From Coriobacteriaceae bacterium (lineage in GTDB: Bacteria; Actinomycetota; Coriobacteriia; Coriobacteriales; Coriobacteriaceae): a DNA stretch of 54,364 bases. The notes beneath the pieces are model-generated. The model had not been told where the DNA came from. It searched no databases and saw only the letters and a list, made by a program, of their open reading frames with translations. Location of the stretch: contig CABJEP010000001.1 in assembly GCA_902364645.1 (NCBI GenBank), positions 1 to 54,364 of the forward strand. Reading direction: 5' to 3'. The translations under genes and the position numbers were made by a program. Shown piece after piece: positions 1 to 54,364 of this stretch (its first letter is position 1; every line of letters begins with the position of its first letter).

Positions 1-94
1 AGGAGCCCCCGCTCGTGACCGCGGGTCGGGGCTGCGACAATGATGTTGAAGTGCCATAGGCGCAGCCGCGCCGCAACGAGGTTGGGAGGCTCCC
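1..94 (+). other. IS110 left non-coding segment, structured, cut by window edge
   Basis: Bases 4-9 (AGCCCC) pair with 28-33 (GGGGCT), enclosing a smaller GACC/GGTC hairpin at 17-27. A gggagg ribosome-binding site lies just before the transposase ATG at 95. In many IS110 elements the segment upstream of the transposase encodes the bridge RNA that guides recombination, so this may be its 3' part. That role is inference, because the true left end is outside the window. Confidence 0.4.
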
Positions 95-1216
95 ATGCCA
101 AAGTATTCTACCGCGTTCGGGATGGACGTCCACCTGAGGTCGACCACCGTCTGCGCCCTCGACGCGGACACCGGCGAGGCCGTGACGAGGAGGTTCCCCG
201 GCAACCCCTGGGGCGAGATCGCCGGGTGGATGGATGGGTTCCCCGGGCCGTCGCTCGCGGCCTACGAGAGCGGCTACCTCGGCTTCGCCCCGCAAAGGGA
301 GCTCGCCGGGCTCGGCGTCGAGTGCGTCGTCGCCGCGGTCTCGAAGATCCCCAGGTCGGCCGCCGACTCGGCCTCCAAGAACGACAGGAACGACGCCGCC
401 AGGATGGCCAAGGCGATACTCGCCCACGACATCTCCCCCGTATGGGTCCCCTCCCCCGAGGTCGAAGGCATCAGGGACCTCGCCGGCGCCTACGACGGGG
501 CGACCGCGCGCCTGGCGACCGCCAAGCAGCGGCTGCTCGCCTTCCTCGCAAGGCGAGGGTTCGTCTACGGCGGCACCACGCCCGCCGGCAACCCGAGGAA
601 GTACTGGACCTACGACTTCCTGAGGTGGCTCGACAAGGTCAGGCCTGAGGACGATGGCGGGGTTCGGACGCTCGCCGCCCTGAGGAACGAGGTCGAGGCC
701 GCGGCGGAGGCCCGGGCGGACCTGCTCTCCGAGTACAGGGCAGCCGTGGATGCCAGCCCGATCGCCGCGGAGGTGGCCGCCCTCCAGTCGATCAAGGGCT
801 GCGCCTTCGCGCTGGCCGCAGCCTTCTCGGCCGAGGTCGGCGACTTCACGAGGTTCCGTTCCGGAAGGCAGGTCACGGCCTATTTCGGCCTCGCGCCGAG
901 TCAGAGGTCGAGTGGCGACTCCGTGCGGCTCGGAGGCATCAGCGGTGCGGGCAACGCGCTCGTGAGGAAGCTGGCCGTTGAGGGTTCATGGTGCTACGCC
1001 GCGGCACGGCACCAGCCGAAGCTCATGCCAAGGGACACGGGCGTGCCCCTCGAGATAAGGATGCACGGGAGGAAGGGGTCCGAGCGGCTCCTGCGGCGGC
1101 GCGAGGAGATGCTCGCCCGCGGCGTGCCCGCGGCGAAGGCCAACGCGGCCACCGCGGCCGAGCTCGTGAGGTGGCTCTGGGCCCTCGGCATGATGTGCCG
1201 GGAGGGCGCGGAATAG
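95..1216 (+). CDS. IS110 family transposase (DEDD recombinase)
   Basis: This 373-residue protein has the usual IS110 length and order of domains. The N-terminal RuvC-like DEDD domain carries the first Asp in GMDVH (residue 11), the Glu in AAYESGY, and the KNDRNDAARMAKA block. The C-terminal Transposase_20 domain follows, with QSIKGC and the GISGAGNALVRKL block, whose Ser is the presumed nucleophile. IS110 enzymes excise and insert elements as circles without conventional terminal inverted repeats, guided in studied members by an element-encoded bridge RNA. The ATG at 95 follows gggaggctccc. The frame is intact, so the copy may be active. Dense structured sequence lies on both sides, and a structured chromosomal repeat lies immediately to the right. 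Confidence 0.9.
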   Translation: MPKYSTAFGMDVHLRSTTVCALDADTGEAVTRRFPGNPWGEIAGWMDGFPGPSLAAYESGYLGFAPQRELAGLGVECVVAAVSKIPRSAADSASKNDRNDAARMAKAILAHDISPVWVPSPEVEGIRDLAGAYDGATARLATAKQRLLAFLARRGFVYGGTTPAGNPRKYWTYDFLRWLDKVRPEDDGGVRTLAALRNEVEAAAEARADLLSEYRAAVDASPIAAEVAALQSIKGCAFALAAAFSAEVGDFTRFRSGRQVTAYFGLAPSQRSSGDSVRLGGISGAGNALVRKLAVEGSWCYAAARHQPKLMPRDTGVPLEIRMHGRKGSERLLRRREEMLARGVPAAKANAATAAELVRWLWALGMMCREGAE

Positions 1217-1497
1217 ACATAGCCCCCGTCCCGGCGAGCCGGGCGGCCTTCGGGGATACCCCCTATTTCGCTGTGCGCGCGGAGCCCTCCGCATGCGCCT
1301 CGACAGACTTGGGGAACCCCGCCGAAGGAATGGAGTGCGGGCCGACAGAACGGTATCCGCGGATATGAGACTGAGCCGAAGGCGTCGACGACATGCCGGG
1401 GGCGGACCGGGACGGGTTCAACGGCAGGCCCCGCCGACCGATTGCAAGCGGTCGGCGGGGCCATTGTGGCTCTTGACAGCGGATTGGGTCATATGAG
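1217..1497 (+). mobile_element. IS110 right non-coding end
   Basis: No gene is seen here. The stretch contains a perfect 14-bp hairpin (1427-1440 with 1449-1462, loop 1441-1448). A consensus -35 box TTGACA follows at 1473-1478. In IS110 elements an outward -35 at the right end can join a -10 at the left end when the element circularises, creating a junction promoter. The exact right boundary cannot be fixed from one copy, but it probably lies shortly after 1478. Confidence 0.45.
1427..1462 (+). terminator. Perfect 14-bp GC-rich hairpin in IS110 3' region
   Basis: The arms GGCCCCGCCGACCG (1427-1440) and its exact complement (1449-1462) enclose an 8-nt loop. There is no T-run afterwards, so it could be a terminator, part of an IS-encoded RNA or an end-recognition structure. 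Confidence 0.5.
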
Positions 1498-1547
1498 CGA
1501 GCGCCCACCAGAGCGAGCAAGGTGCCTTCAGGCAAAATGGCGCCACA

Positions 1548-1707
1548 GGTTGAGCATAAGTCAGCGAGCGGGCCGCATTTGAGACAAGGTGACGTGAAAC
1601 GAAAGGGCGCTGACCTTCTGGTCGCGCCCTTGAAGTTGAACGTCAGATTGTCCAAATGCGGCCCGCGCAGCGTCGAGCCGTTACGCGGTTTGGTAAAACC
1701 GCGTAAC
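1548..1707 (-). repeat. Structured 3'-UTR repeat, copy 1
   Basis: First of three copies (others at 4811-4957 and 44031-44190). A 12-bp stem (1570-1581 with 1653-1664), a single bulged A at 1582 and a 5-bp stem (1583-1587 with 1648-1652) enclose an inner hairpin (1605-1615 with 1620-1629). A second, perfect 12-bp hairpin (1680-1691 with 1696-1707) ends 2 nt before the stop codon of the minus-strand dehydrogenase gene. The flanks, cagcgagcg on one side and cgcgcagcgtcga on the other, are shared with copy 3. No T-run follows the hairpins, so this is not a classical intrinsic terminator. Confidence 0.85.
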
Positions 1708-1709
1708 CC

Positions 1710-2510
1710 CTAAGGCCGCTGGCCCATGCCACCCTCGAGGGTGACGGTCTCGCCGTTCATGTACTTAAAGTCGGGACCGCAGAGCTGAACGACCACGCGG
1801 CCGATTTCCTTCTCGACGTCGCCGTAGTGACCAGCCGGCGGCATGTGGACGTTGGCCTTGAACGCCTCGGGGTAGGCATCCTGGAAGTTCTCGAGCGCAG
1901 CGGTCCAAGCAAGCGGGCACACGATGTTGACGTTGATGCCGTCGGGGCCCCACTCGTTGGCGGCAACGCGGGTCAGGCCGCGGATGCCCTCCTTGGCGGC
2001 AGCATAGCTGCACTGGCCATAGTTGCCAAACAGGCCGGCGCCCGAGGCAAAGTTGACCACGGAGCCCTTGGTCTCCTTCAGGTGCGGATAGGCCTTCTGC
2101 ATGTACAGATAGGTAGCATACAGACCGGAGTAAATGGCCAGGTTAAACTGGTCCATGGTGTGATCGGCGATGGTCACGCCCGAGGCGCTGGCCTGAGCAT
2201 TGTTGACGACGGCGTCGATGCGGCCGAACTCCTCAATGGCCTTGTCGATGACGTTCTGGACGACGGCCTCGTTGTCCTGACCAGCTGAGACATCGGCCTG
2301 AACAGGCAGAACCTTGACGCCGTACTCGGCCTCGAGGGACTCCTTGGCAGCCTCGAGCTTGGCAACGTTGCGGCCGGTAATAACGAGGTTTGCGCCCTCC
2401 TTGGCAAAAGCGATATCGATGCCGTAACCGATGGAGCCAGCGGAACCGTCCTTGAGCGTGGCCTTGCCGCCGCCGGTGACGATCACGGTCTTACCAGTGA
2501 AAAGTCCCAT
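1710..2510 (-). CDS. Short-chain dehydrogenase, probable 12alpha-hydroxysteroid dehydrogenase
   Basis: This is a 266-residue classical SDR with a Rossmann start (VIVTGGG...SIGYG), NNAQAS, the serine block NFASGAGLF and the catalytic YAAAK. The Arg in ITGRN suggests NADP(H) preference. The stretches NNAQASASG, IYSGLYAT, NFASGAGLFGN, CSYAAAKEGIRGL and the C-terminus LEGGMGQRP closely match my recollection of clostridial NADP-dependent 12alpha-hydroxysteroid dehydrogenase, which interconverts the 12alpha-hydroxyl of bile acids and 12-oxo forms. The substrate is therefore inferred by similarity, and a related steroid or other alcohol is possible. Compared with the clostridial enzyme there are about seven extra residues inside the glycine motif. 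The ATG at 2510 follows aaagga with 6-nt spacing. The stop codon is followed directly by structured repeat copy 1, with an IS110 element beyond it. Confidence 0.7.
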   Translation of the reverse strand: MGLFTGKTVIVTGGGKATLKDGSAGSIGYGIDIAFAKEGANLVITGRNVAKLEAAKESLEAEYGVKVLPVQADVSAGQDNEAVVQNVIDKAIEEFGRIDAVVNNAQASASGVTIADHTMDQFNLAIYSGLYATYLYMQKAYPHLKETKGSVVNFASGAGLFGNYGQCSYAAAKEGIRGLTRVAANEWGPDGINVNIVCPLAWTAALENFQDAYPEAFKANVHMPPAGHYGDVEKEIGRVVVQLCGPDFKYMNGETVTLEGGMGQRP

Positions 2511-2804
2511 ACAAAGTCCTTTCGAATCGCGACGGGCACGCCCGCCGACTGCGCGTATCCAACTTCACGCGCCAAAAGCTGAAATGCAACTTTAGCGTGT
2601 TCAAGTGAAAAATAAAGACCGCAGCAGGCGAACGGCGCAACGTCATTCGGCGAAGGGATTGTCAAGTACAAACTGGATAAAGCGGCCGAGTTGTTGTTAT
2701 CAGATCGAGCCATCGAACACGTTTTGAAACTTTGCTGCGGCGCGCGGGATGTCGGCGCGAGACTTTATCATAGGGTGACAAACAACGATGAGGAGCACAT
2801 GCCT

Positions 2805-4568
2805 ATGACAGACGAGCTGGACCCCCAGACTCAACAGCATATTGATGATCCCGCAGACGTCACCGCAGATACTGACGCTGTGACCTGCGATGGTATCGAC
2901 ATCGACGACCCCATCTTGGACGAAAGCGCTACGGCGGAAACCCCCGAAACAGAAAACGCCGATGAGCAAAACGACGATGCGCCCGCTCAGGACGACGCCC
3001 CTGTACAGGACGACGCCCCGCAAGCTGCGGGCCCCATCGAGGTGTCTTCGGAAGAAGAGCTCGATGCCGTCATGGACTCCATGATGGACGCCGTCAAAGC
3101 GATGAAAGACGCCGTGTCCGATGCCGATATTGATGCCGAGGAAGAGGAGGCTGCCGAGGCCGCCTCGACCTTTGTGCCCGGCGAGACTCCGGTTGCCGAC
3201 CAGGGCAGCACCATGCCCTCGTTTCTGCAGCTCGAGCACCCCACGATTGGCGCCGATGCGGTCGATCCGCACGCAGCAGGCTTTTCTGTGGTCGAGGGCG
3301 GTACCGGCAATATCGCCGCGCCGCAGGCTGACGATGCGGACGCTGCCGACACCGCTCGCCCGACCGCCCCGCACTCCCCCGCCGCGAGCCACGATCTGGG
3401 GACCGCTGTCTCGAACACTGCGAACGCCGTGGGCACCTTTATCGCCCAAGGTGCCTCGGCCATGCGCGAGATGAACGCCGCGAAAAAGGCACTTGCCGAT
3501 GCCCGCGCCCACCTGGCCGAACTTGAGCAGCGCATTACCGATCAGACCGAGGAACTCGAGACGCGCCAGGATATCGCAGGCCGCTACGACCAGATCGTCG
3601 CCGACCAGCGTCAGGCGATCGCCACAGCGCAAAAGACCGCTGCGGCAGCCGAGATTGACCGTGATGCCCACGCCGCCAAAGCGACAGAGCTCAAGAGTCA
3701 GTTCGAACAAATGAAGACAGAGGATGACGCGACTGAGCTCCGCCTGAAGGCCGCGCTCGACGCCGTGGAGGCCCGCGAGGCGAGCTCGCGCGAGACCGGC
3801 AACCGCCTCGTTCGACGTCTTGAGGATTCCAAGCGTATCCGCGACAAGGTGAAGGCCGAGCGAGACGCCGGCATTGCGGCCGCACAACAAACCGTCGACG
3901 CCACGCGCGCCCAGCTCGAGACGCTGCGTCATGAGTATGCCGAGCTGCAACGCAATCCCTCGGCAAATCCCGCCAGCTATACGGTGCGCACCAGCGAGCT
4001 CTCGATGCAGATCTCCGACACGGCAGATGCCCTGCGTAAAGCCGAAGAAGATGTCCCGCGCATCACCGCCGACCTTGAGCACTCGCTTGCCGCAGCCGAG
4101 CAGGCCGTCGAGCAGGCTCAAGCCCCCATTGCCGAAGCCAAACGCGCACACCAAGCCGTGACGACTGAGGCCGATGCCGCGCGCGACGAGCTGCAGACGG
4201 CGAAAACTGCCGCCACGACGCGCCAGCGCGAACTGCGCGAGAAGATCGCCGCCGAGGACAAGGCACGCCGCGACCAAGAGCAAAGCATCGCCAACGCCCA
4301 AGCAGATGCCGCACATGCACAGTCGATCATCGAGCAGGCGACCGAGGTACATGACCATCCAGAGATCACTGAGTCGCTTGCAGGATCCTTGGCCCGAGAC
4401 AAAGCCGAACACGCCGAGACCGAGCGAGAAGTCGCCCAGCTCGAGGCCACCGAGGACGCGGTGCGCGAGCGTACCCGCGACTCACGCATCAAATTCACCG
4501 GCGCCATCGTCTGCATCGTCGCCGCAATCCTGGTGATCATCCTAGTCTGGCTGTTCGCAAGCAAGTAA
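2805..4568 (+). CDS. Tail-anchored coiled-coil membrane protein
   Basis: The protein has about 587 residues and I do not recognise its family. Residues 1-210 are acidic and of low complexity, with repeats such as DDAPVQDDAP. Residues 220-555 are rich in Ala, Glu, Gln and Arg with heptad character, which predicts a long coiled coil. A single hydrophobic helix (AIVCIVAAILVIILVWLFA) ends the chain two residues before the C-terminus, so the bulk is probably cytoplasmic. Aggag at 2791-2795 favours the ATG at 2805; the ATG at 2799 is too close to it, and an in-frame upstream start at 2691 has no ribosome-binding site. It is transcribed divergently from the dehydrogenase gene. A long hairpin follows the stop. 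A structural or envelope-linked role is only a guess. Confidence 0.75.
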   Translation: MTDELDPQTQQHIDDPADVTADTDAVTCDGIDIDDPILDESATAETPETENADEQNDDAPAQDDAPVQDDAPQAAGPIEVSSEEELDAVMDSMMDAVKAMKDAVSDADIDAEEEEAAEAASTFVPGETPVADQGSTMPSFLQLEHPTIGADAVDPHAAGFSVVEGGTGNIAAPQADDADAADTARPTAPHSPAASHDLGTAVSNTANAVGTFIAQGASAMREMNAAKKALADARAHLAELEQRITDQTEELETRQDIAGRYDQIVADQRQAIATAQKTAAAAEIDRDAHAAKATELKSQFEQMKTEDDATELRLKAALDAVEAREASSRETGNRLVRRLEDSKRIRDKVKAERDAGIAAAQQTVDATRAQLETLRHEYAELQRNPSANPASYTVRTSELSMQISDTADALRKAEEDVPRITADLEHSLAAAEQAVEQAQAPIAEAKRAHQAVTTEADAARDELQTAKTAATTRQRELREKIAAEDKARRDQEQSIANAQADAAHAQSIIEQATEVHDHPEITESLAGSLARDKAEHAETEREVAQLEATEDAVRERTRDSRIKFTGAIVCIVAAILVIILVWLFASK

Positions 4569-4594
4569 ACCAACCGCCAAAAAACGCTCAACGC

Positions 4595-4660
4595 AGTTGC
4601 GGTGAGATAGTTCCTGTTTAGCCCCAAAAAGGCCAATTCAAGAACTATCTCACCGCAACT
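4595..4660. terminator. Perfect 19-bp inverted repeat after the coiled-coil gene
   Basis: AGTTGCGGTGAGATAGTTC (4595-4613) is exactly complementary to 4642-4660, with a 28-nt loop. It lies 27 nt past the stop codon. It can act as a transcription stop or mRNA end, but no U-tract follows, and the perfect long arms also fit a small mobile palindrome. Confidence 0.6.
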
Positions 4661-4702
4661 TATTTAGATCGACGCAAGGCAACCTACCCCTCTTGCACCG
4701 AT

Positions 4703-4771
4703 CTCATGACATAAGGACTGTCCCCAGGTGCCGGCACAAAAGGAACGTCCCCAAGTGCCAAGTGCCCAATG
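4703..4771. repeat. REP-like GGGGAC repeat pair
   Basis: Two similar units, ggactgtccccaggtgcc and ggaacgtccccaagtgcc, are separated by ggcacaaaa. Similar units are common intergenic repeats in clostridia and coriobacteria, by my recollection. No coding signal is seen. Confidence 0.45.
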
Positions 4772-4810
4772 ACTACTCAACAACCACGGCAACACCGATG
4801 TAATGGCAGA

Positions 4811-4957
4811 GTCAGCGAGCGGGTCACATTTGAGACAAGGTGACGTGAAACGAAAGGGCGCTGACCTTCTGGTCGCGCCCTTGAAGTTGAACGTCAGATT
4901 GTCCAAATGCGGCCCGCGCAGCGTCGACCGGTTACGGCGTTTGTAAAACGCCGTAAC
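4811..4957 (-). repeat. Structured 3'-UTR repeat, copy 2 (partly decayed)
   Basis: The sequence is nearly identical to copy 1, but the outer left flank is missing and the left arm carries changes leaving one wobble and one mismatch. The terminal hairpin (4931-4942 with 4946-4957) has GGCG where copy 1 has GCGG, with the matching change in the other arm, so all 12 pairs are kept. It directly abuts the queA stop codon (4958-4960). Confidence 0.8.
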
Positions 4958-6175
4958 CTACTGAATGAGCATGGCGTCGCCAAAGCTGAAGAAGCGGTAG
5001 CGCTCCTCGATAGCAGCAGCGTAGGCATCCATGATCTGGTCGCGGGTGGCAAGTGCGCTCACGAGCATCATGAGCGTGGAGCGCGGCACGTGGAAGTTCG
5101 TGATCAGCGCGTCTACCACGTGATAGGTCGAGCCGGGCATGAGGTAGAGCTGCGTCGTGGCGTTCTCGCGCACCACGATGTCACCGCGGCCAAGCGTGTC
5201 GGCTCCGTCCTCGCGGCCTTCAAAATAGCGCGCCGTCACGGCCGGATCGAACACCGGGGCTTCTGCGTCAAACGCGCTCTCGAGCGAGCGCACCGCGGTA
5301 GTGCCGACGGCGATCACACGATGACCCTCGGCTTTCGCCTTATGCACGGCGTCGACAACTTCCTGCGACACGTGGTAGCGCTCGGTGTGCATGACGTGCT
5401 GCGTGGGGTCGTCCTCCTCCACCAAGCGGAAGGTATCGATGCCCACCTCGAGCTCGACGGCGGCAAACTTCGCACCCTTGGCCTCGATAGCGGCCATGAG
5501 CTCGGAAGTAAAGTGCAGACCCGCCGTGGGAGCTGCAGCCGAGTGTTCCTCTTTCATGGCGTAGACGGTCTGGTACTTCTCGGGATCGCCCTCGTAATCG
5601 GTAATGTAGGGCGGCAGCGGCACGTGGCCGGCAGCATGGATGGCCTCGTCGAGCGTGCGCGGCTCGCCGGCGGCATTGCAACCGGCCGGCTCAAAACGCA
5701 CCAGGCGGCCGCCGCGGCTATCGGTGACAAAGTCGATGACCTCGGCCGTCAGCACCACGGGAGCCCCCTCGGGCGCATGGGCGCCGCCCGCACGATACTC
5801 AATCTGAGCACCGGGCTTCAGGCGCTTACCCGGCTTGACCAAGCACTCCCAAACATGGCCCAGCGGATCCACGTCCTCGCGGCGCTTGAGCAGCAGGGTC
5901 TCGACCACGCCGCCCGATCCCGTTTTACGACCGATCAGACGGGCCGGCATCACGCGCGTCTGATTGATGACGAGCACGTCGCCCGGCTCGATATAGTCGA
6001 TGATGTCGCGGAAGATGCGGTGCTCAACGGTACCGCCGTGCTCCAGCGGCGTTCCCGCCTGGGAGCCCTTGCGATCCACCACCAGCAGGCGGCAGGAGTC
6101 GCGCGGCTCGGCTGGAGCCTGGGCGATCAGTTCCTCAGGAAGGTTGTAGTCAAAATCATCGGTACGCATAGACAC
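4958..6175 (-). CDS. queA: S-adenosylmethionine:tRNA ribosyltransferase-isomerase
   Basis: QueA transfers and isomerises the ribosyl group of SAM onto 7-aminomethyl-7-deazaguanine at tRNA position 34, giving epoxyqueuosine. The 405-residue protein has the family N-terminus DFDYNLPEELIAQ, the DVLVINQTRVMPARL block, HAAGHVPLPPYI, TAGLHFT and the C-terminal NFHVPRSTLMMLVSAL. Its length exceeds the usual 340-360 residues by small internal insertions. A GTG at 6175 is the better start, because aaggag lies 8 nt before it; the ATG at 6169 would be 14 nt away. It is downstream of queH, which acts on the product of QueA, so the last two queuosine steps are encoded together. The stop abuts structured repeat copy 2. 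Confidence 0.95.
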   Translation of the reverse strand: MSMRTDDFDYNLPEELIAQAPAEPRDSCRLLVVDRKGSQAGTPLEHGGTVEHRIFRDIIDYIEPGDVLVINQTRVMPARLIGRKTGSGGVVETLLLKRREDVDPLGHVWECLVKPGKRLKPGAQIEYRAGGAHAPEGAPVVLTAEVIDFVTDSRGGRLVRFEPAGCNAAGEPRTLDEAIHAAGHVPLPPYITDYEGDPEKYQTVYAMKEEHSAAAPTAGLHFTSELMAAIEAKGAKFAAVELEVGIDTFRLVEEDDPTQHVMHTERYHVSQEVVDAVHKAKAEGHRVIAVGTTAVRSLESAFDAEAPVFDPAVTARYFEGREDGADTLGRGDIVVRENATTQLYLMPGSTYHVVDALITNFHVPRSTLMMLVSALATRDQIMDAYAAAIEERYRFFSFGDAMLIQ

Positions 6176-6239
6176 GTCGGATACTCCTTATATAGCTAAA
6201 GTCCGCTCTACATCCTAGCAGGCTGACGTCCCAAATGAA

Positions 6240-6815
6240 CTACTTTTTGGACGCTTTGCGCTCGTCGCGGATGCGGGCGCGGTCCATGGCCGCCTCGACA
6301 GCCGAGAAGCGGCAACCACAGTAGTTCTGCCGATACATGCCCAGCTCGCGCGAACGGCGTGTCGCCTCGGGGTAATACGGACGAAAATCGCGAATCACCG
6401 GAGTGAGACCGCGGGCGGCAGCCAGACGCTCCAACACATCATTGCAGGTTTCGAACAACTGATACGGCGAGACGGCGAGCGTCGTACCCACAAACTCAAA
6501 CCCACGCTCCTGGGCCACGCGGCACGCCTCGGCCAAGCGCAGGGCATAGCACGCACGACAGCGACGGGGCCGATCGGCACCCAGCGGTGCCACGCCGGCC
6601 TCCCAGCGCTCACGGTCCTCCCCCGCCTCGATAAGCTCGATGTCGCCATCGGCACACCACCGGCGCAGCTCGTCCAAACGCCGCTGCCATTCATCGTGCG
6701 GCTGAATATTGGGGTTGGTCCAGCAGATTGTGGGCTCAAACCCTTCCTCGCGCAGCAGGCGGACCGGCTCAAGAGAGCACGGCGCACAGCAGGCGTGCAA
6801 CAACAACGGCTTCAT
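6240..6815 (-). CDS. queH: Epoxyqueuosine reductase QueH
   Basis: QueH reduces epoxyqueuosine to queuosine in tRNA, replacing the cobalamin-dependent QueG. The protein has about 191 residues with the family's cysteine sets: HACCAPC at the N-terminus, CRACYALR in the middle and NYCGC near the C-terminus. These bind the iron-sulfur cluster and metal in studied homologues. The TTLAVSPYQ stretch is typical. Gaggag sits 6 nt before the ATG at 6815; the ATG at 6821 directly touches it and is unlikely. The gene starts 10 nt after the DUF3267 gene and is followed 64 nt later by queA, so a common transcript is likely. Confidence 0.93.
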   Translation of the reverse strand: MKPLLLHACCAPCSLEPVRLLREEGFEPTICWTNPNIQPHDEWQRRLDELRRWCADGDIELIEAGEDRERWEAGVAPLGADRPRRCRACYALRLAEACRVAQERGFEFVGTTLAVSPYQLFETCNDVLERLAAARGLTPVIRDFRPYYPEATRRSRELGMYRQNYCGCRFSAVEAAMDRARIRDERKASKK

Positions 6816-6825
6816 CGACATCTCC

Positions 6826-7392
6826 TCACCCGAAAAAGCGCACGCCGAAGGACGTGTCCTCGCAGGCGACAATGCGGCGGTCGCGCAAAATGGTCCGCAC
6901 GTAATACCAGTCGCCCACACAGCCTGACAAATGCAAGCCGGCCGCCAGATAGCACAGCAGCGGATAGCCCGAAAACGCAAACCCCAGGGCAAGCGTTGTC
7001 GTCACAACAGCCGTCGGTGCCAGGCAAACCGCCATGTACCGCCGGCGCGAATACACAACGCCCTCGGCGCAGGCATAGATCATCGCCGTCTCGCGATTCG
7101 CCCCAAAGGTCACCTGCGCGCCCGCAGGCGCCAGCAGCTTAAAAAACACACCGTGCACCAGCTCGTGCACGGCAAATGACGCCGCAGAAACCGCAGCCAA
7201 GCCGACTATCCAGCCCACGACAGCCATCCAGCCGCCCGCGTCAGCCGCATCCAAGTCTGCAGGCCCGCCCAGCAGCATAAACACCGGCGCCAGGCACACG
7301 GCAAACACGCCGACTACGACCATCCCCCACACGAAGCAAGCGTGCAGAAATTCCTCGTCTTCAAACGCATGTATGTTGGAAATCTCATTCAT
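6826..7392 (-). CDS. DUF3267 family membrane zinc metalloprotease-like protein
   Basis: This 188-residue integral membrane protein has two N-terminal hydrophobic segments, a HELVHG motif at about residue 76 within a third segment, and one or two more segments before a soluble tail. HExxH in a membrane helix is the zinc-binding signature of the DUF3267 family, which is related to site-2-type proteases. The substrate is unknown. The ATG at 7392 has only a weak ribosome-binding site. It is first in a minus-strand group with queH and queA and divergent from the tRNA synthetase gene. A link to queuosine is not implied by its sequence. Confidence 0.75.
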   Translation of the reverse strand: MNEISNIHAFEDEEFLHACFVWGMVVVGVFAVCLAPVFMLLGGPADLDAADAGGWMAVVGWIVGLAAVSAASFAVHELVHGVFFKLLAPAGAQVTFGANRETAMIYACAEGVVYSRRRYMAVCLAPTAVVTTTLALGFAFSGYPLLCYLAAGLHLSGCVGDWYYVRTILRDRRIVACEDTSFGVRFFG

Positions 7393-7524
7393 AGCATCTT
7401 AGGATAGCGCCCCTGCCACGTACCCGTCCGCATGTGCGATAATGTCGAACGATATGCACGAATTGACCACCGCGTCGCCAGGCCTTGCGCCCGGCCGCGC
7501 TCTCACCATATGCGAAGGAGTCCC

Positions 7525-9675
7525 ATGGCATCCAAATACTCCATGAACGACCGTCCCAGCTGGCCTCGCCGCGCCATCGTTACCGCCGGCGAGCCCTACG
7601 GCAACAAGGGCCTTCACTTTGGCCACGTCGGTGGCGTCTTTGTCCCGGCCGACTTCTTCGCCCGCTTCCTGCGCGACCGTCTGGGCCGCGAGAACGTCAT
7701 CTTCACCTCGGGCACCGACTGCTATGGCTCGCCCATCATGGAGAGCTACCGCAAGCTCAAGGAGAACGAGGGCTACGACAAGTCCATCGCCGAGTATGTC
7801 GAGTCCAATCACTCCCGCCAGGCCGCGACCCTCAACAACTACAACATCAGCTGCGATATCTACGGCGGCTCGGGCCTTGAGCCGGCTGCGCAGATTCACA
7901 ACGAGGTGACCGCCGAGATTATCGAGCGTCTGCACGAACAGGGCACCATCTCCAAGCGCTCCACGCTGCAGTTCTACGACGCCAAGGCCGGCACGTTCCT
8001 CAACGGCCGCCAGGTGATCGGCCGCTGCCCCATCCAGGGCTGCAAGTCCGAGAAGGCTTATGCCGACGAGTGCGACCTGGGTCACCAGTTTGAGCCCGAG
8101 GAGCTCATCGCGCCCAAAAGCCAGCTCACCGGCGAGGTGCCCGAGCTGCGCCCGGTCGACAACCTCTACTTCGACCTGCCGGCCTACCTCGACTTTATGA
8201 AAACCTATACCGCCAAGCTCGCCCAGAACCCGCAGGTTCGCTCCGTGGTCTCCAAGACCATGGAAGAGTGGCTGCTGCCGGCCCAGCTCTACATCCAGAA
8301 CAAGTTCCGCGAGGCCTTCGATGCCGTCGAGGATCAGCTTCCCGAGCACACCGTGCTGGAGCCCGAGGGCAACAAGAGCAGCTTTACCGTCACCTTCCCC
8401 AGCTGGAAGGAGCGCGACGATGCCCACGCGGTGCTCGCCAACGGCGGCGTGCGCTTCCGCAGCGGCAAGGCGCTCGTACCCTTCCGCATCACCGGCAACA
8501 TCGACTGGGGCGTTCCGGTGCCCGAGGTCGATGGCGTCTCCGACGTCACCTGCTGGTGCTGGCCCGAGAGCCTGTGGGCTCCCATCAGCTATACGCGCAC
8601 CGTGCTCGCACGCGATGCCAAGGCCGCCGGCGTGACCGAGGGCGTCGCCGCCCAGGATGCCGCCCTCATGGGCGAGCCCGCCGCCGATTCCACGCAGGTC
8701 CCCGCGCCCACCTACCAGCACAGCTCGCTCGACTGGCGCGACTGGTGGTGCTCGGATGACGCACAGATCTACCAGTTCATTGGCCAGGACAACATCTACT
8801 TCTATTGCATCGCGCAGACCGCCATGTGGGAGGCCCTGGGTTGGAACCTCACGCAGAGCACCGTCAGCGCCTGCTACCACCTGCTCTACATGGGCAAAAA
8901 GGCAAGCTCGTCCTCGCAGACTCCTCCCCCGCCGGCAGACGACCTGCTCAACCACTACACCTGCGAGCAGATGCGCGCGCATTGGCTGTCGCTCGGCCTG
9001 TCCGAGAAGCCGGTGAGCTTTAGCCCCAAGGCATACGACACGCGCGTGACCGGCAAGGACAAGGACGGCAACGAGGTGCGCGCCTGCGACGACAAGCGCG
9101 TTATCGACCCCGCCCTTAAGGAGAGCGCGCTGCTGACCGGCGTGTTCAACCGCCTGGCCCGCAGCTGCTTCTACGGCGTCGCCGTCAAGGAGGGCGACGA
9201 GAGTCCCTATCGCAACGGTTGCATCCCCGCCGGTGCCGCTTCTGACACCGTGGTCGAAGCCGCCCAGCAGGCAGCCCTCGCCTTTGAGCAGGCCATGTAC
9301 AAGTTCGAGACGCACCGAGCGCTCGCTGTGTGCGACGACTACCTGCGCGCCGCCAACAAGCGCTGGAGCGATGCCTCCAAGGCCGCCAACAAGCTCGAGG
9401 GCGAGCCGGCCAACGCCGCCATGACGCAGGCCCTCGTCGACGCCTTTACCGAGCTGCGCGTAGCGACCGTGCTCATGCACGGCATCGTGCCGGCCGGCTG
9501 CGAGCTCATCTGCGAGTACTTCGACGTTGACCCGGTCGCCTTCTTTAGCTGGGATAACATCTTTGCCTCCACGGATGAGTTTGTGGAGAGCCTGGGCGAG
9601 AAGCCCGGCGAGCACCGCGTGAAGCCGCTGCCCCCGCGCTTCGACTTCTTTAGCAAGCACGAGAGCCAGTACTAA
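7525..9675 (+). CDS. metG: Divergent methionyl-tRNA synthetase (class I)
   Basis: This 716-residue class I synthetase-like protein would charge tRNA with methionine. The HIGH motif appears as HFGHVGG near residue 31. A zinc knuckle (CPIQGC...CDLGH) follows around residue 170. The catalytic fold includes the GNIDWGVPVP and FIGQDNIYFY blocks expected of MetRS. Where other MetRS carry KMSKS, this one reads KKASSSSQT, so the second lysine is replaced by serine. No C-terminal tRNA-binding EMAP domain is seen. Gaaggag 4 nt before the ATG at 7525 fixes the start, so an upstream in-frame extension is not used. It may be the main enzyme of this lineage or a second form; the window cannot tell. Confidence 0.8.
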   Translation: MASKYSMNDRPSWPRRAIVTAGEPYGNKGLHFGHVGGVFVPADFFARFLRDRLGRENVIFTSGTDCYGSPIMESYRKLKENEGYDKSIAEYVESNHSRQAATLNNYNISCDIYGGSGLEPAAQIHNEVTAEIIERLHEQGTISKRSTLQFYDAKAGTFLNGRQVIGRCPIQGCKSEKAYADECDLGHQFEPEELIAPKSQLTGEVPELRPVDNLYFDLPAYLDFMKTYTAKLAQNPQVRSVVSKTMEEWLLPAQLYIQNKFREAFDAVEDQLPEHTVLEPEGNKSSFTVTFPSWKERDDAHAVLANGGVRFRSGKALVPFRITGNIDWGVPVPEVDGVSDVTCWCWPESLWAPISYTRTVLARDAKAAGVTEGVAAQDAALMGEPAADSTQVPAPTYQHSSLDWRDWWCSDDAQIYQFIGQDNIYFYCIAQTAMWEALGWNLTQSTVSACYHLLYMGKKASSSSQTPPPPADDLLNHYTCEQMRAHWLSLGLSEKPVSFSPKAYDTRVTGKDKDGNEVRACDDKRVIDPALKESALLTGVFNRLARSCFYGVAVKEGDESPYRNGCIPAGAASDTVVEAAQQAALAFEQAMYKFETHRALAVCDDYLRAANKRWSDASKAANKLEGEPANAAMTQALVDAFTELRVATVLMHGIVPAGCELICEYFDVDPVAFFSWDNIFASTDEFVESLGEKPGEHRVKPLPPRFDFFSKHESQY

Positions 9676-9734
9676 AGCACGCCAGCAGCGGCGTGCCCGG
9701 AAAGTAGTCAATTTGGGACGGGAAGGAAAGACGG

Positions 9735-10838
9735 ATGTCCAAGCCGCGTCGTCGTAAGCAGAAAAAGCAGGTCAAGGCCGAGCTCAAGCTCAGGCAGTTT
9801 GCTGCTACCGAGCTTTCCGACCAGCTTGCCGCCCAACACTCCGCCGCCGACCTGCCGCGCATTATGGTCGACACGGTCGCCGGCGCCTATGCGCCCGCCG
9901 ATGCCAAGCTCATGATCGAGGGCTTCGGCGCCGCGGCCACACGCCCGGTCACGCTGCGCGCCAACACGCTCAAGGCGACCGCCGAGGACATCGCTGCGGC
10001 GCTCGATGCCGCCTGCATCGCCCACCAAACCGTTACCTGGTATCCGGACGCCTTTATCCTGCCCGAGGCCCAGGTTTCAGATCTGTGGGATCTCGACATC
10101 TACCGCGACGGCAAAATCTACCTGCAGAGCCTGTCATCCATGATGCCGCCGTTGGTCCTGGGCGCCCAGGCAGGCGAGGACATCCTGGACATGTGCGCAG
10201 CCCCCGGCGGCAAGACGACGCAGATCGCCGCCCTCACCCAGGGACAGGCGCACCTCACCGCCTGTGAGATGAGCATTCCCCGCGCCGAAAAGCTCGAGTC
10301 GAACCTCCATCGCCAGGGTGCCAAAAACGTGCCCGTCATGCGCATCGACGCACGCGAGCTCGACGAGTTCTTCCGCTTTGACCGCATCCTGCTCGACGCT
10401 CCCTGCACCGGCACGGGCACCGTCATCAGTGGCAACGAGAAAAGCCTGCGCGGCCTCACCGAGCAGTTGCTGAGCAAGTGCGCCCGCTCGCAGCGAGCAC
10501 TTCTGGACCGCGCCATGGGGGCCCTCAAACCGGGCGGCACGCTCGTCTATTCGACTTGTTCGATCTTGCCGCAGGAAAACGAGGACGCCCTGCAAGAGGC
10601 CCTCGACAAGCATATGGACTGCGAGCTCATCCCCCTCGACGGCACGCCAAGCGAAAGTGAAGCACGACGCACCCAGGAAGCTGGTGAGGAGCCGCGCATC
10701 GAGTCCAACGCTCTGACCGAAGCCATTGCCGCGGGTCAGGTATCGGCCATCGTCAACGGCCTGCCCGGCACGCTCACCATTCCGCCTAGCCGCGACTTTG
10801 AGGGCTTCTACATTGCCCTGATCCGAAAACGCAGCTAG
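9735..10838 (+). CDS. RsmB/NOP family tRNA/rRNA cytosine-C5 methyltransferase
   Basis: This 367-residue SAM-dependent RNA methyltransferase has the NOL1/NOP2/Sun fold. Motif I is DMCAAPGGKTTQ, the motif IV catalytic cysteine region is LLDAPCTGTG, and motif VI is YSTCSILPQENE, which supplies the second cysteine. The N-terminus (MSKPRRRKQKKQ) is strongly basic. It likely makes m5C in ribosomal or transfer RNA; the exact base cannot be read. Ggaagg precedes the ATG at 9735. It follows the synthetase gene by 59 nt on the same strand, so the two may share a transcript. Confidence 0.88.
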   Translation: MSKPRRRKQKKQVKAELKLRQFAATELSDQLAAQHSAADLPRIMVDTVAGAYAPADAKLMIEGFGAAATRPVTLRANTLKATAEDIAAALDAACIAHQTVTWYPDAFILPEAQVSDLWDLDIYRDGKIYLQSLSSMMPPLVLGAQAGEDILDMCAAPGGKTTQIAALTQGQAHLTACEMSIPRAEKLESNLHRQGAKNVPVMRIDARELDEFFRFDRILLDAPCTGTGTVISGNEKSLRGLTEQLLSKCARSQRALLDRAMGALKPGGTLVYSTCSILPQENEDALQEALDKHMDCELIPLDGTPSESEARRTQEAGEEPRIESNALTEAIAAGQVSAIVNGLPGTLTIPPSRDFEGFYIALIRKRS

Positions 10839-10862
10839 CGCACGGATCCAAAACTCAACAAG

Positions 10863-11033
10863 CTATCTCTGTGCGCGTTTGCCCTGCTGGTCGCGATGCT
10901 GTTTAAGCGTCGCGCGCTCCTTGCGTTCGGCCCTTTTGCCCTTAATGGCCGTGACCACAAAGTAGATGACCGCGGCGGCAACGATTGCGGCCACACACAG
11001 GCCGATCGAGCCAAACATTGCTGTCAATTCCAT
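10863..11033 (-). CDS. Small single-pass membrane protein (56 residues)
   Basis: A short minus-strand frame starts at an ATG (11031-11033) preceded by aggtg with 7-nt spacing and ends at a TAG (10863-10865). The product has a hydrophobic helix (GLCVAAIVAAAVIYFVVTA) from about residue 10 and then a highly basic tail (KGKRAERKERATLKQHRDQQ). The positive-inside rule puts the tail in the cytoplasm. I do not recognise the family. Its 3' end overlaps a hairpin between the convergent methyltransferase gene and this gene. Confidence 0.6.
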   Translation of the reverse strand: MELTAMFGSIGLCVAAIVAAAVIYFVVTAIKGKRAERKERATLKQHRDQQGKRAQR

Positions 11034-11224
11034 ACCGCGTCACCTCTCTTTTAAACGGGGCTTTCAAGATAGCACCTCGATACCCGCCACCACAGCTCCT
11101 TCACGTTCGCCGGCCCTTCGGTCTAACGGATGGCGCGGCGGGGAAAAATCAACTCGTCAAACGATTTAGCATTCGCAATTCCGGCTGCATCGCGCCGGCC
11201 ATCATCACATAGAATCGAGCCTCC

Positions 11225-12316
11225 ATGGATACCCTCAACGATCTAAATGAGCGCGTCGACGCCTTCGTCGGCACCAGCTCCTTCGACACGCCTGCGGCGG
11301 CAAACGACCAAGCTCCCATCGATGTGCCCGCCGAGGTGCACGAGGACATCGTCGCCTCGGTCGATTTTTCCGAGGTCGAGCTTGCAGACGAGTTCACCGA
11401 GCCCCAAATAGCCGTCACGCCCAACGGCCTGCTCCCTATGGAGCCCCTGCCCATCGACGGACGCCTGCGCAAGGCTGCCCTTCGCATGCCCGACGAGATC
11501 GAGGAGGCCAGCGGCTTCACGCTCTTTGGCCGACGCATCAAGTCGCTCATTTACACCACCGATGTCGCGGTTATCCGCAACTCCAACGCCGACGCCGTCT
11601 TTGCGGTCTACCCTTTCACGCCGCAGCCCGCCATTACGCAAGCGCTGCTGACCGTCGCCGAGTGCCCGGTCTTTGTAGGCGTGGGTGGCGGAACTACGAC
11701 CGGTAAGCGCTCCGTGCAGATGGCAGCCGTCTCCGAGATGCAGGGCGCGGCGGGCTGCGTGGTCAACTCCCCCGCTACTGCCGAGATGGTCGAGCACATC
11801 ACCAACATCGCCGACATCCCCGTCATCGCCACGGTCGTTCGCTGCGACGACGATGCCCACGCCAAGGTGCGCGCTGGAGCCAAGATTCTCAACATCGCCG
11901 CCGGCAAGAACACGCCCCAGGTCCTACGCGAGCTGCGCGAGCACTATCCCAACCTGCCGCTTATCGCGCCGGGCGGCAAGACGCCCGAGAGCATTCGCGA
12001 GACCATCGCCGCCGGCGCCAACGCCATCATCTGGACGCCGCCTTCGGCCCAGCAGCTACAGACCGACATGATGCAGCGTTATCGCAAGATGAAGGAAGAC
12101 GCCACACCTGTCATCTCGCGCGACGACGTGCCCATTATCGACCAGGTCGCCGCCGCCGAGGTCAGCCAAGTCGAGAACATGAATCCCGATGTGCCGATTC
12201 CCGACGAAGTCATCGAGCGCGTCGCTTCGATCCACGAGCGCGTCGAGGAGCATCGCGCCAACCGCGGCCTCAAGCCGTCACTGCACGGCTTTTTCTTCCG
12301 CGGAAAGAAACGCTAG
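11225..12316 (+). CDS. TIM-barrel protein of unknown function
   Basis: This 363-residue protein has a poorly ordered N-terminal 70 residues, a TIM-barrel-like core and a basic C-terminus (HGFFFRGKKR). The core holds VGVGGGTTTGKRS, alternating strands such as IPVIATVVRCDDDAHAK, and a late LPLIAPGGKTPESIRETIAAGANAI stretch that resembles the phosphate-binding end of barrels like the KDPG aldolase, ThiG and NanE types. No complete catalytic motif could be assigned, so neither an aldolase nor a hydrolase label is supported. It is a single gene closed by a terminator at 12329-12366. Confidence 0.6.
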   Translation: MDTLNDLNERVDAFVGTSSFDTPAAANDQAPIDVPAEVHEDIVASVDFSEVELADEFTEPQIAVTPNGLLPMEPLPIDGRLRKAALRMPDEIEEASGFTLFGRRIKSLIYTTDVAVIRNSNADAVFAVYPFTPQPAITQALLTVAECPVFVGVGGGTTTGKRSVQMAAVSEMQGAAGCVVNSPATAEMVEHITNIADIPVIATVVRCDDDAHAKVRAGAKILNIAAGKNTPQVLRELREHYPNLPLIAPGGKTPESIRETIAAGANAIIWTPPSAQQLQTDMMQRYRKMKEDATPVISRDDVPIIDQVAAAEVSQVENMNPDVPIPDEVIERVASIHERVEEHRANRGLKPSLHGFFFRGKKR

Positions 12317-12328
12317 CCGCAACAGCAA

Positions 12329-12366
12329 GGCCCGCCCCACAAACGTGAGACGGGCCGTTTTCGTTT
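12329..12366 (+). terminator. Rho-independent terminator
   Basis: GGCCCG (12329-12334) pairs with CGGGCC (12351-12356) and gttttcgttt follows. It lies 12 nt after the TIM-barrel gene. Confidence 0.75.
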
Positions 12367-12397
12367 GAGCAATCATGCAGCAACGTGATGGGGCAAA

Positions 12398-13288
12398 TTA
12401 ATCCACGCGCTTGTCGCCCATAAAGAAGAGCGCCACCGTACCAGGTCCGGTATGCGAGCCAATCAGAGTACCGATGTCATTGATCTCAATCTTGCCTTTA
12501 AGCTGCGGAACCTGTTCCTCAATCAGCGCCGCAACTGCCTCGGCATCCTCGCGGCACGCCGAGTGCGACATGATGCACTTACCCGAATAATCCGTACCGC
12601 CCTGTACGTGTGCCATCATGGTCTTAGCCATCTCGGAAATCGCGCGCTTCTTAGTGCGAATTTTCTCACGTGGCGACAGCTTACCTTCGCAATCGACCGT
12701 CATAAGCGGGCAAATCTTAAGCGCCGTGCCAATGATCGCGCTCGCGGCCGAAATGCGACCGCCGCGCAGGTAGCTCGACAGATCGGTCGAGAAGAACCAG
12801 TGGTGCAGGTTGAGTTTGTGCTCCTCGATCCAGGCAGCCGTCTCGTCGAGTGAAGCCCCGCTATCGCGCACGTCGGCGGCATATTCCAGCAACAGACCAA
12901 AGCCCGAAGACGCCCCCAGCGAATCGATGACGCGCACCTTGCCGCCCTGGGGATAGCGATCCGCGAGCATCTGCGCCGCGACGCAGGCCGATCCATACGT
13001 GCCCGAAATACCCGACGACAACGTCAGGTGCAGCACGTCTTTACCCTCGGCAACAAACGGCTCCCAAAACTCCTCGTACTCACCCACGCTCACCTGAGAC
13101 GTCTTGGGCATGGCGCCCGCGGCAATCTGGGCAAAAAACTCGTCCGGCGTAATCGACTGATACAGATCGTCCGTATAGACAACATCGTCGATCTCGTAAT
13201 GAAAACACACGACAGGGATATTGCGCGACGCAAAGAACTCACGGGTTCGATCGGCGGCGGATTCACAGGTCAGGACAAAATCACTCAT
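12398..13288 (-). CDS. DegV family fatty-acid-binding protein
   Basis: The 296-residue protein has the DegV layout: an N-terminal DFVLTCESAADRT strand and loop, KTSQVSVGEYEEF, the SSGISGTYGSA stretch that contacts the lipid carboxylate, and a C-terminal domain with SHTGPGTVALFF. DegV proteins bind fatty acids; in Gram-positives some act as FakB, presenting the lipid to the kinase FakA. No fakA is seen in the window. The ATG at 13288 follows aaggag with 6-nt spacing. Upstream is an AT-rich region with an inverted repeat (13354-13384). Confidence 0.9.
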   Translation of the reverse strand: MSDFVLTCESAADRTREFFASRNIPVVCFHYEIDDVVYTDDLYQSITPDEFFAQIAAGAMPKTSQVSVGEYEEFWEPFVAEGKDVLHLTLSSGISGTYGSACVAAQMLADRYPQGGKVRVIDSLGASSGFGLLLEYAADVRDSGASLDETAAWIEEHKLNLHHWFFSTDLSSYLRGGRISAASAIIGTALKICPLMTVDCEGKLSPREKIRTKKRAISEMAKTMMAHVQGGTDYSGKCIMSHSACREDAEAVAALIEEQVPQLKGKIEINDIGTLIGSHTGPGTVALFFMGDKRVD

Positions 13289-13608
13289 ATGAGGCTCCTT
13301 ACTCATTGCTGCGCAAATTATCGCACAGTGAGCCTACATGCGGTACATATGTCCACTATTTACCAAATCGAACCAAAAATAGTGAACATCTTTACCACCA
13401 TCGTCTCCACCGGCCCCACGCATAAATATCTGAGAAAACACCCTCTGTCGTCTCCACCCAACCGCCATATCTACCTCAACTAAATCGATTTACCAAACCG
13501 TTCAGCCGACAATTCAGCCGCTGGCGCAAAATCGAAACAAAAGCGGCGCATACTGATAAACGTTTGACGTTGTTTATCAGTTTTACCAACCATATCGGAA
13601 GGTGTTTC
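13289..13608. other. Divergent intergenic region between degV and fbp
   Basis: About 320 bp hold no gene. Base composition is more AT-rich than the neighbours. Two inverted repeats are visible, CACTATTT/AAATAGTG (13354-13361 with 13377-13384) and the larger one at 13552-13581. Both are candidates for regulator binding at the two divergent promoters. Confidence 0.6.
13552..13581. promoter_or_regulatory. Palindromic operator-like site upstream of fbp
   Basis: ACTGATAAAC (13552-13561) and GTTTATCAGT (13572-13581) are perfect inverted repeats with a 10-bp gap, so half-site centres are about two helical turns apart. The site ends 27 bp before the fbp start codon and overlaps a possible -35 (TTGACG, 13564-13569), which suits a repressor. 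The regulator is unknown. Confidence 0.5.
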
Positions 13609-15525
13609 ATGGTCGCATTCGATCGCAACCCGCAAGACTTCAAGTATCTGCGTCTGCTGTCGAGACAATTTCCCACCGAGCAATCCGCGTTTACCGAGAT
13701 CATCAATCTCTCGGCCATTCTCAACCTGCCCAAAGGCACTGAGCATTTTATGAGTGACGTGCACGGCGAATACGAAGCCTTTATGCACATCCTCAACAAC
13801 TGCTCGGGCGTCGTGCGCGAGCATGTCGACGAGATCTTTGGCGACACGCTCTCCTTTGACGAAAAGGGCGAGCTGTGCACGCTCATCTACTACCCGCGCG
13901 AGAAGATCGACCTGGTCCGCAGCCGGCGCGAGGACTCGCCAGCCTGGTACAAGACGATGCTTGACCAGCTCATCATGGTCGCTCGCTCACTTTCAAGCCG
14001 CTACACGCGCTCCAAGGTGCGTAAGGCCATCCCGCGCGACTACGCCTACATCATCGACGAGTTGTTGCACACGCACCCGGACGAGAACAACTATCGCGTG
14101 CGCTATCACGAGCGCATCGTGGAGTCCATCCTGGAGACCGCCAGCGCCGACGACTTTATCGAGTCGCTCGCCTCGCTCATCAAGCGCCTGGCCGTCGACC
14201 ACCTGCACCTGGTGGGCGACATCTTCGACCGCGGCGGCGGCGCGGCCAAGATTATGGACCGACTGCTCACCTACCATTCACTCGACATCCAGTGGGGCAA
14301 CCACGACCTGCTGTGGATGGGCGCTGCAGCCGGTGAGCCCGCCTGCATCGCCACGGTGCTGCGCAACAACCTGCGCTACGACAACTACGAGATCCTGGAG
14401 AACGACTACGGCATCTCGCTGCGTGAGCTTGTCGCCTTTGCCGATGCCACCTACACCGCCGGTGAGTCCATCACCCCGCTGATCAAGGCCATAAACGTGC
14501 TGCTCTTTAAGCTCGAGGGCCAGATTATCCAGCGCCACCCCGAGTTCGATATGACCGACCGCCTGTTACTCGACAAGATCGACCACGACACCGGCACAGT
14601 CACGCTCGCCGACGGCAGCGTGTGGCCGCTCACGACCAACGACTTCCCCACCGTCGACCCGGCGGACCCCTACACGCTCACGTCTCAGGAGCAGCACATC
14701 ATCGACAAGCTCGTGTCAGAGTTTGTCACCGCCGATCACCTGCATCGCCATATCGATTTCCTCTATTCCCACGGCTCGATGTACAAGGTCGCCAACGGCA
14801 ACCTGCTGTTCCATGGCTGCGTTCCGCTCAACGAAGACGGCACCTTTAGCAGCATGAACTGTCTGGGCACCTGGCACGCTGGCCGCGATTATCTCGATTT
14901 TTGCGACCACATCGCCCGCCGCGCCTGGCGCGTGGGCGACTGCGACGCCCTCGACTGGATGTGGTACCTGTGGATTGGCTTCAATTCACCCGCCAGCGGA
15001 CGCTTAGTGCGTACCTTTGAGCGCGCCTATATCGCCGATAGGAGCACCTGGGTCGAGCCGATGGACCCGTACTTTACGCTTACCAAGTCGCCCTCGGTCT
15101 GCGATGACATCATGCGCGAGTTTGGCGTCGCGCCCATGGCATGTTCGCCGACCGGACACATCATCAACGGCCACACGCCCGTTAAAACCACCAAGGGTGA
15201 GCAGCCCATCCGCGCCGAGGGCAAGCTGCTGGTCATCGATGGCGGCTTCTGCCGCGCTTACCATCCCAAGACGGGTATCGCCGGCTATACGCTCATCTCG
15301 AGCTCGCGCGGCTGCCGCCTCAAGTCGCACCGGGCCTTTACGACGGTTGCCGAGGCACTTACGCGCAACGTGGACATCGAAAGCGAGACCAACCGTTTTG
15401 ACCAAGCGGACCGTCGCCGCATGGTGAGCGACACCGATACTGGCGCCAAGATCCGCAGCCAAATCCAAGACCTGCGTCAGCTGCTCGATGCATATAGAAA
15501 CGGTGCTATCGAGGAGCGCGCCTAG
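13609..15525 (+). CDS. fbp: Fructose-1,6-bisphosphatase class III
   Basis: This enzyme hydrolyses fructose 1,6-bisphosphate to fructose 6-phosphate in gluconeogenesis. The 638-residue size and sequence fit the Firmicutes-type class III family, a metallophosphoesterase fold: MSDVHGEYEAF, HLVGDIFDRGGGA, DIQWGNHDLLWMGAA, and the later INGHTPVKTTKGE supply the metal-binding Asp, His and Asn residues. The ATG at 13609 has ggaagg 6 nt upstream; the longer in-frame TTG start at 13564 would lie inside the operator-like palindrome and has no ribosome-binding site. It is followed by the GtrA paralogues. Confidence 0.95.
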   Translation: MVAFDRNPQDFKYLRLLSRQFPTEQSAFTEIINLSAILNLPKGTEHFMSDVHGEYEAFMHILNNCSGVVREHVDEIFGDTLSFDEKGELCTLIYYPREKIDLVRSRREDSPAWYKTMLDQLIMVARSLSSRYTRSKVRKAIPRDYAYIIDELLHTHPDENNYRVRYHERIVESILETASADDFIESLASLIKRLAVDHLHLVGDIFDRGGGAAKIMDRLLTYHSLDIQWGNHDLLWMGAAAGEPACIATVLRNNLRYDNYEILENDYGISLRELVAFADATYTAGESITPLIKAINVLLFKLEGQIIQRHPEFDMTDRLLLDKIDHDTGTVTLADGSVWPLTTNDFPTVDPADPYTLTSQEQHIIDKLVSEFVTADHLHRHIDFLYSHGSMYKVANGNLLFHGCVPLNEDGTFSSMNCLGTWHAGRDYLDFCDHIARRAWRVGDCDALDWMWYLWIGFNSPASGRLVRTFERAYIADRSTWVEPMDPYFTLTKSPSVCDDIMREFGVAPMACSPTGHIINGHTPVKTTKGEQPIRAEGKLLVIDGGFCRAYHPKTGIAGYTLISSSRGCRLKSHRAFTTVAEALTRNVDIESETNRFDQADRRRMVSDTDTGAKIRSQIQDLRQLLDAYRNGAIEERA

Positions 15526-15603
15526 CACCACCCGCGGGGATTGGCTAAACTTGCTGAGTTTATCATCCCCACGGCGTCCCCGCGCCACCCTAAGGCAGGT
15601 ACC

Positions 15604-15999
15604 ATGCAAAAGCTCCTTGCGCAGATCATGAAATTTGGCGTCGTCGGTGTCATTGCCACGGTTATCGACTTTGGCATTATGAATCTGCTCCACTACGGTC
15701 TCGGCCTCAACATCCTGATCGCCAACACCAGCGGCTTTATCATCTCACTCATCTTTAACTACCTCGCAAGCATGAAGTACGTGTTTGCGCACAAGGAAGG
15801 CATGAGCCGCCGCCGCGAGTTCATCATCTTTGTCGTGCTGTCCGTGATCGGTTTGGTGCTCAACGACGGCATCGTGCTGGCGCTCAACGCCGGTCTGGGG
15901 CTCGAGGCCAATATCGCCAAGATCTGCGCCACCGCGCTTGTCATGGTCTACAACTTTGTGACCCGAAAGATCTTCCTGGAGGGCGACGAGACCAAGTAG
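15604..15999 (+). CDS. GtrA family membrane protein, first paralogue
   Basis: The product is a 131-residue membrane protein with four hydrophobic segments. GtrA-like proteins are thought to help move undecaprenyl-linked sugars across the membrane during surface polysaccharide glycosylation. The hallmark start KFGVVGVIATVIDFGIM and the loop NYLASMKYVFAHKEGMSRRREF are typical. The ATG at 15604 is preferred over an in-frame TTG at 15541. The second copy at 16219 shares the same loop and topology, so the pair arose by duplication. No glycosyltransferase gene lies next to them. Confidence 0.85.
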   Translation: MQKLLAQIMKFGVVGVIATVIDFGIMNLLHYGLGLNILIANTSGFIISLIFNYLASMKYVFAHKEGMSRRREFIIFVVLSVIGLVLNDGIVLALNAGLGLEANIAKICATALVMVYNFVTRKIFLEGDETK

Positions 16000-16024
16000 C
16001 TCGACACCCCCGCAGCATTACGGT

Positions 16025-16066
16025 GCCCACGGACGACACGCACTCAGCGCAGTATCGTCCGTGGGC
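16025..16066. terminator. Strong hairpin between the GtrA genes
   Basis: GCCCACGGACGA (16025-16036) pairs perfectly with 16055-16066 across an 18-nt loop. No clear T-run follows. About 150 further bases before the next gene are AT-rich and may hold its promoter. Confidence 0.55.
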
Positions 16067-16218
16067 GCCGCTCGTTTACGGGCAAATTTTCAACGTTTAC
16101 GGATTAGCTCTTGAAAATTTGACGAGTTCGTATAGTTCTTGGCAAAGACCTTACGTTTCCCTTGCAAAAGATCTAAAGTATCCCCTGCTCGATTCATCAA
16201 CGCATTGGATGTGATTAC

Positions 16219-16626
16219 GTGCGCAAGGCGCTGGCACAACCTCATACCAAGCAGTTCCTCAAGTTTGCTGTCGTGGGTCTTATCTCCTTTGGCATCGACT
16301 GGGGCATGCTCATTGCGCTCGTCGAGCTGTTTCACCTCGACTTTTTGATGAGCACCACGGTTTCGTTTATCACGTCCGTCGTGGTCAACTACTGGCTCAG
16401 CATGAAGTACGTGTTCGACCACCGCGAAGGCATGAGCCGCAAGCGCGAGTTCACGATCTTCACCATCCTGTCGGTGATCGGCCTGGGCCTCAACGACCTG
16501 TACATGTTTGTGGGCGTCACGTTTTTGAGCATCGGCTACCAGGCCATGAAGGCCATCGCCACGTTCCTTGTCACCTGGTACAACTACTTCAGTCGCCGCT
16601 TCTTCCTCGAGGGCGCACGGTCGTAG
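16219..16626 (+). CDS. GtrA family membrane protein, second paralogue
   Basis: The protein has 135 residues and four predicted membrane segments, beginning QFLKFAVVGLISFGIDWG. It shares NYWLSMKYVFDHREGMSRKREF with its upstream neighbour. The role is as for other GtrA-like proteins: probable helper or flippase in polysaccharide modification. Translation appears to begin at a GTG (16219) with a poor ribosome-binding site. A hairpin at 16025-16066 separates it from the first copy, so it may be expressed from its own AT-rich promoter. A strong terminator follows at 16653. Confidence 0.85.
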   Translation: MRKALAQPHTKQFLKFAVVGLISFGIDWGMLIALVELFHLDFLMSTTVSFITSVVVNYWLSMKYVFDHREGMSRKREFTIFTILSVIGLGLNDLYMFVGVTFLSIGYQAMKAIATFLVTWYNYFSRRFFLEGARS

Positions 16627-16652
16627 TCGATTCACTATTTGCTTGAATGTAT

Positions 16653-16686
16653 AACCGGTTGGAATTACCGTTCCAACCGGTTTTTT
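16653..16686 (+). terminator. Rho-independent terminator after GtrA pair
   Basis: AACCGGTTGGAA (16653-16664) pairs perfectly with 16671-16682 and runs into TTTTTT. Confidence 0.9.
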
Positions 16687-16725
16687 GTTTGCAGAGAGAC
16701 CCGGCGACCCAGTCCCATTCGCATG

Positions 16726-16762
16726 AAAAACGGGCGGTCCGGATGTTGGTCCGAACCGCCCG
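16726..16762 (-). terminator. Rho-independent terminator of the DUF4430 unit
   Basis: On the minus strand a 13-bp stem with one mismatch (16731-16743 with 16750-16762) is followed by TTTTT. It closes the two-gene surface unit 24 nt after its last stop codon. Confidence 0.9.
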
Positions 16763-16785
16763 TCTGGCGCGCTATGTCGAGGCCT

Positions 16786-17688
16786 CTAGCCCGTTACGTA
16801 ATACCAAACGACGTTGTCGCCATTGGAGAGAACGTAGTTACTGCAGGCCGTCATGGGCGTTGCGCCGTTGACGGAGTACATCCAGCCGCTCGTGCCGCCG
16901 TACTGTTTCTCGGCCAAACCACCAATCGCGGAGACATACGTACCGTACGACGAGCCATGTGCGTTGACAGAAAGGCCCAGCGCGCACAGGGCATCGTAAA
17001 CGGTGGCGCCTTCGTTAAAGGTAAAGGTGCCGCCAGAGGACACGGGATTGCCCACAGCGCTCGATGTAACCGAAACCGTCACTGTTACGTAGCTGGACTC
17101 CTGTGAGCCGCTTTGGCTGCCCGAGGAGGCATTTCCACCATTAGAGGATGAGGCTCCATCAGACGACTGGCCACCGCCCGAAGAAGCACCGCCAGACGCA
17201 TTGGAAGTATCACCGGCTCCCGTATTTTGGGCAGCGGATTTATCGCCAGACTTCTTGCCGCCCCGGTCCTCGGACTTCTTGCTATCCGAGTTTTTGTCCG
17301 ATTCCTTGTTTGAAGACTCGGAATCGTCCTTGGCGTCGTTCGAACCCTTGGGCTCGTCTTTTGCATCATTCGAAGATTTGGAATCCTTGGAACTAGCCTC
17401 GCCCGAAGCGGCAGACGAGCCAGACCCCTTGGTGTCCTTGGCGACGACGCTCTCCCCCGTCACGGTCTGAACGATCCAGTCAATGGACCAGGCGCCGCTC
17501 TCGGAAGGATGGACGAAGCCCAGCGAGACGACGATCAGAATGGTGCACGCGGCAGCAAGAACGCCAAGGAGCGCCTTGCGACGAGAGGCGGACGCCGCCG
17601 AAGCGGCGCCCTGTTGCTTTGCATCGTCGAACTGAATGAACGAGGAATCTGGTTGCTTGGGGTCAGCGTCCTTGGATTTATTGGACAC
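16786..17688 (-). CDS. Membrane-anchored transcobalamin-like (DUF4430) protein
   Basis: The protein has about 300 residues. A cytoplasmic N-terminus leads to one membrane helix (LLGVLAAACTILIVVSLGF), then about 120 residues of Ser, Lys, Asp and Gly linker, and a C-terminal DUF4430 domain (FTFNEGATVYDAL, SGWMYSVNGATP, NGDNVVWYYV). DUF4430 is related to the C-terminal cobalamin-contacting domain of animal transcobalamin and intrinsic factor. The topology would display this domain outside the cell on a stalk. The upstream gene ends in TAG immediately before a possible GTG start (17697); the GTG at 17688, after aggtgaggg, has better spacing. It shares a transcript with the large DUF4430 protein and so probably its riboswitch. 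B12 or corrinoid binding is inferred, not shown. Confidence 0.75.
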   Translation of the reverse strand: MSNKSKDADPKQPDSSFIQFDDAKQQGAASAASASRRKALLGVLAAACTILIVVSLGFVHPSESGAWSIDWIVQTVTGESVVAKDTKGSGSSAASGEASSKDSKSSNDAKDEPKGSNDAKDDSESSNKESDKNSDSKKSEDRGGKKSGDKSAAQNTGAGDTSNASGGASSGGGQSSDGASSSNGGNASSGSQSGSQESSYVTVTVSVTSSAVGNPVSSGGTFTFNEGATVYDALCALGLSVNAHGSSYGTYVSAIGGLAEKQYGGTSGWMYSVNGATPMTACSNYVLSNGDNVVWYYVTG

Positions 17689-17697
17689 AACCCTCAC

Positions 17698-20600
17698 CTA
17701 CCGACGTTTGGTGAACACGAACACGCCGACGATGGCGAGACCGATGACGCCGGCGGCAACGCCAACAATGGCGAGCGGGTTGGTGCCAGTCTCCTGCTCG
17801 GAAGCACTAGAGGACTTCTTAGCAGTGGTCGTAGAAGCAGCACCCGTATCGGACTTGGAATCGGACTTCTTGTCGGACTTCTTGTCGGACTTGCCGTCCT
17901 TCCTGTCAGACTTCTTGTCAGACTTCTTGTCAGACTTCTTCTCGTCCTTCTTATCGGACTTATCGGAGTCCTTCTTGTCGGACTTGTTGTCCTTGGTCTC
18001 GGTCTTGGTCGACACCGTCGTCTTGGTCGTCGGCTTATGACCCGGGGCGACAGCGCCGCCCTTCGAGCCGGAGCCGGAACCCGTGCCAGTGCCAGCGCCA
18101 GTGCCGGAACCAGTACCGGTACCAGAACCGCCGCCGCCATTCGAACCAGCGCCGCCATTACCGCCAGGGTTAACGGCATTCTTGGTCCACTTGGCATACA
18201 GCGTCAGATCGGCCGTCACCGGCGTGCTAAAGTCATACGCCTGCGTGCAAGCCTCATCGGTATACCAACCGCCGAAAGTGTAGCCATCGCGCGTCGGATC
18301 GGCCGGCTTGACCAGCTTGCCATCGGCCGTAGCAACAAACTTAGTGTCGCAAGCAGACCCGCCGTTGGAGTTAAAGGCAACCGTCCAAGACTCGACAGCT
18401 CCAAGTTTAAACAGCGTGCCCGAATCATTGATGTAGTAGAGATTGCCAGAAGCATCGGCAATGACCGGAGAGTCACAGTACTGGTAATGGCCAGCCGCAT
18501 CATAAATCTGCGTCGCCTCTGCATCGCCGAGCGTATAGCGATACACGCCACCACCAGCAGAGTAGTTGACGTAATCCTTGCTATCCGCGCTGTTAACGGT
18601 GAAGTACACATAGGTCTTGCCGCCCTGAACACTCACCAGCGGAGTAGCAGCAATACCGTTGAGGCCAGCCGGCAGCGCCTTGCCGTCGGCAGCAGCGACC
18701 ATCGTGGTCTTACCCGTCTTCAGGTTATAGAGAACCAGAGCAGAGCCAGTAGCCGTCTGTCCGCCGACAATCAGATTGTCACCAGACACCGCAGGGGCGC
18801 TCAGATTATTCGTAAGGCCCAGATCAACCGTCTTCTGTTCACTCAGCACGCCCTTCGCCGAAAGCGAAATCACATGGAGCTTTCCGTCGTGCGTCATCTG
18901 ATAGAAGGTCGAACCATTGGACGGATCGGCAATGCAATCGGCATTTGCGACAGCGCCGAGCTTCATGGTCGAAACGACATCGCCCGTCGTCTTATCAATG
19001 CACTTAAGCGTACCCGCGCTCGTAGGAACGATGGCATACTTATCCGTCAAAGCCGCACCAGTCCAGTAATAGCCCTCGGCAGGGTCGATGTTCTGCCAAG
19101 AAACTTCGCCCGTGGCAATCTTAATGCGCGCAAAGGAGCCGTTGCCGTAGGTCGCGTTGTAATTCTCGTCATACGAAATATCGACCGAGCCTACATAGAC
19201 GTACTCGCCGTCCGAAACGACGGTGCAGGAGCTCTGCGTCAAGTCCGTCAAACCAGGCGTCAGCCACTTGCAGATCAGCTTGTCTGCAGTAATCGCCTGG
19301 ACCGCACCGCCGTTGAGCGGAACGATGATAAGGCCATTGGTATAGATCGGACGAGAGGTATAGCTCACCTTGGAGGCAAGCGGCGCAGAGGCAACCTTTT
19401 TGCCCGTGGACGAATCGATCTTAATGAGCTCGTTCTCGGTCGCGATGTACACAAAGCCGTTAGCAATGACAGGCTCGCTGCAGTTGGCATACTGCTGACC
19501 AGACTCGGCCTTCCAATCGAAGGCCCACTTAAGACCGGCGGCCTGCGCAGGCGTCTTGGCATCCGTTACGGTCGAACCGTTGCCACTGTTGCCGTAGCCG
19601 GCCCACTCGGCATCCCAATCAGGAGTCGTCGCGCTCGGATCCACGACAATCTTGTCGGGATCGGGCATGGGAGAATTATCGGTGGTATAGGCAAGCGTGA
19701 CCTTATCGCCGCTCTTGAGCGTAATCTGATTGGCGCAGAGTAAGGAGGGCTCTCCGTTGATATACAGATGCCAATATTTATTGGTCGCAGCATCCCAACC
19801 ATACGGCTTGTGATCGAACGGCGAAGTAATGGAATTCAGGAACCAGTACTCACCACTCTGGGAGCCGTTGTACGCAACGCCCTTGGCCTTCAGAACTGCC
19901 TCAATAAGGTTCTGGGCCGTGGAGCCTTCGGGCAGAGAAACATTGCTTGCCGTGCCCCAACGCGTATTGTTCCCGTTGACATCGGGACCGATAACATCGG
20001 CGGATCCAAGCACCTGACCGGGGAGGGCATCGGCGTCAGCACCATACATAAAGGTGACGGCGTCACCCTCCTGGAGCTTGTAGGCACCGGCGCCAACGTC
20101 GGCGAACTTGCCATTTACGTAGAAGCGCCAATAGCTATTGGTCGCAGCATCATAGCCACAATAGGACTTACCATCGAAGGGCGAATAAATGCCGTTGAGG
20201 AACCAGCCCCAAGACGATTCGCCAGCATCGAGAGTAAGGCCGACCTGCTCAAGGAGATCCTTGGCAGTGGAGCCTGCCTTGAGACTCGTCTGACCCGTCG
20301 AAGCCCAAACCTGCTGCTTGCCGTCCTTGTCCTTACCGAGAACCTGAACAGAAGCATGGACAGAATCGGACGGCAACTGGTCGCCCCAGCCACCGTAGAA
20401 CCACGTGACGGTATCGCCGGCATGGATGGTGACATTGTCCGCCGTATAGTCACTCGACTTGCCGTTGATGAACAGCTGCCAATAGGTCGAATAATCTTGG
20501 GGCGTACCCAGCTCAACACCGTTGTACTTAAGGCTCAGAATGAAGGAGCCCGCAGCAACGGCGTCAATGTCGTTCGCCTCGAGTGCGACCTTCGTAAGAT

Positions 20601-21588
20601 CAAGCGCGCTCGAACCGGACGTCACCACATACTGCGCATTATCGACCCAAGTCTGAGTCTTGCCCTGGGCATCGCGACCAATGACGGTCACATTTGCGGC
20701 AACCTGGTCTTTAACGACAGGGGACGAGCTACCAGCCGTATAGGCAAACTCAATCTTCTGCCCCTGGGTGAGCTTGACGCTGCTCGCGCCAACCGAGGAA
20801 GACGCGCCGTCGACGAACAGCTGCCAGAAGGCATAAGTCGTCGGATCGAAGGCAAGCGTACGGCCATCGCTCGGGGATGTGATGCTTTTGAGGTAGAAAC
20901 CGTATGCCGTGTTCGGATCGTAGTCTGCCTTGAAGCCCGTCTTCTGCTGCAGCTTAACGAAGGCATCCGCAGCCGTCGCGCCCTCGTCGAGCTTGAGCTG
21001 CGTGGGTGCCACCCAGGTCTGAGCCTTGCCGTCGGCATCGGTGCCGATAATCGAGAACGAGACCTCGACCTGCTTCTTGGCGACATCGCCGGTTTCTGTC
21101 GGGTTCTCTGTCTGGATGGCAGCCGCGGCGGCAGATCCTGCTTGGCCAGCGGATGCCGTCGAAGACTGCTCGCTCGTGGCAGGGCTCTCCCCCGTCGCCG
21201 AGCCTTCGTCGCCAGTTGCCGCCTCAGTTGTGGCGACACTAGTTGCAGACGCGCTCCCAGAATCCGAAACCTCGGCGCCGCTCTGCTCAGCGGTACCGCC
21301 CGCAAGCGCTGCGTCCTCGCCCGGCGTCGCAGCCTGAGCCACAGCCTCGGCAATGCCCTCAGCGCCCTCGGCCCACAGCTGAGCCGGCGTGGTGCCAAAG
21401 GCCATCGCGAAGGCCAGGAATGCCACCAGGCCGCGCTTGGCTACATCGCGCGCAATCGCGCCACGGCGATGCGAGACGCGCTGGCGCTCGTCCTCAAACA
21501 TATCCATTTGTCTCCTACTGTCTGTACTTGGAGCGTTGCCTTGAGACTGCCCCACGTCATCGCGCATGTTGCGCTCGAGTTCCCCCAT
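17698..21588 (-). CDS. Large surface protein with four transcobalamin-like (DUF4430) modules, beta-propeller and InlB-type repeat
   Basis: The 1296-residue secreted protein has an N-terminal signal (RGLVAFLAFAMAFGTTPAQLWA) after a long charged leader. A Ser/Ala linker is followed by four DUF4430 modules, roughly residues 170-655, each with a WxxxVDG or WxLFINGK-type strand and a closing YTAG- or WFYGG-type end. Next come repeats of a PQQ-like beta-propeller (about 690-1065; e.g. LIKIDSSTGKKVA) and one InlB/Listeria-Bacteroides repeat (GYTFGGWYTDEACTQAYDF). A Gly/Ser linker, a Lys-Ser-Asp rich stretch and a C-terminal anchor (ETGTNPLAIVG..., TKRR) end the chain. The anchor looks like a sortase signal but reads EQETG instead of LPxTG. 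A cobalamin-type riboswitch lies upstream, so corrinoid capture at the surface is the best hypothesis; the propeller may bind something else. The ATG at 21588 follows aaggggg. Confidence 0.85.
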   Translation of the reverse strand: MGELERNMRDDVGQSQGNAPSTDSRRQMDMFEDERQRVSHRRGAIARDVAKRGLVAFLAFAMAFGTTPAQLWAEGAEGIAEAVAQAATPGEDAALAGGTAEQSGAEVSDSGSASATSVATTEAATGDEGSATGESPATSEQSSTASAGQAGSAAAAAIQTENPTETGDVAKKQVEVSFSIIGTDADGKAQTWVAPTQLKLDEGATAADAFVKLQQKTGFKADYDPNTAYGFYLKSITSPSDGRTLAFDPTTYAFWQLFVDGASSSVGASSVKLTQGQKIEFAYTAGSSSPVVKDQVAANVTVIGRDAQGKTQTWVDNAQYVVTSGSSALDLTKVALEANDIDAVAAGSFILSLKYNGVELGTPQDYSTYWQLFINGKSSDYTADNVTIHAGDTVTWFYGGWGDQLPSDSVHASVQVLGKDKDGKQQVWASTGQTSLKAGSTAKDLLEQVGLTLDAGESSWGWFLNGIYSPFDGKSYCGYDAATNSYWRFYVNGKFADVGAGAYKLQEGDAVTFMYGADADALPGQVLGSADVIGPDVNGNNTRWGTASNVSLPEGSTAQNLIEAVLKAKGVAYNGSQSGEYWFLNSITSPFDHKPYGWDAATNKYWHLYINGEPSLLCANQITLKSGDKVTLAYTTDNSPMPDPDKIVVDPSATTPDWDAEWAGYGNSGNGSTVTDAKTPAQAAGLKWAFDWKAESGQQYANCSEPVIANGFVYIATENELIKIDSSTGKKVASAPLASKVSYTSRPIYTNGLIIVPLNGGAVQAITADKLICKWLTPGLTDLTQSSCTVVSDGEYVYVGSVDISYDENYNATYGNGSFARIKIATGEVSWQNIDPAEGYYWTGAALTDKYAIVPTSAGTLKCIDKTTGDVVSTMKLGAVANADCIADPSNGSTFYQMTHDGKLHVISLSAKGVLSEQKTVDLGLTNNLSAPAVSGDNLIVGGQTATGSALVLYNLKTGKTTMVAAADGKALPAGLNGIAATPLVSVQGGKTYVYFTVNSADSKDYVNYSAGGGVYRYTLGDAEATQIYDAAGHYQYCDSPVIADASGNLYYINDSGTLFKLGAVESWTVAFNSNGGSACDTKFVATADGKLVKPADPTRDGYTFGGWYTDEACTQAYDFSTPVTADLTLYAKWTKNAVNPGGNGGAGSNGGGGSGTGTGSGTGAGTGTGSGSGSKGGAVAPGHKPTTKTTVSTKTETKDNKSDKKDSDKSDKKDEKKSDKKSDKKSDRKDGKSDKKSDKKSDSKSDTGAASTTTAKKSSSASEQETGTNPLAIVGVAAGVIGLAIVGVFVFTKRR
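17862..17990. repeat. Tandem coding repeat (Lys-Ser-Asp tract)
   Basis: Near-identical 12- to 15-bp units (plus strand gacttcttgtcggactt type) encode the SDKK/DKKS tract near the C-terminus of the large surface protein. Such DNA is prone to length change by slippage, which would alter the stalk length. Confidence 0.8.
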
Positions 21589-21649
21589 CGGGACCCCCTT
21601 CCCTCCAGAGCCCTATGCACACCGGCGGCAAAAGCCGCAGCCGCATGCA

Positions 21650-21830
21650 AGACGGGAGGCGATCCGACTTAACCTTAACGACTCGGGCACGTCGTCCGAT
21701 CTGCGACGCGAGCATCCCGAGCCAAGAGGAATTACGGTTACTGGTACAGCCGGGGACTTGCACCCCGATTCTCCCAAATGCGCAGGATAACCGCGCATTC
21801 GTGCGTCTCCGCACCACCATCTAGGCCATC
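21650..21830 (-). promoter_or_regulatory. Cobalamin-type riboswitch
   Basis: Read on the minus strand, the core (21775 down to 21732) has GGGAGAATC, then GGTGCAAGTCC, CCGGCTG and AGTAACCGTAA, in the order of the cobalamin riboswitch consensus (GGGAA, GGTGNAANTCC, GCTG, CNACTGTAA). A P3-like hairpin (AATGCGC/GCGCATT, 21778-21800) precedes it. A stem with GCTCGGG and CCCGAGT follows, then GTCGGATCGCCTCCC, comparable to the consensus GTCAGGATACCTGCC. A further hairpin near 21610-21650 could control access to the ribosome-binding site at about 21595. It leads into the DUF4430 unit. The class assignment rests on motif order; the ligand could be adenosyl- or another cobalamin. Confidence 0.78.
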
Positions 21831-21831
21831 G

Positions 21832-21860
21832 ATTATTACCGTCAAAATGGTATCACGCAA
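21832..21860 (-). promoter_or_regulatory. Candidate promoter of the riboswitch transcript
   Basis: On the minus strand TTGCGT (21860-21855) and AATAAT (21837-21832) are 17 bp apart, placing the transcription start just before the riboswitch. Confidence 0.5.
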
Positions 21861-21886
21861 AAGGGCCTCGCACGCAGGCGAAGCCC
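21859..21886 (-). terminator. Rho-independent terminator after ubiB
   Basis: On the minus strand GGGCTTCGC pairs with GCGAGGCCC and runs into TTTTGC. It separates the ubiB unit from the promoter of the riboswitch unit. Confidence 0.75.
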
Positions 21887-21937
21887 AAGGTAAAAGCTAT
21901 TGTTTGCGATAGGAAAATGCGGTGACGGCCGCAGCCT

Positions 21938-23701
21938 CTAGTGCCTGCCGCCGTGACTGTTGAGCCAGATATTGCGGCCCAGCATAAGCGCCAGCACCAG
22001 CGCGCTCACGTAGCCCATAAAGCCAATGACCGGGATACCAAACACAACCGGCTCGATGCGCGCGTAGTACACCACCGACGAACCGATAAACAGACCGGCG
22101 ATCACAATTGCCATCGACATGCGGTCGATAATCCCACCTAGCTGTCGCAGCGCCTTATCGCTGCTCATGATCTGCGTGTTTACCTTAAGCTGGCCGCGCG
22201 TAAGCATGCGCGAAGCCAAGCCCAGATACTCGGCCGCCTCGAGCGAGCCTTTTGCCGCGCGATAGCTGCTCGCGGCAAGATCGCGTCCCATATCACGCAC
22301 GCGCGCATAGGTGCTTTTCTCGTTTTTAATGTGCGTTTGGATGATCTGGATCATGTTGACGTTGGGCATGTACTCGGTCAACAAACCCTCGAGCGTCACC
22401 ATGCCGCGCGCGAACATCGTCACCACGCTCGGCAGCTCAACATCATTCTTACGCGCGAGGTTTAACAGCGAGGTCAAAAACTCGCCGATATCCAGATCCT
22501 TCAGGTCAAGGCCCGCAAAGTCAGCCACGATAAAGTCAAGGTCGGACAAAAACGCTGAATGATCGAGCTCGGCCGAATCGCCACGCGTCACGGCGAAGCG
22601 CATGAGCGAATCCTTGAGCTTGGGCACGTCACCCTCGGCCACGGCGAAAATCATGTCCTTGACGATACCGCGGTCGTGACTCGACATACGCCCGACCATG
22701 CCCAAGTCGATAAAGTAAACGATGCCGTCCTTGAGAATGATGTTTCCCGCATGCGGGTCGGCATGGAAAAAGCCGTCGTCGAGCACCTGCGTCGAGTAGT
22801 CCTCGACAATCGCGGCACCGATCTTTTCCAAGTCATAGCCCTCGGCCACCAAGCGTTCAGGATCGGCGATCGAAATGCCGTCGACGTAGTCCATAACCAC
22901 CACGTGCTCGGTGCACAGGTCCAGATAGGATTTAGGGCACGTCACGCCATGAACGCTCTTATGGAACTCGTAGAAGTCGTTGAGGTTTTTGGCCTCGGCC
23001 AAAAAGTTGGTCTCCTCGCGAAACGAGGTCCACAACTCCTCGACTACGCCGTGCAGGTCAACGAATTGATCGGTGTTGACGAACTTGGAAACGATACGCA
23101 CCACCGAGCGGATGATATCGATGTCCTGCGCCATAACCTGCTGCGCACCGGGGCGCTGCACCTTGACGGCCACGTCCTCGCCCGTCACCAGACGAGCGCG
23201 GTGCACCTGCGCGAGCGATGCGCTACCAAGCGGATTGGGATCGATCGCATCGAACATCTCCCCCAGGCGCAGGCCGTATTCTTCTTCCAGACAACTGAGT
23301 ACGACCTCGTACGGCACCGGCTCCACGTCGGAGCGCAGACGACGCAGCTCGTCGCAAAAGCGTTGCGGCAGAATCTCGGACCGGTTGGCCAGAATCTGCC
23401 CCATCTTGACGAACATGGGGCCGAGTTCCTCGAGCAGGCGGCGCAAACGAACCGGCGTGAGGTTATCCCACACGCGGTACTTTTTGACCAGGCGAACAAT
23501 CTGTCCGATGCGTTCGCGACGACCCGCCGGCGTGAGCTGGTATTCCTCGTCCGGCGCCATCGCGTCGGGCTCTTCGGGCACCATATCGACAGCGCGCGGC
23601 TTTTTGCGAGCGCCCGAGACGGCGGCATCGACCTCATCGACAACCGCCGCCTCGTCACCCAGAGGATCTAGATTGTTGTAATCGGTGGTGGAATCTGCCA
23701 T
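21938..23701 (-). CDS. ABC1/AarF/UbiB family atypical kinase
   Basis: The 587-residue protein has the UbiB-type kinase-like fold: the family-specific MFVKMGQILANRSEILP (KxGQ motif), the Ala-rich loop LGSASLAQVHRARL in place of a glycine-rich loop, VAVKVQRP with the Lys, catalytic DGFFHADPHAGNI, and YFIDLGMVGR. Two C-terminal hydrophobic helices anchor it in the membrane. Family members act as ATPases in isoprenoid quinone or lipid metabolism; the substrate here is unknown. It starts 8 nt after the phasin-like gene, so the two are probably translated from one message, an arrangement seen in other Gram-positives. Confidence 0.9.
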   Translation of the reverse strand: MADSTTDYNNLDPLGDEAAVVDEVDAAVSGARKKPRAVDMVPEEPDAMAPDEEYQLTPAGRRERIGQIVRLVKKYRVWDNLTPVRLRRLLEELGPMFVKMGQILANRSEILPQRFCDELRRLRSDVEPVPYEVVLSCLEEEYGLRLGEMFDAIDPNPLGSASLAQVHRARLVTGEDVAVKVQRPGAQQVMAQDIDIIRSVVRIVSKFVNTDQFVDLHGVVEELWTSFREETNFLAEAKNLNDFYEFHKSVHGVTCPKSYLDLCTEHVVVMDYVDGISIADPERLVAEGYDLEKIGAAIVEDYSTQVLDDGFFHADPHAGNIILKDGIVYFIDLGMVGRMSSHDRGIVKDMIFAVAEGDVPKLKDSLMRFAVTRGDSAELDHSAFLSDLDFIVADFAGLDLKDLDIGEFLTSLLNLARKNDVELPSVVTMFARGMVTLEGLLTEYMPNVNMIQIIQTHIKNEKSTYARVRDMGRDLAASSYRAAKGSLEAAEYLGLASRMLTRGQLKVNTQIMSSDKALRQLGGIIDRMSMAIVIAGLFIGSSVVYYARIEPVVFGIPVIGFMGYVSALVLALMLGRNIWLNSHGGRH

Positions 23702-23709
23702 CTGCGCTG

Positions 23710-24126
23710 CTACTCGGCCTCTTCGGTATCCTTCGCATCGTCGGGCTCAACGGACTCGACGGGCACCGAGGTCACGTTGTCCTCGACTGAATCGACGATG
23801 TCGCGCACATGGGCTAGGAAGGCCGTGCGCTCGGGGGCGGTCATAACGCGGACGCGGGCAAGGATGAGCTCGTCGAGCACGCGCTGGGCCGCGGTCTCGC
23901 CCTGCATGCCCAAGCGCTCGGTCAGATCGGAGATGGTACCGCCGGCCTGCTCGAACATGTCGGACACACTGCGGGCGATATCGGGGGTGGCGGTGTCCTT
24001 GCGGACCTGCTCGCCCTTGGTGTTAAGGTCGTCGAGGACCTTCTTGCCGCCTTCGACAGCAACGGCGGCAGCGCCAAAGCCCACGTTAATGGCGCCGTTA
24101 ACAAGCTGATCGAGTTTCATAACCAT
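23710..24126 (-). CDS. Phasin-like helical protein
   Basis: The 138-residue protein opens with a mildly amphipathic helix (NGAINVGFGAAAVAVEGGKKVLDDL) like that of phasins and related lipid- or granule-associated proteins. A helical middle (RVLDELILARVRVMTAPERTAFLAHVRDIV) and an acidic tail follow. The ATG at 24126 follows ggag with 6-nt spacing; the longer in-frame TTG start would overlap that site. It is immediately upstream of ubiB, so it may assist that protein at the membrane. This is inference from context. Confidence 0.65.
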   Translation of the reverse strand: MVMKLDQLVNGAINVGFGAAAVAVEGGKKVLDDLNTKGEQVRKDTATPDIARSVSDMFEQAGGTISDLTERLGMQGETAAQRVLDELILARVRVMTAPERTAFLAHVRDIVDSVEDNVTSVPVESVEPDDAKDTEEAE

Positions 24127-24225
24127 GGTTGTCTCCAATCACAAACAACTGCATTGGCGTTCTTGTACCCAAGATTGAGCGAAAGCGACAAAGCGTTTTA
24201 GCGCTATTCGATTGACGGGAAATCC

Positions 24226-25749
24226 CTACCTCACGTTGTCGTTCATCGCGAAAGAGTTCTTCATGGCGCAGCTCGTGGTGTAGAGCACCTTGCCCAGTAG
24301 AGCATCGGTCTCCACGCGAACACGCTCGGCAAAGGCCTCATTGGCGCGTGCAAGCTCGGCAGGCACTTCGGCCTCGGGCAGAACGGCTACGGCAGCGTCG
24401 ATGTCATGGATCTGCTTGTGGCCCATGCCACCGACCTTCTCCTGATAATCCTCGACCGCGCGACCGCACTCATGGAAGCGGACGTCAGCCAGCGCGCCGA
24501 TCAGGCGGTTGGCCCAGTAGAAGTTTTCGGACGTCACGCGAGCCTGCGTGTCGGCATAGTACTCGGGCATGGTCTCGACGTTGGCGTACAGCGGAACCAG
24601 CGCGTTAAACGAGTTGGAGCCAAACGCCATCCACTGCACGGCGCGATAGGCCGGCTGTGCATAGGGACGCAGCTGCAACACGGCGAGCTGGCTGTTGCGG
24701 TTGATGCCGATGGGGCGATAGGCGCCACGCGTAGCGGGCGTGCCCTTGCTACCGTAGCAATCGTACTCCGTGCCCTGGTAGTGGCTCGAGAGTACGTACT
24801 TGATGTCCTCGATGGTCACCTTGCGCTCGGGCACGCGGCTCCAGGGGATATCGTCGCTCTCGGGCGTGTAGTCGGCGTCGGGGCCATCCCACACGTCGCT
24901 GGGGTTGAGACAGCGCTGCATGTACCACGCGCGCGGCGTGTTGTAGACGTGGTCGCTGTCGCTGTGCGAGCCAAAGGCCTCGCGCGGGTTAAAGACCGCA
25001 GCCGGGCCGTCGCCCTCGACGCCCAGCGTCAGGTCCAGATGCCACTCGGCCATCCAGGCGCGCAAGTCGGCGGAGCACATGTGATCGGCCTGGGCGCCCT
25101 CGGCGTCATCCAGGTCAAAGCTGTCGATACCCAGCTGGTTGGGCATGGTCACATAGGCGTCATCGGGCACGCGCTTGGCGATCCAGTGGTGACCGCCGAT
25201 GGTCTCGAGCCACCAGATCTCGTCCACGTCGCTAAAGGCGATGCCGTTGTTCTCGTAGGTGCCATAGCGCTCGAGCAGGTCACCCAGAATGCGTACGCCG
25301 TCGCGGGCGGATTTGGCATATGGCAGCACCAGGGTCACCATGTCCTCCTCGCCCAGACCGCCGGGCTGCGCCGGAACATAGCCGTCCTCGTCCTCGTTGC
25401 CCTTGGCGGGCACGTAGTCGACGAGCGGGTCGGCGCCGCGAACGCGCTCGTTGGTGGTGAGCGTCTCGGTTGCGGACATGCCCACATTGAGCTCGTTGAA
25501 ACCGGCCTCGGCCCAGATGCCGTGGCCCGGGACAACATCGGGGACGCTCGTGTAGCGCATGGGGTTATCGGGCAGTTCAACGGTCAGGTGACTCAGGACG
25601 CTCGTGTAGACGCGCGGCTGCTCGTCGGGATGCACCACGCGCATACGCTTGGGCTCAAACACCCCGTTGGACGAGTCCTCGTTGCGGGCAACCAACGTCG
25701 ACCCGTCGTAGCTCGCGTTCTTACCAACCAAAATCGTTGTGCACGGCAT
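24226..25749 (-). CDS. C69 family dipeptidase
   Basis: The 507-residue protein belongs to the PepD/C69 group of N-terminal nucleophile hydrolases. The Cys at position 3 (MPCTTILVGK) is the candidate nucleophile, exposed after removal of the short leader. Family stretches include YDGSTLVARNEDS, GFNELNVGMSATET, DEIWWLETIGGHHWIAKRVPDD and PWSRVPERKVTIEDIKYVLSSHYQGT. No secretion signal is visible, so it is likely a cytoplasmic dipeptidase. Aaggagg with 6-nt spacing selects the ATG at 25749 rather than the one at 25755. A MITE-like element lies in its upstream region. Confidence 0.92.
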   Translation of the reverse strand: MPCTTILVGKNASYDGSTLVARNEDSSNGVFEPKRMRVVHPDEQPRVYTSVLSHLTVELPDNPMRYTSVPDVVPGHGIWAEAGFNELNVGMSATETLTTNERVRGADPLVDYVPAKGNEDEDGYVPAQPGGLGEEDMVTLVLPYAKSARDGVRILGDLLERYGTYENNGIAFSDVDEIWWLETIGGHHWIAKRVPDDAYVTMPNQLGIDSFDLDDAEGAQADHMCSADLRAWMAEWHLDLTLGVEGDGPAAVFNPREAFGSHSDSDHVYNTPRAWYMQRCLNPSDVWDGPDADYTPESDDIPWSRVPERKVTIEDIKYVLSSHYQGTEYDCYGSKGTPATRGAYRPIGINRNSQLAVLQLRPYAQPAYRAVQWMAFGSNSFNALVPLYANVETMPEYYADTQARVTSENFYWANRLIGALADVRFHECGRAVEDYQEKVGGMGHKQIHDIDAAVAVLPEAEVPAELARANEAFAERVRVETDALLGKVLYTTSCAMKNSFAMNDNVR

Positions 25750-25830
25750 GCGCATCCTCCTTGAGCGAAGAAATCAAACGATAACAGTGTATCGCTTCGG
25801 CGCAGAAAGGGCGAAACCGCGGCGCTGGCA

Positions 25831-26071
25831 ACCCCTGTGGTCAAAAAATGCCAAATGTGAGTACTGTCACCAATTTAGTAACATCAATTTTGCTACGTAT
25901 GGGTGCCAAAAGTCTACATTTGTTCAAAAATTAGATGATGTAATTCCTCATAGGTCCAATAAAATAGGCTCTTTATCGATAATAAATATCGTTAGAGAGC
26001 CTATTTGACCTAAAGAATATGTGACTATCTTGGAAACAGTACTCATATTTGGCATTTTTTGTCCACGGGGT
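25831..26071. mobile_element. MITE-like element with long terminal inverted repeats
   Basis: The ends 25837-25867 and 26036-26066 are inverted repeats matching at 29 of 31 positions (shared core AAAAAATGCCAAAT and GAGTACTGT), extended outward by ACCCC on both sides. The interior is AT-rich, unlike its surroundings, and non-coding. A central hairpin (25962-25972 with 25996-26006, inner CGATA/TATCG) fills the middle. This layout fits a non-autonomous transposon mobilised by an enzyme encoded elsewhere. It occupies the space between the dipeptidase promoter and the end of folD. The target duplication is not clear. Confidence 0.75.
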
Positions 26072-26103
26072 ATAGAGCTAACCCCTCAAACAGCCCAAAA
26101 CGC

Positions 26104-26958
26104 CTATTTCGATGCGCGCTCGGCCGCCTCGATCACGTGTTTGGCGAGGATCGCCGTCGTCACAGCGCCCACGCCGCCCGGCACGGGCGTGATGGCGTTA
26201 ACGACCGGCTCCGCAGCATCAGAATCGACGTCACCCACCAACTTGCCAGCGGCCTCGTCCCAATTAATGCCAACATCAATGATCGTCTGGCCCTCTCGAA
26301 CCGCATCCACGTCAATCGTACGCGCGCGTCCAACGGCGGCAACCACAATGTCGGCAGCACGGCACTCGGCAGCAAGGTCGTGCGTATGCGTATGGCACGT
26401 CGTCACTGTGGCATTGCGAGCCGTAAGCATGGCGGCAACGGGACGGCCAATCACCAGCGACCGACCAACGACCGCGACCTTGGCCCCATCCAGCTCAACG
26501 CCGTAATGATCCAGCAAAGCAAGCACGGCTTCGGCTGTGCAGGGGGCAAAACCCTCGCCGCGCCCCGAAAGCGTGGTGAGCAGCGAAGCCGGCGTCATGG
26601 AGTCAACGTCCTTGGCAGGATCGAGTGCCGCGGCAACCGCGTCCTCGTCAAGGCCGGCGGGCAGCGGGCGGAACATCAGGCAGCCATGAACAGACGAATC
26701 GGTATTGATGTCCTCGATGGCCGCCAACAGCTCGTCCTGCGAAACATCGGCGGGAAGCAAAACGCGGCGAGCCTCAATGCCAACCTTTTCGCAGCGCTTG
26801 AGCGCACCGCGCTCGTAGGATAGGTCGTCCTCGCGTTCACCCACGCGCACGATAGCCAGCGTCGGCACAACGCCGCGCTCGCGCAAAGCCACGCAGCGAG
26901 CAGCAAGTTCCTCAGTCAAAGCGCGAGCAACGGGGGCACCCTTCAGCAGTTCAGCCAT
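26104..26958 (-). CDS. folD: FolD methylenetetrahydrofolate dehydrogenase, cyclohydrolase residues lost
   Basis: FolD oxidises 5,10-methylene-THF to methenyl-THF and normally hydrolyses it to 10-formyl-THF. The 284-residue protein keeps the fold and cofactor site: DPAKDVDS, VVGRSLVIGRPVA, VGDVDSDAAE and ITPVPGGVG. Aligned without gaps to E. coli FolD, the catalytic motif YxxxK reads YERGA, so the essential lysine is alanine, and the conserved Gln of the VQLPLP block is Phe (CLMFRPLP). Studies on human MTHFD1 show the lysine is needed for cyclohydrolase activity, so this is predicted to be dehydrogenase only. FchA ends 2 nt upstream and would supply the missing step. The ATG at 26958 follows gagggg with 6-nt spacing. 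Confidence 0.9.
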   Translation of the reverse strand: MAELLKGAPVARALTEELAARCVALRERGVVPTLAIVRVGEREDDLSYERGALKRCEKVGIEARRVLLPADVSQDELLAAIEDINTDSSVHGCLMFRPLPAGLDEDAVAAALDPAKDVDSMTPASLLTTLSGRGEGFAPCTAEAVLALLDHYGVELDGAKVAVVGRSLVIGRPVAAMLTARNATVTTCHTHTHDLAAECRAADIVVAAVGRARTIDVDAVREGQTIIDVGINWDEAAGKLVGDVDSDAAEPVVNAITPVPGGVGAVTTAILAKHVIEAAERASK

Positions 26959-26960
26959 GG

Positions 26961-27593
26961 CTATCCCCTCTTCCTTGCGGCGTCGGCGGCGCGGCGCGCC
27001 AGCGCATCGGCGCGCGGCAACCACATGTCGAGCAACTCATCACACGCCGTCTCGAGCTCCTCAGCACGAGCGCGATCCTTCATAGACGTGGTGTTCGCAA
27101 AGAGCGTCAAGCTCGCGCCCTGCATAGCGGAACGGCAGAACACGGCGCCGCACGCCACATCGGACAGCAGCTGACGCGAACCCTTGTCGGCCATGTCCTC
27201 GAGCAGCGCCAGCGCACGCCCGCAGGCATCCATAATGCGATACGGCGGCATAGCGGCCACATGCAGCGCATCCTGAATCGCGGTCGCTCGAGCCGGATCG
27301 TCACGCGGAATACCGTACGCCGCGGACACCTGCCCATAGGCACGAACGTCCTCGGCAACCAACTCGACAAGCTCCTGGGCCAGCTCATCAGCCTGGGCAA
27401 ACGCGCGCGTCAGGTCATCCGCGCGATCGGCAAGCGCGGGGTTGGTCGCGCCGTAGCGCGCGACCATCCCGCACAGCGAGGCGCCCAGCGCACCCACAAA
27501 GGCGCTCGCGCTGCCGCCGCCGGGCACCGGCTCGCGCGCGGCAAGCGCCTCGGCAAACCCGCGGCAGGTCTTGTCCATCATCTCTTGGCTCAT
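26961..27593 (-). CDS. fchA: Methenyltetrahydrofolate cyclohydrolase (FTCD/FchA family)
   Basis: The 210-residue protein is of the formiminotransferase-cyclodeaminase fold: EPVPGGGSASAFVGALGASLCGMVARYG at the N-terminus, VAEDVRAYGQVSAAYG and PPYRIMDACGRALALLEDM in the middle, and LSDVACGAVF...ANTTSMKD near the end. FchA converts methenyl-THF to 10-formyl-THF in acetogens and purine fermenters. The alternative is formimino-THF cyclodeaminase in histidine breakdown, but the coupling to folD favours cyclohydrolase. Aaggtg 7 nt before the ATG at 27593 fixes the start. Together with Fhs at 39.9-41.6 kb this gives a full route between formate and methylene-THF. Confidence 0.85.
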   Translation of the reverse strand: MSQEMMDKTCRGFAEALAAREPVPGGGSASAFVGALGASLCGMVARYGATNPALADRADDLTRAFAQADELAQELVELVAEDVRAYGQVSAAYGIPRDDPARATAIQDALHVAAMPPYRIMDACGRALALLEDMADKGSRQLLSDVACGAVFCRSAMQGASLTLFANTTSMKDRARAEELETACDELLDMWLPRADALARRAADAARKRG

Positions 27594-27827
27594 ACGCATG
27601 CACCTTCAAGTCATATACATCGGTCGGGTGGCAACCGCCGACCGACCGCATCGATCACATAATGGTGCTAAGTCTAGCCCATAAGCACATGGGCGTCAGC
27701 GCACCTGGCCATCGCGGATTTCTATGACGAACGATAGGCCATGCCAACGCAAACATGGGACACATGGCCCACGTTTCGAGACTCCCGGGCAGCGGCAACT
27801 GGGGCATACATATAGGTAAGGAGCCCC
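27594..27827. other. Intergenic region between fchA and the lipoprotein locus
   Basis: No gene is seen. It is the upstream region for both divergent transcripts. It contains TGGGACACATGGCCCA (27756-27771), repeated exactly upstream of the second lipoprotein gene (28723-28738), and a tatataggt stretch near 27810 that could be part of a promoter. Confidence 0.5.
27756..27771. repeat. 16-bp motif shared by both lipoprotein upstream regions, copy 1
   Basis: TGGGACACATGGCCCA is an imperfect palindrome (TGGG...CCCA). The identical sequence occurs at 28723-28738, 75 bp before the second lipoprotein gene. Either a regulator site or a remnant of the duplication that made the pair. Confidence 0.5.
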
Positions 27828-27974
27828 ATGTTGGGGCAACGCTCATCACGGCACCGGACGACGAATGGAGGAATCACCGCACAGCAAACAAAGTCATCAT
27901 GTGCACGCGCAACCGCCGCCCCAGCGATCCGCGGCACACGATGTCCCTGGCAGACAAGGAGGACACCACCATGA
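27828..27974 (+). CDS. Possible 48-residue leader ORF overlapping the lipoprotein start
   Basis: ATG at 27828 follows aaggag with 4-nt spacing, and the frame ends in a TGA that overlaps the lipoprotein ATG (ATGA at 27971-27974). The product is Arg- and Thr-rich with no recognisable domain. The second lipoprotein gene has a shorter ORF with the same overlap, and the two share the C-terminal pattern RRTxP. A translational-coupling leader is possible; chance is not excluded. Confidence 0.3.
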   Translation: MLGQRSSRHRTTNGGITAQQTKSSCARATAAPAIRGTRCPWQTRRTPP

Positions 27975-28572
27975 AGAAAAAGACCCTATCGATCCTTTCC
28001 CTTTGCGTCGCCCTCTTTGCCGCATTTGCCCTTGTCGGCTGCGGCGGGAGCGCATCGGGCGGAGGCGGCAGCACCGCCAAGAGCGAAAGCAAGGAAAAGG
28101 CCCCGTCGCCAAGAAGACCGACTTTATCTGGTTTAAGGTCGAGATGCCCGAGGGCGTCGGCGTAAGCGACTCCGCCGGCAAGAATGCCGACAGGGTCCAG
28201 CTCACCTTCCCCGAAGACGAGAACGCCTCGGCCGATCGTTTTATCCCCGTTTGGAAAAAAGCGCTGACTGCCGAGGAATCCCACGCCGACCAGGCGGAAA
28301 AGAAGGGGGATACGTTCCAGTGGAAGGATGGCGGGTCCGTCGAGTATAACGGCAGGACGTGGCTCGTCGGAACGTACGAGGACAACAGTGGCATCACAAC
28401 CCTCCTCTTTACCGACGTTGAGCCGGGAAGCGTCTACGTCCTCATCTCGAACTTCGACCAGCACAAGAAAGAAGCCGAGGCGCTCCTCAACTCCATCGAG
28501 TTCCCCGATGACATGGCAGAGGCAGTTTCCGAGGCACGCGAAGTCGAGATTTCGAGCATCGAGATCAAGTAA
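27971..28572 (+). pseudogene. Lipoprotein paralogue broken by a one-base frameshift
   Basis: The frame opens with a lipoprotein signal (LCVALFAAFALVGCGG, lipobox LVGC) and continues to about residue 44. It then leaves the reading frame at a CCCC run (28101-28104). The remainder, from KKTDFIWFKVEMPEG to ISSIEIK, lies in a different frame and aligns with the intact neighbour at 28813. Adding one C restores a single protein of about 200 residues. The cause may be a true frameshift, a sequencing error or switching in the C-run. The function of the intact family is unknown; it is an extracellular membrane-tethered protein. Confidence 0.8.
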
Positions 28573-28640
28573 CGGGACACCCGCACGCGCCTACGCGCAC
28601 CAGCGCGCATGCGCCCATTAAAACAACGGGCGCCCAACCC

Positions 28641-28675
28641 GGGGAGGGCCGACAGCATCGGCCCTCCCCTCTTTT
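28641..28675 (+). terminator. Rho-independent terminator after first lipoprotein
   Basis: GGGGAGGGCCGA (28641-28652) pairs perfectly with 28658-28669, followed by tctttt. Confidence 0.9.
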
Positions 28676-28722
28676 GGACCCGCGCATATTGCCACTTGTC
28701 GGCGCAATTCCAGCCCTCAGAA

Positions 28723-28738
28723 TGGGACACATGGCCCA
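28723..28738. repeat. 16-bp motif shared by both lipoprotein upstream regions, copy 2
   Basis: This is an exact copy of the sequence at 27756-27771, situated between the terminator of the first lipoprotein gene and the start of the second. Confidence 0.5.
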
Positions 28739-28780
28739 CCCTAGCGAGCCGTCCACGCGTACAGTAAAGGCAGGTAATCC

Positions 28781-28816
28781 ATGGGCGGTTACAGATCGAG
28801 GAGGACACGACCATGA
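28781..28816 (+). CDS. Possible 11-residue leader ORF overlapping the second lipoprotein start
   Basis: ATG at 28781 opens MGGYRSRRTRP and its TGA overlaps the lipoprotein ATG (ATGA at 28813-28816). It matches the arrangement before the first paralogue. The Shine-Dalgarno of the lipoprotein gene (gaggagg) lies inside it. Weak upstream signals make translation uncertain. Confidence 0.25.
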   Translation: MGGYRSRRTRP

Positions 28817-29406
28817 AAAAGAAGGCCTTTGCGATTCTCACCCTCTGCATCAGTCTCTTTGCCGCAGTTGCCCTGGTGGGCTGCGGTGGCAGCGGTGGCG
28901 CTACCGGCAGTGGCGGTGGCGGCGGAGCAGAAAAGCCAGCCGTGGATATGAGGACCGACTTCATTTGGTTTAAGGTCGAGGTTCCCGAGGGCGTCGAGAT
29001 CACCGACGTTGCCGGCGACACCGCCGACAGGGCCCAGTTTAAGTTCACCGAGAGCGAGCATGCGAGCGACCGCTTCATACCCATCTTCGACCCCGATAAG
29101 AACGCCGACGAACTGTTCGACTACGAGGCAAAGTGGAAGGCCAACTCCGGATGGACCGAGAGCGACCCCGTTAAATACAACGGCAAGACCTGGCGCAGTG
29201 CTTACTTTACGCACTCGGGCGGCGTAACGACCGAGTGCTTTACCGACGTTGAAGGCGGCAGCGTTTACGTGCGCATCGACAACGTCGAGGAGCACAAGGA
29301 CGCCGTCGAGACCATGATGAAGTCCCTGGAATTTGCCGATGATATCGCCAAGGCCAAGACCGAGGCCATGGACGTCAAGCTCGAGGATATCGAGATCAAG
29401 CGCTAA
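28813..29406 (+). CDS. Lipoprotein of unknown function, intact paralogue
   Basis: The 197-residue precursor has a signal peptide (MKKKAFAILTLCISLFAAVA) and lipobox LVGC, so Cys24 would be lipidated and the protein tethered outside the membrane. A Gly/Ser linker precedes a soluble domain with DFIWFKVEVPEGVEITDV, YNGKTWRSAYF and FTDVEGGSVYVRIDNV. The pattern is that of a small beta-rich domain, but I do not recognise the family. The frameshifted copy upstream shares about half of its residues by eye. Both were made by tandem duplication that included the upstream 16-bp motif. Confidence 0.8.
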   Translation: MKKKAFAILTLCISLFAAVALVGCGGSGGATGSGGGGGAEKPAVDMRTDFIWFKVEVPEGVEITDVAGDTADRAQFKFTESEHASDRFIPIFDPDKNADELFDYEAKWKANSGWTESDPVKYNGKTWRSAYFTHSGGVTTECFTDVEGGSVYVRIDNVEEHKDAVETMMKSLEFADDIAKAKTEAMDVKLEDIEIKR

Positions 29407-29713
29407 GCGACTGGCGAGCGCAGCGGGAAACACGAGCGCAGCGCAAACAAGCGACGGTACCCCAGCGCTTCGTACTAAGGGAGGGCCGGTAAACCGACCC
29501 TCCCTTTCTTATGCCGGCAGCCGACGAACGCGAAGATGCCGGGCGGCAAAACCGCCCCCCCAGCGCGGTAACGGCACAACATGAACAAGCACCCCAGCAC
29601 GTCCGCTCGCCGATTTATAGCGCCGCGCAGACAATTGAGCCGACACCTTTAAACATCCGGGCAGTAAAGTGACCAAAATAAGTGCATAACCGCACCCTGC
29701 GAATGGAGGAGTT
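29407..29713. other. Intergenic region before the PI-PLC gene
   Basis: It holds the lipoprotein terminator (29477-29510) and then about 200 bp with no gene. The last 80 bp are more AT-rich and end in a good ribosome-binding site (ggagg) 8 nt before the phospholipase gene. I could not assign a convincing -35/-10 pair. Confidence 0.5.
29477..29510 (+). terminator. Rho-independent terminator after second lipoprotein
   Basis: AAGGGAGGG...CGGT pairs with ACCG...CCCTCCCTT with one mismatch (29477-29504), followed by tctt. Confidence 0.85.
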
Positions 29714-32194
29714 ATGACCGAACATCATGCCATCAGTCGCCGAGCGTTTACGCTGGGCCTTGGACTCGCGGCGTTGTCGCCACTTGCAAGCCTGCCCGAA
29801 ACCGCCACGCTGGGCATTAGCCCGCGGACAGCCTTTGCGGACGGCACGGCCGAGTCAGCGGCCACCCTCGACAATTTCGTCATTCGCCTTCGCCCCGCGG
29901 GCTATTTTCGCACCGCGAGCGTCAACGAAGACGGCAACGTCATCGGCAACGTCTGCCACCTGTTTAATGACGGCACGTCCAGCAAGCTCATCCTTGAGCA
30001 CGTAGGGACCGATGCGGACGGCACAAACTGGTATGCCATCCGCACCCTGCTCAATTTCGAAGAGCACAAGAAGACGGGCTACAGCATTTGGTCGGTCGAT
30101 GGCGACTCGGACAAAGATGGAAAGGTCATCCACGTATGGAGTGGCGAGTACGACCATAAGGACAGCCGCGCCTATACGTTCGACCGCCAGTTCGACGGAA
30201 CTTATATTATTCGAGACCGCATATACACGAAAAACGGTATTAACTACCTGGCCATAGAATCGAAAGGCAAAGACCAAGACAACAACAAGATTTGCCAAAA
30301 GAAATATTCCATTCCGTGGGAGCTCGAGCTTGTCGGCTACAGCATGGACAAGACCAATGCCACAGTTAGCAGCATCGACTGGACCACGTATAGCAGCTAC
30401 GTCGACGGACCATGTTGGATGAGCCACGTCGAAGGCAACAAGTACCTCGACGAGCTGAGCATCCCGGGCACGCACGATTCGGGAACTTGCAGCGTGGACA
30501 ACGACACCGAACCCCAATCCTCGCAAGCAAAGTGCCAGCAGGACTACATCCCCACGCAGTTGCTCGAAGGCATTCGCTATTTTGATATCCGACTCGGAAA
30601 AGGCGACGACCCCGGCATCGACCATGGAAGTTGCTACCTGCTCAAAAAAGACGGGCACTTCATGCATCTCTCCGATGTCGTTGGCTACTTCAAAAAGTTT
30701 TTGAACGAAAATCCGTCAGAAGCTCTCATCATGCTTGTATCCCGAGGCAACAACGAGGCTACTGACGAGAGCCTTACGACGGCTTTCGCCAAGGTTTTGG
30801 ACGACAACCCCAAACTGTTCTATACGTCGAGCCGCGTTCCCACACTGAACGAGGTGCGCGGAAAGATCGTCCTGCTGCGCCGATTTGGACTCGCCGGCGA
30901 CAGCGTAAGCGGCCACACGTGGGGCCTCGACCTAACCGAATGGGACAGCAAAATCGCAGCACACCCCAGCAGCTCCTCTATGTGTCTCGTCCAAAACGCG
31001 CAAGGCTTTGAAGCCGCAGGGGAAACAGGCGACAAAAAAGCCTATTGCACCAAGGTATATGCCCAGGACCATTACGAATGCACCGGAACCGACAAGATCA
31101 GCTGGGTCGATATGGCCCTGCAGGAGACGGCTAAGCTCACCCGCAACGAGGTAGATGTAGAGGACGATAACGGGGCCAAGGAGCAAGTCCTGGAGCGCTG
31201 CTGGTCTATCAACTACACCAGCTGCACGAATCACAAGCAAGGAAGCAACCCATTTACCGCAGCGCGAGTAGTCAACGAGCATCTGTACAAGAGCCCGTAC
31301 ATCAACCCCAGCGACAACGAGGAAACAAAGTCAGATTACCTCAAGCACATTGGCATCATCGCATCCGACTTTGTTGATGCGGCGCTGGCCCGGAGCATCT
31401 ACCAGCGCAATTACGATTACGATACACAGCACAAGCAGACAGCTTCGTACTACCTCCCGAGCCGCATGCGCATGACGTACGGCGACTCGCTGAGCGATGC
31501 CTCGCTCCAGGATGGCAAGACCGTTGGCGAGGGCCATTTCCGCCTTGTCGACAGCAGCAACGTACTCAACGTGACGGCTTCGGGCCATGCGTTTGCCATC
31601 GAATATGTGGATGTCGACGCCTTGGGCAACGAGACCGTTACGGAGCTGCGGGGCTCCGTGCCCATCGATATCGATCCACGCGCGCTGACACCCCACTTTG
31701 AGGGGCTCGAAGGCCTTAAGGCCGGCGAGGACGTGCGCGCCAAGATTGCGGCATCACTCGAGGGCAAGCTCGAAACCGATGCCTGCACGGCCCAGCTCGA
31801 GTTTGTGCACGACGCGAACGGCGCTCCGGGCACGGCAATGGCCGAGGGCGAAACATTTGCCGCAGGGACGTACTGGGTGCGCGCGAAAGGCCTTTTGGGC
31901 GACGCGGCACAGAACTACACGCTCGCCAGCGATGGAGCCGCAAGCTTTACCGTAGCGGCCTCGGGCAGTGCAGGCGGCACCGGCAGCGGCACGGGTTCCA
32001 ACGCAGGCGGCGCCGACAAGAACGGCAAGGGCAACAAGAGCGACCAGGGCAAGAACTCGGCCGGAAAACTCGCCGACACGGGCGACGGCTCCGGCATTGC
32101 CGCCGGGCTCGCCGCTGCCGCCGTGGCGACAACGGTCGCTGGCGCTGCAATGCTTGCCAGTGACCGCGACAATACCGAGGACGTTAACGAATAG
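29714..32194 (+). CDS. Secreted, wall-associated phosphatidylinositol-specific phospholipase C-like protein
   Basis: The 826-residue protein begins with a twin-arginine-type signal (SRRAFTLGLGLAALSPLASL). A ricin-like beta-trefoil region (about 50-225) carries two to three repeats. The PI-PLC X domain (about 245-560) contains LSIPGTHDSGT with the first catalytic His, RYFDIRLGKG, and DHGSCYL with the second His, followed by NPSEALIML as in Bacillus PI-PLC. Ig-like or MBG-like segments, a Gly/Asn linker and a C-terminal signal-like anchor (KLADTGDG, hydrophobic stretch, SDRDN) end it. Such enzymes cleave phosphatidylinositol or GPI anchors, so a host surface is a plausible substrate. The sorting motif reads LADTG rather than LPxTG. 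The ATG at 29714 follows ggagg; a strong terminator follows. Confidence 0.85.
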   Translation: MTEHHAISRRAFTLGLGLAALSPLASLPETATLGISPRTAFADGTAESAATLDNFVIRLRPAGYFRTASVNEDGNVIGNVCHLFNDGTSSKLILEHVGTDADGTNWYAIRTLLNFEEHKKTGYSIWSVDGDSDKDGKVIHVWSGEYDHKDSRAYTFDRQFDGTYIIRDRIYTKNGINYLAIESKGKDQDNNKICQKKYSIPWELELVGYSMDKTNATVSSIDWTTYSSYVDGPCWMSHVEGNKYLDELSIPGTHDSGTCSVDNDTEPQSSQAKCQQDYIPTQLLEGIRYFDIRLGKGDDPGIDHGSCYLLKKDGHFMHLSDVVGYFKKFLNENPSEALIMLVSRGNNEATDESLTTAFAKVLDDNPKLFYTSSRVPTLNEVRGKIVLLRRFGLAGDSVSGHTWGLDLTEWDSKIAAHPSSSSMCLVQNAQGFEAAGETGDKKAYCTKVYAQDHYECTGTDKISWVDMALQETAKLTRNEVDVEDDNGAKEQVLERCWSINYTSCTNHKQGSNPFTAARVVNEHLYKSPYINPSDNEETKSDYLKHIGIIASDFVDAALARSIYQRNYDYDTQHKQTASYYLPSRMRMTYGDSLSDASLQDGKTVGEGHFRLVDSSNVLNVTASGHAFAIEYVDVDALGNETVTELRGSVPIDIDPRALTPHFEGLEGLKAGEDVRAKIAASLEGKLETDACTAQLEFVHDANGAPGTAMAEGETFAAGTYWVRAKGLLGDAAQNYTLASDGAASFTVAASGSAGGTGSGTGSNAGGADKNGKGNKSDQGKNSAGKLADTGDGSGIAAGLAAAAVATTVAGAAMLASDRDNTEDVNE

Positions 32195-32224
32195 GCAAGC
32201 CAGTCTTTTGGGCGCATTAACTCA

Positions 32225-32261
32225 ATCGGGGCGCAGAATACCGTTCTGCGCCCCGATTTTT
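32225..32261 (+). terminator. Rho-independent terminator after PI-PLC
   Basis: ATCGGGGCGCAGAA (32225-32238) pairs perfectly with 32244-32257 and runs into TTTTT. Confidence 0.92.
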
Positions 32262-32286
32262 ACCTTGGCCCGAACGCCGCTATCGG

Positions 32287-32556
32287 CTACATCACCATGT
32301 TCAGAGCTTTCACAAATTCCTGGGCCTTCGCACGGCTACTCAGGCTAAAGACGCAAGCGGTCAACAGCCTGTTACGCAGGAAAACGTCGCGACCCTTGAT
32401 CCTGTTGACCCCCGTGATGTCCTTAAGGTAGACAATCTCGGTGTGCCTGTCGCCAAAAGTGCCCTTCTTGAGCACCTCGATACGATTGGGGTAGATCTTA
32501 ACGTCTTTAAACCTACCCGAACCTTTGTCCTGGAATAGCAGCGTGTTGTTGTCCAT
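32287..32556 (-). CDS. Small PH-like domain protein
   Basis: An 89-residue soluble protein reads as one small beta-sheet domain with a C-terminal helix (SRAKAQEFVKALN). Strands such as KDVKIYPNRIEVLKKG and EIVYLKDITGVNRIKG resemble bacterial PH-like domains, where the strand-turn-helix ending is typical. There is no signal peptide or membrane segment. The ATG at 32556 follows gggagtg; longer in-frame starts lack a ribosome-binding site. The gene is alone on the minus strand, convergent with the phospholipase gene. The function is unknown. Confidence 0.6.
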   Translation of the reverse strand: MDNNTLLFQDKGSGRFKDVKIYPNRIEVLKKGTFGDRHTEIVYLKDITGVNRIKGRDVFLRNRLLTACVFSLSSRAKAQEFVKALNMVM

Positions 32557-32724
32557 ACGTGTCACTCCCGTGGGGTTCGCTAAAACTGTCTCTATTGCCA
32601 CATTTTAGTCACCGCAAGGCTCCCATGCGAAGGTGCCAGACAGCACAGCAATTCGTGTCCGCGCGAGGCTTTAAACTAGATGCGATATAGATGCATTCCA
32701 CAAGAGGAAAGTGGGGCGACAGTG

Positions 32725-33774
32725 ATGGGCGAACTGGTAAACCGCGGGGAATCGACAATCGTGCCAGAAGTTTTTTACAAGCAGGTTTCCTCGATCCTCA
32801 ACGCCGCTCGCGACAAGGCCTATACCGCCGTTAACTTTGCGATGGTTGAGGCATATTGGGAGATCGGCAAGAGTATTGTTGATGAGCAGGGCGGAGAGGA
32901 GCGCGCCAAGTATGGAGAGGCGCTGCTCAAGGCCCTCGCAATCAGACTTACCAAAGATTTTGGTAAAGGTTTTGAAGCAAGAGAGCTGCGTAAAATGCGT
33001 CAGTTCCATCTTGCATTTCCAATTCGGGACTCACTGCGTCCCGAATTGAGCTGGACACATTACCGCAGGTTAATACGCATTCCTGACCCCGAAACTCGAA
33101 CATGGTACATGAACGAATGCGCCGATTCTCGCTGGAGCACGCGTCAGCTCGAACGCCAGATCAACACCATGTTCCGAGAGCGCCTACTTGCCAGCAAGGA
33201 CAAGGAGGTCGTCACCCAGGAAATCCAAAAGAGCACCCCGGCTCATCGTCCCGAGGATATCATCCGCGACCCATATGTGCTGGAGTTTTTAGGTTTCTCG
33301 GACGATACTGCGTTTCGCGAGAGCGATCTAGAGCAGGCGCTCATCACACATCTTCAGAAGTTCCTGCTGGAGCTTGGCCGTGGCTTCGCTTTCGAGGCGC
33401 GCCAAAAGCGCATCACCTTTGATGGGCGCCATTTCTATATTGACCTTGTTTTTTACAACTATCTGATGCGCTGCTTCGTGCTCATCGACCTTAAGACCGA
33501 TGACCTTACGCATCAGGACCTGGGCCAGATGCAAATGTATGTGAACTACTACACGCGTGAGCTCATGAACGAAGGCGACAATCCGCCCATAGGCATCGTG
33601 CTCTGCGCGGACAAAAGCGATTCGATCGTCGAGTATACGCTGCCCGAAGACAACGACCAAGTGTTTGCCGCCAAATACCTGCCGTATCTTCCAAGCAAGG
33701 AAGAGCTGGCGCGCGAGCTGAGTGCCGAGTACCGCGCCATCAACGAAGCGACTAATGGCGAAGCGCAAGGGTAG
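32725..33774 (+). CDS. PDDEXK nuclease domain protein (YhcG/DUF1016 family)
   Basis: The 349-residue protein has the two-part DUF1016 layout. The N-terminal helical domain contains the hallmark VEAYWEIGKSIVDEQ, a RAKYGEALLKALAIRLTKDFGKGF block and SWTHYRRLIRI. The C-terminal PD-(D/E)XK nuclease domain has GRHFYIDLVFYNYLMRCFVLIDLKT, where IDLVFY supplies the Asp and VLIDLK the (D/E)xK. Homologues act in DNA processing, and many sit in defence or mobile loci. The window shows no restriction or methylase partner. The ATG at 32725 is preferred over 32680; neither has a strong ribosome-binding site. Codon use and position suggest an accessory gene. Confidence 0.87.
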   Translation: MGELVNRGESTIVPEVFYKQVSSILNAARDKAYTAVNFAMVEAYWEIGKSIVDEQGGEERAKYGEALLKALAIRLTKDFGKGFEARELRKMRQFHLAFPIRDSLRPELSWTHYRRLIRIPDPETRTWYMNECADSRWSTRQLERQINTMFRERLLASKDKEVVTQEIQKSTPAHRPEDIIRDPYVLEFLGFSDDTAFRESDLEQALITHLQKFLLELGRGFAFEARQKRITFDGRHFYIDLVFYNYLMRCFVLIDLKTDDLTHQDLGQMQMYVNYYTRELMNEGDNPPIGIVLCADKSDSIVEYTLPEDNDQVFAAKYLPYLPSKEELARELSAEYRAINEATNGEAQG

Positions 33775-33837
33775 CAGCACGTTGCGACCGATACCCCCGA
33801 CGGAGTTTCATATCCCCCGACATAAGAGGAGCGCTCC

Positions 33838-34626
33838 ATGACAGGCAGACCGAAAACAACACTGCGCGACTGCATCTATGGGCTTGCCGTCGGCGACGCG
33901 CTGGGTGTTCCCTACGAGTTCAGGCCCCGCGGCACGTTCGAATGCGCGGACATGATCGGCTACGGCACGCATGGGCAGCCCGCCGGCACCTGGAGCGACG
34001 ACACATCTATGACGCTTGCTACCTGCGACTCGATTAGGGAGCTCGGGCATATCGACACCGCGGACATGAGCGACAAGTTTGTGAGCTGGATTGCCCGTGG
34101 CGAGTATACGGTCGACGGCGTTTTCGATTACGGCGGTACGACCGCTCGCGCCCTGCGCACCGGCAAAGGAGGCTCCGGCGAGCGCGACAACGGCAACGGC
34201 TCGCTCATGCGCATCGCGCCCCTGGCGTTCACCGATGCGACAGACGAAGAGATCAGCGAGGTCTCCGCGATTACGCATGCCCACAGAACGTCAACCGACG
34301 CATGTATCATATTTGTCGAGCTGATAAGAGACGTGATGAACGACGTGCTCCCCTCGTGGGCGCTTCACCTGAAAGGCGCGCCCGAGCACGAAATCAGGTC
34401 TGGCGGCTTCGTGCTTGACACGCTTAAGGCTGCCACCTGGTGCTTTGTGAACACCAACAGCTACGATGAATGCGTGCTTGCCGCCGTCAACCTAGGCGAC
34501 GACGCCGACACCACCGCAGCCGTCGCCGGCGCCCTCGCCGGCACGGTATACGGTATCGAGGCCATCCCGCAGGAGTGGGTCGACACCCTGCGCGGTAAAG
34601 AGTTGATTGAGAGCTGCCTGTTTTAG
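33838..34626 (+). CDS. ADP-ribosylglycohydrolase (DraG-like)
   Basis: This 262-residue member of the ADP-ribosyl hydrolase family has the expected di-magnesium ligands: GLAVGDALGVPYEFRP, GTWSDDTSMTLA near the front, and NLGDDADTTAAVAGALAG near the end. It would remove ADP-ribose from proteins, nucleic acids or small molecules. Aagaggag precedes the ATG at 33838. A 73-residue unknown follows 32 nt later on the same strand, forming a small cassette. No ADP-ribosyltransferase is seen nearby, so whether it guards against a toxin or acts in metabolism cannot be decided. Confidence 0.92.
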   Translation: MTGRPKTTLRDCIYGLAVGDALGVPYEFRPRGTFECADMIGYGTHGQPAGTWSDDTSMTLATCDSIRELGHIDTADMSDKFVSWIARGEYTVDGVFDYGGTTARALRTGKGGSGERDNGNGSLMRIAPLAFTDATDEEISEVSAITHAHRTSTDACIIFVELIRDVMNDVLPSWALHLKGAPEHEIRSGGFVLDTLKAATWCFVNTNSYDECVLAAVNLGDDADTTAAVAGALAGTVYGIEAIPQEWVDTLRGKELIESCLF

Positions 34627-34658
34627 GGCGCCATTCAAGAAATAAGGCAGGAGGCATC

Positions 34659-34880
34659 ATGGAGAGGAAGGTCGCAAATATAGACGAGTTCCAAGTGGAC
34701 GAAAACGGGATTCCGCTATTTCCAGTAGGACTGAAGGAAGAAGCCAGCCTCTATATCCTCCCCGACGGGCGTTACCTCCCCTGCGGGGTCTACAGGACCG
34801 CGGACGGCGGTTCGATCATTTATGAGCCATCCGAACTAAGCTTCTTCGGACAGATGCTTGCTCAATTCAAAGAGTACTAG
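34659..34880 (+). CDS. 73-residue protein linked to the ADP-ribosylglycohydrolase
   Basis: A short acidic protein with a GxxxLPxGVYRTADGGSIIYEPSELSFFGQ-type beta-rich pattern and no signal peptide. I do not recognise the family. A good ribosome-binding site (ggagg) lies 5 nt before the ATG at 34659. Its position 32 nt behind the hydrolase gene suggests co-transcription and a functional pair. Confidence 0.65.
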   Translation: MERKVANIDEFQVDENGIPLFPVGLKEEASLYILPDGRYLPCGVYRTADGGSIIYEPSELSFFGQMLAQFKEY

Positions 34881-35019
34881 AGGTTTGATCGCCCGTTAGA
34901 TCGACACTGCTCAAAACCAGGGGGCAGGCTATCCTCCACCGCGGCCCGTGAGGTAGAATTATGCCTGCCGCGGAATCCGCCTGCGGGCAACGCTCTAATC
35001 TCTGATTGGGGTGAAGCCT

Positions 35020-35112
35020 ATGAACTTGTTTCTTGAAATCCTGCGCCTCTCGATGTATGTAACCGGCATCGTCCGGAACCTCTACTCGATCTGGCGGGAA
35101 TATAAGCAGTAA
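35020..35112 (+). CDS. 30-residue amphipathic peptide, possible type I toxin
   Basis: ATG at 35020 follows ggggtga with 6-nt spacing and opens a 30-residue frame (MNLFLEILRLSMYVTGIVRN and then LYSIWREYKQ). The sequence is a single hydrophobic-amphipathic helix with a charged C-terminus, the usual shape of type I toxins. A hairpin lies just upstream (about 34965-34990) and a perfect 10-bp hairpin just downstream (35135-35144 with 35151-35160). An antisense RNA would be expected but cannot be shown. Another short membrane peptide role is equally possible. Confidence 0.4.
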   Translation: MNLFLEILRLSMYVTGIVRNLYSIWREYKQ

Positions 35113-35134
35113 CGGATAGCGAAGGGAGTCATGC

Positions 35135-35160
35135 AAAGGGCCGGTTGCACCCGGCCCTTT
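35135..35160. terminator. Hairpin after the 30-residue peptide
   Basis: AAAGGGCCGG (35135-35144) pairs perfectly with 35151-35160 around TTGCAC. The flanking A and T runs allow termination in either direction. Confidence 0.65.
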
Positions 35161-35389
35161 AGACGATAATACCTGCGTTGCCCGCGCTTCCAAAGTTGAC
35201 CGACTGAGGAGCGGGTTCCGCGGCACATCCTGATTTTACCCAGTGGCAAGGCTCTTTTACAGCCGTTCCACCGTTTATTTACATCTGCCAATCAAGACGA
35301 GACTACTACGCACCTTTATTACACACGATATTTTCAGCCTGGTATAACCAAGTTCAATAATAGAATGCAAATCCAACCACCGTGTCTGA
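35161..35389. other. Non-coding stretch without recognised features
   Basis: About 230 bp between the hairpin and the end of the SHOCT remnant. It is more AT-rich than average. Short frames here lack ribosome-binding sites and domain signals; an RNA antisense to the 30-residue peptide could start here but no promoter is clear. Confidence 0.4.
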
Positions 35390-35858
35390 TTACAAAAAGA
35401 TTTTTGCCTTTTCTGCAGCAAACTCTTCCTCGGTAAGCACTCCACTATCACGCAGCGTTGCAAGCCTCTCAAGCCTTGCAACTACATCAATCACTATCCG
35501 CCAGCGTCTCAATAGTCTGTGAAACCTGCGGATACCGCTCAAGCTCCTTCGATAGGGCATCGACTATCTCGGCAATATTCTTTGCATTTTTGCCCCCGTT
35601 TAATACGTTTGCCCTGACCTTAGATGACGACTTGACAGTAACGCCAGATCCGCCTTCAACTGGAACAACCGAAATACTGATATTTTCGCCCCAAGACCAA
35701 AGGCTCATACCAATCTCGGCTGCAACTGTTCTTGTTGTGGGCGATGCACTATCAACTTTTACTTTAGGCAGCTTTTCCATAGCTGCCTTCAAGGCATTAA
35801 ACGTGTCGTCAGGAGAATACGGTACCTGAAGCTGAAGCTGCTGATCCGCAAAACCCAT
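35390..35858 (-). pseudogene. SHOCT-domain protein split by a 4-bp duplication
   Basis: The first frame (35487-35858, 123 residues, start after ggagg) is a soluble alpha/beta domain beginning MGFADQQLQLQVPYSPDDTF. It stops at TGA directly at TGATTGAT (35486-35493, plus strand ATCAATCA). The next frame codes, without interruption, [20 protein letters not shown] and then AAEKAKIFL, a classic SHOCT domain ending at a TAA (35390-35392). Removing one TGAT joins the two as ...[18 protein letters not shown] is usually a C-terminal oligomerisation tail. The first part may still be made alone. Confidence 0.75.
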
Positions 35859-35974
35859 AATCTGGCCTCCGCTTCTTACAAGATTAAGGCTATCGGCAAT
35901 GGTAGCACGTTCCCAGCAGTCTTAAGTTCGTCTCATGACCTTGCGATGCAGCCCGACGCCCCGGCACCACTCCC

Positions 35975-37312
35975 CTACTTACCAAAAATCGCAGCGAACA
36001 ATCCCTTGCGTTTGGGCTTTTCTTCTCGGTAGGAACCCTCAGCTGCCGCTGCAACCTGGCGCGGTTGCTCACCACCTCCACGGCGCACGATCTGGTATAG
36101 GAAGGGCGATTTAACGTATTTGACCTCGATGGGCGTGGCGTGCACGGTGCTCTCGCCGGACAGATGCAGGCTCGGGTTGAGCGGCGCCACGATATGCGTT
36201 TCGCGCTTGTCGCTAAACACCACCGCGGCCGCACGACCCGTCTGGCCGTTTACGGCGATGCGCACCTGCTCGCCGTCGCGGCTGTCCGTTGCCGGACGGT
36301 CGACAAAGTAAACCGGCACCATCACCAGGCCGTCCTTATGCTTGCGGGCCTTGCGCGCCCAAGTGCGGATGCTCTTTTTATTGAGCCCCAGCACCGCCTC
36401 GGCATCGTTGCCGGCAATGTCGAGCGCCAACTTATCAATGACCACCTGGTCCTTGGTAGACGCATCGACGGAGACAACGCGAAAGTCACCTTCCTGCATG
36501 GCCGGGTCAAACGGCCCAACCTTGGCAAAGTCCCACGGCTCCAAAATGCCCATAAGGCGAACATCCAGATAGTTTGCCCGCGGATACGCCCAGTCGAGCA
36601 CCTCGTAGTACACCAGGGTTTCCTTGCTCAGGCCCTTGCCCGGGAAGCTCGCCATCATACGCAGGTCCGCCAGCGCCATGGGGAAATAGAAGAGCATCAT
36701 GTCGTTTTGGATCGCGTCTTCCACGTCGTGCCCGGCAAAGGCATCCGGGTACTGGCGCACCAGCTGCAGCGCGTTGGCACGTGCCTGCTGCGGCGAAATT
36801 TCGCAGGGAATACCCTGCTCCGGCACATACTCCGCACCCACGCCCATGGTCAGACGTTTGCTAAACGTACCGGGCTTGAGCAGGTCGGCAATGCCGATCT
36901 TGTTGCCGCAGGACGGGCACTCAAACACACGCTGCGTTGACTCGCCCTCAAAGGACGCTCCGCAGAAGGGGCAGGGAATGCTCACGTGCGTCGCTTCTTG
37001 GAACTCCTGCGCCGTGCCGCGGTCCTCCCACAGCAGATGTTCCAGGACCGACTGATTGCGCCAGTGCGAATTGAAGAAATACCAGTCCGGGTCCTCCGGG
37101 CGCTCGAGTTGCGACACATGCGTGAGCTTGAGCAGTCCATCCACTACCGTCAACGGCGTATGGCGAATGCCCAAAGCGCTCTTGGGCTCTCCGGCGTCCG
37201 CCTGCCACGGAATGACCGCACCGCAATAAGCGCACTCAAAGCTGCGCTTAGCTTGGTGCGAGTACATAGGGCCGCCGCAGTTTTGACATTTAATGGCAAA
37301 CATCTCGTCCAT
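35975..37312 (-). CDS. Zinc-ribbon protein of unknown function
   Basis: The 445-residue cytoplasmic protein carries two zinc ribbons, CQNCGGPMYS...CAYCG at the N-terminus and CPFCGASFEGESTQRVFECPSCG at about 115-140. A large mixed alpha/beta region follows (e.g. ALQLVRQYPDAFAGHDVEDAI, VVIDKLALDIAGNDAEAVLGL), then a basic C-terminus (EEKPKRKGLFAAIFGK). No enzyme motif was recognised. The ATG at 37312 follows aaaggagg with 8-nt spacing. It is divergent from the CDF exporter gene. Confidence 0.7.
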   Translation of the reverse strand: MDEMFAIKCQNCGGPMYSHQAKRSFECAYCGAVIPWQADAGEPKSALGIRHTPLTVVDGLLKLTHVSQLERPEDPDWYFFNSHWRNQSVLEHLLWEDRGTAQEFQEATHVSIPCPFCGASFEGESTQRVFECPSCGNKIGIADLLKPGTFSKRLTMGVGAEYVPEQGIPCEISPQQARANALQLVRQYPDAFAGHDVEDAIQNDMMLFYFPMALADLRMMASFPGKGLSKETLVYYEVLDWAYPRANYLDVRLMGILEPWDFAKVGPFDPAMQEGDFRVVSVDASTKDQVVIDKLALDIAGNDAEAVLGLNKKSIRTWARKARKHKDGLVMVPVYFVDRPATDSRDGEQVRIAVNGQTGRAAAVVFSDKRETHIVAPLNPSLHLSGESTVHATPIEVKYVKSPFLYQIVRRGGGEQPRQVAAAAEGSYREEKPKRKGLFAAIFGK

Positions 37313-37530
37313 GGAAACGTCCTCCTTTGCACAGGGGCTGTCGACATAAAGTATGTCGAGCAAACAGGCACATGCCCATACCCATGTGGCCCAAAATGGA
37401 CCACCCAGGCAGACGAGAAGGCTCGCTCGTTAGCACCGGCAGACCATTACTGCATTTTCTGAGCATCGGTGCACAGCGCCTCCGCGCGAGCTACACTATC
37501 CCCTTAAACATGATTGTGAGGACGACCGCT

Positions 37531-38712
37531 ATGCTATTTGTAAATCGGCTGGTACATACGCTTGTTCCCGGCAGCGAGGGCGAGCCGGTCGATACCTCCT
37601 GCCGCACCAACGCGGGCTTCGCCGCAAGCCTCATCTGCATTGGCCTCAACATCACTCTGTGCCTGGCCAAGGGCATCGCGGGCCTGCTCGCCGGCTCCGT
37701 CTCCCTCATCGCCGACGCTTTCAACAACCTCTCCGATGCCTCGAGCAACATCGTAAGCCTGCTCGGGTTCCGCCTTGCCAGCCGCCCGGCAGACGAAGGC
37801 CACCCCTATGGCCACGGCCGCTACGAGTACCTAGCCGGTCTGTTCGTCGCCGTCCTGGTTTGCGCCGTCGGCATCAACCTGATCCTCGAGTCGGTCACCA
37901 AGATCATCAAGCCCTCCCCCACCGCCTACACGCCGGTCTCCCTAGCCGCTCTCGTCTTGTCCATGCTCGTCAAATTCTGGATGGCCGCATTCAACCGCGC
38001 GCTGGGCAACCGTATCGATTCCGAAACACTCATTGCCACAGCGCAGGACTCCAAAAACGACGTCATCACCTCGGGTTCGGTCTTGATGGCGGCGCTTATT
38101 TCGCAGACGACCGGCTTTGACCTCGATGGCTGGGCAGGCCTGGGTGTGGGCATCTTCATCTGCATCAGCGGCATGGGTCTAGTGCGCGACGCCATCAGCC
38201 CGTTGCTGGGACAAGCGCCCGACCCCAAGCTCGTTCAGGCAATCCGCGACAAGATCATGTCCTATCCGCAGGTCTTGGGCACACACGACCTGATGGTGCA
38301 CGACTACGGCCCCGGTCGTCAGTTTGCCAGCGCCCACGTGGAGATGCCCGGCGAGGGCGACGCATTTGAGCACCACGAGATTTTGGACACCATCGAGCAC
38401 GACATCAAGCGCCAGATGGGCATCGGCATCACGTTGCACTGTGACCCCATCGCCACCACCGGCGACGACCTGCGCGGCTGGGTCAAGCGCGGCATCATGC
38501 AGATCGACCCCGCGCTCTCCATCCACGACCTGCACGAGCACGACGGGTTCGTTTCGTTTGACCTTGTGCGTCCCGACGGCTTTGACATATCCGACGAGGA
38601 GCTGCTGGAGCTCGTCACGCGCATCGTGCACGAGCGCCGACCCAATGCCTCATGCGTCGTTACGTTTGACTCGGGCTTTAGCTCGCCCGACCGTCCGGCC
38701 GAGCAGCTGTAG
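37531..38712 (+). CDS. Cation diffusion facilitator, probable Mn-type exporter
   Basis: The 393-residue CDF transporter has six predicted membrane helices, GLLAGSVSLIADAFNNLSDASSNIV in the second and AQDSKNDVITSGSVLMAAL in the fifth, plus HPYGHGRYEYLA between them. The metal sites read NNLSD (NxxxD) and DSKND (DxxxD), the pattern of manganese CDFs rather than the HxxxD of zinc exporters. A cytoplasmic domain and an extra C-terminal segment of about 100 residues follow. The ATG at 37531 after gagga is preferred; an ATG at 37510 lacks a ribosome-binding site. Ion specificity is a prediction. Confidence 0.88.
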   Translation: MLFVNRLVHTLVPGSEGEPVDTSCRTNAGFAASLICIGLNITLCLAKGIAGLLAGSVSLIADAFNNLSDASSNIVSLLGFRLASRPADEGHPYGHGRYEYLAGLFVAVLVCAVGINLILESVTKIIKPSPTAYTPVSLAALVLSMLVKFWMAAFNRALGNRIDSETLIATAQDSKNDVITSGSVLMAALISQTTGFDLDGWAGLGVGIFICISGMGLVRDAISPLLGQAPDPKLVQAIRDKIMSYPQVLGTHDLMVHDYGPGRQFASAHVEMPGEGDAFEHHEILDTIEHDIKRQMGIGITLHCDPIATTGDDLRGWVKRGIMQIDPALSIHDLHEHDGFVSFDLVRPDGFDISDEELLELVTRIVHERRPNASCVVTFDSGFSSPDRPAEQL

Positions 38713-38724
38713 CCCGCTTAACAG

Positions 38725-39714
38725 CTAGTTTCCCTGAGCGCCCGAGATGCCGTTTTGCAGAGCGTTCCAGGCATCCGTCGCCATGCCGCCCAAGTTCTGA
38801 GCGGTGTCGCCCAGGTTCTGGGCCGTGTCGCCCAGCTCTTGGGCCTTATCCCCAAGCTCCTGTGCCTTGTTGCTCAAGTCCTCCAGCGTATTGGAACTCG
38901 AGCTGTCGGTACCGCTTTGGCCGTCGGGCGAGTTGCCCGAGCTATTCTTGTGCGTGAGTTGAATTTCGAGGTTGCCGCTGTCGTTATAGTAAGCAGAAGT
39001 AACGACCCAGTTGGCATCGATGACGGGCGTTGAGCCATCATCAGTCAGGACCACGGCATTCGAAAGATTGGCGCCGCGCGACTTGAGAAGTTTCTTGGCG
39101 TTGGACCAGTACTGCCCCGGGATATCGCTCAGATCGACGGTGCTAGACGAGGCGGACTCGGTTTGCTCGGCAGCGGTATCGGCCGTTGAACTCCCTCGTT
39201 TGTTGAGCATGCCCGACACAATGGCAAACACAACCGACAGCGCAAAGAAGATCGCCAGCACGATGAGGATCTTCTTGATCACGCTCGACGAACGCGACGG
39301 CTTCTTCTCCTCGTCCTCGCCATATTGCGGAATCGACTTGGGGTACTCGCGATACGGCTCGCGCGACTCGTAGCGAGACTGCGCCGTGCGAGGCATATAC
39401 GTCGTCTGCTGAGGCTGCGGAATGGGATTTTGTGGCAGGTCATCATAGGGATTCGGCGTCGAGGCGGCATAAGAATCCTGCGGCACGTAATCAAACGGGT
39501 CCGGAGCTGCGTTGCCATAGGGGCCTTGCGAAGATGCAGCGTAAGAATCCTGCGCCGTGTCGCCATAGCCCATAACCCGGGTGGGCTCGACCGAAGGCTG
39601 CGTCGCGGCAGGGTCGGTATAACCGGGGTTGGGAACAACGCGGGTCGCATCGGCGCTATCGCCAGCCTGCGCGGAACCGTAGCCGCCCATCACGGTTGTC
39701 TTGTCCTGATCCAT
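38725..39714 (-). CDS. Single-pass membrane protein with extracytoplasmic PASTA-like region
   Basis: This 329-residue protein has a cytoplasmic N-terminal half rich in Pro, Tyr, Gln and Thr, with repeated TxVM/TRVV motifs (KTTVM, ATRVV, PTRVM) that resemble sites for Ser/Thr kinases and FHA domains. One membrane helix (KKILIVLAIFFALSVVFAIVSGML) follows. The outside part has a PASTA-like segment (IPGQYWSNAKKLLKSRGANL) and ends in heptad-like repeats (AQELGDKAQELGDTAQNLG). A link to a PASTA kinase pathway is a guess; no kinase gene lies in the window. The ATG at 39714 follows aaagga. It is convergent with the CDF gene, 12 nt apart. Confidence 0.65.
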   Translation of the reverse strand: MDQDKTTVMGGYGSAQAGDSADATRVVPNPGYTDPAATQPSVEPTRVMGYGDTAQDSYAASSQGPYGNAAPDPFDYVPQDSYAASTPNPYDDLPQNPIPQPQQTTYMPRTAQSRYESREPYREYPKSIPQYGEDEEKKPSRSSSVIKKILIVLAIFFALSVVFAIVSGMLNKRGSSTADTAAEQTESASSSTVDLSDIPGQYWSNAKKLLKSRGANLSNAVVLTDDGSTPVIDANWVVTSAYYNDSGNLEIQLTHKNSSGNSPDGQSGTDSSSSNTLEDLSNKAQELGDKAQELGDTAQNLGDTAQNLGGMATDAWNALQNGISGAQGN

Positions 39715-39831
39715 GCAACGATTCCTTTCCGTCGCGCGTGAGCCTCAAGTTATCCATGCATTCTACCCGCGCAAAAGCCTATGATGGGCAGAGTCCGTCG
39801 GTATCTACAAGACATGCGCGGGCCTAAGGAT

Positions 39832-39868
39832 AAAAAAGCCCCGCCGGGCCTTGGGGGCACGGCGGGGC
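39832..39868 (-). terminator. Rho-independent terminator after fhs
   Basis: On the minus strand GCCCCGCCG pairs with CGGCGGGGC (39838-39846 with 39860-39868) and runs into TTTTTTA. Confidence 0.9.
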
Positions 39869-39893
39869 GGACAAGCAGCTATGGGCAGCAGGC

Positions 39894-41561
39894 TTAGAAC
39901 AGGCCGGTGATGTTGCCGTCGTTGTCGACGTCGATGTTCTCGGCCGCAGGGACCTTGGGCAGGCCCGGCATGGTCAGAACACTGCCAGTCAGTGCGACCA
40001 CAAAGTGGGCACCGGCGGAAACCTTGAGCTCGCGCACCGTGATGCGGAAGTTCTCGGGAGCGCCCAGGGCCTTGGCGTTGTCGCTAAAGCTGTACTGCGT
40101 CTTGGCCACGCACACCGGCAGGTTGCCAAAGCCGTTCTCGCGCAGCTCGGCGAGCTGGCGCTTGGCGGCCGGCGTAAAGTCGACGCCGTCGGCGCGGTAG
40201 ACCTTGGTGGCAATGGCCTCAAGAGCGTCGGCCACATCGGCGCCGTCCTCATAGGCAAACTTGAGCTCGCTCGGCTGCTCAATCAGACGCATGACCTCAT
40301 CGGCAAGCTCGAGCGCGCCCTCGCCGCCCTTGGCCCAGACCTCGGAAAGCTTAACGTTGACGCCGAGCTTCTGACACTCGGACTCGATGAGCGCAAGCTC
40401 GGCCTCGGTGTCCGTCGGGAAGCGGTTGATGGCGACTACGCAGGGCAGACCATAAACGTTCTGGATGTTGTCGACGTGACGCAGCAGGTTGGGCATGCCG
40501 GCCTTGAGTGCCTCGAGGTTCTCCTCGTTGAGGTCGGCCTTGGCGACGCCACCGTTGTACTTCAGCGCACGAGCGGTCGCGACGACCACGACGGCGCTGG
40601 GGCGAACGCCCGTCATGCGGCACTTGATGTCGAGGAACTTCTCGGCACCCAGATCGGCACCGAAGCCGGCCTCGGTAATGGCGACATCGCCAAAGCGCAT
40701 CGCCATACGCGTGGCCATGATGGAGTTGCAGCCGTGGGCAATATTGGCGAAGGGACCGCCGTGGACAAACGCGGGCGTACCCTCAAGCGTCTGCACCAGA
40801 TTGGGCTTGAGCGCATCCTTGAGCAGTGCGGCCATAGCTCCTTGGGCCTTAAGGTCGCGTGCGCGGACGGGCTCGCCGGCATAGCTGTAGCCGACAACGA
40901 TCTCGCCCAAGCGCTCCTTAAGATCGTTGATGCTCGTGGACAGGCACAGGATCGCCATGACCTCGGAGGCGACGGTAATGTCAAAGCCATCCTCGCGCGG
41001 CACGCCCTGGGCCTTGCCGCCAATGCCGTCGATGACATGGCGCAGCTGACGGTCGTTCATGTCGACAACGCGCTTCCAGGTGATGCGCTTAACATCGATA
41101 CCGAGCTGGTTGCCCTGCTGAATATGGTTGTCGAGCATGGCGGCCAGCAGGTTGTTGGCGGCACCAATAGCATGGAAGTCACCAGTAAAGTGCAGGTTGA
41201 TGTCCTCCATGGGGATGACCTGCGCCCAGCCACCGCCGGCGGCACCGCCCTTGACGCCGAAGACGGGACCGAGCGAAGGCTCACGAAGGGCCACGGCGCT
41301 CTTGACACCGCGACGGCGCAGGCCATCGGCCAGACCGATGGTCGTAGTGGTCTTACCCTCGCCGGCGGGCGTGGGGTTGATAGCGGTCACGAGGACGAGC
41401 TTGGCCTGGTGATCAGTCGGCTCGTTGAGCAGTGAATAGTCGACCTTAGCCTTGTCGAAGCCGTACGGAATAAGGTGCTTAACGTCGACGCCGGCGTTCT
41501 TGGCCACCTCGGTAATAGGCAGCGGCGTAACAGAACGTGCGATTTCGATGTCAGTAGGCAT
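39894..41561 (-). CDS. fhs: Formate-tetrahydrofolate ligase
   Basis: Fhs activates formate with ATP and THF to 10-formyl-THF. The 555-residue protein has the family's P-loop ([20 protein letters not shown]) and blocks [50 protein letters not shown] and KTQYSFSDN near the end. The ATG at 41561 follows aaagga with 6-nt spacing; longer in-frame starts lack one. With FchA and FolD at 26-27.6 kb it completes a route from formate to methylene-THF, used for purines, thymidylate or fermentation. It is a single gene closed by a strong terminator. Confidence 0.96.
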
Positions 41562-41705
41562 GGGCGGTCCTTTCGTTACCGGATGAGAAAAAGACCAATC
41601 CAGCATAGCACGGGCGTGCAATAGTAAAACACCCGCAACCGACAAACGGCGATCTGTTTATCCAATGCTCAGCGATAGCTTAACAACCCGCCAAAACAAA
41701 GCGCC

Positions 41706-42773
41706 CTAAATGGTAGGTTCAATCCCCAGGTGCTCAAAGGTGCGAAGGGTTGCCTGACGGCCCTGCGGCGTACGAATCATCAACCCGCACTGCAGCAGAT
41801 ACGGCTCATAGACATCCTCGAGCGTGCCCGGGTCCTCGCCCACCGCGCTGGCAAGGGTCGTAAGTCCCACGGCACGACCGGAGAACGTCTTGGCAAGCGT
41901 CTCCAAGATACGAATATCCATCCAGTCCAGGCCGAGCTCGTCGATCTCAAAGAACTCGAGTGCCTGACGGCAAATATCGAGCTCGATGGGGCCGTTGCCA
42001 CGCACCTGCGCATAGTCGCGCACGCGCTTGAGCAAACGATTAGCCAAGCGCGGCGTGCCACGCGAGCGTGAGCCGATCTCGAGCGCGCTCGGATGGTCTA
42101 TTGTCACACCCAGGATGGACGCCGAGCGCGTCACAATCTGCGCGAGTTCTTCGACCGTGTAGTAATCCAGGCGATATGAAATGCCAAAGCGGTCGCGCAG
42201 CGGGCCAGTCAGCATACCCGAGCGGGTCGTTGCCGCCACCAGCGTAAACTTGGGGATATCCAGGCGAATCGATCGTGCGGCCGGGCCTTTACCGATCACG
42301 ATATCGAGGGCAAAGTCCTCCATCGCGGGGTACAGGACCTCCTCGACCGAACGGTTGAGGCGGTGGATCTCGTCAATAAACAGCACATCACCCGGCTGCA
42401 GGTTGGTAAGGATAGCCGCCAGGTCACCGGTGCGCGCGATGGCAGGGCCACTCGTGGTCTTGATCTGAGCGCCCAGCTCGTTGGCGATAACGGTGGCCAG
42501 CGTGGTCTTGCCCAGGCCCGGAGGACCCGAGAAAATCACGTGGTCGAGCGTCTCGCCACGGCTCTGCGCCGCTTCGATCAACACGCGCAGGCTCTGCTTG
42601 ATGTGCTCCTGGCCACAGTAGTCGTCCAGGCGCTGGGGGCGCAAAGTGCGGTCGACATCGAGGTCCTCGGCCGTCAGCTCCGAGCCCACCATGCGCTCGC
42701 CGTGCGCCATGGATGCCGCCGGCGAGTTGCCGGGCGTCGCCCACAGGTCCTGAGAGTCATCGGCTTCCCACAT
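41706..42773 (-). CDS. ruvB: Holliday junction branch migration helicase RuvB
   Basis: RuvB is the AAA+ motor that, with RuvA, drives branch migration. The 355-residue protein starts with a linker and has Walker [12 protein letters not shown], Walker [16 protein letters not shown], sensor [22 protein letters not shown] (here [18 protein letters not shown]) and a C-terminal winged helix with PQGRQAT. The ATG at 42773 overlaps the ruvA stop in TGATG. It is last in the ruvC-ruvA-ruvB operon. Confidence 0.97.
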
Positions 42774-43393
42774 CACGCATCCATTCCGAGTCGCTTAAGC
42801 GCCGCGCCGAGCAGATCCTCGACACGCATATCCTGCCCATCATACCCGCTCAGAGCGACATCGGTCTCCTGCGGGCTAAAGCCCATGGAAAGGAGTGCCG
42901 CACGAGCATCATCAATGGCCGAGGGAGCGGCAGCGGGCACGGGCATCGCAACCTGTCCGGGAATCACGTCGACCGGCACAAAGCCCTTATCCTTGGCAAA
43001 GGTGCTCTTGAGCTCCAGGATCAGACGCTGCGCGGTCTTTTTGCCCACACCGGGCACCTTGGCCATGCCCTTGTCGTCCTCGGCCATCACCAGCGAATAC
43101 AACTGGCCCACGGTATAGGTGGAGAGCACGGCAAGCGCCAGGCGCGGACCGACGCCCGAGACGGACACGAGCCGGTCGAACATCGTACGCTCATCCTTAG
43201 AGGAAAAACCGAAAAGTGTCATGGCGTCCTCGCGCACCTGCATGCGCGTGTAGAGGCGGACCTCGCCGCCGGGCGTCGGCAACGTGGCCGCAGTGCCGCC
43301 CGAGATGCCGAGCTCAAAGCCAACGCCCGACACGTCGACGACGGCCGAGCTCATCGTGGCCTCGACAAGCGTTCCATGGAGCTGGGAAATCAT
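42773..43393 (-). CDS. ruvA: Holliday junction branch migration protein RuvA
   Basis: RuvA binds the four-way junction and loads RuvB. The 206-residue protein has the OB-fold N-terminus ([11 protein letters not shown]), the helix-hairpin-helix segments [13 protein letters not shown] and [17 protein letters not shown], and the C-terminal RuvB-contact domain ([19 protein letters not shown]). Its ATG overlaps the ruvC stop codon, again as TGATG, so translation of the three genes is coupled. Confidence 0.97.
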
Positions 43394-43914
43394 CAGTATC
43401 CGGTTCCTCTCTGTTGATAGAACTCGCCACCGGTAAGGGCACGGGTGCGGCTGAGGTTTACGTGGCAGATGGCGCAAGCCAGGGCATCGGCGGCATGGTC
43501 GGGATGCGGGTCGTGGTCGAGCTGCGTGAGCGTACGAACCATATACGCGACCTGCCGTTTGTCCGCGGCTCCGGTGCCCACAACAGCCTGCTTAATCTGC
43601 ATAGGCGTGTACTCGCCAATCTCGAGCGCGCATTCCGAAAGCGCCACGAGCGCGGCACCGCGGGCATGCGCCGTAGGGATGGCCGAGCGAACGTTGGCGC
43701 CAAAGTAAATGCTCTCGATGGCAGCGGTATCGGGTCGATAACGCTCCACGACGCCCTTGAGGTCGCGGGCGATATGCGACAGGCGCACCGCGAGCGGACT
43801 ACCCGCGCTGGTCTCGATGCAGCCATAGGCACGGCAGCGAACCTCGCCACGCCGCTCCTCGATAATCCCCCAACCCGTATGAGCCAAACCGGGGTCAATG
43901 CCCAAGATAACCAA
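43393..43914 (-). CDS. ruvC: Holliday junction resolvase RuvC
   Basis: RuvC cuts the junction. The protein keeps the acidic residues: Asp in LGIDPGLAHTGWG, Glu in AAIESIYFGANVRSA, and the Asp pair in HPDHAADALACAI. A TTG at 43914, 5 nt after gaggggagg, gives 173 residues, the standard RuvC length; a longer TTG start at 43935 would include the ribosome-binding site. The rare TTG start may limit expression of the first operon gene. Confidence 0.95.
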   Translation of the reverse strand: MVILGIDPGLAHTGWGIIEERRGEVRCRAYGCIETSAGSPLAVRLSHIARDLKGVVERYRPDTAAIESIYFGANVRSAIPTAHARGAALVALSECALEIGEYTPMQIKQAVVGTGAADKRQVAYMVRTLTQLDHDPHPDHAADALACAICHVNLSRTRALTGGEFYQQRGTGY

Positions 43915-44030
43915 GCCAACCTCCCCTCGCCACAAGCGCAGCGCAAGACAAGGCCCCGCGCATCATTCACGAACGTCTGTTCTAGAATAACACAATAGCG
44001 GCCGCATCTAGCAAGCAAGGTTGAACCATA

Positions 44031-44190
44031 GGTTGAGCATAAGTCAGCGAGCGAGTCCCTGCCGTGGCAAGGTGTCGCGAAAGAGGAGCGCCGCGTACTT
44101 TTGTACGCAAGCGACGGTTTGAGCGGCAGATTGCCCGGCAGGGGCTCGCGCAGCGTCGACTCGTTACGCGGTTTGGCAAAACCGCGTAAC
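44031..44190 (-). repeat. Structured 3'-UTR repeat, copy 3 (rewritten stems)
   Basis: The outer flanks equal copy 1, but the stem interior differs. A 12-bp stem (44053-44064 with 44136-44147), a single bulged T at 44065 and a 5-bp stem (44066-44070 with 44131-44135) reproduce the geometry of copy 1, and an inner GCGTAC/GTACGC hairpin (44093-44098 with 44103-44108) takes the place of its inner hairpin. The terminal 12-bp hairpin (44163-44174 with 44179-44190) ends 4 nt before the stop codon of the NAD synthetase-like gene. Confidence 0.85.
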
Positions 44191-44194
44191 CTTT

Positions 44195-46180
44195 TTAGTT
44201 CTGCGAGAAGAACGGGAACTGTCGGGGATCAACCGGCGGATGCGGCATCGGGCCACCCTGGGGCCCACCCTGCGGGCCACCCTGGCCGCCCATCATCTTA
44301 TCGATGGCGTCCTGAACCTCGCCCTCGAACTTTTTCATTCCCTCGTGTAAACGACGCTGACCGTCTTCAGAGCGCAACTCCTCCATTTGTTCGGGCGAAA
44401 TACCCAGTAGCTCGCCCAGCACGCCCATCATCTCGTTTCGCACGCGCTCACTAGTATCCTCGTCAGCAAAACGGCGCACCTCGGCGCGCGCCAGCGAATC
44501 GACCGTCATACGCTCCTTGCCGTTAAGCCCCAGGTCGGACCACGCGAGCATGTACGGCCAGGAGCGCTCGGCAAACGAACGGGACGAAACGATCGGCGCC
44601 GTCGGCAACATGCGGCGGGCAGCCTCACCCTGTCGAACGAGCATCAGCAGCAGCGAGCAGGCCTCAGGCTTGCCAGCGGCCATCGGGATGTCGTCGAAAG
44701 ATCGATTGCGGTCCACGTGCGCCTCAAGCGCGCCATCGATCTCACCCGGCTCGACCCCGCCGAGCAGCTGTGCCGCGCGGTCGAGCATATCGACCGGACC
44801 GTCGAGCGTCGAGAGCGCCTGCGCCAGCACTCGCTCCATACAATCTTCCACCGCGTTGAGCGTCACGAGCTCTTGGGGCACCACGGCAGACGTGCGGTTG
44901 CGCACGCGCGCCACAAACTCAAGCGTCGACAGGTACACATCGCCAAAGGGCGCATAATCGCCCTGGTAGCCGCCGCAAAGCGCCGGCGCCGCCAGTGCGT
45001 ACTCGGTTTTGGACAGCGGGCTCAGCGCCATCGCACCCAACTCGAGCGCCGTGTCCTCCAGCATGAGGCCCAGCGTGCGAGAGCGCAGGCGCTCGGCGTC
45101 GCCCGCCGACACATCGCGGTCGAGCACGCGCGCGGCATCCGGCGCATCGCGCTCAACCGTGCGAATATGCAGGCGCTCGGCAATGGCGCGAACGGCGGCA
45201 CAGCGAGCAGCCTCGGCCTCCTCCTGCGCCGGCGTAAAGATGCGGTTGCGCCCCAGCACCAGGCCAATCACATTACGTGGGCCCAGAGCGTCGACGGCCA
45301 GCGCCGCCAGCAGGGACGACGGCAAGTCGCCCTCGAGTGCCACCACGGCACGCGACGCACCGTGGGCCCGGGCGTTGTCGCGCACGGCGAGCACCAGCGC
45401 CTGCCACAGCCACTCCTCGGAACGGAACTCGGGCAGTTCGTGATCTTCCAGGGCATCGAGCATCACGCCGCGCTGAATCTCCTGAACCAGCAGGCTCTCC
45501 TCAAAACACGGCGCTTGGGCCACCACGCGACCGCAGTCGTCGAGCACAAACGAACCGCCGGTATACACCGACTCGTCATAGGCACCGACCGGCGCCATAC
45601 AGGCAAACCACACACTGCGCTTGGATGCGATCTTGCGGTAGGCGCCGCTGCGAACGGCGGCAATGGCGGCAGTCTCGCGGTCGGTCATGTCAAACGCATT
45701 GAATTGGAAATACGCAATGAGGTCAACACCGGTCGGCAACATCTCGAGTTCGCGGTCCAAGTCAAAAATCACGGCGATGCGCACGCCGTCCACGTCGAAC
45801 ACCGGCGGCGCCCAACGCGTGTCGTTGTTCTCGCCACGCTGCAGGGCAATGCTCGAACGCGCCGGCACCACATGACCGTCCTTGAGCATCATGTAGTCGA
45901 GCAGCGGCTGGCCCTCAAACGAAACCGCCGCGGGCACGATGCAGATCATGTCAAGCTCCTGGATACGCTCGGCGACACCAGTCAAGCCGGCAAGCATGTC
46001 GTGCTCAAAGTCGGCAGTGCCCACCAGGCCCCCGGGCATGGCGCCCATAAAGAGCGGAGCCGGAACGCACAGCACGCGCGCCCCGCGCTCGTGGGCCAGA
46101 CGAGCCTGGTCCTCGATGCGGCCGCAAATGCCCTCAATATCACCCAGGCGCATATCGATCTGTGCAAGCGCGAGCTTCAT
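44195..46180 (-). CDS. Degenerate glutamine-dependent NAD synthetase-like protein
   Basis: The 661-residue protein has the layout of NadE: an N-terminal nitrilase/amidase domain (MKLALAQIDMRLGDIEGI) and a C-terminal NAD synthetase domain (SSLLAALAVDALGPRNVIGLVLGRN). Both active sites look lost. The nitrilase Glu (PELxLxGY in the family) is Ala in VPAPLFMGAMPG, and the CED-type cysteine position reads VIFDLDRELE. The ATP pyrophosphatase loop SGGxDS reads EGDLPSS. The reading frame is long and intact, with an added Gly/Pro-rich tail, so it is retained rather than decaying. A structural, regulatory or nucleotide-binding role is possible; it is unlikely to make NAD. The ATG at 46180 follows ggaaaggg. 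Confidence 0.7.
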   Translation of the reverse strand: MKLALAQIDMRLGDIEGICGRIEDQARLAHERGARVLCVPAPLFMGAMPGGLVGTADFEHDMLAGLTGVAERIQELDMICIVPAAVSFEGQPLLDYMMLKDGHVVPARSSIALQRGENNDTRWAPPVFDVDGVRIAVIFDLDRELEMLPTGVDLIAYFQFNAFDMTDRETAAIAAVRSGAYRKIASKRSVWFACMAPVGAYDESVYTGGSFVLDDCGRVVAQAPCFEESLLVQEIQRGVMLDALEDHELPEFRSEEWLWQALVLAVRDNARAHGASRAVVALEGDLPSSLLAALAVDALGPRNVIGLVLGRNRIFTPAQEEAEAARCAAVRAIAERLHIRTVERDAPDAARVLDRDVSAGDAERLRSRTLGLMLEDTALELGAMALSPLSKTEYALAAPALCGGYQGDYAPFGDVYLSTLEFVARVRNRTSAVVPQELVTLNAVEDCMERVLAQALSTLDGPVDMLDRAAQLLGGVEPGEIDGALEAHVDRNRSFDDIPMAAGKPEACSLLLMLVRQGEAARRMLPTAPIVSSRSFAERSWPYMLAWSDLGLNGKERMTVDSLARAEVRRFADEDTSERVRNEMMGVLGELLGISPEQMEELRSEDGQRRLHEGMKKFEGEVQDAIDKMMGGQGGPQGGPQGGPMPHPPVDPRQFPFFSQN

Positions 46181-46218
46181 GGCTCAGCCCTTTCCGTCGT
46201 AAACCATCGTTGTCGTAG

Positions 46219-46251
46219 TAAAAGCGCCGGCCGCATAATGCAGCCGGCGCT
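46219..46251 (-). terminator. Rho-independent terminator after superoxide reductase
   Basis: On the minus strand AGCGCCGGC pairs with GCCGGCGCT (46243-46251 with 46223-46231) and runs into TTTTA. Confidence 0.75.
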
Positions 46252-46297
46252 CGCATGTGCATATGCTAGCTATGATACCCCGAGCGGGGGCGCGCTC

Positions 46298-46660
46298 CTA
46301 GAACGTCGCGGACCACAGCCCGTGCAGGTTGCAATAGGCATAGACGGTACCGGTCTTGGAGCCGCCCGCGAAAAACGTCGCGGGCTTCATGCCGGGCTCA
46401 AGGTAATGGACCTCTAAGCGGCCCTCGGCCTCAAGGGCGATCCACTCAATATAGTGCTCGGGCAGGCTGGGGTGCTCGACCGAGCCAACGCGCGCGCGAA
46501 TCACGTGACCGTCGCGCTCGGTCTCGACAACAGGCACGTGCTTCTCGTGCGCCGCGTCCTCAGTGTTTGCGGTCAGTTCCGTGCAACCGGCAGGGGTTGC
46601 AACGTCGTTGCCAAGGGCGGCAATGAGCTTACCGTCGGGGTCCTTAAAGAATTTCGCCAT
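46298..46660 (-). CDS. Desulfoferrodoxin-type superoxide reductase
   Basis: The 120-residue protein reduces superoxide to hydrogen peroxide without releasing oxygen, suiting an anaerobe. The iron ligands are seen in EKHVPVVE, VEHPSLPEHYIEWIALE and the C-terminal YCNLHGLW, giving four His and one Cys. It lacks an N-terminal desulforedoxin domain, as in neelaredoxin-like one-iron forms. The ATG at 46660 follows aaaggag with 6-nt spacing. The electron donor, usually rubredoxin, is not in the window. Confidence 0.93.
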   Translation of the reverse strand: MAKFFKDPDGKLIAALGNDVATPAGCTELTANTEDAAHEKHVPVVETERDGHVIRARVGSVEHPSLPEHYIEWIALEAEGRLEVHYLEPGMKPATFFAGGSKTGTVYAYCNLHGLWSATF

Positions 46661-46810
46661 GATGTTCTCCTTTGCTGACGTGCCAATGTTCTTGATGGTT
46701 CTTATGCCCAAAGGCAGACAAACCATCCACGGCATTGCAAATGAACACATAACGGGCGGGGACGATGGGGCAGCGTGCGCTATCCGCCCTGGCGGCCCCA
46801 CCCGAGCGGG

Positions 46811-49800
46811 TTAGCGCCCGTCGCCGCCCAGCAGCGCCAGAACATCTTCGCGGGTAAACAGCGCCGACGAGATGCCGTCGCCGCCGAGCACGCTGTTGAC
46901 CAGGTCGCGCTTGGACTCCTGCATCTGCATGATGCGCTCCTCGATCGTGTCCTTGGCGATGAGCTTGTACACGGTCACGGTATGTTGCTGGCCAATACGA
47001 TGCGCGCGGTCGGTCGCTTGGTCCTGCGCCGCCACGTTCCACCACGGGTCGTAGTGGATGACCACGTCGGCCGCCGTCAGGTTAAGGCCCACGCCGCCCG
47101 CCTTGAGCGAAATCAAAAAGACCGGGACCTCGCCCGCTTGGAACTGCGCGACCATCTTGGCGCGGCTCTCCTTAGATGAAGCGCCCGTGAGCTTAAGGAA
47201 GGCGATGTCCTCCTTGGCCAAGCGCTTACCGATGATATCGAGCATACCCGTAAACTGGCTGAACAACAGGATGCGATGCCCGCCGTCGAGTGCGCCGTGC
47301 ACGAGCTCCATACACGTATCGAGCTTTGCGCTCCCCGCCTTGTAATCCTCGTAGTGTAGACGTGGGTCGCAGCAGATCTGGCGCAGCTTGGTGAGCTCGG
47401 CGAGCACCTTGAGCTTGTCCTTCTTAAACTCCCCAGCCTCGCGGTGCTGCACCTGCTGGGCGATGCGGTCCTGGTTGGCCAGGTAGAGCTTGCGTTGTTC
47501 GCCGGTAAGCTGTGCCATGACGGTGTCCTCGATCTTCTCGGGCAGGTCGGCCACCACGTCTTCCTTAACACGGCGCAGCACAAACGGCGACACGAGCGCC
47601 TGCAGGCGAGCGGCGCTATCGCCCTCGGCATGCTCGACGGGGCTCTCAAAGCGCTTGGCAAACGACTCGCGCGTCCCCAAAAGGCCCGGCATCAAAAAGT
47701 CGAAGATGCTCCAGAGCTCGGACAGGCGGTTTTCGATGGGCGTGCCCGTCAGGGCAAAGCGCACGCCGGCAGGCAGGCGCTTGGCAGCGCGCGCCACCTG
47801 CGTGAGCGGATTTTTAATGTACTGTGCCTCATCGAGCACCACGCGGGCAAAATCCTGCTCGACGTACTCGTCGATATCGCGCCGCATAAGGTCATACGAC
47901 GTTACGACCACGTTATGCTCGGCCACGCCGGCAATCTGTACACGACGTTGAGCCTTGGCGCCCACAATGGCGCACACATCGAGCGACGGGGCAAAGCGCT
48001 CCAGCTCGGCAGTCCAGTTGTACACGAGTGAGGCCGGGCATACCACGAGCGTGGGCTTGGTGTCCCCCGCCTCCACGCGCGCCAGGATATGCGCGATCAT
48101 CTGGAGCGTTTTGCCCAGGCCCATGTCGTCGGCCAAGATGCCGCCAAGGCCCAGGTGTTCGAGCGAGCCGAGCCACTGGTATCCGTCGACCTGGTAGCCG
48201 CGCATCGTTGCCTTGAGCGATGCCGGCACCGTAAAGTCCATCTTGCCGAGCGTGTCCAGGCGCTCGACGGTGCGGCGGAACGCAGCGTCGCGATCGGCCT
48301 CGAGCGCCGGCGTGCGTGCGAGCATGCTATCGACAAAAAGGGTACTCGACGCGGGAAGCGACACGCCGTCGAGCAGGTCGACGGCATCGACGCCTAGGTC
48401 CTCGGCAAGACCAAACGCGGCACGCGCTCCCTCATCCAGGCGCACGATGTCGCCGGACGTCAGGCGCGCGAACGTCTGGTGGCGCTTGTACGAGTCCAGA
48501 TAGATGGCAAGATCTGCCGCCGAAAGGCCGCTCGCGCCCAGTTCGACATCGAGCAGGTTACTCTTGACGGTCGCGCGCACCGAGAGCTTGGGCGCAGGGC
48601 GGACCGAAATCTGGCGCAGACGGTCGCTGAGCATGACCTCGCCCAGCTCGGACAGGGCAGACAGGCCCTCGGTCAGCAAGTGGAACAGGCTCTCGTCATC
48701 GCGCTCCTCAAACGCCAGGCCGCCCTCGTAGAAATCGAAGTACATGGCAGCCGTGTCCATAACGCGAAACTCCGCCAGCGTATCGCGGGGCGGAACGCCG
48801 GGGCGTTGCTCTTCGAAAGGACTGCCCGGAGCACCAAGACTAAAGAGATCAGCCGACCAATCGCCGTAGGTAACCGTAATTTTGCAGGTCACAAGACCAT
48901 CGTCGACGCCGATTGCCATGGCAAAGCTCGCCTCGGGTGCCACAGTATCGAGCGCGGCGGGCGCGGTGAGGTCGGTATAGTCGCGCAAAATGGGCAGCGC
49001 CATACGGCAGAACTCACCCACCTGCTCGGCGGCAATATGGGCGGGCGTGCGGCACGGCAGCAAGCGCGACAAAAAAGGTGCGGCATGCTGAGCAAATGCA
49101 GCGTCGGTACGGCGCGCGCGGCGCGTGTCAACCAAGTAGGCGGCATCGCCCGACGCAAAGCAGTACATATCGGCGGGCAGGCGCAGGTCATAGCTACCAC
49201 CAGCCGCCGGCGCGATTTTGGCGGCAAGAAGTGGTGGGCGCTTAGCGGACGCCTCGTCCTCCCCTTGCGGAGACAGCTCAACCGCCACGTCGTAGGTGCG
49301 ACGCGTCGTCGTCCCCCGCGACCAGGCGGGCTCAAAAGAGATGGTCTGGCCGCGCAGCAGGTCCAGCACATATACGATGCTATGCTCGGACAGCGGCAAC
49401 TGACGCTCGGCAACAAAACCGCTGCGGGCAAAGTCGTACGACGCCGAACGCGAGCTTGTGATGTCATCGAGATAGGCAACTGTCGTCACAACAAGGTTGA
49501 GCAGCTTTGTCGATGTTTCGTCAAAGGCCTCAGGTGAATGGACAAACGTGAGCTTCTTGCCATAGGAGAACGTGCCGCCGCGCACGTAGGCATCGGCCAT
49601 GCCGTCGATGTCCTTGACCACGTAGGAGACCGATCCACAGCGAATGCGGAACTCGAGCGCCCAGCTAAAGCGGTCAGCGAACAGCGGATTGTAGTACGGC
49701 ACCAACGAGGGCTCCAACGCCGCTTTGGGGGCGTCGGGATCAACGGCACCGGCAAGTTTGCGGCGCATGCTCGCCAGCTCATCCATGCGCGCGTCCGAAA

Positions 49801-50275
49801 GATCGGAAAGCGCCGCCACAAGGCTCGGGCTCGTGGGGACGGGCGCCGGGAAGGGAAAGTTGGGGTTGACGGCCGGCGCGGCGGACGCGGCGCGTGCGGG
49901 CTGTTTCGGCTGCGCCGTAAACGTGCGAACCGGCGTGCGCAGCCCCTCAACAGGCTCAATGCCGCTGGTGTCCAGGTACGCCAGCGCTGTGGCGATGGCG
50001 TGCTTGCACATACCGGGATAGCGGTATGCGGCGGGGCAGTCGCAGTCGTAGTCGATAACCTCGTGCTCGTCCATATCGAGCGCCACGTGCGTCTTGTACA
50101 GGTCGCCGCGCGAGCCGCGCACCGAGCCCTCAACCGTCACGTTTTTGGAGAAGCGCGAGCCGCTGTCCTCAATCGACAGCACGGCGCCGTTGAGCATGAG
50201 CGAGCGGCCCTTCATAAAGGTGCCGCTCAACGCCGCCTCTTTGCGAAGCGCCTGCACAAACGTCCCCTGCGCCAT
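46811..50275 (-). CDS. SWIM zinc-finger SNF2 family helicase
   Basis: This 1154-residue protein opens with a SWIM zinc finger (CDCPAAYRYPGMCKH, residues 78-92). A large helicase-associated region follows. The SNF2 ATPase core has LADDMGLGKTLQMIAHIL (Walker A, about residue 715), LDEAQYIKNP (DEAQ box) and GTPIENRLSELWS. The C-terminal lobe includes LLFSQFTGMLDIIGKRL and TDRAHRIGQ. Such proteins translocate on double-stranded DNA and remodel bound proteins; bacterial SWIM/SNF2 types are linked to transcription-associated repair. The ATG at 50275 follows ggagg. It lies 28 nt behind dnaE, so the two may form an operon. Confidence 0.93.
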   Translation of the reverse strand: MAQGTFVQALRKEAALSGTFMKGRSLMLNGAVLSIEDSGSRFSKNVTVEGSVRGSRGDLYKTHVALDMDEHEVIDYDCDCPAAYRYPGMCKHAIATALAYLDTSGIEPVEGLRTPVRTFTAQPKQPARAASAAPAVNPNFPFPAPVPTSPSLVAALSDLSDARMDELASMRRKLAGAVDPDAPKAALEPSLVPYYNPLFADRFSWALEFRIRCGSVSYVVKDIDGMADAYVRGGTFSYGKKLTFVHSPEAFDETSTKLLNLVVTTVAYLDDITSSRSASYDFARSGFVAERQLPLSEHSIVYVLDLLRGQTISFEPAWSRGTTTRRTYDVAVELSPQGEDEASAKRPPLLAAKIAPAAGGSYDLRLPADMYCFASGDAAYLVDTRRARRTDAAFAQHAAPFLSRLLPCRTPAHIAAEQVGEFCRMALPILRDYTDLTAPAALDTVAPEASFAMAIGVDDGLVTCKITVTYGDWSADLFSLGAPGSPFEEQRPGVPPRDTLAEFRVMDTAAMYFDFYEGGLAFEERDDESLFHLLTEGLSALSELGEVMLSDRLRQISVRPAPKLSVRATVKSNLLDVELGASGLSAADLAIYLDSYKRHQTFARLTSGDIVRLDEGARAAFGLAEDLGVDAVDLLDGVSLPASSTLFVDSMLARTPALEADRDAAFRRTVERLDTLGKMDFTVPASLKATMRGYQVDGYQWLGSLEHLGLGGILADDMGLGKTLQMIAHILARVEAGDTKPTLVVCPASLVYNWTAELERFAPSLDVCAIVGAKAQRRVQIAGVAEHNVVVTSYDLMRRDIDEYVEQDFARVVLDEAQYIKNPLTQVARAAKRLPAGVRFALTGTPIENRLSELWSIFDFLMPGLLGTRESFAKRFESPVEHAEGDSAARLQALVSPFVLRRVKEDVVADLPEKIEDTVMAQLTGEQRKLYLANQDRIAQQVQHREAGEFKKDKLKVLAELTKLRQICCDPRLHYEDYKAGSAKLDTCMELVHGALDGGHRILLFSQFTGMLDIIGKRLAKEDIAFLKLTGASSKESRAKMVAQFQAGEVPVFLISLKAGGVGLNLTAADVVIHYDPWWNVAAQDQATDRAHRIGQQHTVTVYKLIAKDTIEERIMQMQESKRDLVNSVLGGDGISSALFTREDVLALLGGDGR

Positions 50276-50303
50276 CACTTCCTCCAATCTCACCCGGGGT
50301 AGC

Positions 50304-53300
50304 TTAGATCACCGTCACGCGGCCCTGGTTACCCACAATGGCCTTGGCCTCGGCCAGCAGCGGAATCGAACGCGCGTTGACCTTGGCAGGTACCTCGGCA
50401 CGCAGCACGCGCCCGTCCACCTGCTCGATAAAGATCTCCACGCGGTCGCCGCCCGGGTTAGCGGTGAGCACCGTGGCCAGGCGCGCCATATTGCCCTGGC
50501 TAAAGCGGCTGTTGGGCACCATGACCTCAAACACCTTGGGCTTGTTGTTCTCCTCGTTGAGCTCGAGCGGCACGATCTCCTGCGCGATGATCTGGTCGCC
50601 GCGGTCCGAGCGCTCGAGCTTGCCCTTAATGCGCACAAAGGCATCGGACAGCTGCGCGCCGGTCTCGGGATCGACCTCGCCGTACAGGTACCCCTCGGCC
50701 TCCTTGTAGGTCTTGGGGAACACGACGACGGTGGCCTCGCCTTCCATGTCCTCGAGCTGCACGATGCCCATGGGGTCACCGTTTTTGGTCACGCGCTTGG
50801 ACACGCTCGAGACCATGCCGGCCCACCACAGCGCCTTGCCCTCGGGAATTTCCTGGTTGATGGTGCCGCCCGTAGGATTCTGAACTTCGTAGCCGGTGTC
50901 GATCTGCGAGAACGAGAAGTCACGCGCCTTGGCTAGTGCATACTCAAACGGGCGCAGCGGGTGGTCCGAGACATAGATGCCCAGAACCTCCTTCTCCTGA
51001 CTCAACTTAAGGTGACGGTCCCATTCCTGGCCATCCGGATCGGGCACGCTCACCTCAAAGCCCGAGCCCTCAACGTCGCCAAACATATCGAAGAACGACG
51101 TCTGGCCGCTCGCGCGATCCTTCTGGCGCTTTACCGCGGCATCGATGATGTTCTCGGGGTTGTTCTTGTCCACAAAGTGCATCATCTGGCGACGCGGATA
51201 CCCCGTGGAGTCGAAGGCGCCTGCCTTGATGAGCGATTCGATCACGCGGCGGTTGGCCTGGCTCGAGTCCACGCGCTCGACAAAATCGTGCAGCGTCTTA
51301 AACGGACCGCCCGCCTCGCGCTCGGCGATAATCGCCTGCGCCACGCCGGTGCCCACGCCGCGGATGCCGGCCAGACCAAAGCGCACGCCCTCCTTGGTAG
51401 CCGTGAACTCGGTACCGGACTCATTGACATCTGGCGAAAGCACGGGGATGCCGTCGTGACGGCACGCCGAGACGTAATGAACGATCTTGTCGGTCTTGCC
51501 CGTGTAGGACGTCAGAACGGCCGCCATGTACTCGTGCGGATAGTGCGCCTTGAGCCACGCCGTCTGCATAACCAGGATGGCGTAGCCGGCGGAGTGCGAC
51601 TTGTTAAAGGCGTAAGATGCGAACTCGAGAACATCGTCCCAAATCTTCTGGGCGACCTCGCGCGTGTAGTTGTTCTTGATAGCGCCGTTCATCCAGTGGT
51701 CGTAGGTGGTCTCGTCCGAGCCATCCTCCCAGTGCAGCACCGTCGACGTGAGCAGCTTGATCTTTTTCTTAGCCACGGGTTTACGGATACGCGAGTCCGA
51801 TTCGCCCTTGGAGAAGCCGCACATCTCGACGGAGATGAGCATAACCTGCTCCTGGTAGACCATGGTGCCGTAGGTTTCGCCCAGGATGTCGTCCAGGCGG
51901 TCGTCGTAGGAAACCGCCGGTTCCTTGCCGTTCATACGGTTGATGTAGGACGAGACCATGCCGGCGCCCAGCGGGCCCGGGCGGTACAGAGCGATCAATG
52001 CCACGACGTGCTTGTACTCGGTGGGCTTCATGTTCTTGATCGTGGCCGTCATGCCGGCGGACTCGACCTGAAAGACGCCGGCGGTGTGGCCGGAACCCAT
52101 GAGCTTAAAGATCTCGGGGTCGTCAAAGGGAATCTCTTCCTCTTTGATGTCGATGCCGAAGTTCTTCTTGATGTTTGCCTTTGCCTTGGAGATAACAGTC
52201 AGCGTGCGCAGGCCCAAGAAGTCCATCTTGAGCAGGCCCATGTCGGCAACGGTATGGCCCTCGTACTGGGTAATCTCGACGCCGCCCTTGGTGTCGAGCT
52301 TGGTGGGCACGTGCTCGTTGACGGGGTCGCGGCAGATCAGAACGGCGCACGCGTGCACGCCCTCGCCACGGGTGAGGCCCTCGATTGAGAGCGCCGTGTC
52401 GATGATGCGGCGGGCGTCGTCGTCCTTTTTATATGCCTCGGCAAAATCGGGGTTAAACAGGTCCTCTTTGCCGGGTTGCTTTTCGAGCACCTGCTTGAGC
52501 TTGACCTTGGGGTCGCTCGAGACCATCTTGGACAGACGCTGGCCCATGTAGACCGGGTAGTCCAGGACGCGAGCGGCGTCGTTGATGGCCTGCTTGGCCT
52601 TAATGGTCGAGTAGGTGATGACGTGGGTGACTTTCTCGGGGCCGTAGAGCTGGCGAACGTGCTCCACGACCTCGAGGCGCCGCTCATCGTCGAAGTCCAT
52701 ATCGATATCGGGCATCTCGGTACGCTGCGGGGACAGGAACCTCTCGAACATCAGGCCGTTCTCGAGCGGGTCGAACGCGGTGATGTTCATGGCGTAGGCG
52801 ACGATAGCGCCGGCGGCCGAGCCTCGGCCGGGGCCGACGCCGATGCCGTTGTCCTTGGCCCATTGCACGTACTCGGCGACGATCAAAAAGTAGGCGGCAA
52901 AGCCCTTGTCGCAGATGACCTTGTATTCGTACTCAAAGCGCTCTTTGATGTTGACGCCACCGATCTCGCGCGTGGCCCAGTCGTCACCGTAGTGCTGGCG
53001 CAGGCCCTTCTCGCACTCGCGGCGGAACTGGCTCTCGTGCGTCTCGCCGGGATCGAGCAACGGGAAGCGCGGCAGGATGATGGAGTCCCAGTCCAGCTCA
53101 ACGTAGCACTTGTCGGCAATCTCGAGCGTGTTGTCGCAGGCCTCGGGGCAATACGGGAACATCGCCCGCATCTCCTCCTCGGTCTTCATATAAAACTCCG
53201 AGCCAGTCATGCGCATGCGGTTGGGGTCGTCGACCTTGGCGTTCATGCCAATGCACATGATGACATCCTGCACGGGAGCGTCCTCGCGGCGCAGGTAGTG

Positions 53301-54107
53301 GAAATCGTTGGTGGCAATGACCTTGACGCCCACCTGTTTGGCGATGTCGATGAGCGTACGGTCCATCTGCTCGTCGGTCAGGCCGTTGTCGGTGGTGATG
53401 CCGTGTTCCTGGATCTCGATGTAGAAGTCGCCGGGCTCGAAGGTGTCACGGAAGGTCTCGGCCCACTTGATGGCGCCCTCCATGTCACCGCGGTCGATGT
53501 ACTTGGGAATGATGCCCGCGATGCAGGCGCTGGTGCAGATCATGCCCTTGGCGTGGCGGCGCAGGTTGTCGAGCGTCACGCGCGGCTTGTAGTAAAAGCC
53601 CTGCACGGCGGCCTCGGAGACCGTCTGCATCAGGTTGACGTAGCCCTCCTGGTCCTTGGCCAGAAGGATCATGTGGTAGAGCTCGGGCTTGTGGTCGCGG
53701 GCAAGGGTCTCGTCCGGCGTAAAGTAGACCTCGCAGCCAAAGATGGGCTTGATGACCAGGGGCGGCTTGAGCTCGTCGATATTGCCCTTCTCGTCCCACA
53801 TAGCCATGTCCTTAACGTACTGGGCATGCTCGCGCGGGTTTTCCTCGGGGTCGGGCTCCACCAGCTCGTCGCGGCGGTCCTTTTCCAAGAAGGCCTTGTC
53901 GTGGCTCCAGGTTTTGTACTCGGGCGTGTTGTGGTTAACGGCGTCGCAGGCCAGCGCCAAGTCGGGCACGCCATACATGTAGCCGTGATCGGTAATGGCC
54001 ACGGCAGGCATGCCAAGCTCAACGGCACGGTTGACCATATCCTGGATACGGGTTGCGCCGTCGAGCATGGAGAAAACAGTGTGATTGTGCAGATGGACGA
54101 ATGCCAT
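50304..54107 (-). CDS. dnaE: DNA polymerase III alpha subunit
   Basis: The replicative polymerase of the C family, 1267 residues. It has the N-terminal PHP domain (FVHLHNHTVFSMLDGA), the catalytic aspartates in PDIDMDFDDERR (about residue 469), GVGPGRGSAAGAIVAYA, HACAVLICRDP, a helix-hairpin-helix region (FGLAGIRGVGTGVAQAI) and a C-terminal OB-fold (MAGMVSSVSKR-type, here WAGMVSSVSKRVTKNG). There is no proofreading domain inside, so it is the DnaE type. The fingers region reads SDSRIRKPVAKKKI in place of the more usual LLRRAMGKK, a lineage variation. The ATG at 54107 follows ggag with 8-nt spacing. Confidence 0.96.
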   Translation of the reverse strand: MAFVHLHNHTVFSMLDGATRIQDMVNRAVELGMPAVAITDHGYMYGVPDLALACDAVNHNTPEYKTWSHDKAFLEKDRRDELVEPDPEENPREHAQYVKDMAMWDEKGNIDELKPPLVIKPIFGCEVYFTPDETLARDHKPELYHMILLAKDQEGYVNLMQTVSEAAVQGFYYKPRVTLDNLRRHAKGMICTSACIAGIIPKYIDRGDMEGAIKWAETFRDTFEPGDFYIEIQEHGITTDNGLTDEQMDRTLIDIAKQVGVKVIATNDFHYLRREDAPVQDVIMCIGMNAKVDDPNRMRMTGSEFYMKTEEEMRAMFPYCPEACDNTLEIADKCYVELDWDSIILPRFPLLDPGETHESQFRRECEKGLRQHYGDDWATREIGGVNIKERFEYEYKVICDKGFAAYFLIVAEYVQWAKDNGIGVGPGRGSAAGAIVAYAMNITAFDPLENGLMFERFLSPQRTEMPDIDMDFDDERRLEVVEHVRQLYGPEKVTHVITYSTIKAKQAINDAARVLDYPVYMGQRLSKMVSSDPKVKLKQVLEKQPGKEDLFNPDFAEAYKKDDDARRIIDTALSIEGLTRGEGVHACAVLICRDPVNEHVPTKLDTKGGVEITQYEGHTVADMGLLKMDFLGLRTLTVISKAKANIKKNFGIDIKEEEIPFDDPEIFKLMGSGHTAGVFQVESAGMTATIKNMKPTEYKHVVALIALYRPGPLGAGMVSSYINRMNGKEPAVSYDDRLDDILGETYGTMVYQEQVMLISVEMCGFSKGESDSRIRKPVAKKKIKLLTSTVLHWEDGSDETTYDHWMNGAIKNNYTREVAQKIWDDVLEFASYAFNKSHSAGYAILVMQTAWLKAHYPHEYMAAVLTSYTGKTDKIVHYVSACRHDGIPVLSPDVNESGTEFTATKEGVRFGLAGIRGVGTGVAQAIIAEREAGGPFKTLHDFVERVDSSQANRRVIESLIKAGAFDSTGYPRRQMMHFVDKNNPENIIDAAVKRQKDRASGQTSFFDMFGDVEGSGFEVSVPDPDGQEWDRHLKLSQEKEVLGIYVSDHPLRPFEYALAKARDFSFSQIDTGYEVQNPTGGTINQEIPEGKALWWAGMVSSVSKRVTKNGDPMGIVQLEDMEGEATVVVFPKTYKEAEGYLYGEVDPETGAQLSDAFVRIKGKLERSDRGDQIIAQEIVPLELNEENNKPKVFEVMVPNSRFSQGNMARLATVLTANPGGDRVEIFIEQVDGRVLRAEVPAKVNARSIPLLAEAKAIVGNQGRVTVI

Positions 54108-54305
54108 GTGATGAGCTCCGATGCGGGTTCGTGTTCTGACTGAACGATTTTACCCCACGGCACGGACAGCGCCCGAACCTAGCCAAACCCACACGGGCAG
54201 TCTTTTTGGGACGTGTCTTTTTTAGCTGCTTTGACCTGATTGCTTCATTCGTCGCAAAGGGGCCGGACCGCGACCCCATGTCGCGGTCCGGCCCCTGAGG
54301 AAAGC
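54108..54305. other. Intergenic region upstream of dnaE
   Basis: About 200 bp with no complete gene. It includes ggcagtctttttgggacgtg (54195-54214), of the same general GGGAC type as the repeat near 4703, and a strong hairpin at 54259-54295. Confidence 0.5.
54259..54295 (-). terminator. Perfect 16-bp hairpin after the partial glycosidase
   Basis: GGGGCCGGACCGCGAC (54259-54274) pairs perfectly with 54280-54295. On the minus strand it lies 10 nt after the stop codon of the glycosidase and is followed by a short tttg. Confidence 0.75.
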
Positions 54306-54364
54306 TCAGCTCAGGTCCTCGCCGTTTGAGGCAATTACCTTGCGATACCACTCGAACGATCTTT
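54306..54364 (-). CDS. Glycoside hydrolase family 1 protein, 3' end only
   Basis: On the minus strand the last 18 codons before a TGA (54306-54308) read RSFEWYRKVIASNGEDLS. The pattern SF.WY.KVIA.NGEDL is the typical end of GH1 6-phospho-beta-glucosidases, which split phosphorylated cellobiose-type sugars after PTS uptake. The rest lies beyond the window, so only the family is suggested. Confidence 0.7.
   Translation of the reverse strand, partial: RSFEWYRKVIASNGEDLS

What the first reader, a model, noticed from the sequence alone, without database searches (positions are those of the whole stretch)
1548..1707. A family of structured 3'-UTR repeats with compensatory base-pair changes
Three copies (1548-1707, 4811-4957, 44031-44190) share conserved flanks and a two-part fold: a long stem with one bulged base and an inner hairpin, then a separate 12-bp hairpin. 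Comparing copies 1 and 3, 7 of 12 outer pairs differ; six are compensated double changes and one becomes a wobble. The 5-bp inner stem has another compensated change. Between copies 1 and 2 the terminal hairpin has two more. This is strong evidence that the structure, as RNA or single-stranded DNA, is under selection. I know no named family with this layout.
Basis: partly seen in the sequence, partly recalled or inferred. Interest (0 to 1): 0.85.

Follow-up and report, generated by a model that had tools for sequence, protein, structure and literature searches.

The report
REP-like folded repeats of gut Coriobacteriia
Three copies of a 150-base DNA repeat in this gut bacterium belong to a large, unnamed family that mostly sits just behind genes, keeps its folded shape while its sequence changes, and seems to be shaped on one DNA strand only.

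Summary
The three copies share conserved flanks, a ~110-nt hairpin and a 12-bp terminal hairpin, and the compensated changes are as described. They belong to a large dispersed family. A covariance model hits 39 of 43 genomes of the genus, with 28-56 hits in 23 of them. A broader model hits 120 of 296 genomes of the class. On 36 diverse copies 93.0% of base-pair cells are paired and 42 of 47 pairs have double changes; slid controls give 36-43%. No Rfam family matches.

The better-folded strand is antisense to the gene usually abutted: 41 of 41 sequence clusters and 52 of 52 copies from two other genomes. The terminal hairpin lies within 8 nt of an opposite-strand stop codon at 29 of 43 sites. 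Sites vary in occupancy and subtype between close species. In two of three genomes tested, orientation follows replication more closely than genes do.

Best reading: a REP/BIME-like palindromic DNA repeat, maintained as a folded single strand, that also sits in mRNA as a 3' or intercistronic hairpin. No mobilising enzyme was identified (only Y1/RAYT genes were searched). New variant of a known kind; function untested.

The parts
1562..1674 (+). Copy 1 long imperfect hairpin (CAGCGAGCG ... GCAGCGTC)
1680..1707 (+). Copy 1 terminal 12-bp hairpin, 2 nt from the stop codon of the opposite-strand gene 1710-2510
1531..1561 (+). Copy 1 conserved left end
1496..1528 (+). Remnant (5' arm only) of another copy, joined to the end of the IS110 element
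   Evidence: read directly from sequence
4813..4925 (+). Copy 2 long hairpin
4930..4958 (+). Copy 2 terminal hairpin, adjoining (its last base is in) the stop codon of queA (4958-6175, -)
44045..44157 (+). Copy 3 long hairpin (different subtype)
44163..44190 (+). Copy 3 terminal hairpin; the only one of the three followed by a T run on +
44014..44044 (+). Copy 3 conserved left end
1710..2510 (-). Short-chain dehydrogenase-like gene abutted by copy 1
   Evidence: the 25 best matches shown are below their curated cut-offs
4958..6175 (-). queA, abutted by copy 2
   Evidence: above cut-off
44195..46180 (-). Gene abutted by copy 3 (only a below-cut-off match to NAD+ synthase)
95..1216 (+). IS110-family RNA-guided transposase gene of an IS whose end is joined to this repeat

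Best explanation
This is a family of dispersed, palindromic, non-coding DNA repeats of about 150-190 bp in Coriobacteriia that works like REP/BIME elements. Shown: multicopy, in several families of the class, folded, covarying, mostly sited at 3' gene ends, varying in occupancy and subtype between close species, and joined at one and the same base to an IS110 element in several places. Also shown: the fold is consistently better on the strand antisense to the gene usually abutted. Inferred: selection acts on that strand as folded single-stranded DNA, when the element is copied, converted or mobilised by an enzyme not yet identified. Inferred: the element survives mainly behind genes that run with the replication fork, where it is then co-transcribed in the other sense as a 3' or intercistronic hairpin that could modulate mRNA ends.
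For: Covariation: 42 of 47 pairs with double change, 388 cells against 114 in shuffles (0 of 500), slid controls 36-43% paired. Strand: the antisense strand folds better in 87 of 87 foldable copies of 91 unique ones, in 41 of 41 clusters (Collinsella-genus copies plus Slackia) and in 52 of 52 copies from G129 and G232; with DNA parameters 41 of 41 and 52 of 52. G.U 114 against A.C 25 cells. Position: 29 of 43 non-redundant sites within 8 nt of an opposite-strand stop; 22 of 40 copies read in G129 (of 48) and 9 of 12 in G232 (of 17) within -20..+10. In G232 all 12 have an opposite-strand gene on both sides, so + transcription would be antisense. No sigma-70-like site around the 3 window copies. 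Turnover: gene 44195 site filled in 6 and empty in 16 of 23 sites, 1 cut (plus L260, which its pattern missed and one search shows); queA site holds 3 intact subtypes. Polarity: 39 of 42 listed copies (of 48) in G129 against 57.9% leading-strand genes, P 5e-7. IS110 junction identical in 10 loci, 4 distinct flanks.
Against: No mobilising enzyme: Y1/RAYT genes, the only class searched for, are flanked by other (GGGAC) repeats. No target duplication or sharp ends were seen at the one site compared. In G059 polarity (24-25 of 28) is no more than gene bias (82% of genes; P 0.23). The better-folding strand lies on the leading-strand template, the orientation in which folded-strand recombination is rarer for attC sites (PMC5371416, passages) and, as I recall, for IS200/605. 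14 of 43 sites are not flush, although three of these are tandems whose outer hairpin is flush. Positions between gyrB and gyrA and between fabG and fabF also fit a cis RNA function.
Confidence: 0.5

Rival explanations
1. A cis-acting RNA element of the abutting gene: the hairpins form in the gene's own mRNA just behind the stop codon and protect its 3' end, or separate expression of two cistrons, as some E. coli REPs do.
For: Flush with stop codons at 29 of 43 sites; between gyrB and gyrA in L541 (0 nt from the gyrB stop, 31 nt before the first ATG of the gyrA frame) and between fabG and fabF in L363, and by sequence ends in L364 and L375. REPs within 15 nt of a stop are reported to lower translation (PMC12306157, passages).
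Against: The mRNA-sense strand folds worse in every cluster and copy tested and has about half as many G.U pairs (50 of 1495 v 97 of 1619; 78 of 2042 v 182 of 2211). Lack of selection on that strand for pairing is the simplest reading.
Confidence: 0.25
2. A stand-alone non-coding RNA transcribed from the folded (+) strand, antisense to the gene end.
For: The + strand carries the G.U pairs and conserved tandem G.A mismatches typical of RNA motifs.
Against: No promoter-like site near the 3 window copies; in G232, 12 of 12 copies read have both neighbours on the other strand; upstream genes are mostly on the other strand (23 of 37 sites with a called upstream gene, of 43).
Confidence: 0.1
3. No selection for structure: template-switch (quasi-palindrome) mutation rewrites one arm from the other and produces double changes by itself.
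For: Copy L084 has one arm replaced by the complement of the other, giving a near-perfect palindrome.
Against: Arm correction would erase the internal purine mismatches, yet by eye they persist in nearly all subtypes; it gives no strand bias of G.U over A.C or of fold energy.
Confidence: 0.07
4. A RAYT-mobilised REP family proper.
For: The 6 of 43 genus genomes without a Y1_Tnp match all have fewer than 3 element hits, against 6 of the 37 with one (Fisher P 1.5e-4). Shared ancestry was not corrected for, and Y1 matches include IS200-type genes.
Against: The flanks of the 30 Y1/RAYT loci fetched (one genome may have more) lack the element except where it belongs to the queA site of G063; RAYT genes carry other repeats; the one weak model hit lies inside a RAYT reading frame.
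Confidence: 0.08

Closest known systems
REP / BIME elements (GTAG- and CGTC-tagged REPs)
   Same: Dispersed palindromes, tens of copies per genome, mostly intergenic, close to 3' ends of upstream genes, sometimes supplying the stop codon (PMC3733652: abstract, passages, section 15). REPs as targets of IS elements (PMC1525189, search listing only).
   Different: About 110-nt stem plus a second hairpin instead of 20-40 bp; stems covary widely with fixed purine mismatches; large strand asymmetry; no GTAG tag; a CGTC lies between the hairpins but about 5 nt from the stem; no associated RAYT found in the genus.
Integron attC sites
   Same: Recognised by folded structure rather than sequence and recombined through one strand, the bottom strand (PMC5371416, passages); close behind a gene, bottom strand antisense to it (recalled).
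   Different: The abutted genes named here are core chromosomal genes (gyrB, fabG, queA); no integrase was searched for; no R-box-like ends seen by eye. In attC sites the strand difference in fold energy is only about 2 kcal/mol and reverses in chromosomal integrons (same passages).
MITEs such as ERIC, NEMIS/Correia and RU (recalled)
   Same: Size of 100-200 bp, foldable, intergenic, often transcribed.
   Different: No terminal inverted repeats with target duplication seen; no parent transposon found.
Collinsella-1 RNA (RF01700)
   Same: Same host group and window.
   Different: Separate locus (35138-35303); its model does not match the element.

Membership tests
REP element (GTAG/CGTC superfamilies) | Dispersed palindrome in many copies | tested here: met
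REP element (GTAG/CGTC superfamilies) | 20-40 bp length | tested here: not met
   about 150 bp
REP element (GTAG/CGTC superfamilies) | GTAG or CGTC tag at the foot of the stem | tested here: not met
   no GTAG at the stem foot; CGTC present but about 5 nt from the terminal stem, read by eye
REP element (GTAG/CGTC superfamilies) | Close to 3' ends of upstream genes | tested here: met
   29 of 43 sites
RAYT-linked REP | RAYT gene flanked by the repeat | tested here: not met
   (genus of the window only)
Integron attC site | One folded strand recombined by an integron integrase | not testable with these tools
   the antisense strand folds better here, which is compatible but not the defining test
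Integron attC site | R/L boxes and an integron integrase | not tested
   no integrase search was made; no R-box-like ends seen by eye
MITE | Terminal inverted repeats and target duplication | tested here: inconclusive
   empty and filled sites compared for one gene; no clean duplication
Intrinsic terminator | GC-rich hairpin followed by a T run | tested here: not met
   for the element's hairpins met only on + of copy 3 among the three window copies
Any Rfam 15 family | Match at gathering score | tested here: not met
   window and 9 loci; best sub-threshold matches for copy 1 E 0.52 and 0.8

The most novel reading that the evidence does not exclude
A Coriobacteriia-specific kind of folded-single-strand DNA element: a long hairpin built on repeated tandem G.A pairs, recognised on one strand only by an unidentified recombinase or transposase, and inserted with fixed polarity behind genes that run with the replication fork. 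It would be attC-like in logic but unrelated in parts.
Probability: 0.2. Interest if true: 0.85.

Novelty: new variant of a known kind. Interest (0 to 1): 0.6.

Why it matters
It would add a strongly structured repeat family, spread over several families of the class, to common human gut bacteria, where neither Rfam nor the papers searched here describe one. Its strand asymmetry gives a sequence-only test of whether selection acts on DNA or mRNA. Its positions between gyrB and gyrA and between fabG and fabF could affect expression of core operons. As a repeated junction partner of an IS110 element it is also a natural target set for RNA-guided recombinases.

Tried and rejected
Intrinsic terminator: rejected, no T run on either strand of the element's hairpins except + of copy 3. 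Stop-codon sequence as the insertion target: rejected, TAG 22, TAA 6 and TGA 1 among the 29 flush sites, with TAG also the commonest stop by eye among the window genes listed. RAYT: a presence correlation was noted, then the RAYT flanks were found to carry other repeats; the L297 hit (16.4 bits) lies inside the RAYT frame. IS110 guide match to the repeat: longest shared word 9, reached by 92 of 1000 shuffles, so not shown. Phages: no match. Plasmids: one record, a Collinsella aerofaciens replicon, 13 places. Viral contigs: one exact pattern of one subtype, none. The first gene caller went wrong on G232 and was retrained from the window's genes; G129 distances were the same.

Papers. PMC3733652: outline and abstract, passages, section 15. 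PMC12306157, PMC8040213, PMC2864571, PMC5371416: passages only. PMC1525189 and PMC11208160: search listing only. Statements that nothing is in print rest on searches; supplementary tables (for example the candidate RNAs of PMC8040213) could not be opened.

Full report
OBSERVATION. Copies at 1560-1708, 4811-4957 and 44043-44191 align end to end and each folds far better than shuffles on + (z -11.7, -9.8, -8.7). On + the long stem carries fixed internal loops of purines: an AGGU/AGAU loop (G.A, G.G) and a GA/GA loop, with further tandem G.A pairs in other subtypes (read by eye). The terminal hairpin is a 12-bp palindrome with a 3-4 nt loop.

FAMILY. An exact pattern found copies in 16 of 58 relatives, all 16 among the 35 of the genus, in at least six subtypes by eye. 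Model R1, from 15 copies, 23 of 47 pairs with double changes, hits 39 of 43 genus genomes at E <= 0.01; 23 of 43 have 28-56 hits and 12 have fewer than 3. These counts include opposite-strand and partial hits and are capped at 72 scored candidates. One closed genome, G059, has 28 full-length places of 85 bits or more. The named species Slackia isoflavoniconvertens (Eggerthellaceae) carries a 104.8-bit copy. Model R2, from 36 diverse copies, hits 120 of 296 genomes of the class at E <= 1e-5, in 39 of 125 genera. All 120 carry the tool's family labels f1, f2, f5 or f7, within one order as labelled; about 10 candidates per genome were scored. E-values of home-made models are rough.

COVARIATION. 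On A7: 93.0% of 1533 cells paired, 42 of 47 pairs changed on both sides, 388 double-change cells against 114.3 +/- 8.3 shuffled, 0 of 500 shuffles reaching any of the five measures. Sliding the partner by 1-3 columns gives 36.3-43.3%. A7 was fitted to a structure model, which leans towards it; A3 is a plain MAFFT alignment and also shows double changes at 23 of 47 pairs.

STRAND. With RNA parameters the + strand (antisense to the gene usually abutted) is more stable in 87 of 87 copies folded (91 unique of 104; 4 could not be cut to the hairpin), in 41 of 41 clusters of 127 sequences from the genus and Slackia (mean -11.1 kcal/mol) and in 52 of 52 copies from G129 and G232 (mean -18.4). With DNA parameters the means are -4.7 and -10.3, again 41 of 41 and 52 of 52. 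G.U cells outnumber A.C cells 114 to 25. The terminal hairpin shows no strand bias. So selection for pairing is visible on the strand that is not the mRNA of the neighbouring gene.

POSITION. 104 copies were reduced to 43 non-redundant sites (copies with under 100 nt of downstream sequence were dropped first). Of the 43, 29 have the hairpin end within -8..+8 nt of an opposite-strand stop (TAG 22, TAA 6, TGA 1), 7 have such a stop elsewhere, 5 have a same-strand gene there and 2 have no called gene. Three of the 14 misses (L216, L074, L073) are tandems whose outer hairpin is flush. Others sit before a start codon, for example a hypA-like gene in L014 (below cut-off) and, by eye, a QueA-like start in Slackia L109. 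In G129 22 of 40 copies read (of 48) and in G232 9 of 12 (of 17) lie within -20..+10; in 6 and 3 of them the called stop is inside the terminal hairpin. Gene calls are my own simple caller's. In L541 the element fills the gap between gyrB and gyrA (scores below the best cut-offs because both genes are cut by the stretch). By sequence ends, copies also lie behind gyrB in L058, L059 and L357 and between fabG and fabF in L364 and L375; in L363 fabG and fabF are above cut-off. REPs are known to sit near 3' ends and to supply stop codons (PMC3733652, section read), so this trait files the element beside REPs. One count for E. coli puts only 446 of 4,072 REPs within 15 nt of a stop, an older one 260 of 496 (PMC12306157, passages).

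TURNOVER. At the gene-44195 site 5 copies were called by script, plus L260 which the script's pattern missed but one search shows, so 6 of 23 filled, 16 empty, 1 cut by the contig end. At queA the 20 scoreable of 22 sites (2 cut) are filled, in 7 clusters: 3 intact subtypes (8, 4 and 4 sites) and 4 single sites, an IS-interrupted copy, a chimera and two tandems. At the dehydrogenase site 20 of 21 are filled (the other is a low-complexity contig end) in 4 clusters, one of them a deletion form. L211/L086 is a chimera whose outer stem no longer pairs; L084 is a near-perfect palindrome. Terminal hairpins with the long stem deleted occur. This points to recombination, deletion and insertion at these sites; no clean target duplication was seen.

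REPLICATION. In G059 the dnaA gene is at 1.75 Mb. Copies are oriented against the leading strand in 24-25 of 28, no more than expected from genes (96 of 117 sampled, 82%; P 0.23). In G129, 39 of 42 listed (of 48) copies do so, while 62 of 107 sampled genes (57.9%) are leading and 27 of 38 called upstream neighbours lie on the strand opposite the element (P 5e-7 and 5e-4). In G232, 12 of 12 listed (of 17), genes 89 of 129 (P 0.012). Origin and terminus in G129 and G232 were placed by GC skew on sampled stretches with an eye on where the elements switch strand, so this is suggestive, not settled. The better-folding strand is on the leading-strand template. Either copies in the other orientation are lost because a stable hairpin on the lagging-strand template is unstable (recalled general knowledge), or insertion itself is polar.

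MOBILITY. An IS110-family transposase (window 95-1216) ends at a junction CATATG|AGCGA with an element remnant. The same junction occurs in 10 loci, some probably of one genome, with 4 distinct flanks. The far end of this IS was not seen. REPs as IS targets are in print (PMC1525189, PMC11208160; listing only). No guide match could be shown. The Y1/RAYT loci fetched do not carry the element as a flank. Other transposase classes were not searched; a mobilising enzyme remains unknown.

CONCLUSION. A real, large family of REP-like folded repeats, undescribed within the searches listed. Shown: distribution, fold, covariation, strand asymmetry, position, turnover. Inferred: action as single-stranded DNA. 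Untested: any function.

Noticed in passing
window 95-1216 and junction at 1495/1496: IS110-family element whose end is joined to a remnant of the repeat at the same base as in 9 other loci (4 distinct flanks in all).
   Followed up: partly
window 35138-35303 (-): Collinsella-1 RNA (RF01700), 162 bits.
   Followed up: no
window 4712-4790: A second repeat type (GGACTGTCCCC / GGAACGTCCCC ... AATGACTA) directly upstream of copy 2; similar GGGAC repeats flank RAYT genes elsewhere in the genus.
   Followed up: partly
window 4590-4665: Another long inverted repeat (AGTTGCGGTGAGATAGTTC ... GAACTATCTCACCGCAACT) behind the gene 2691-4568.
   Followed up: no
L212 and L271 (genome G063, queA site): An IS200-like element appears to be inserted inside the repeat next to queA.
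   Followed up: partly
L370, L377 and G062/G017 hits: In other species of the genus the long hairpin occurs without the terminal hairpin, often as tandem pairs about 100-130 nt apart, still behind stop codons.
   Followed up: partly
G059 0.38-0.91 Mb: None of the 48 model hits lies in about 0.5 Mb on the side opposite dnaA.
   Followed up: no
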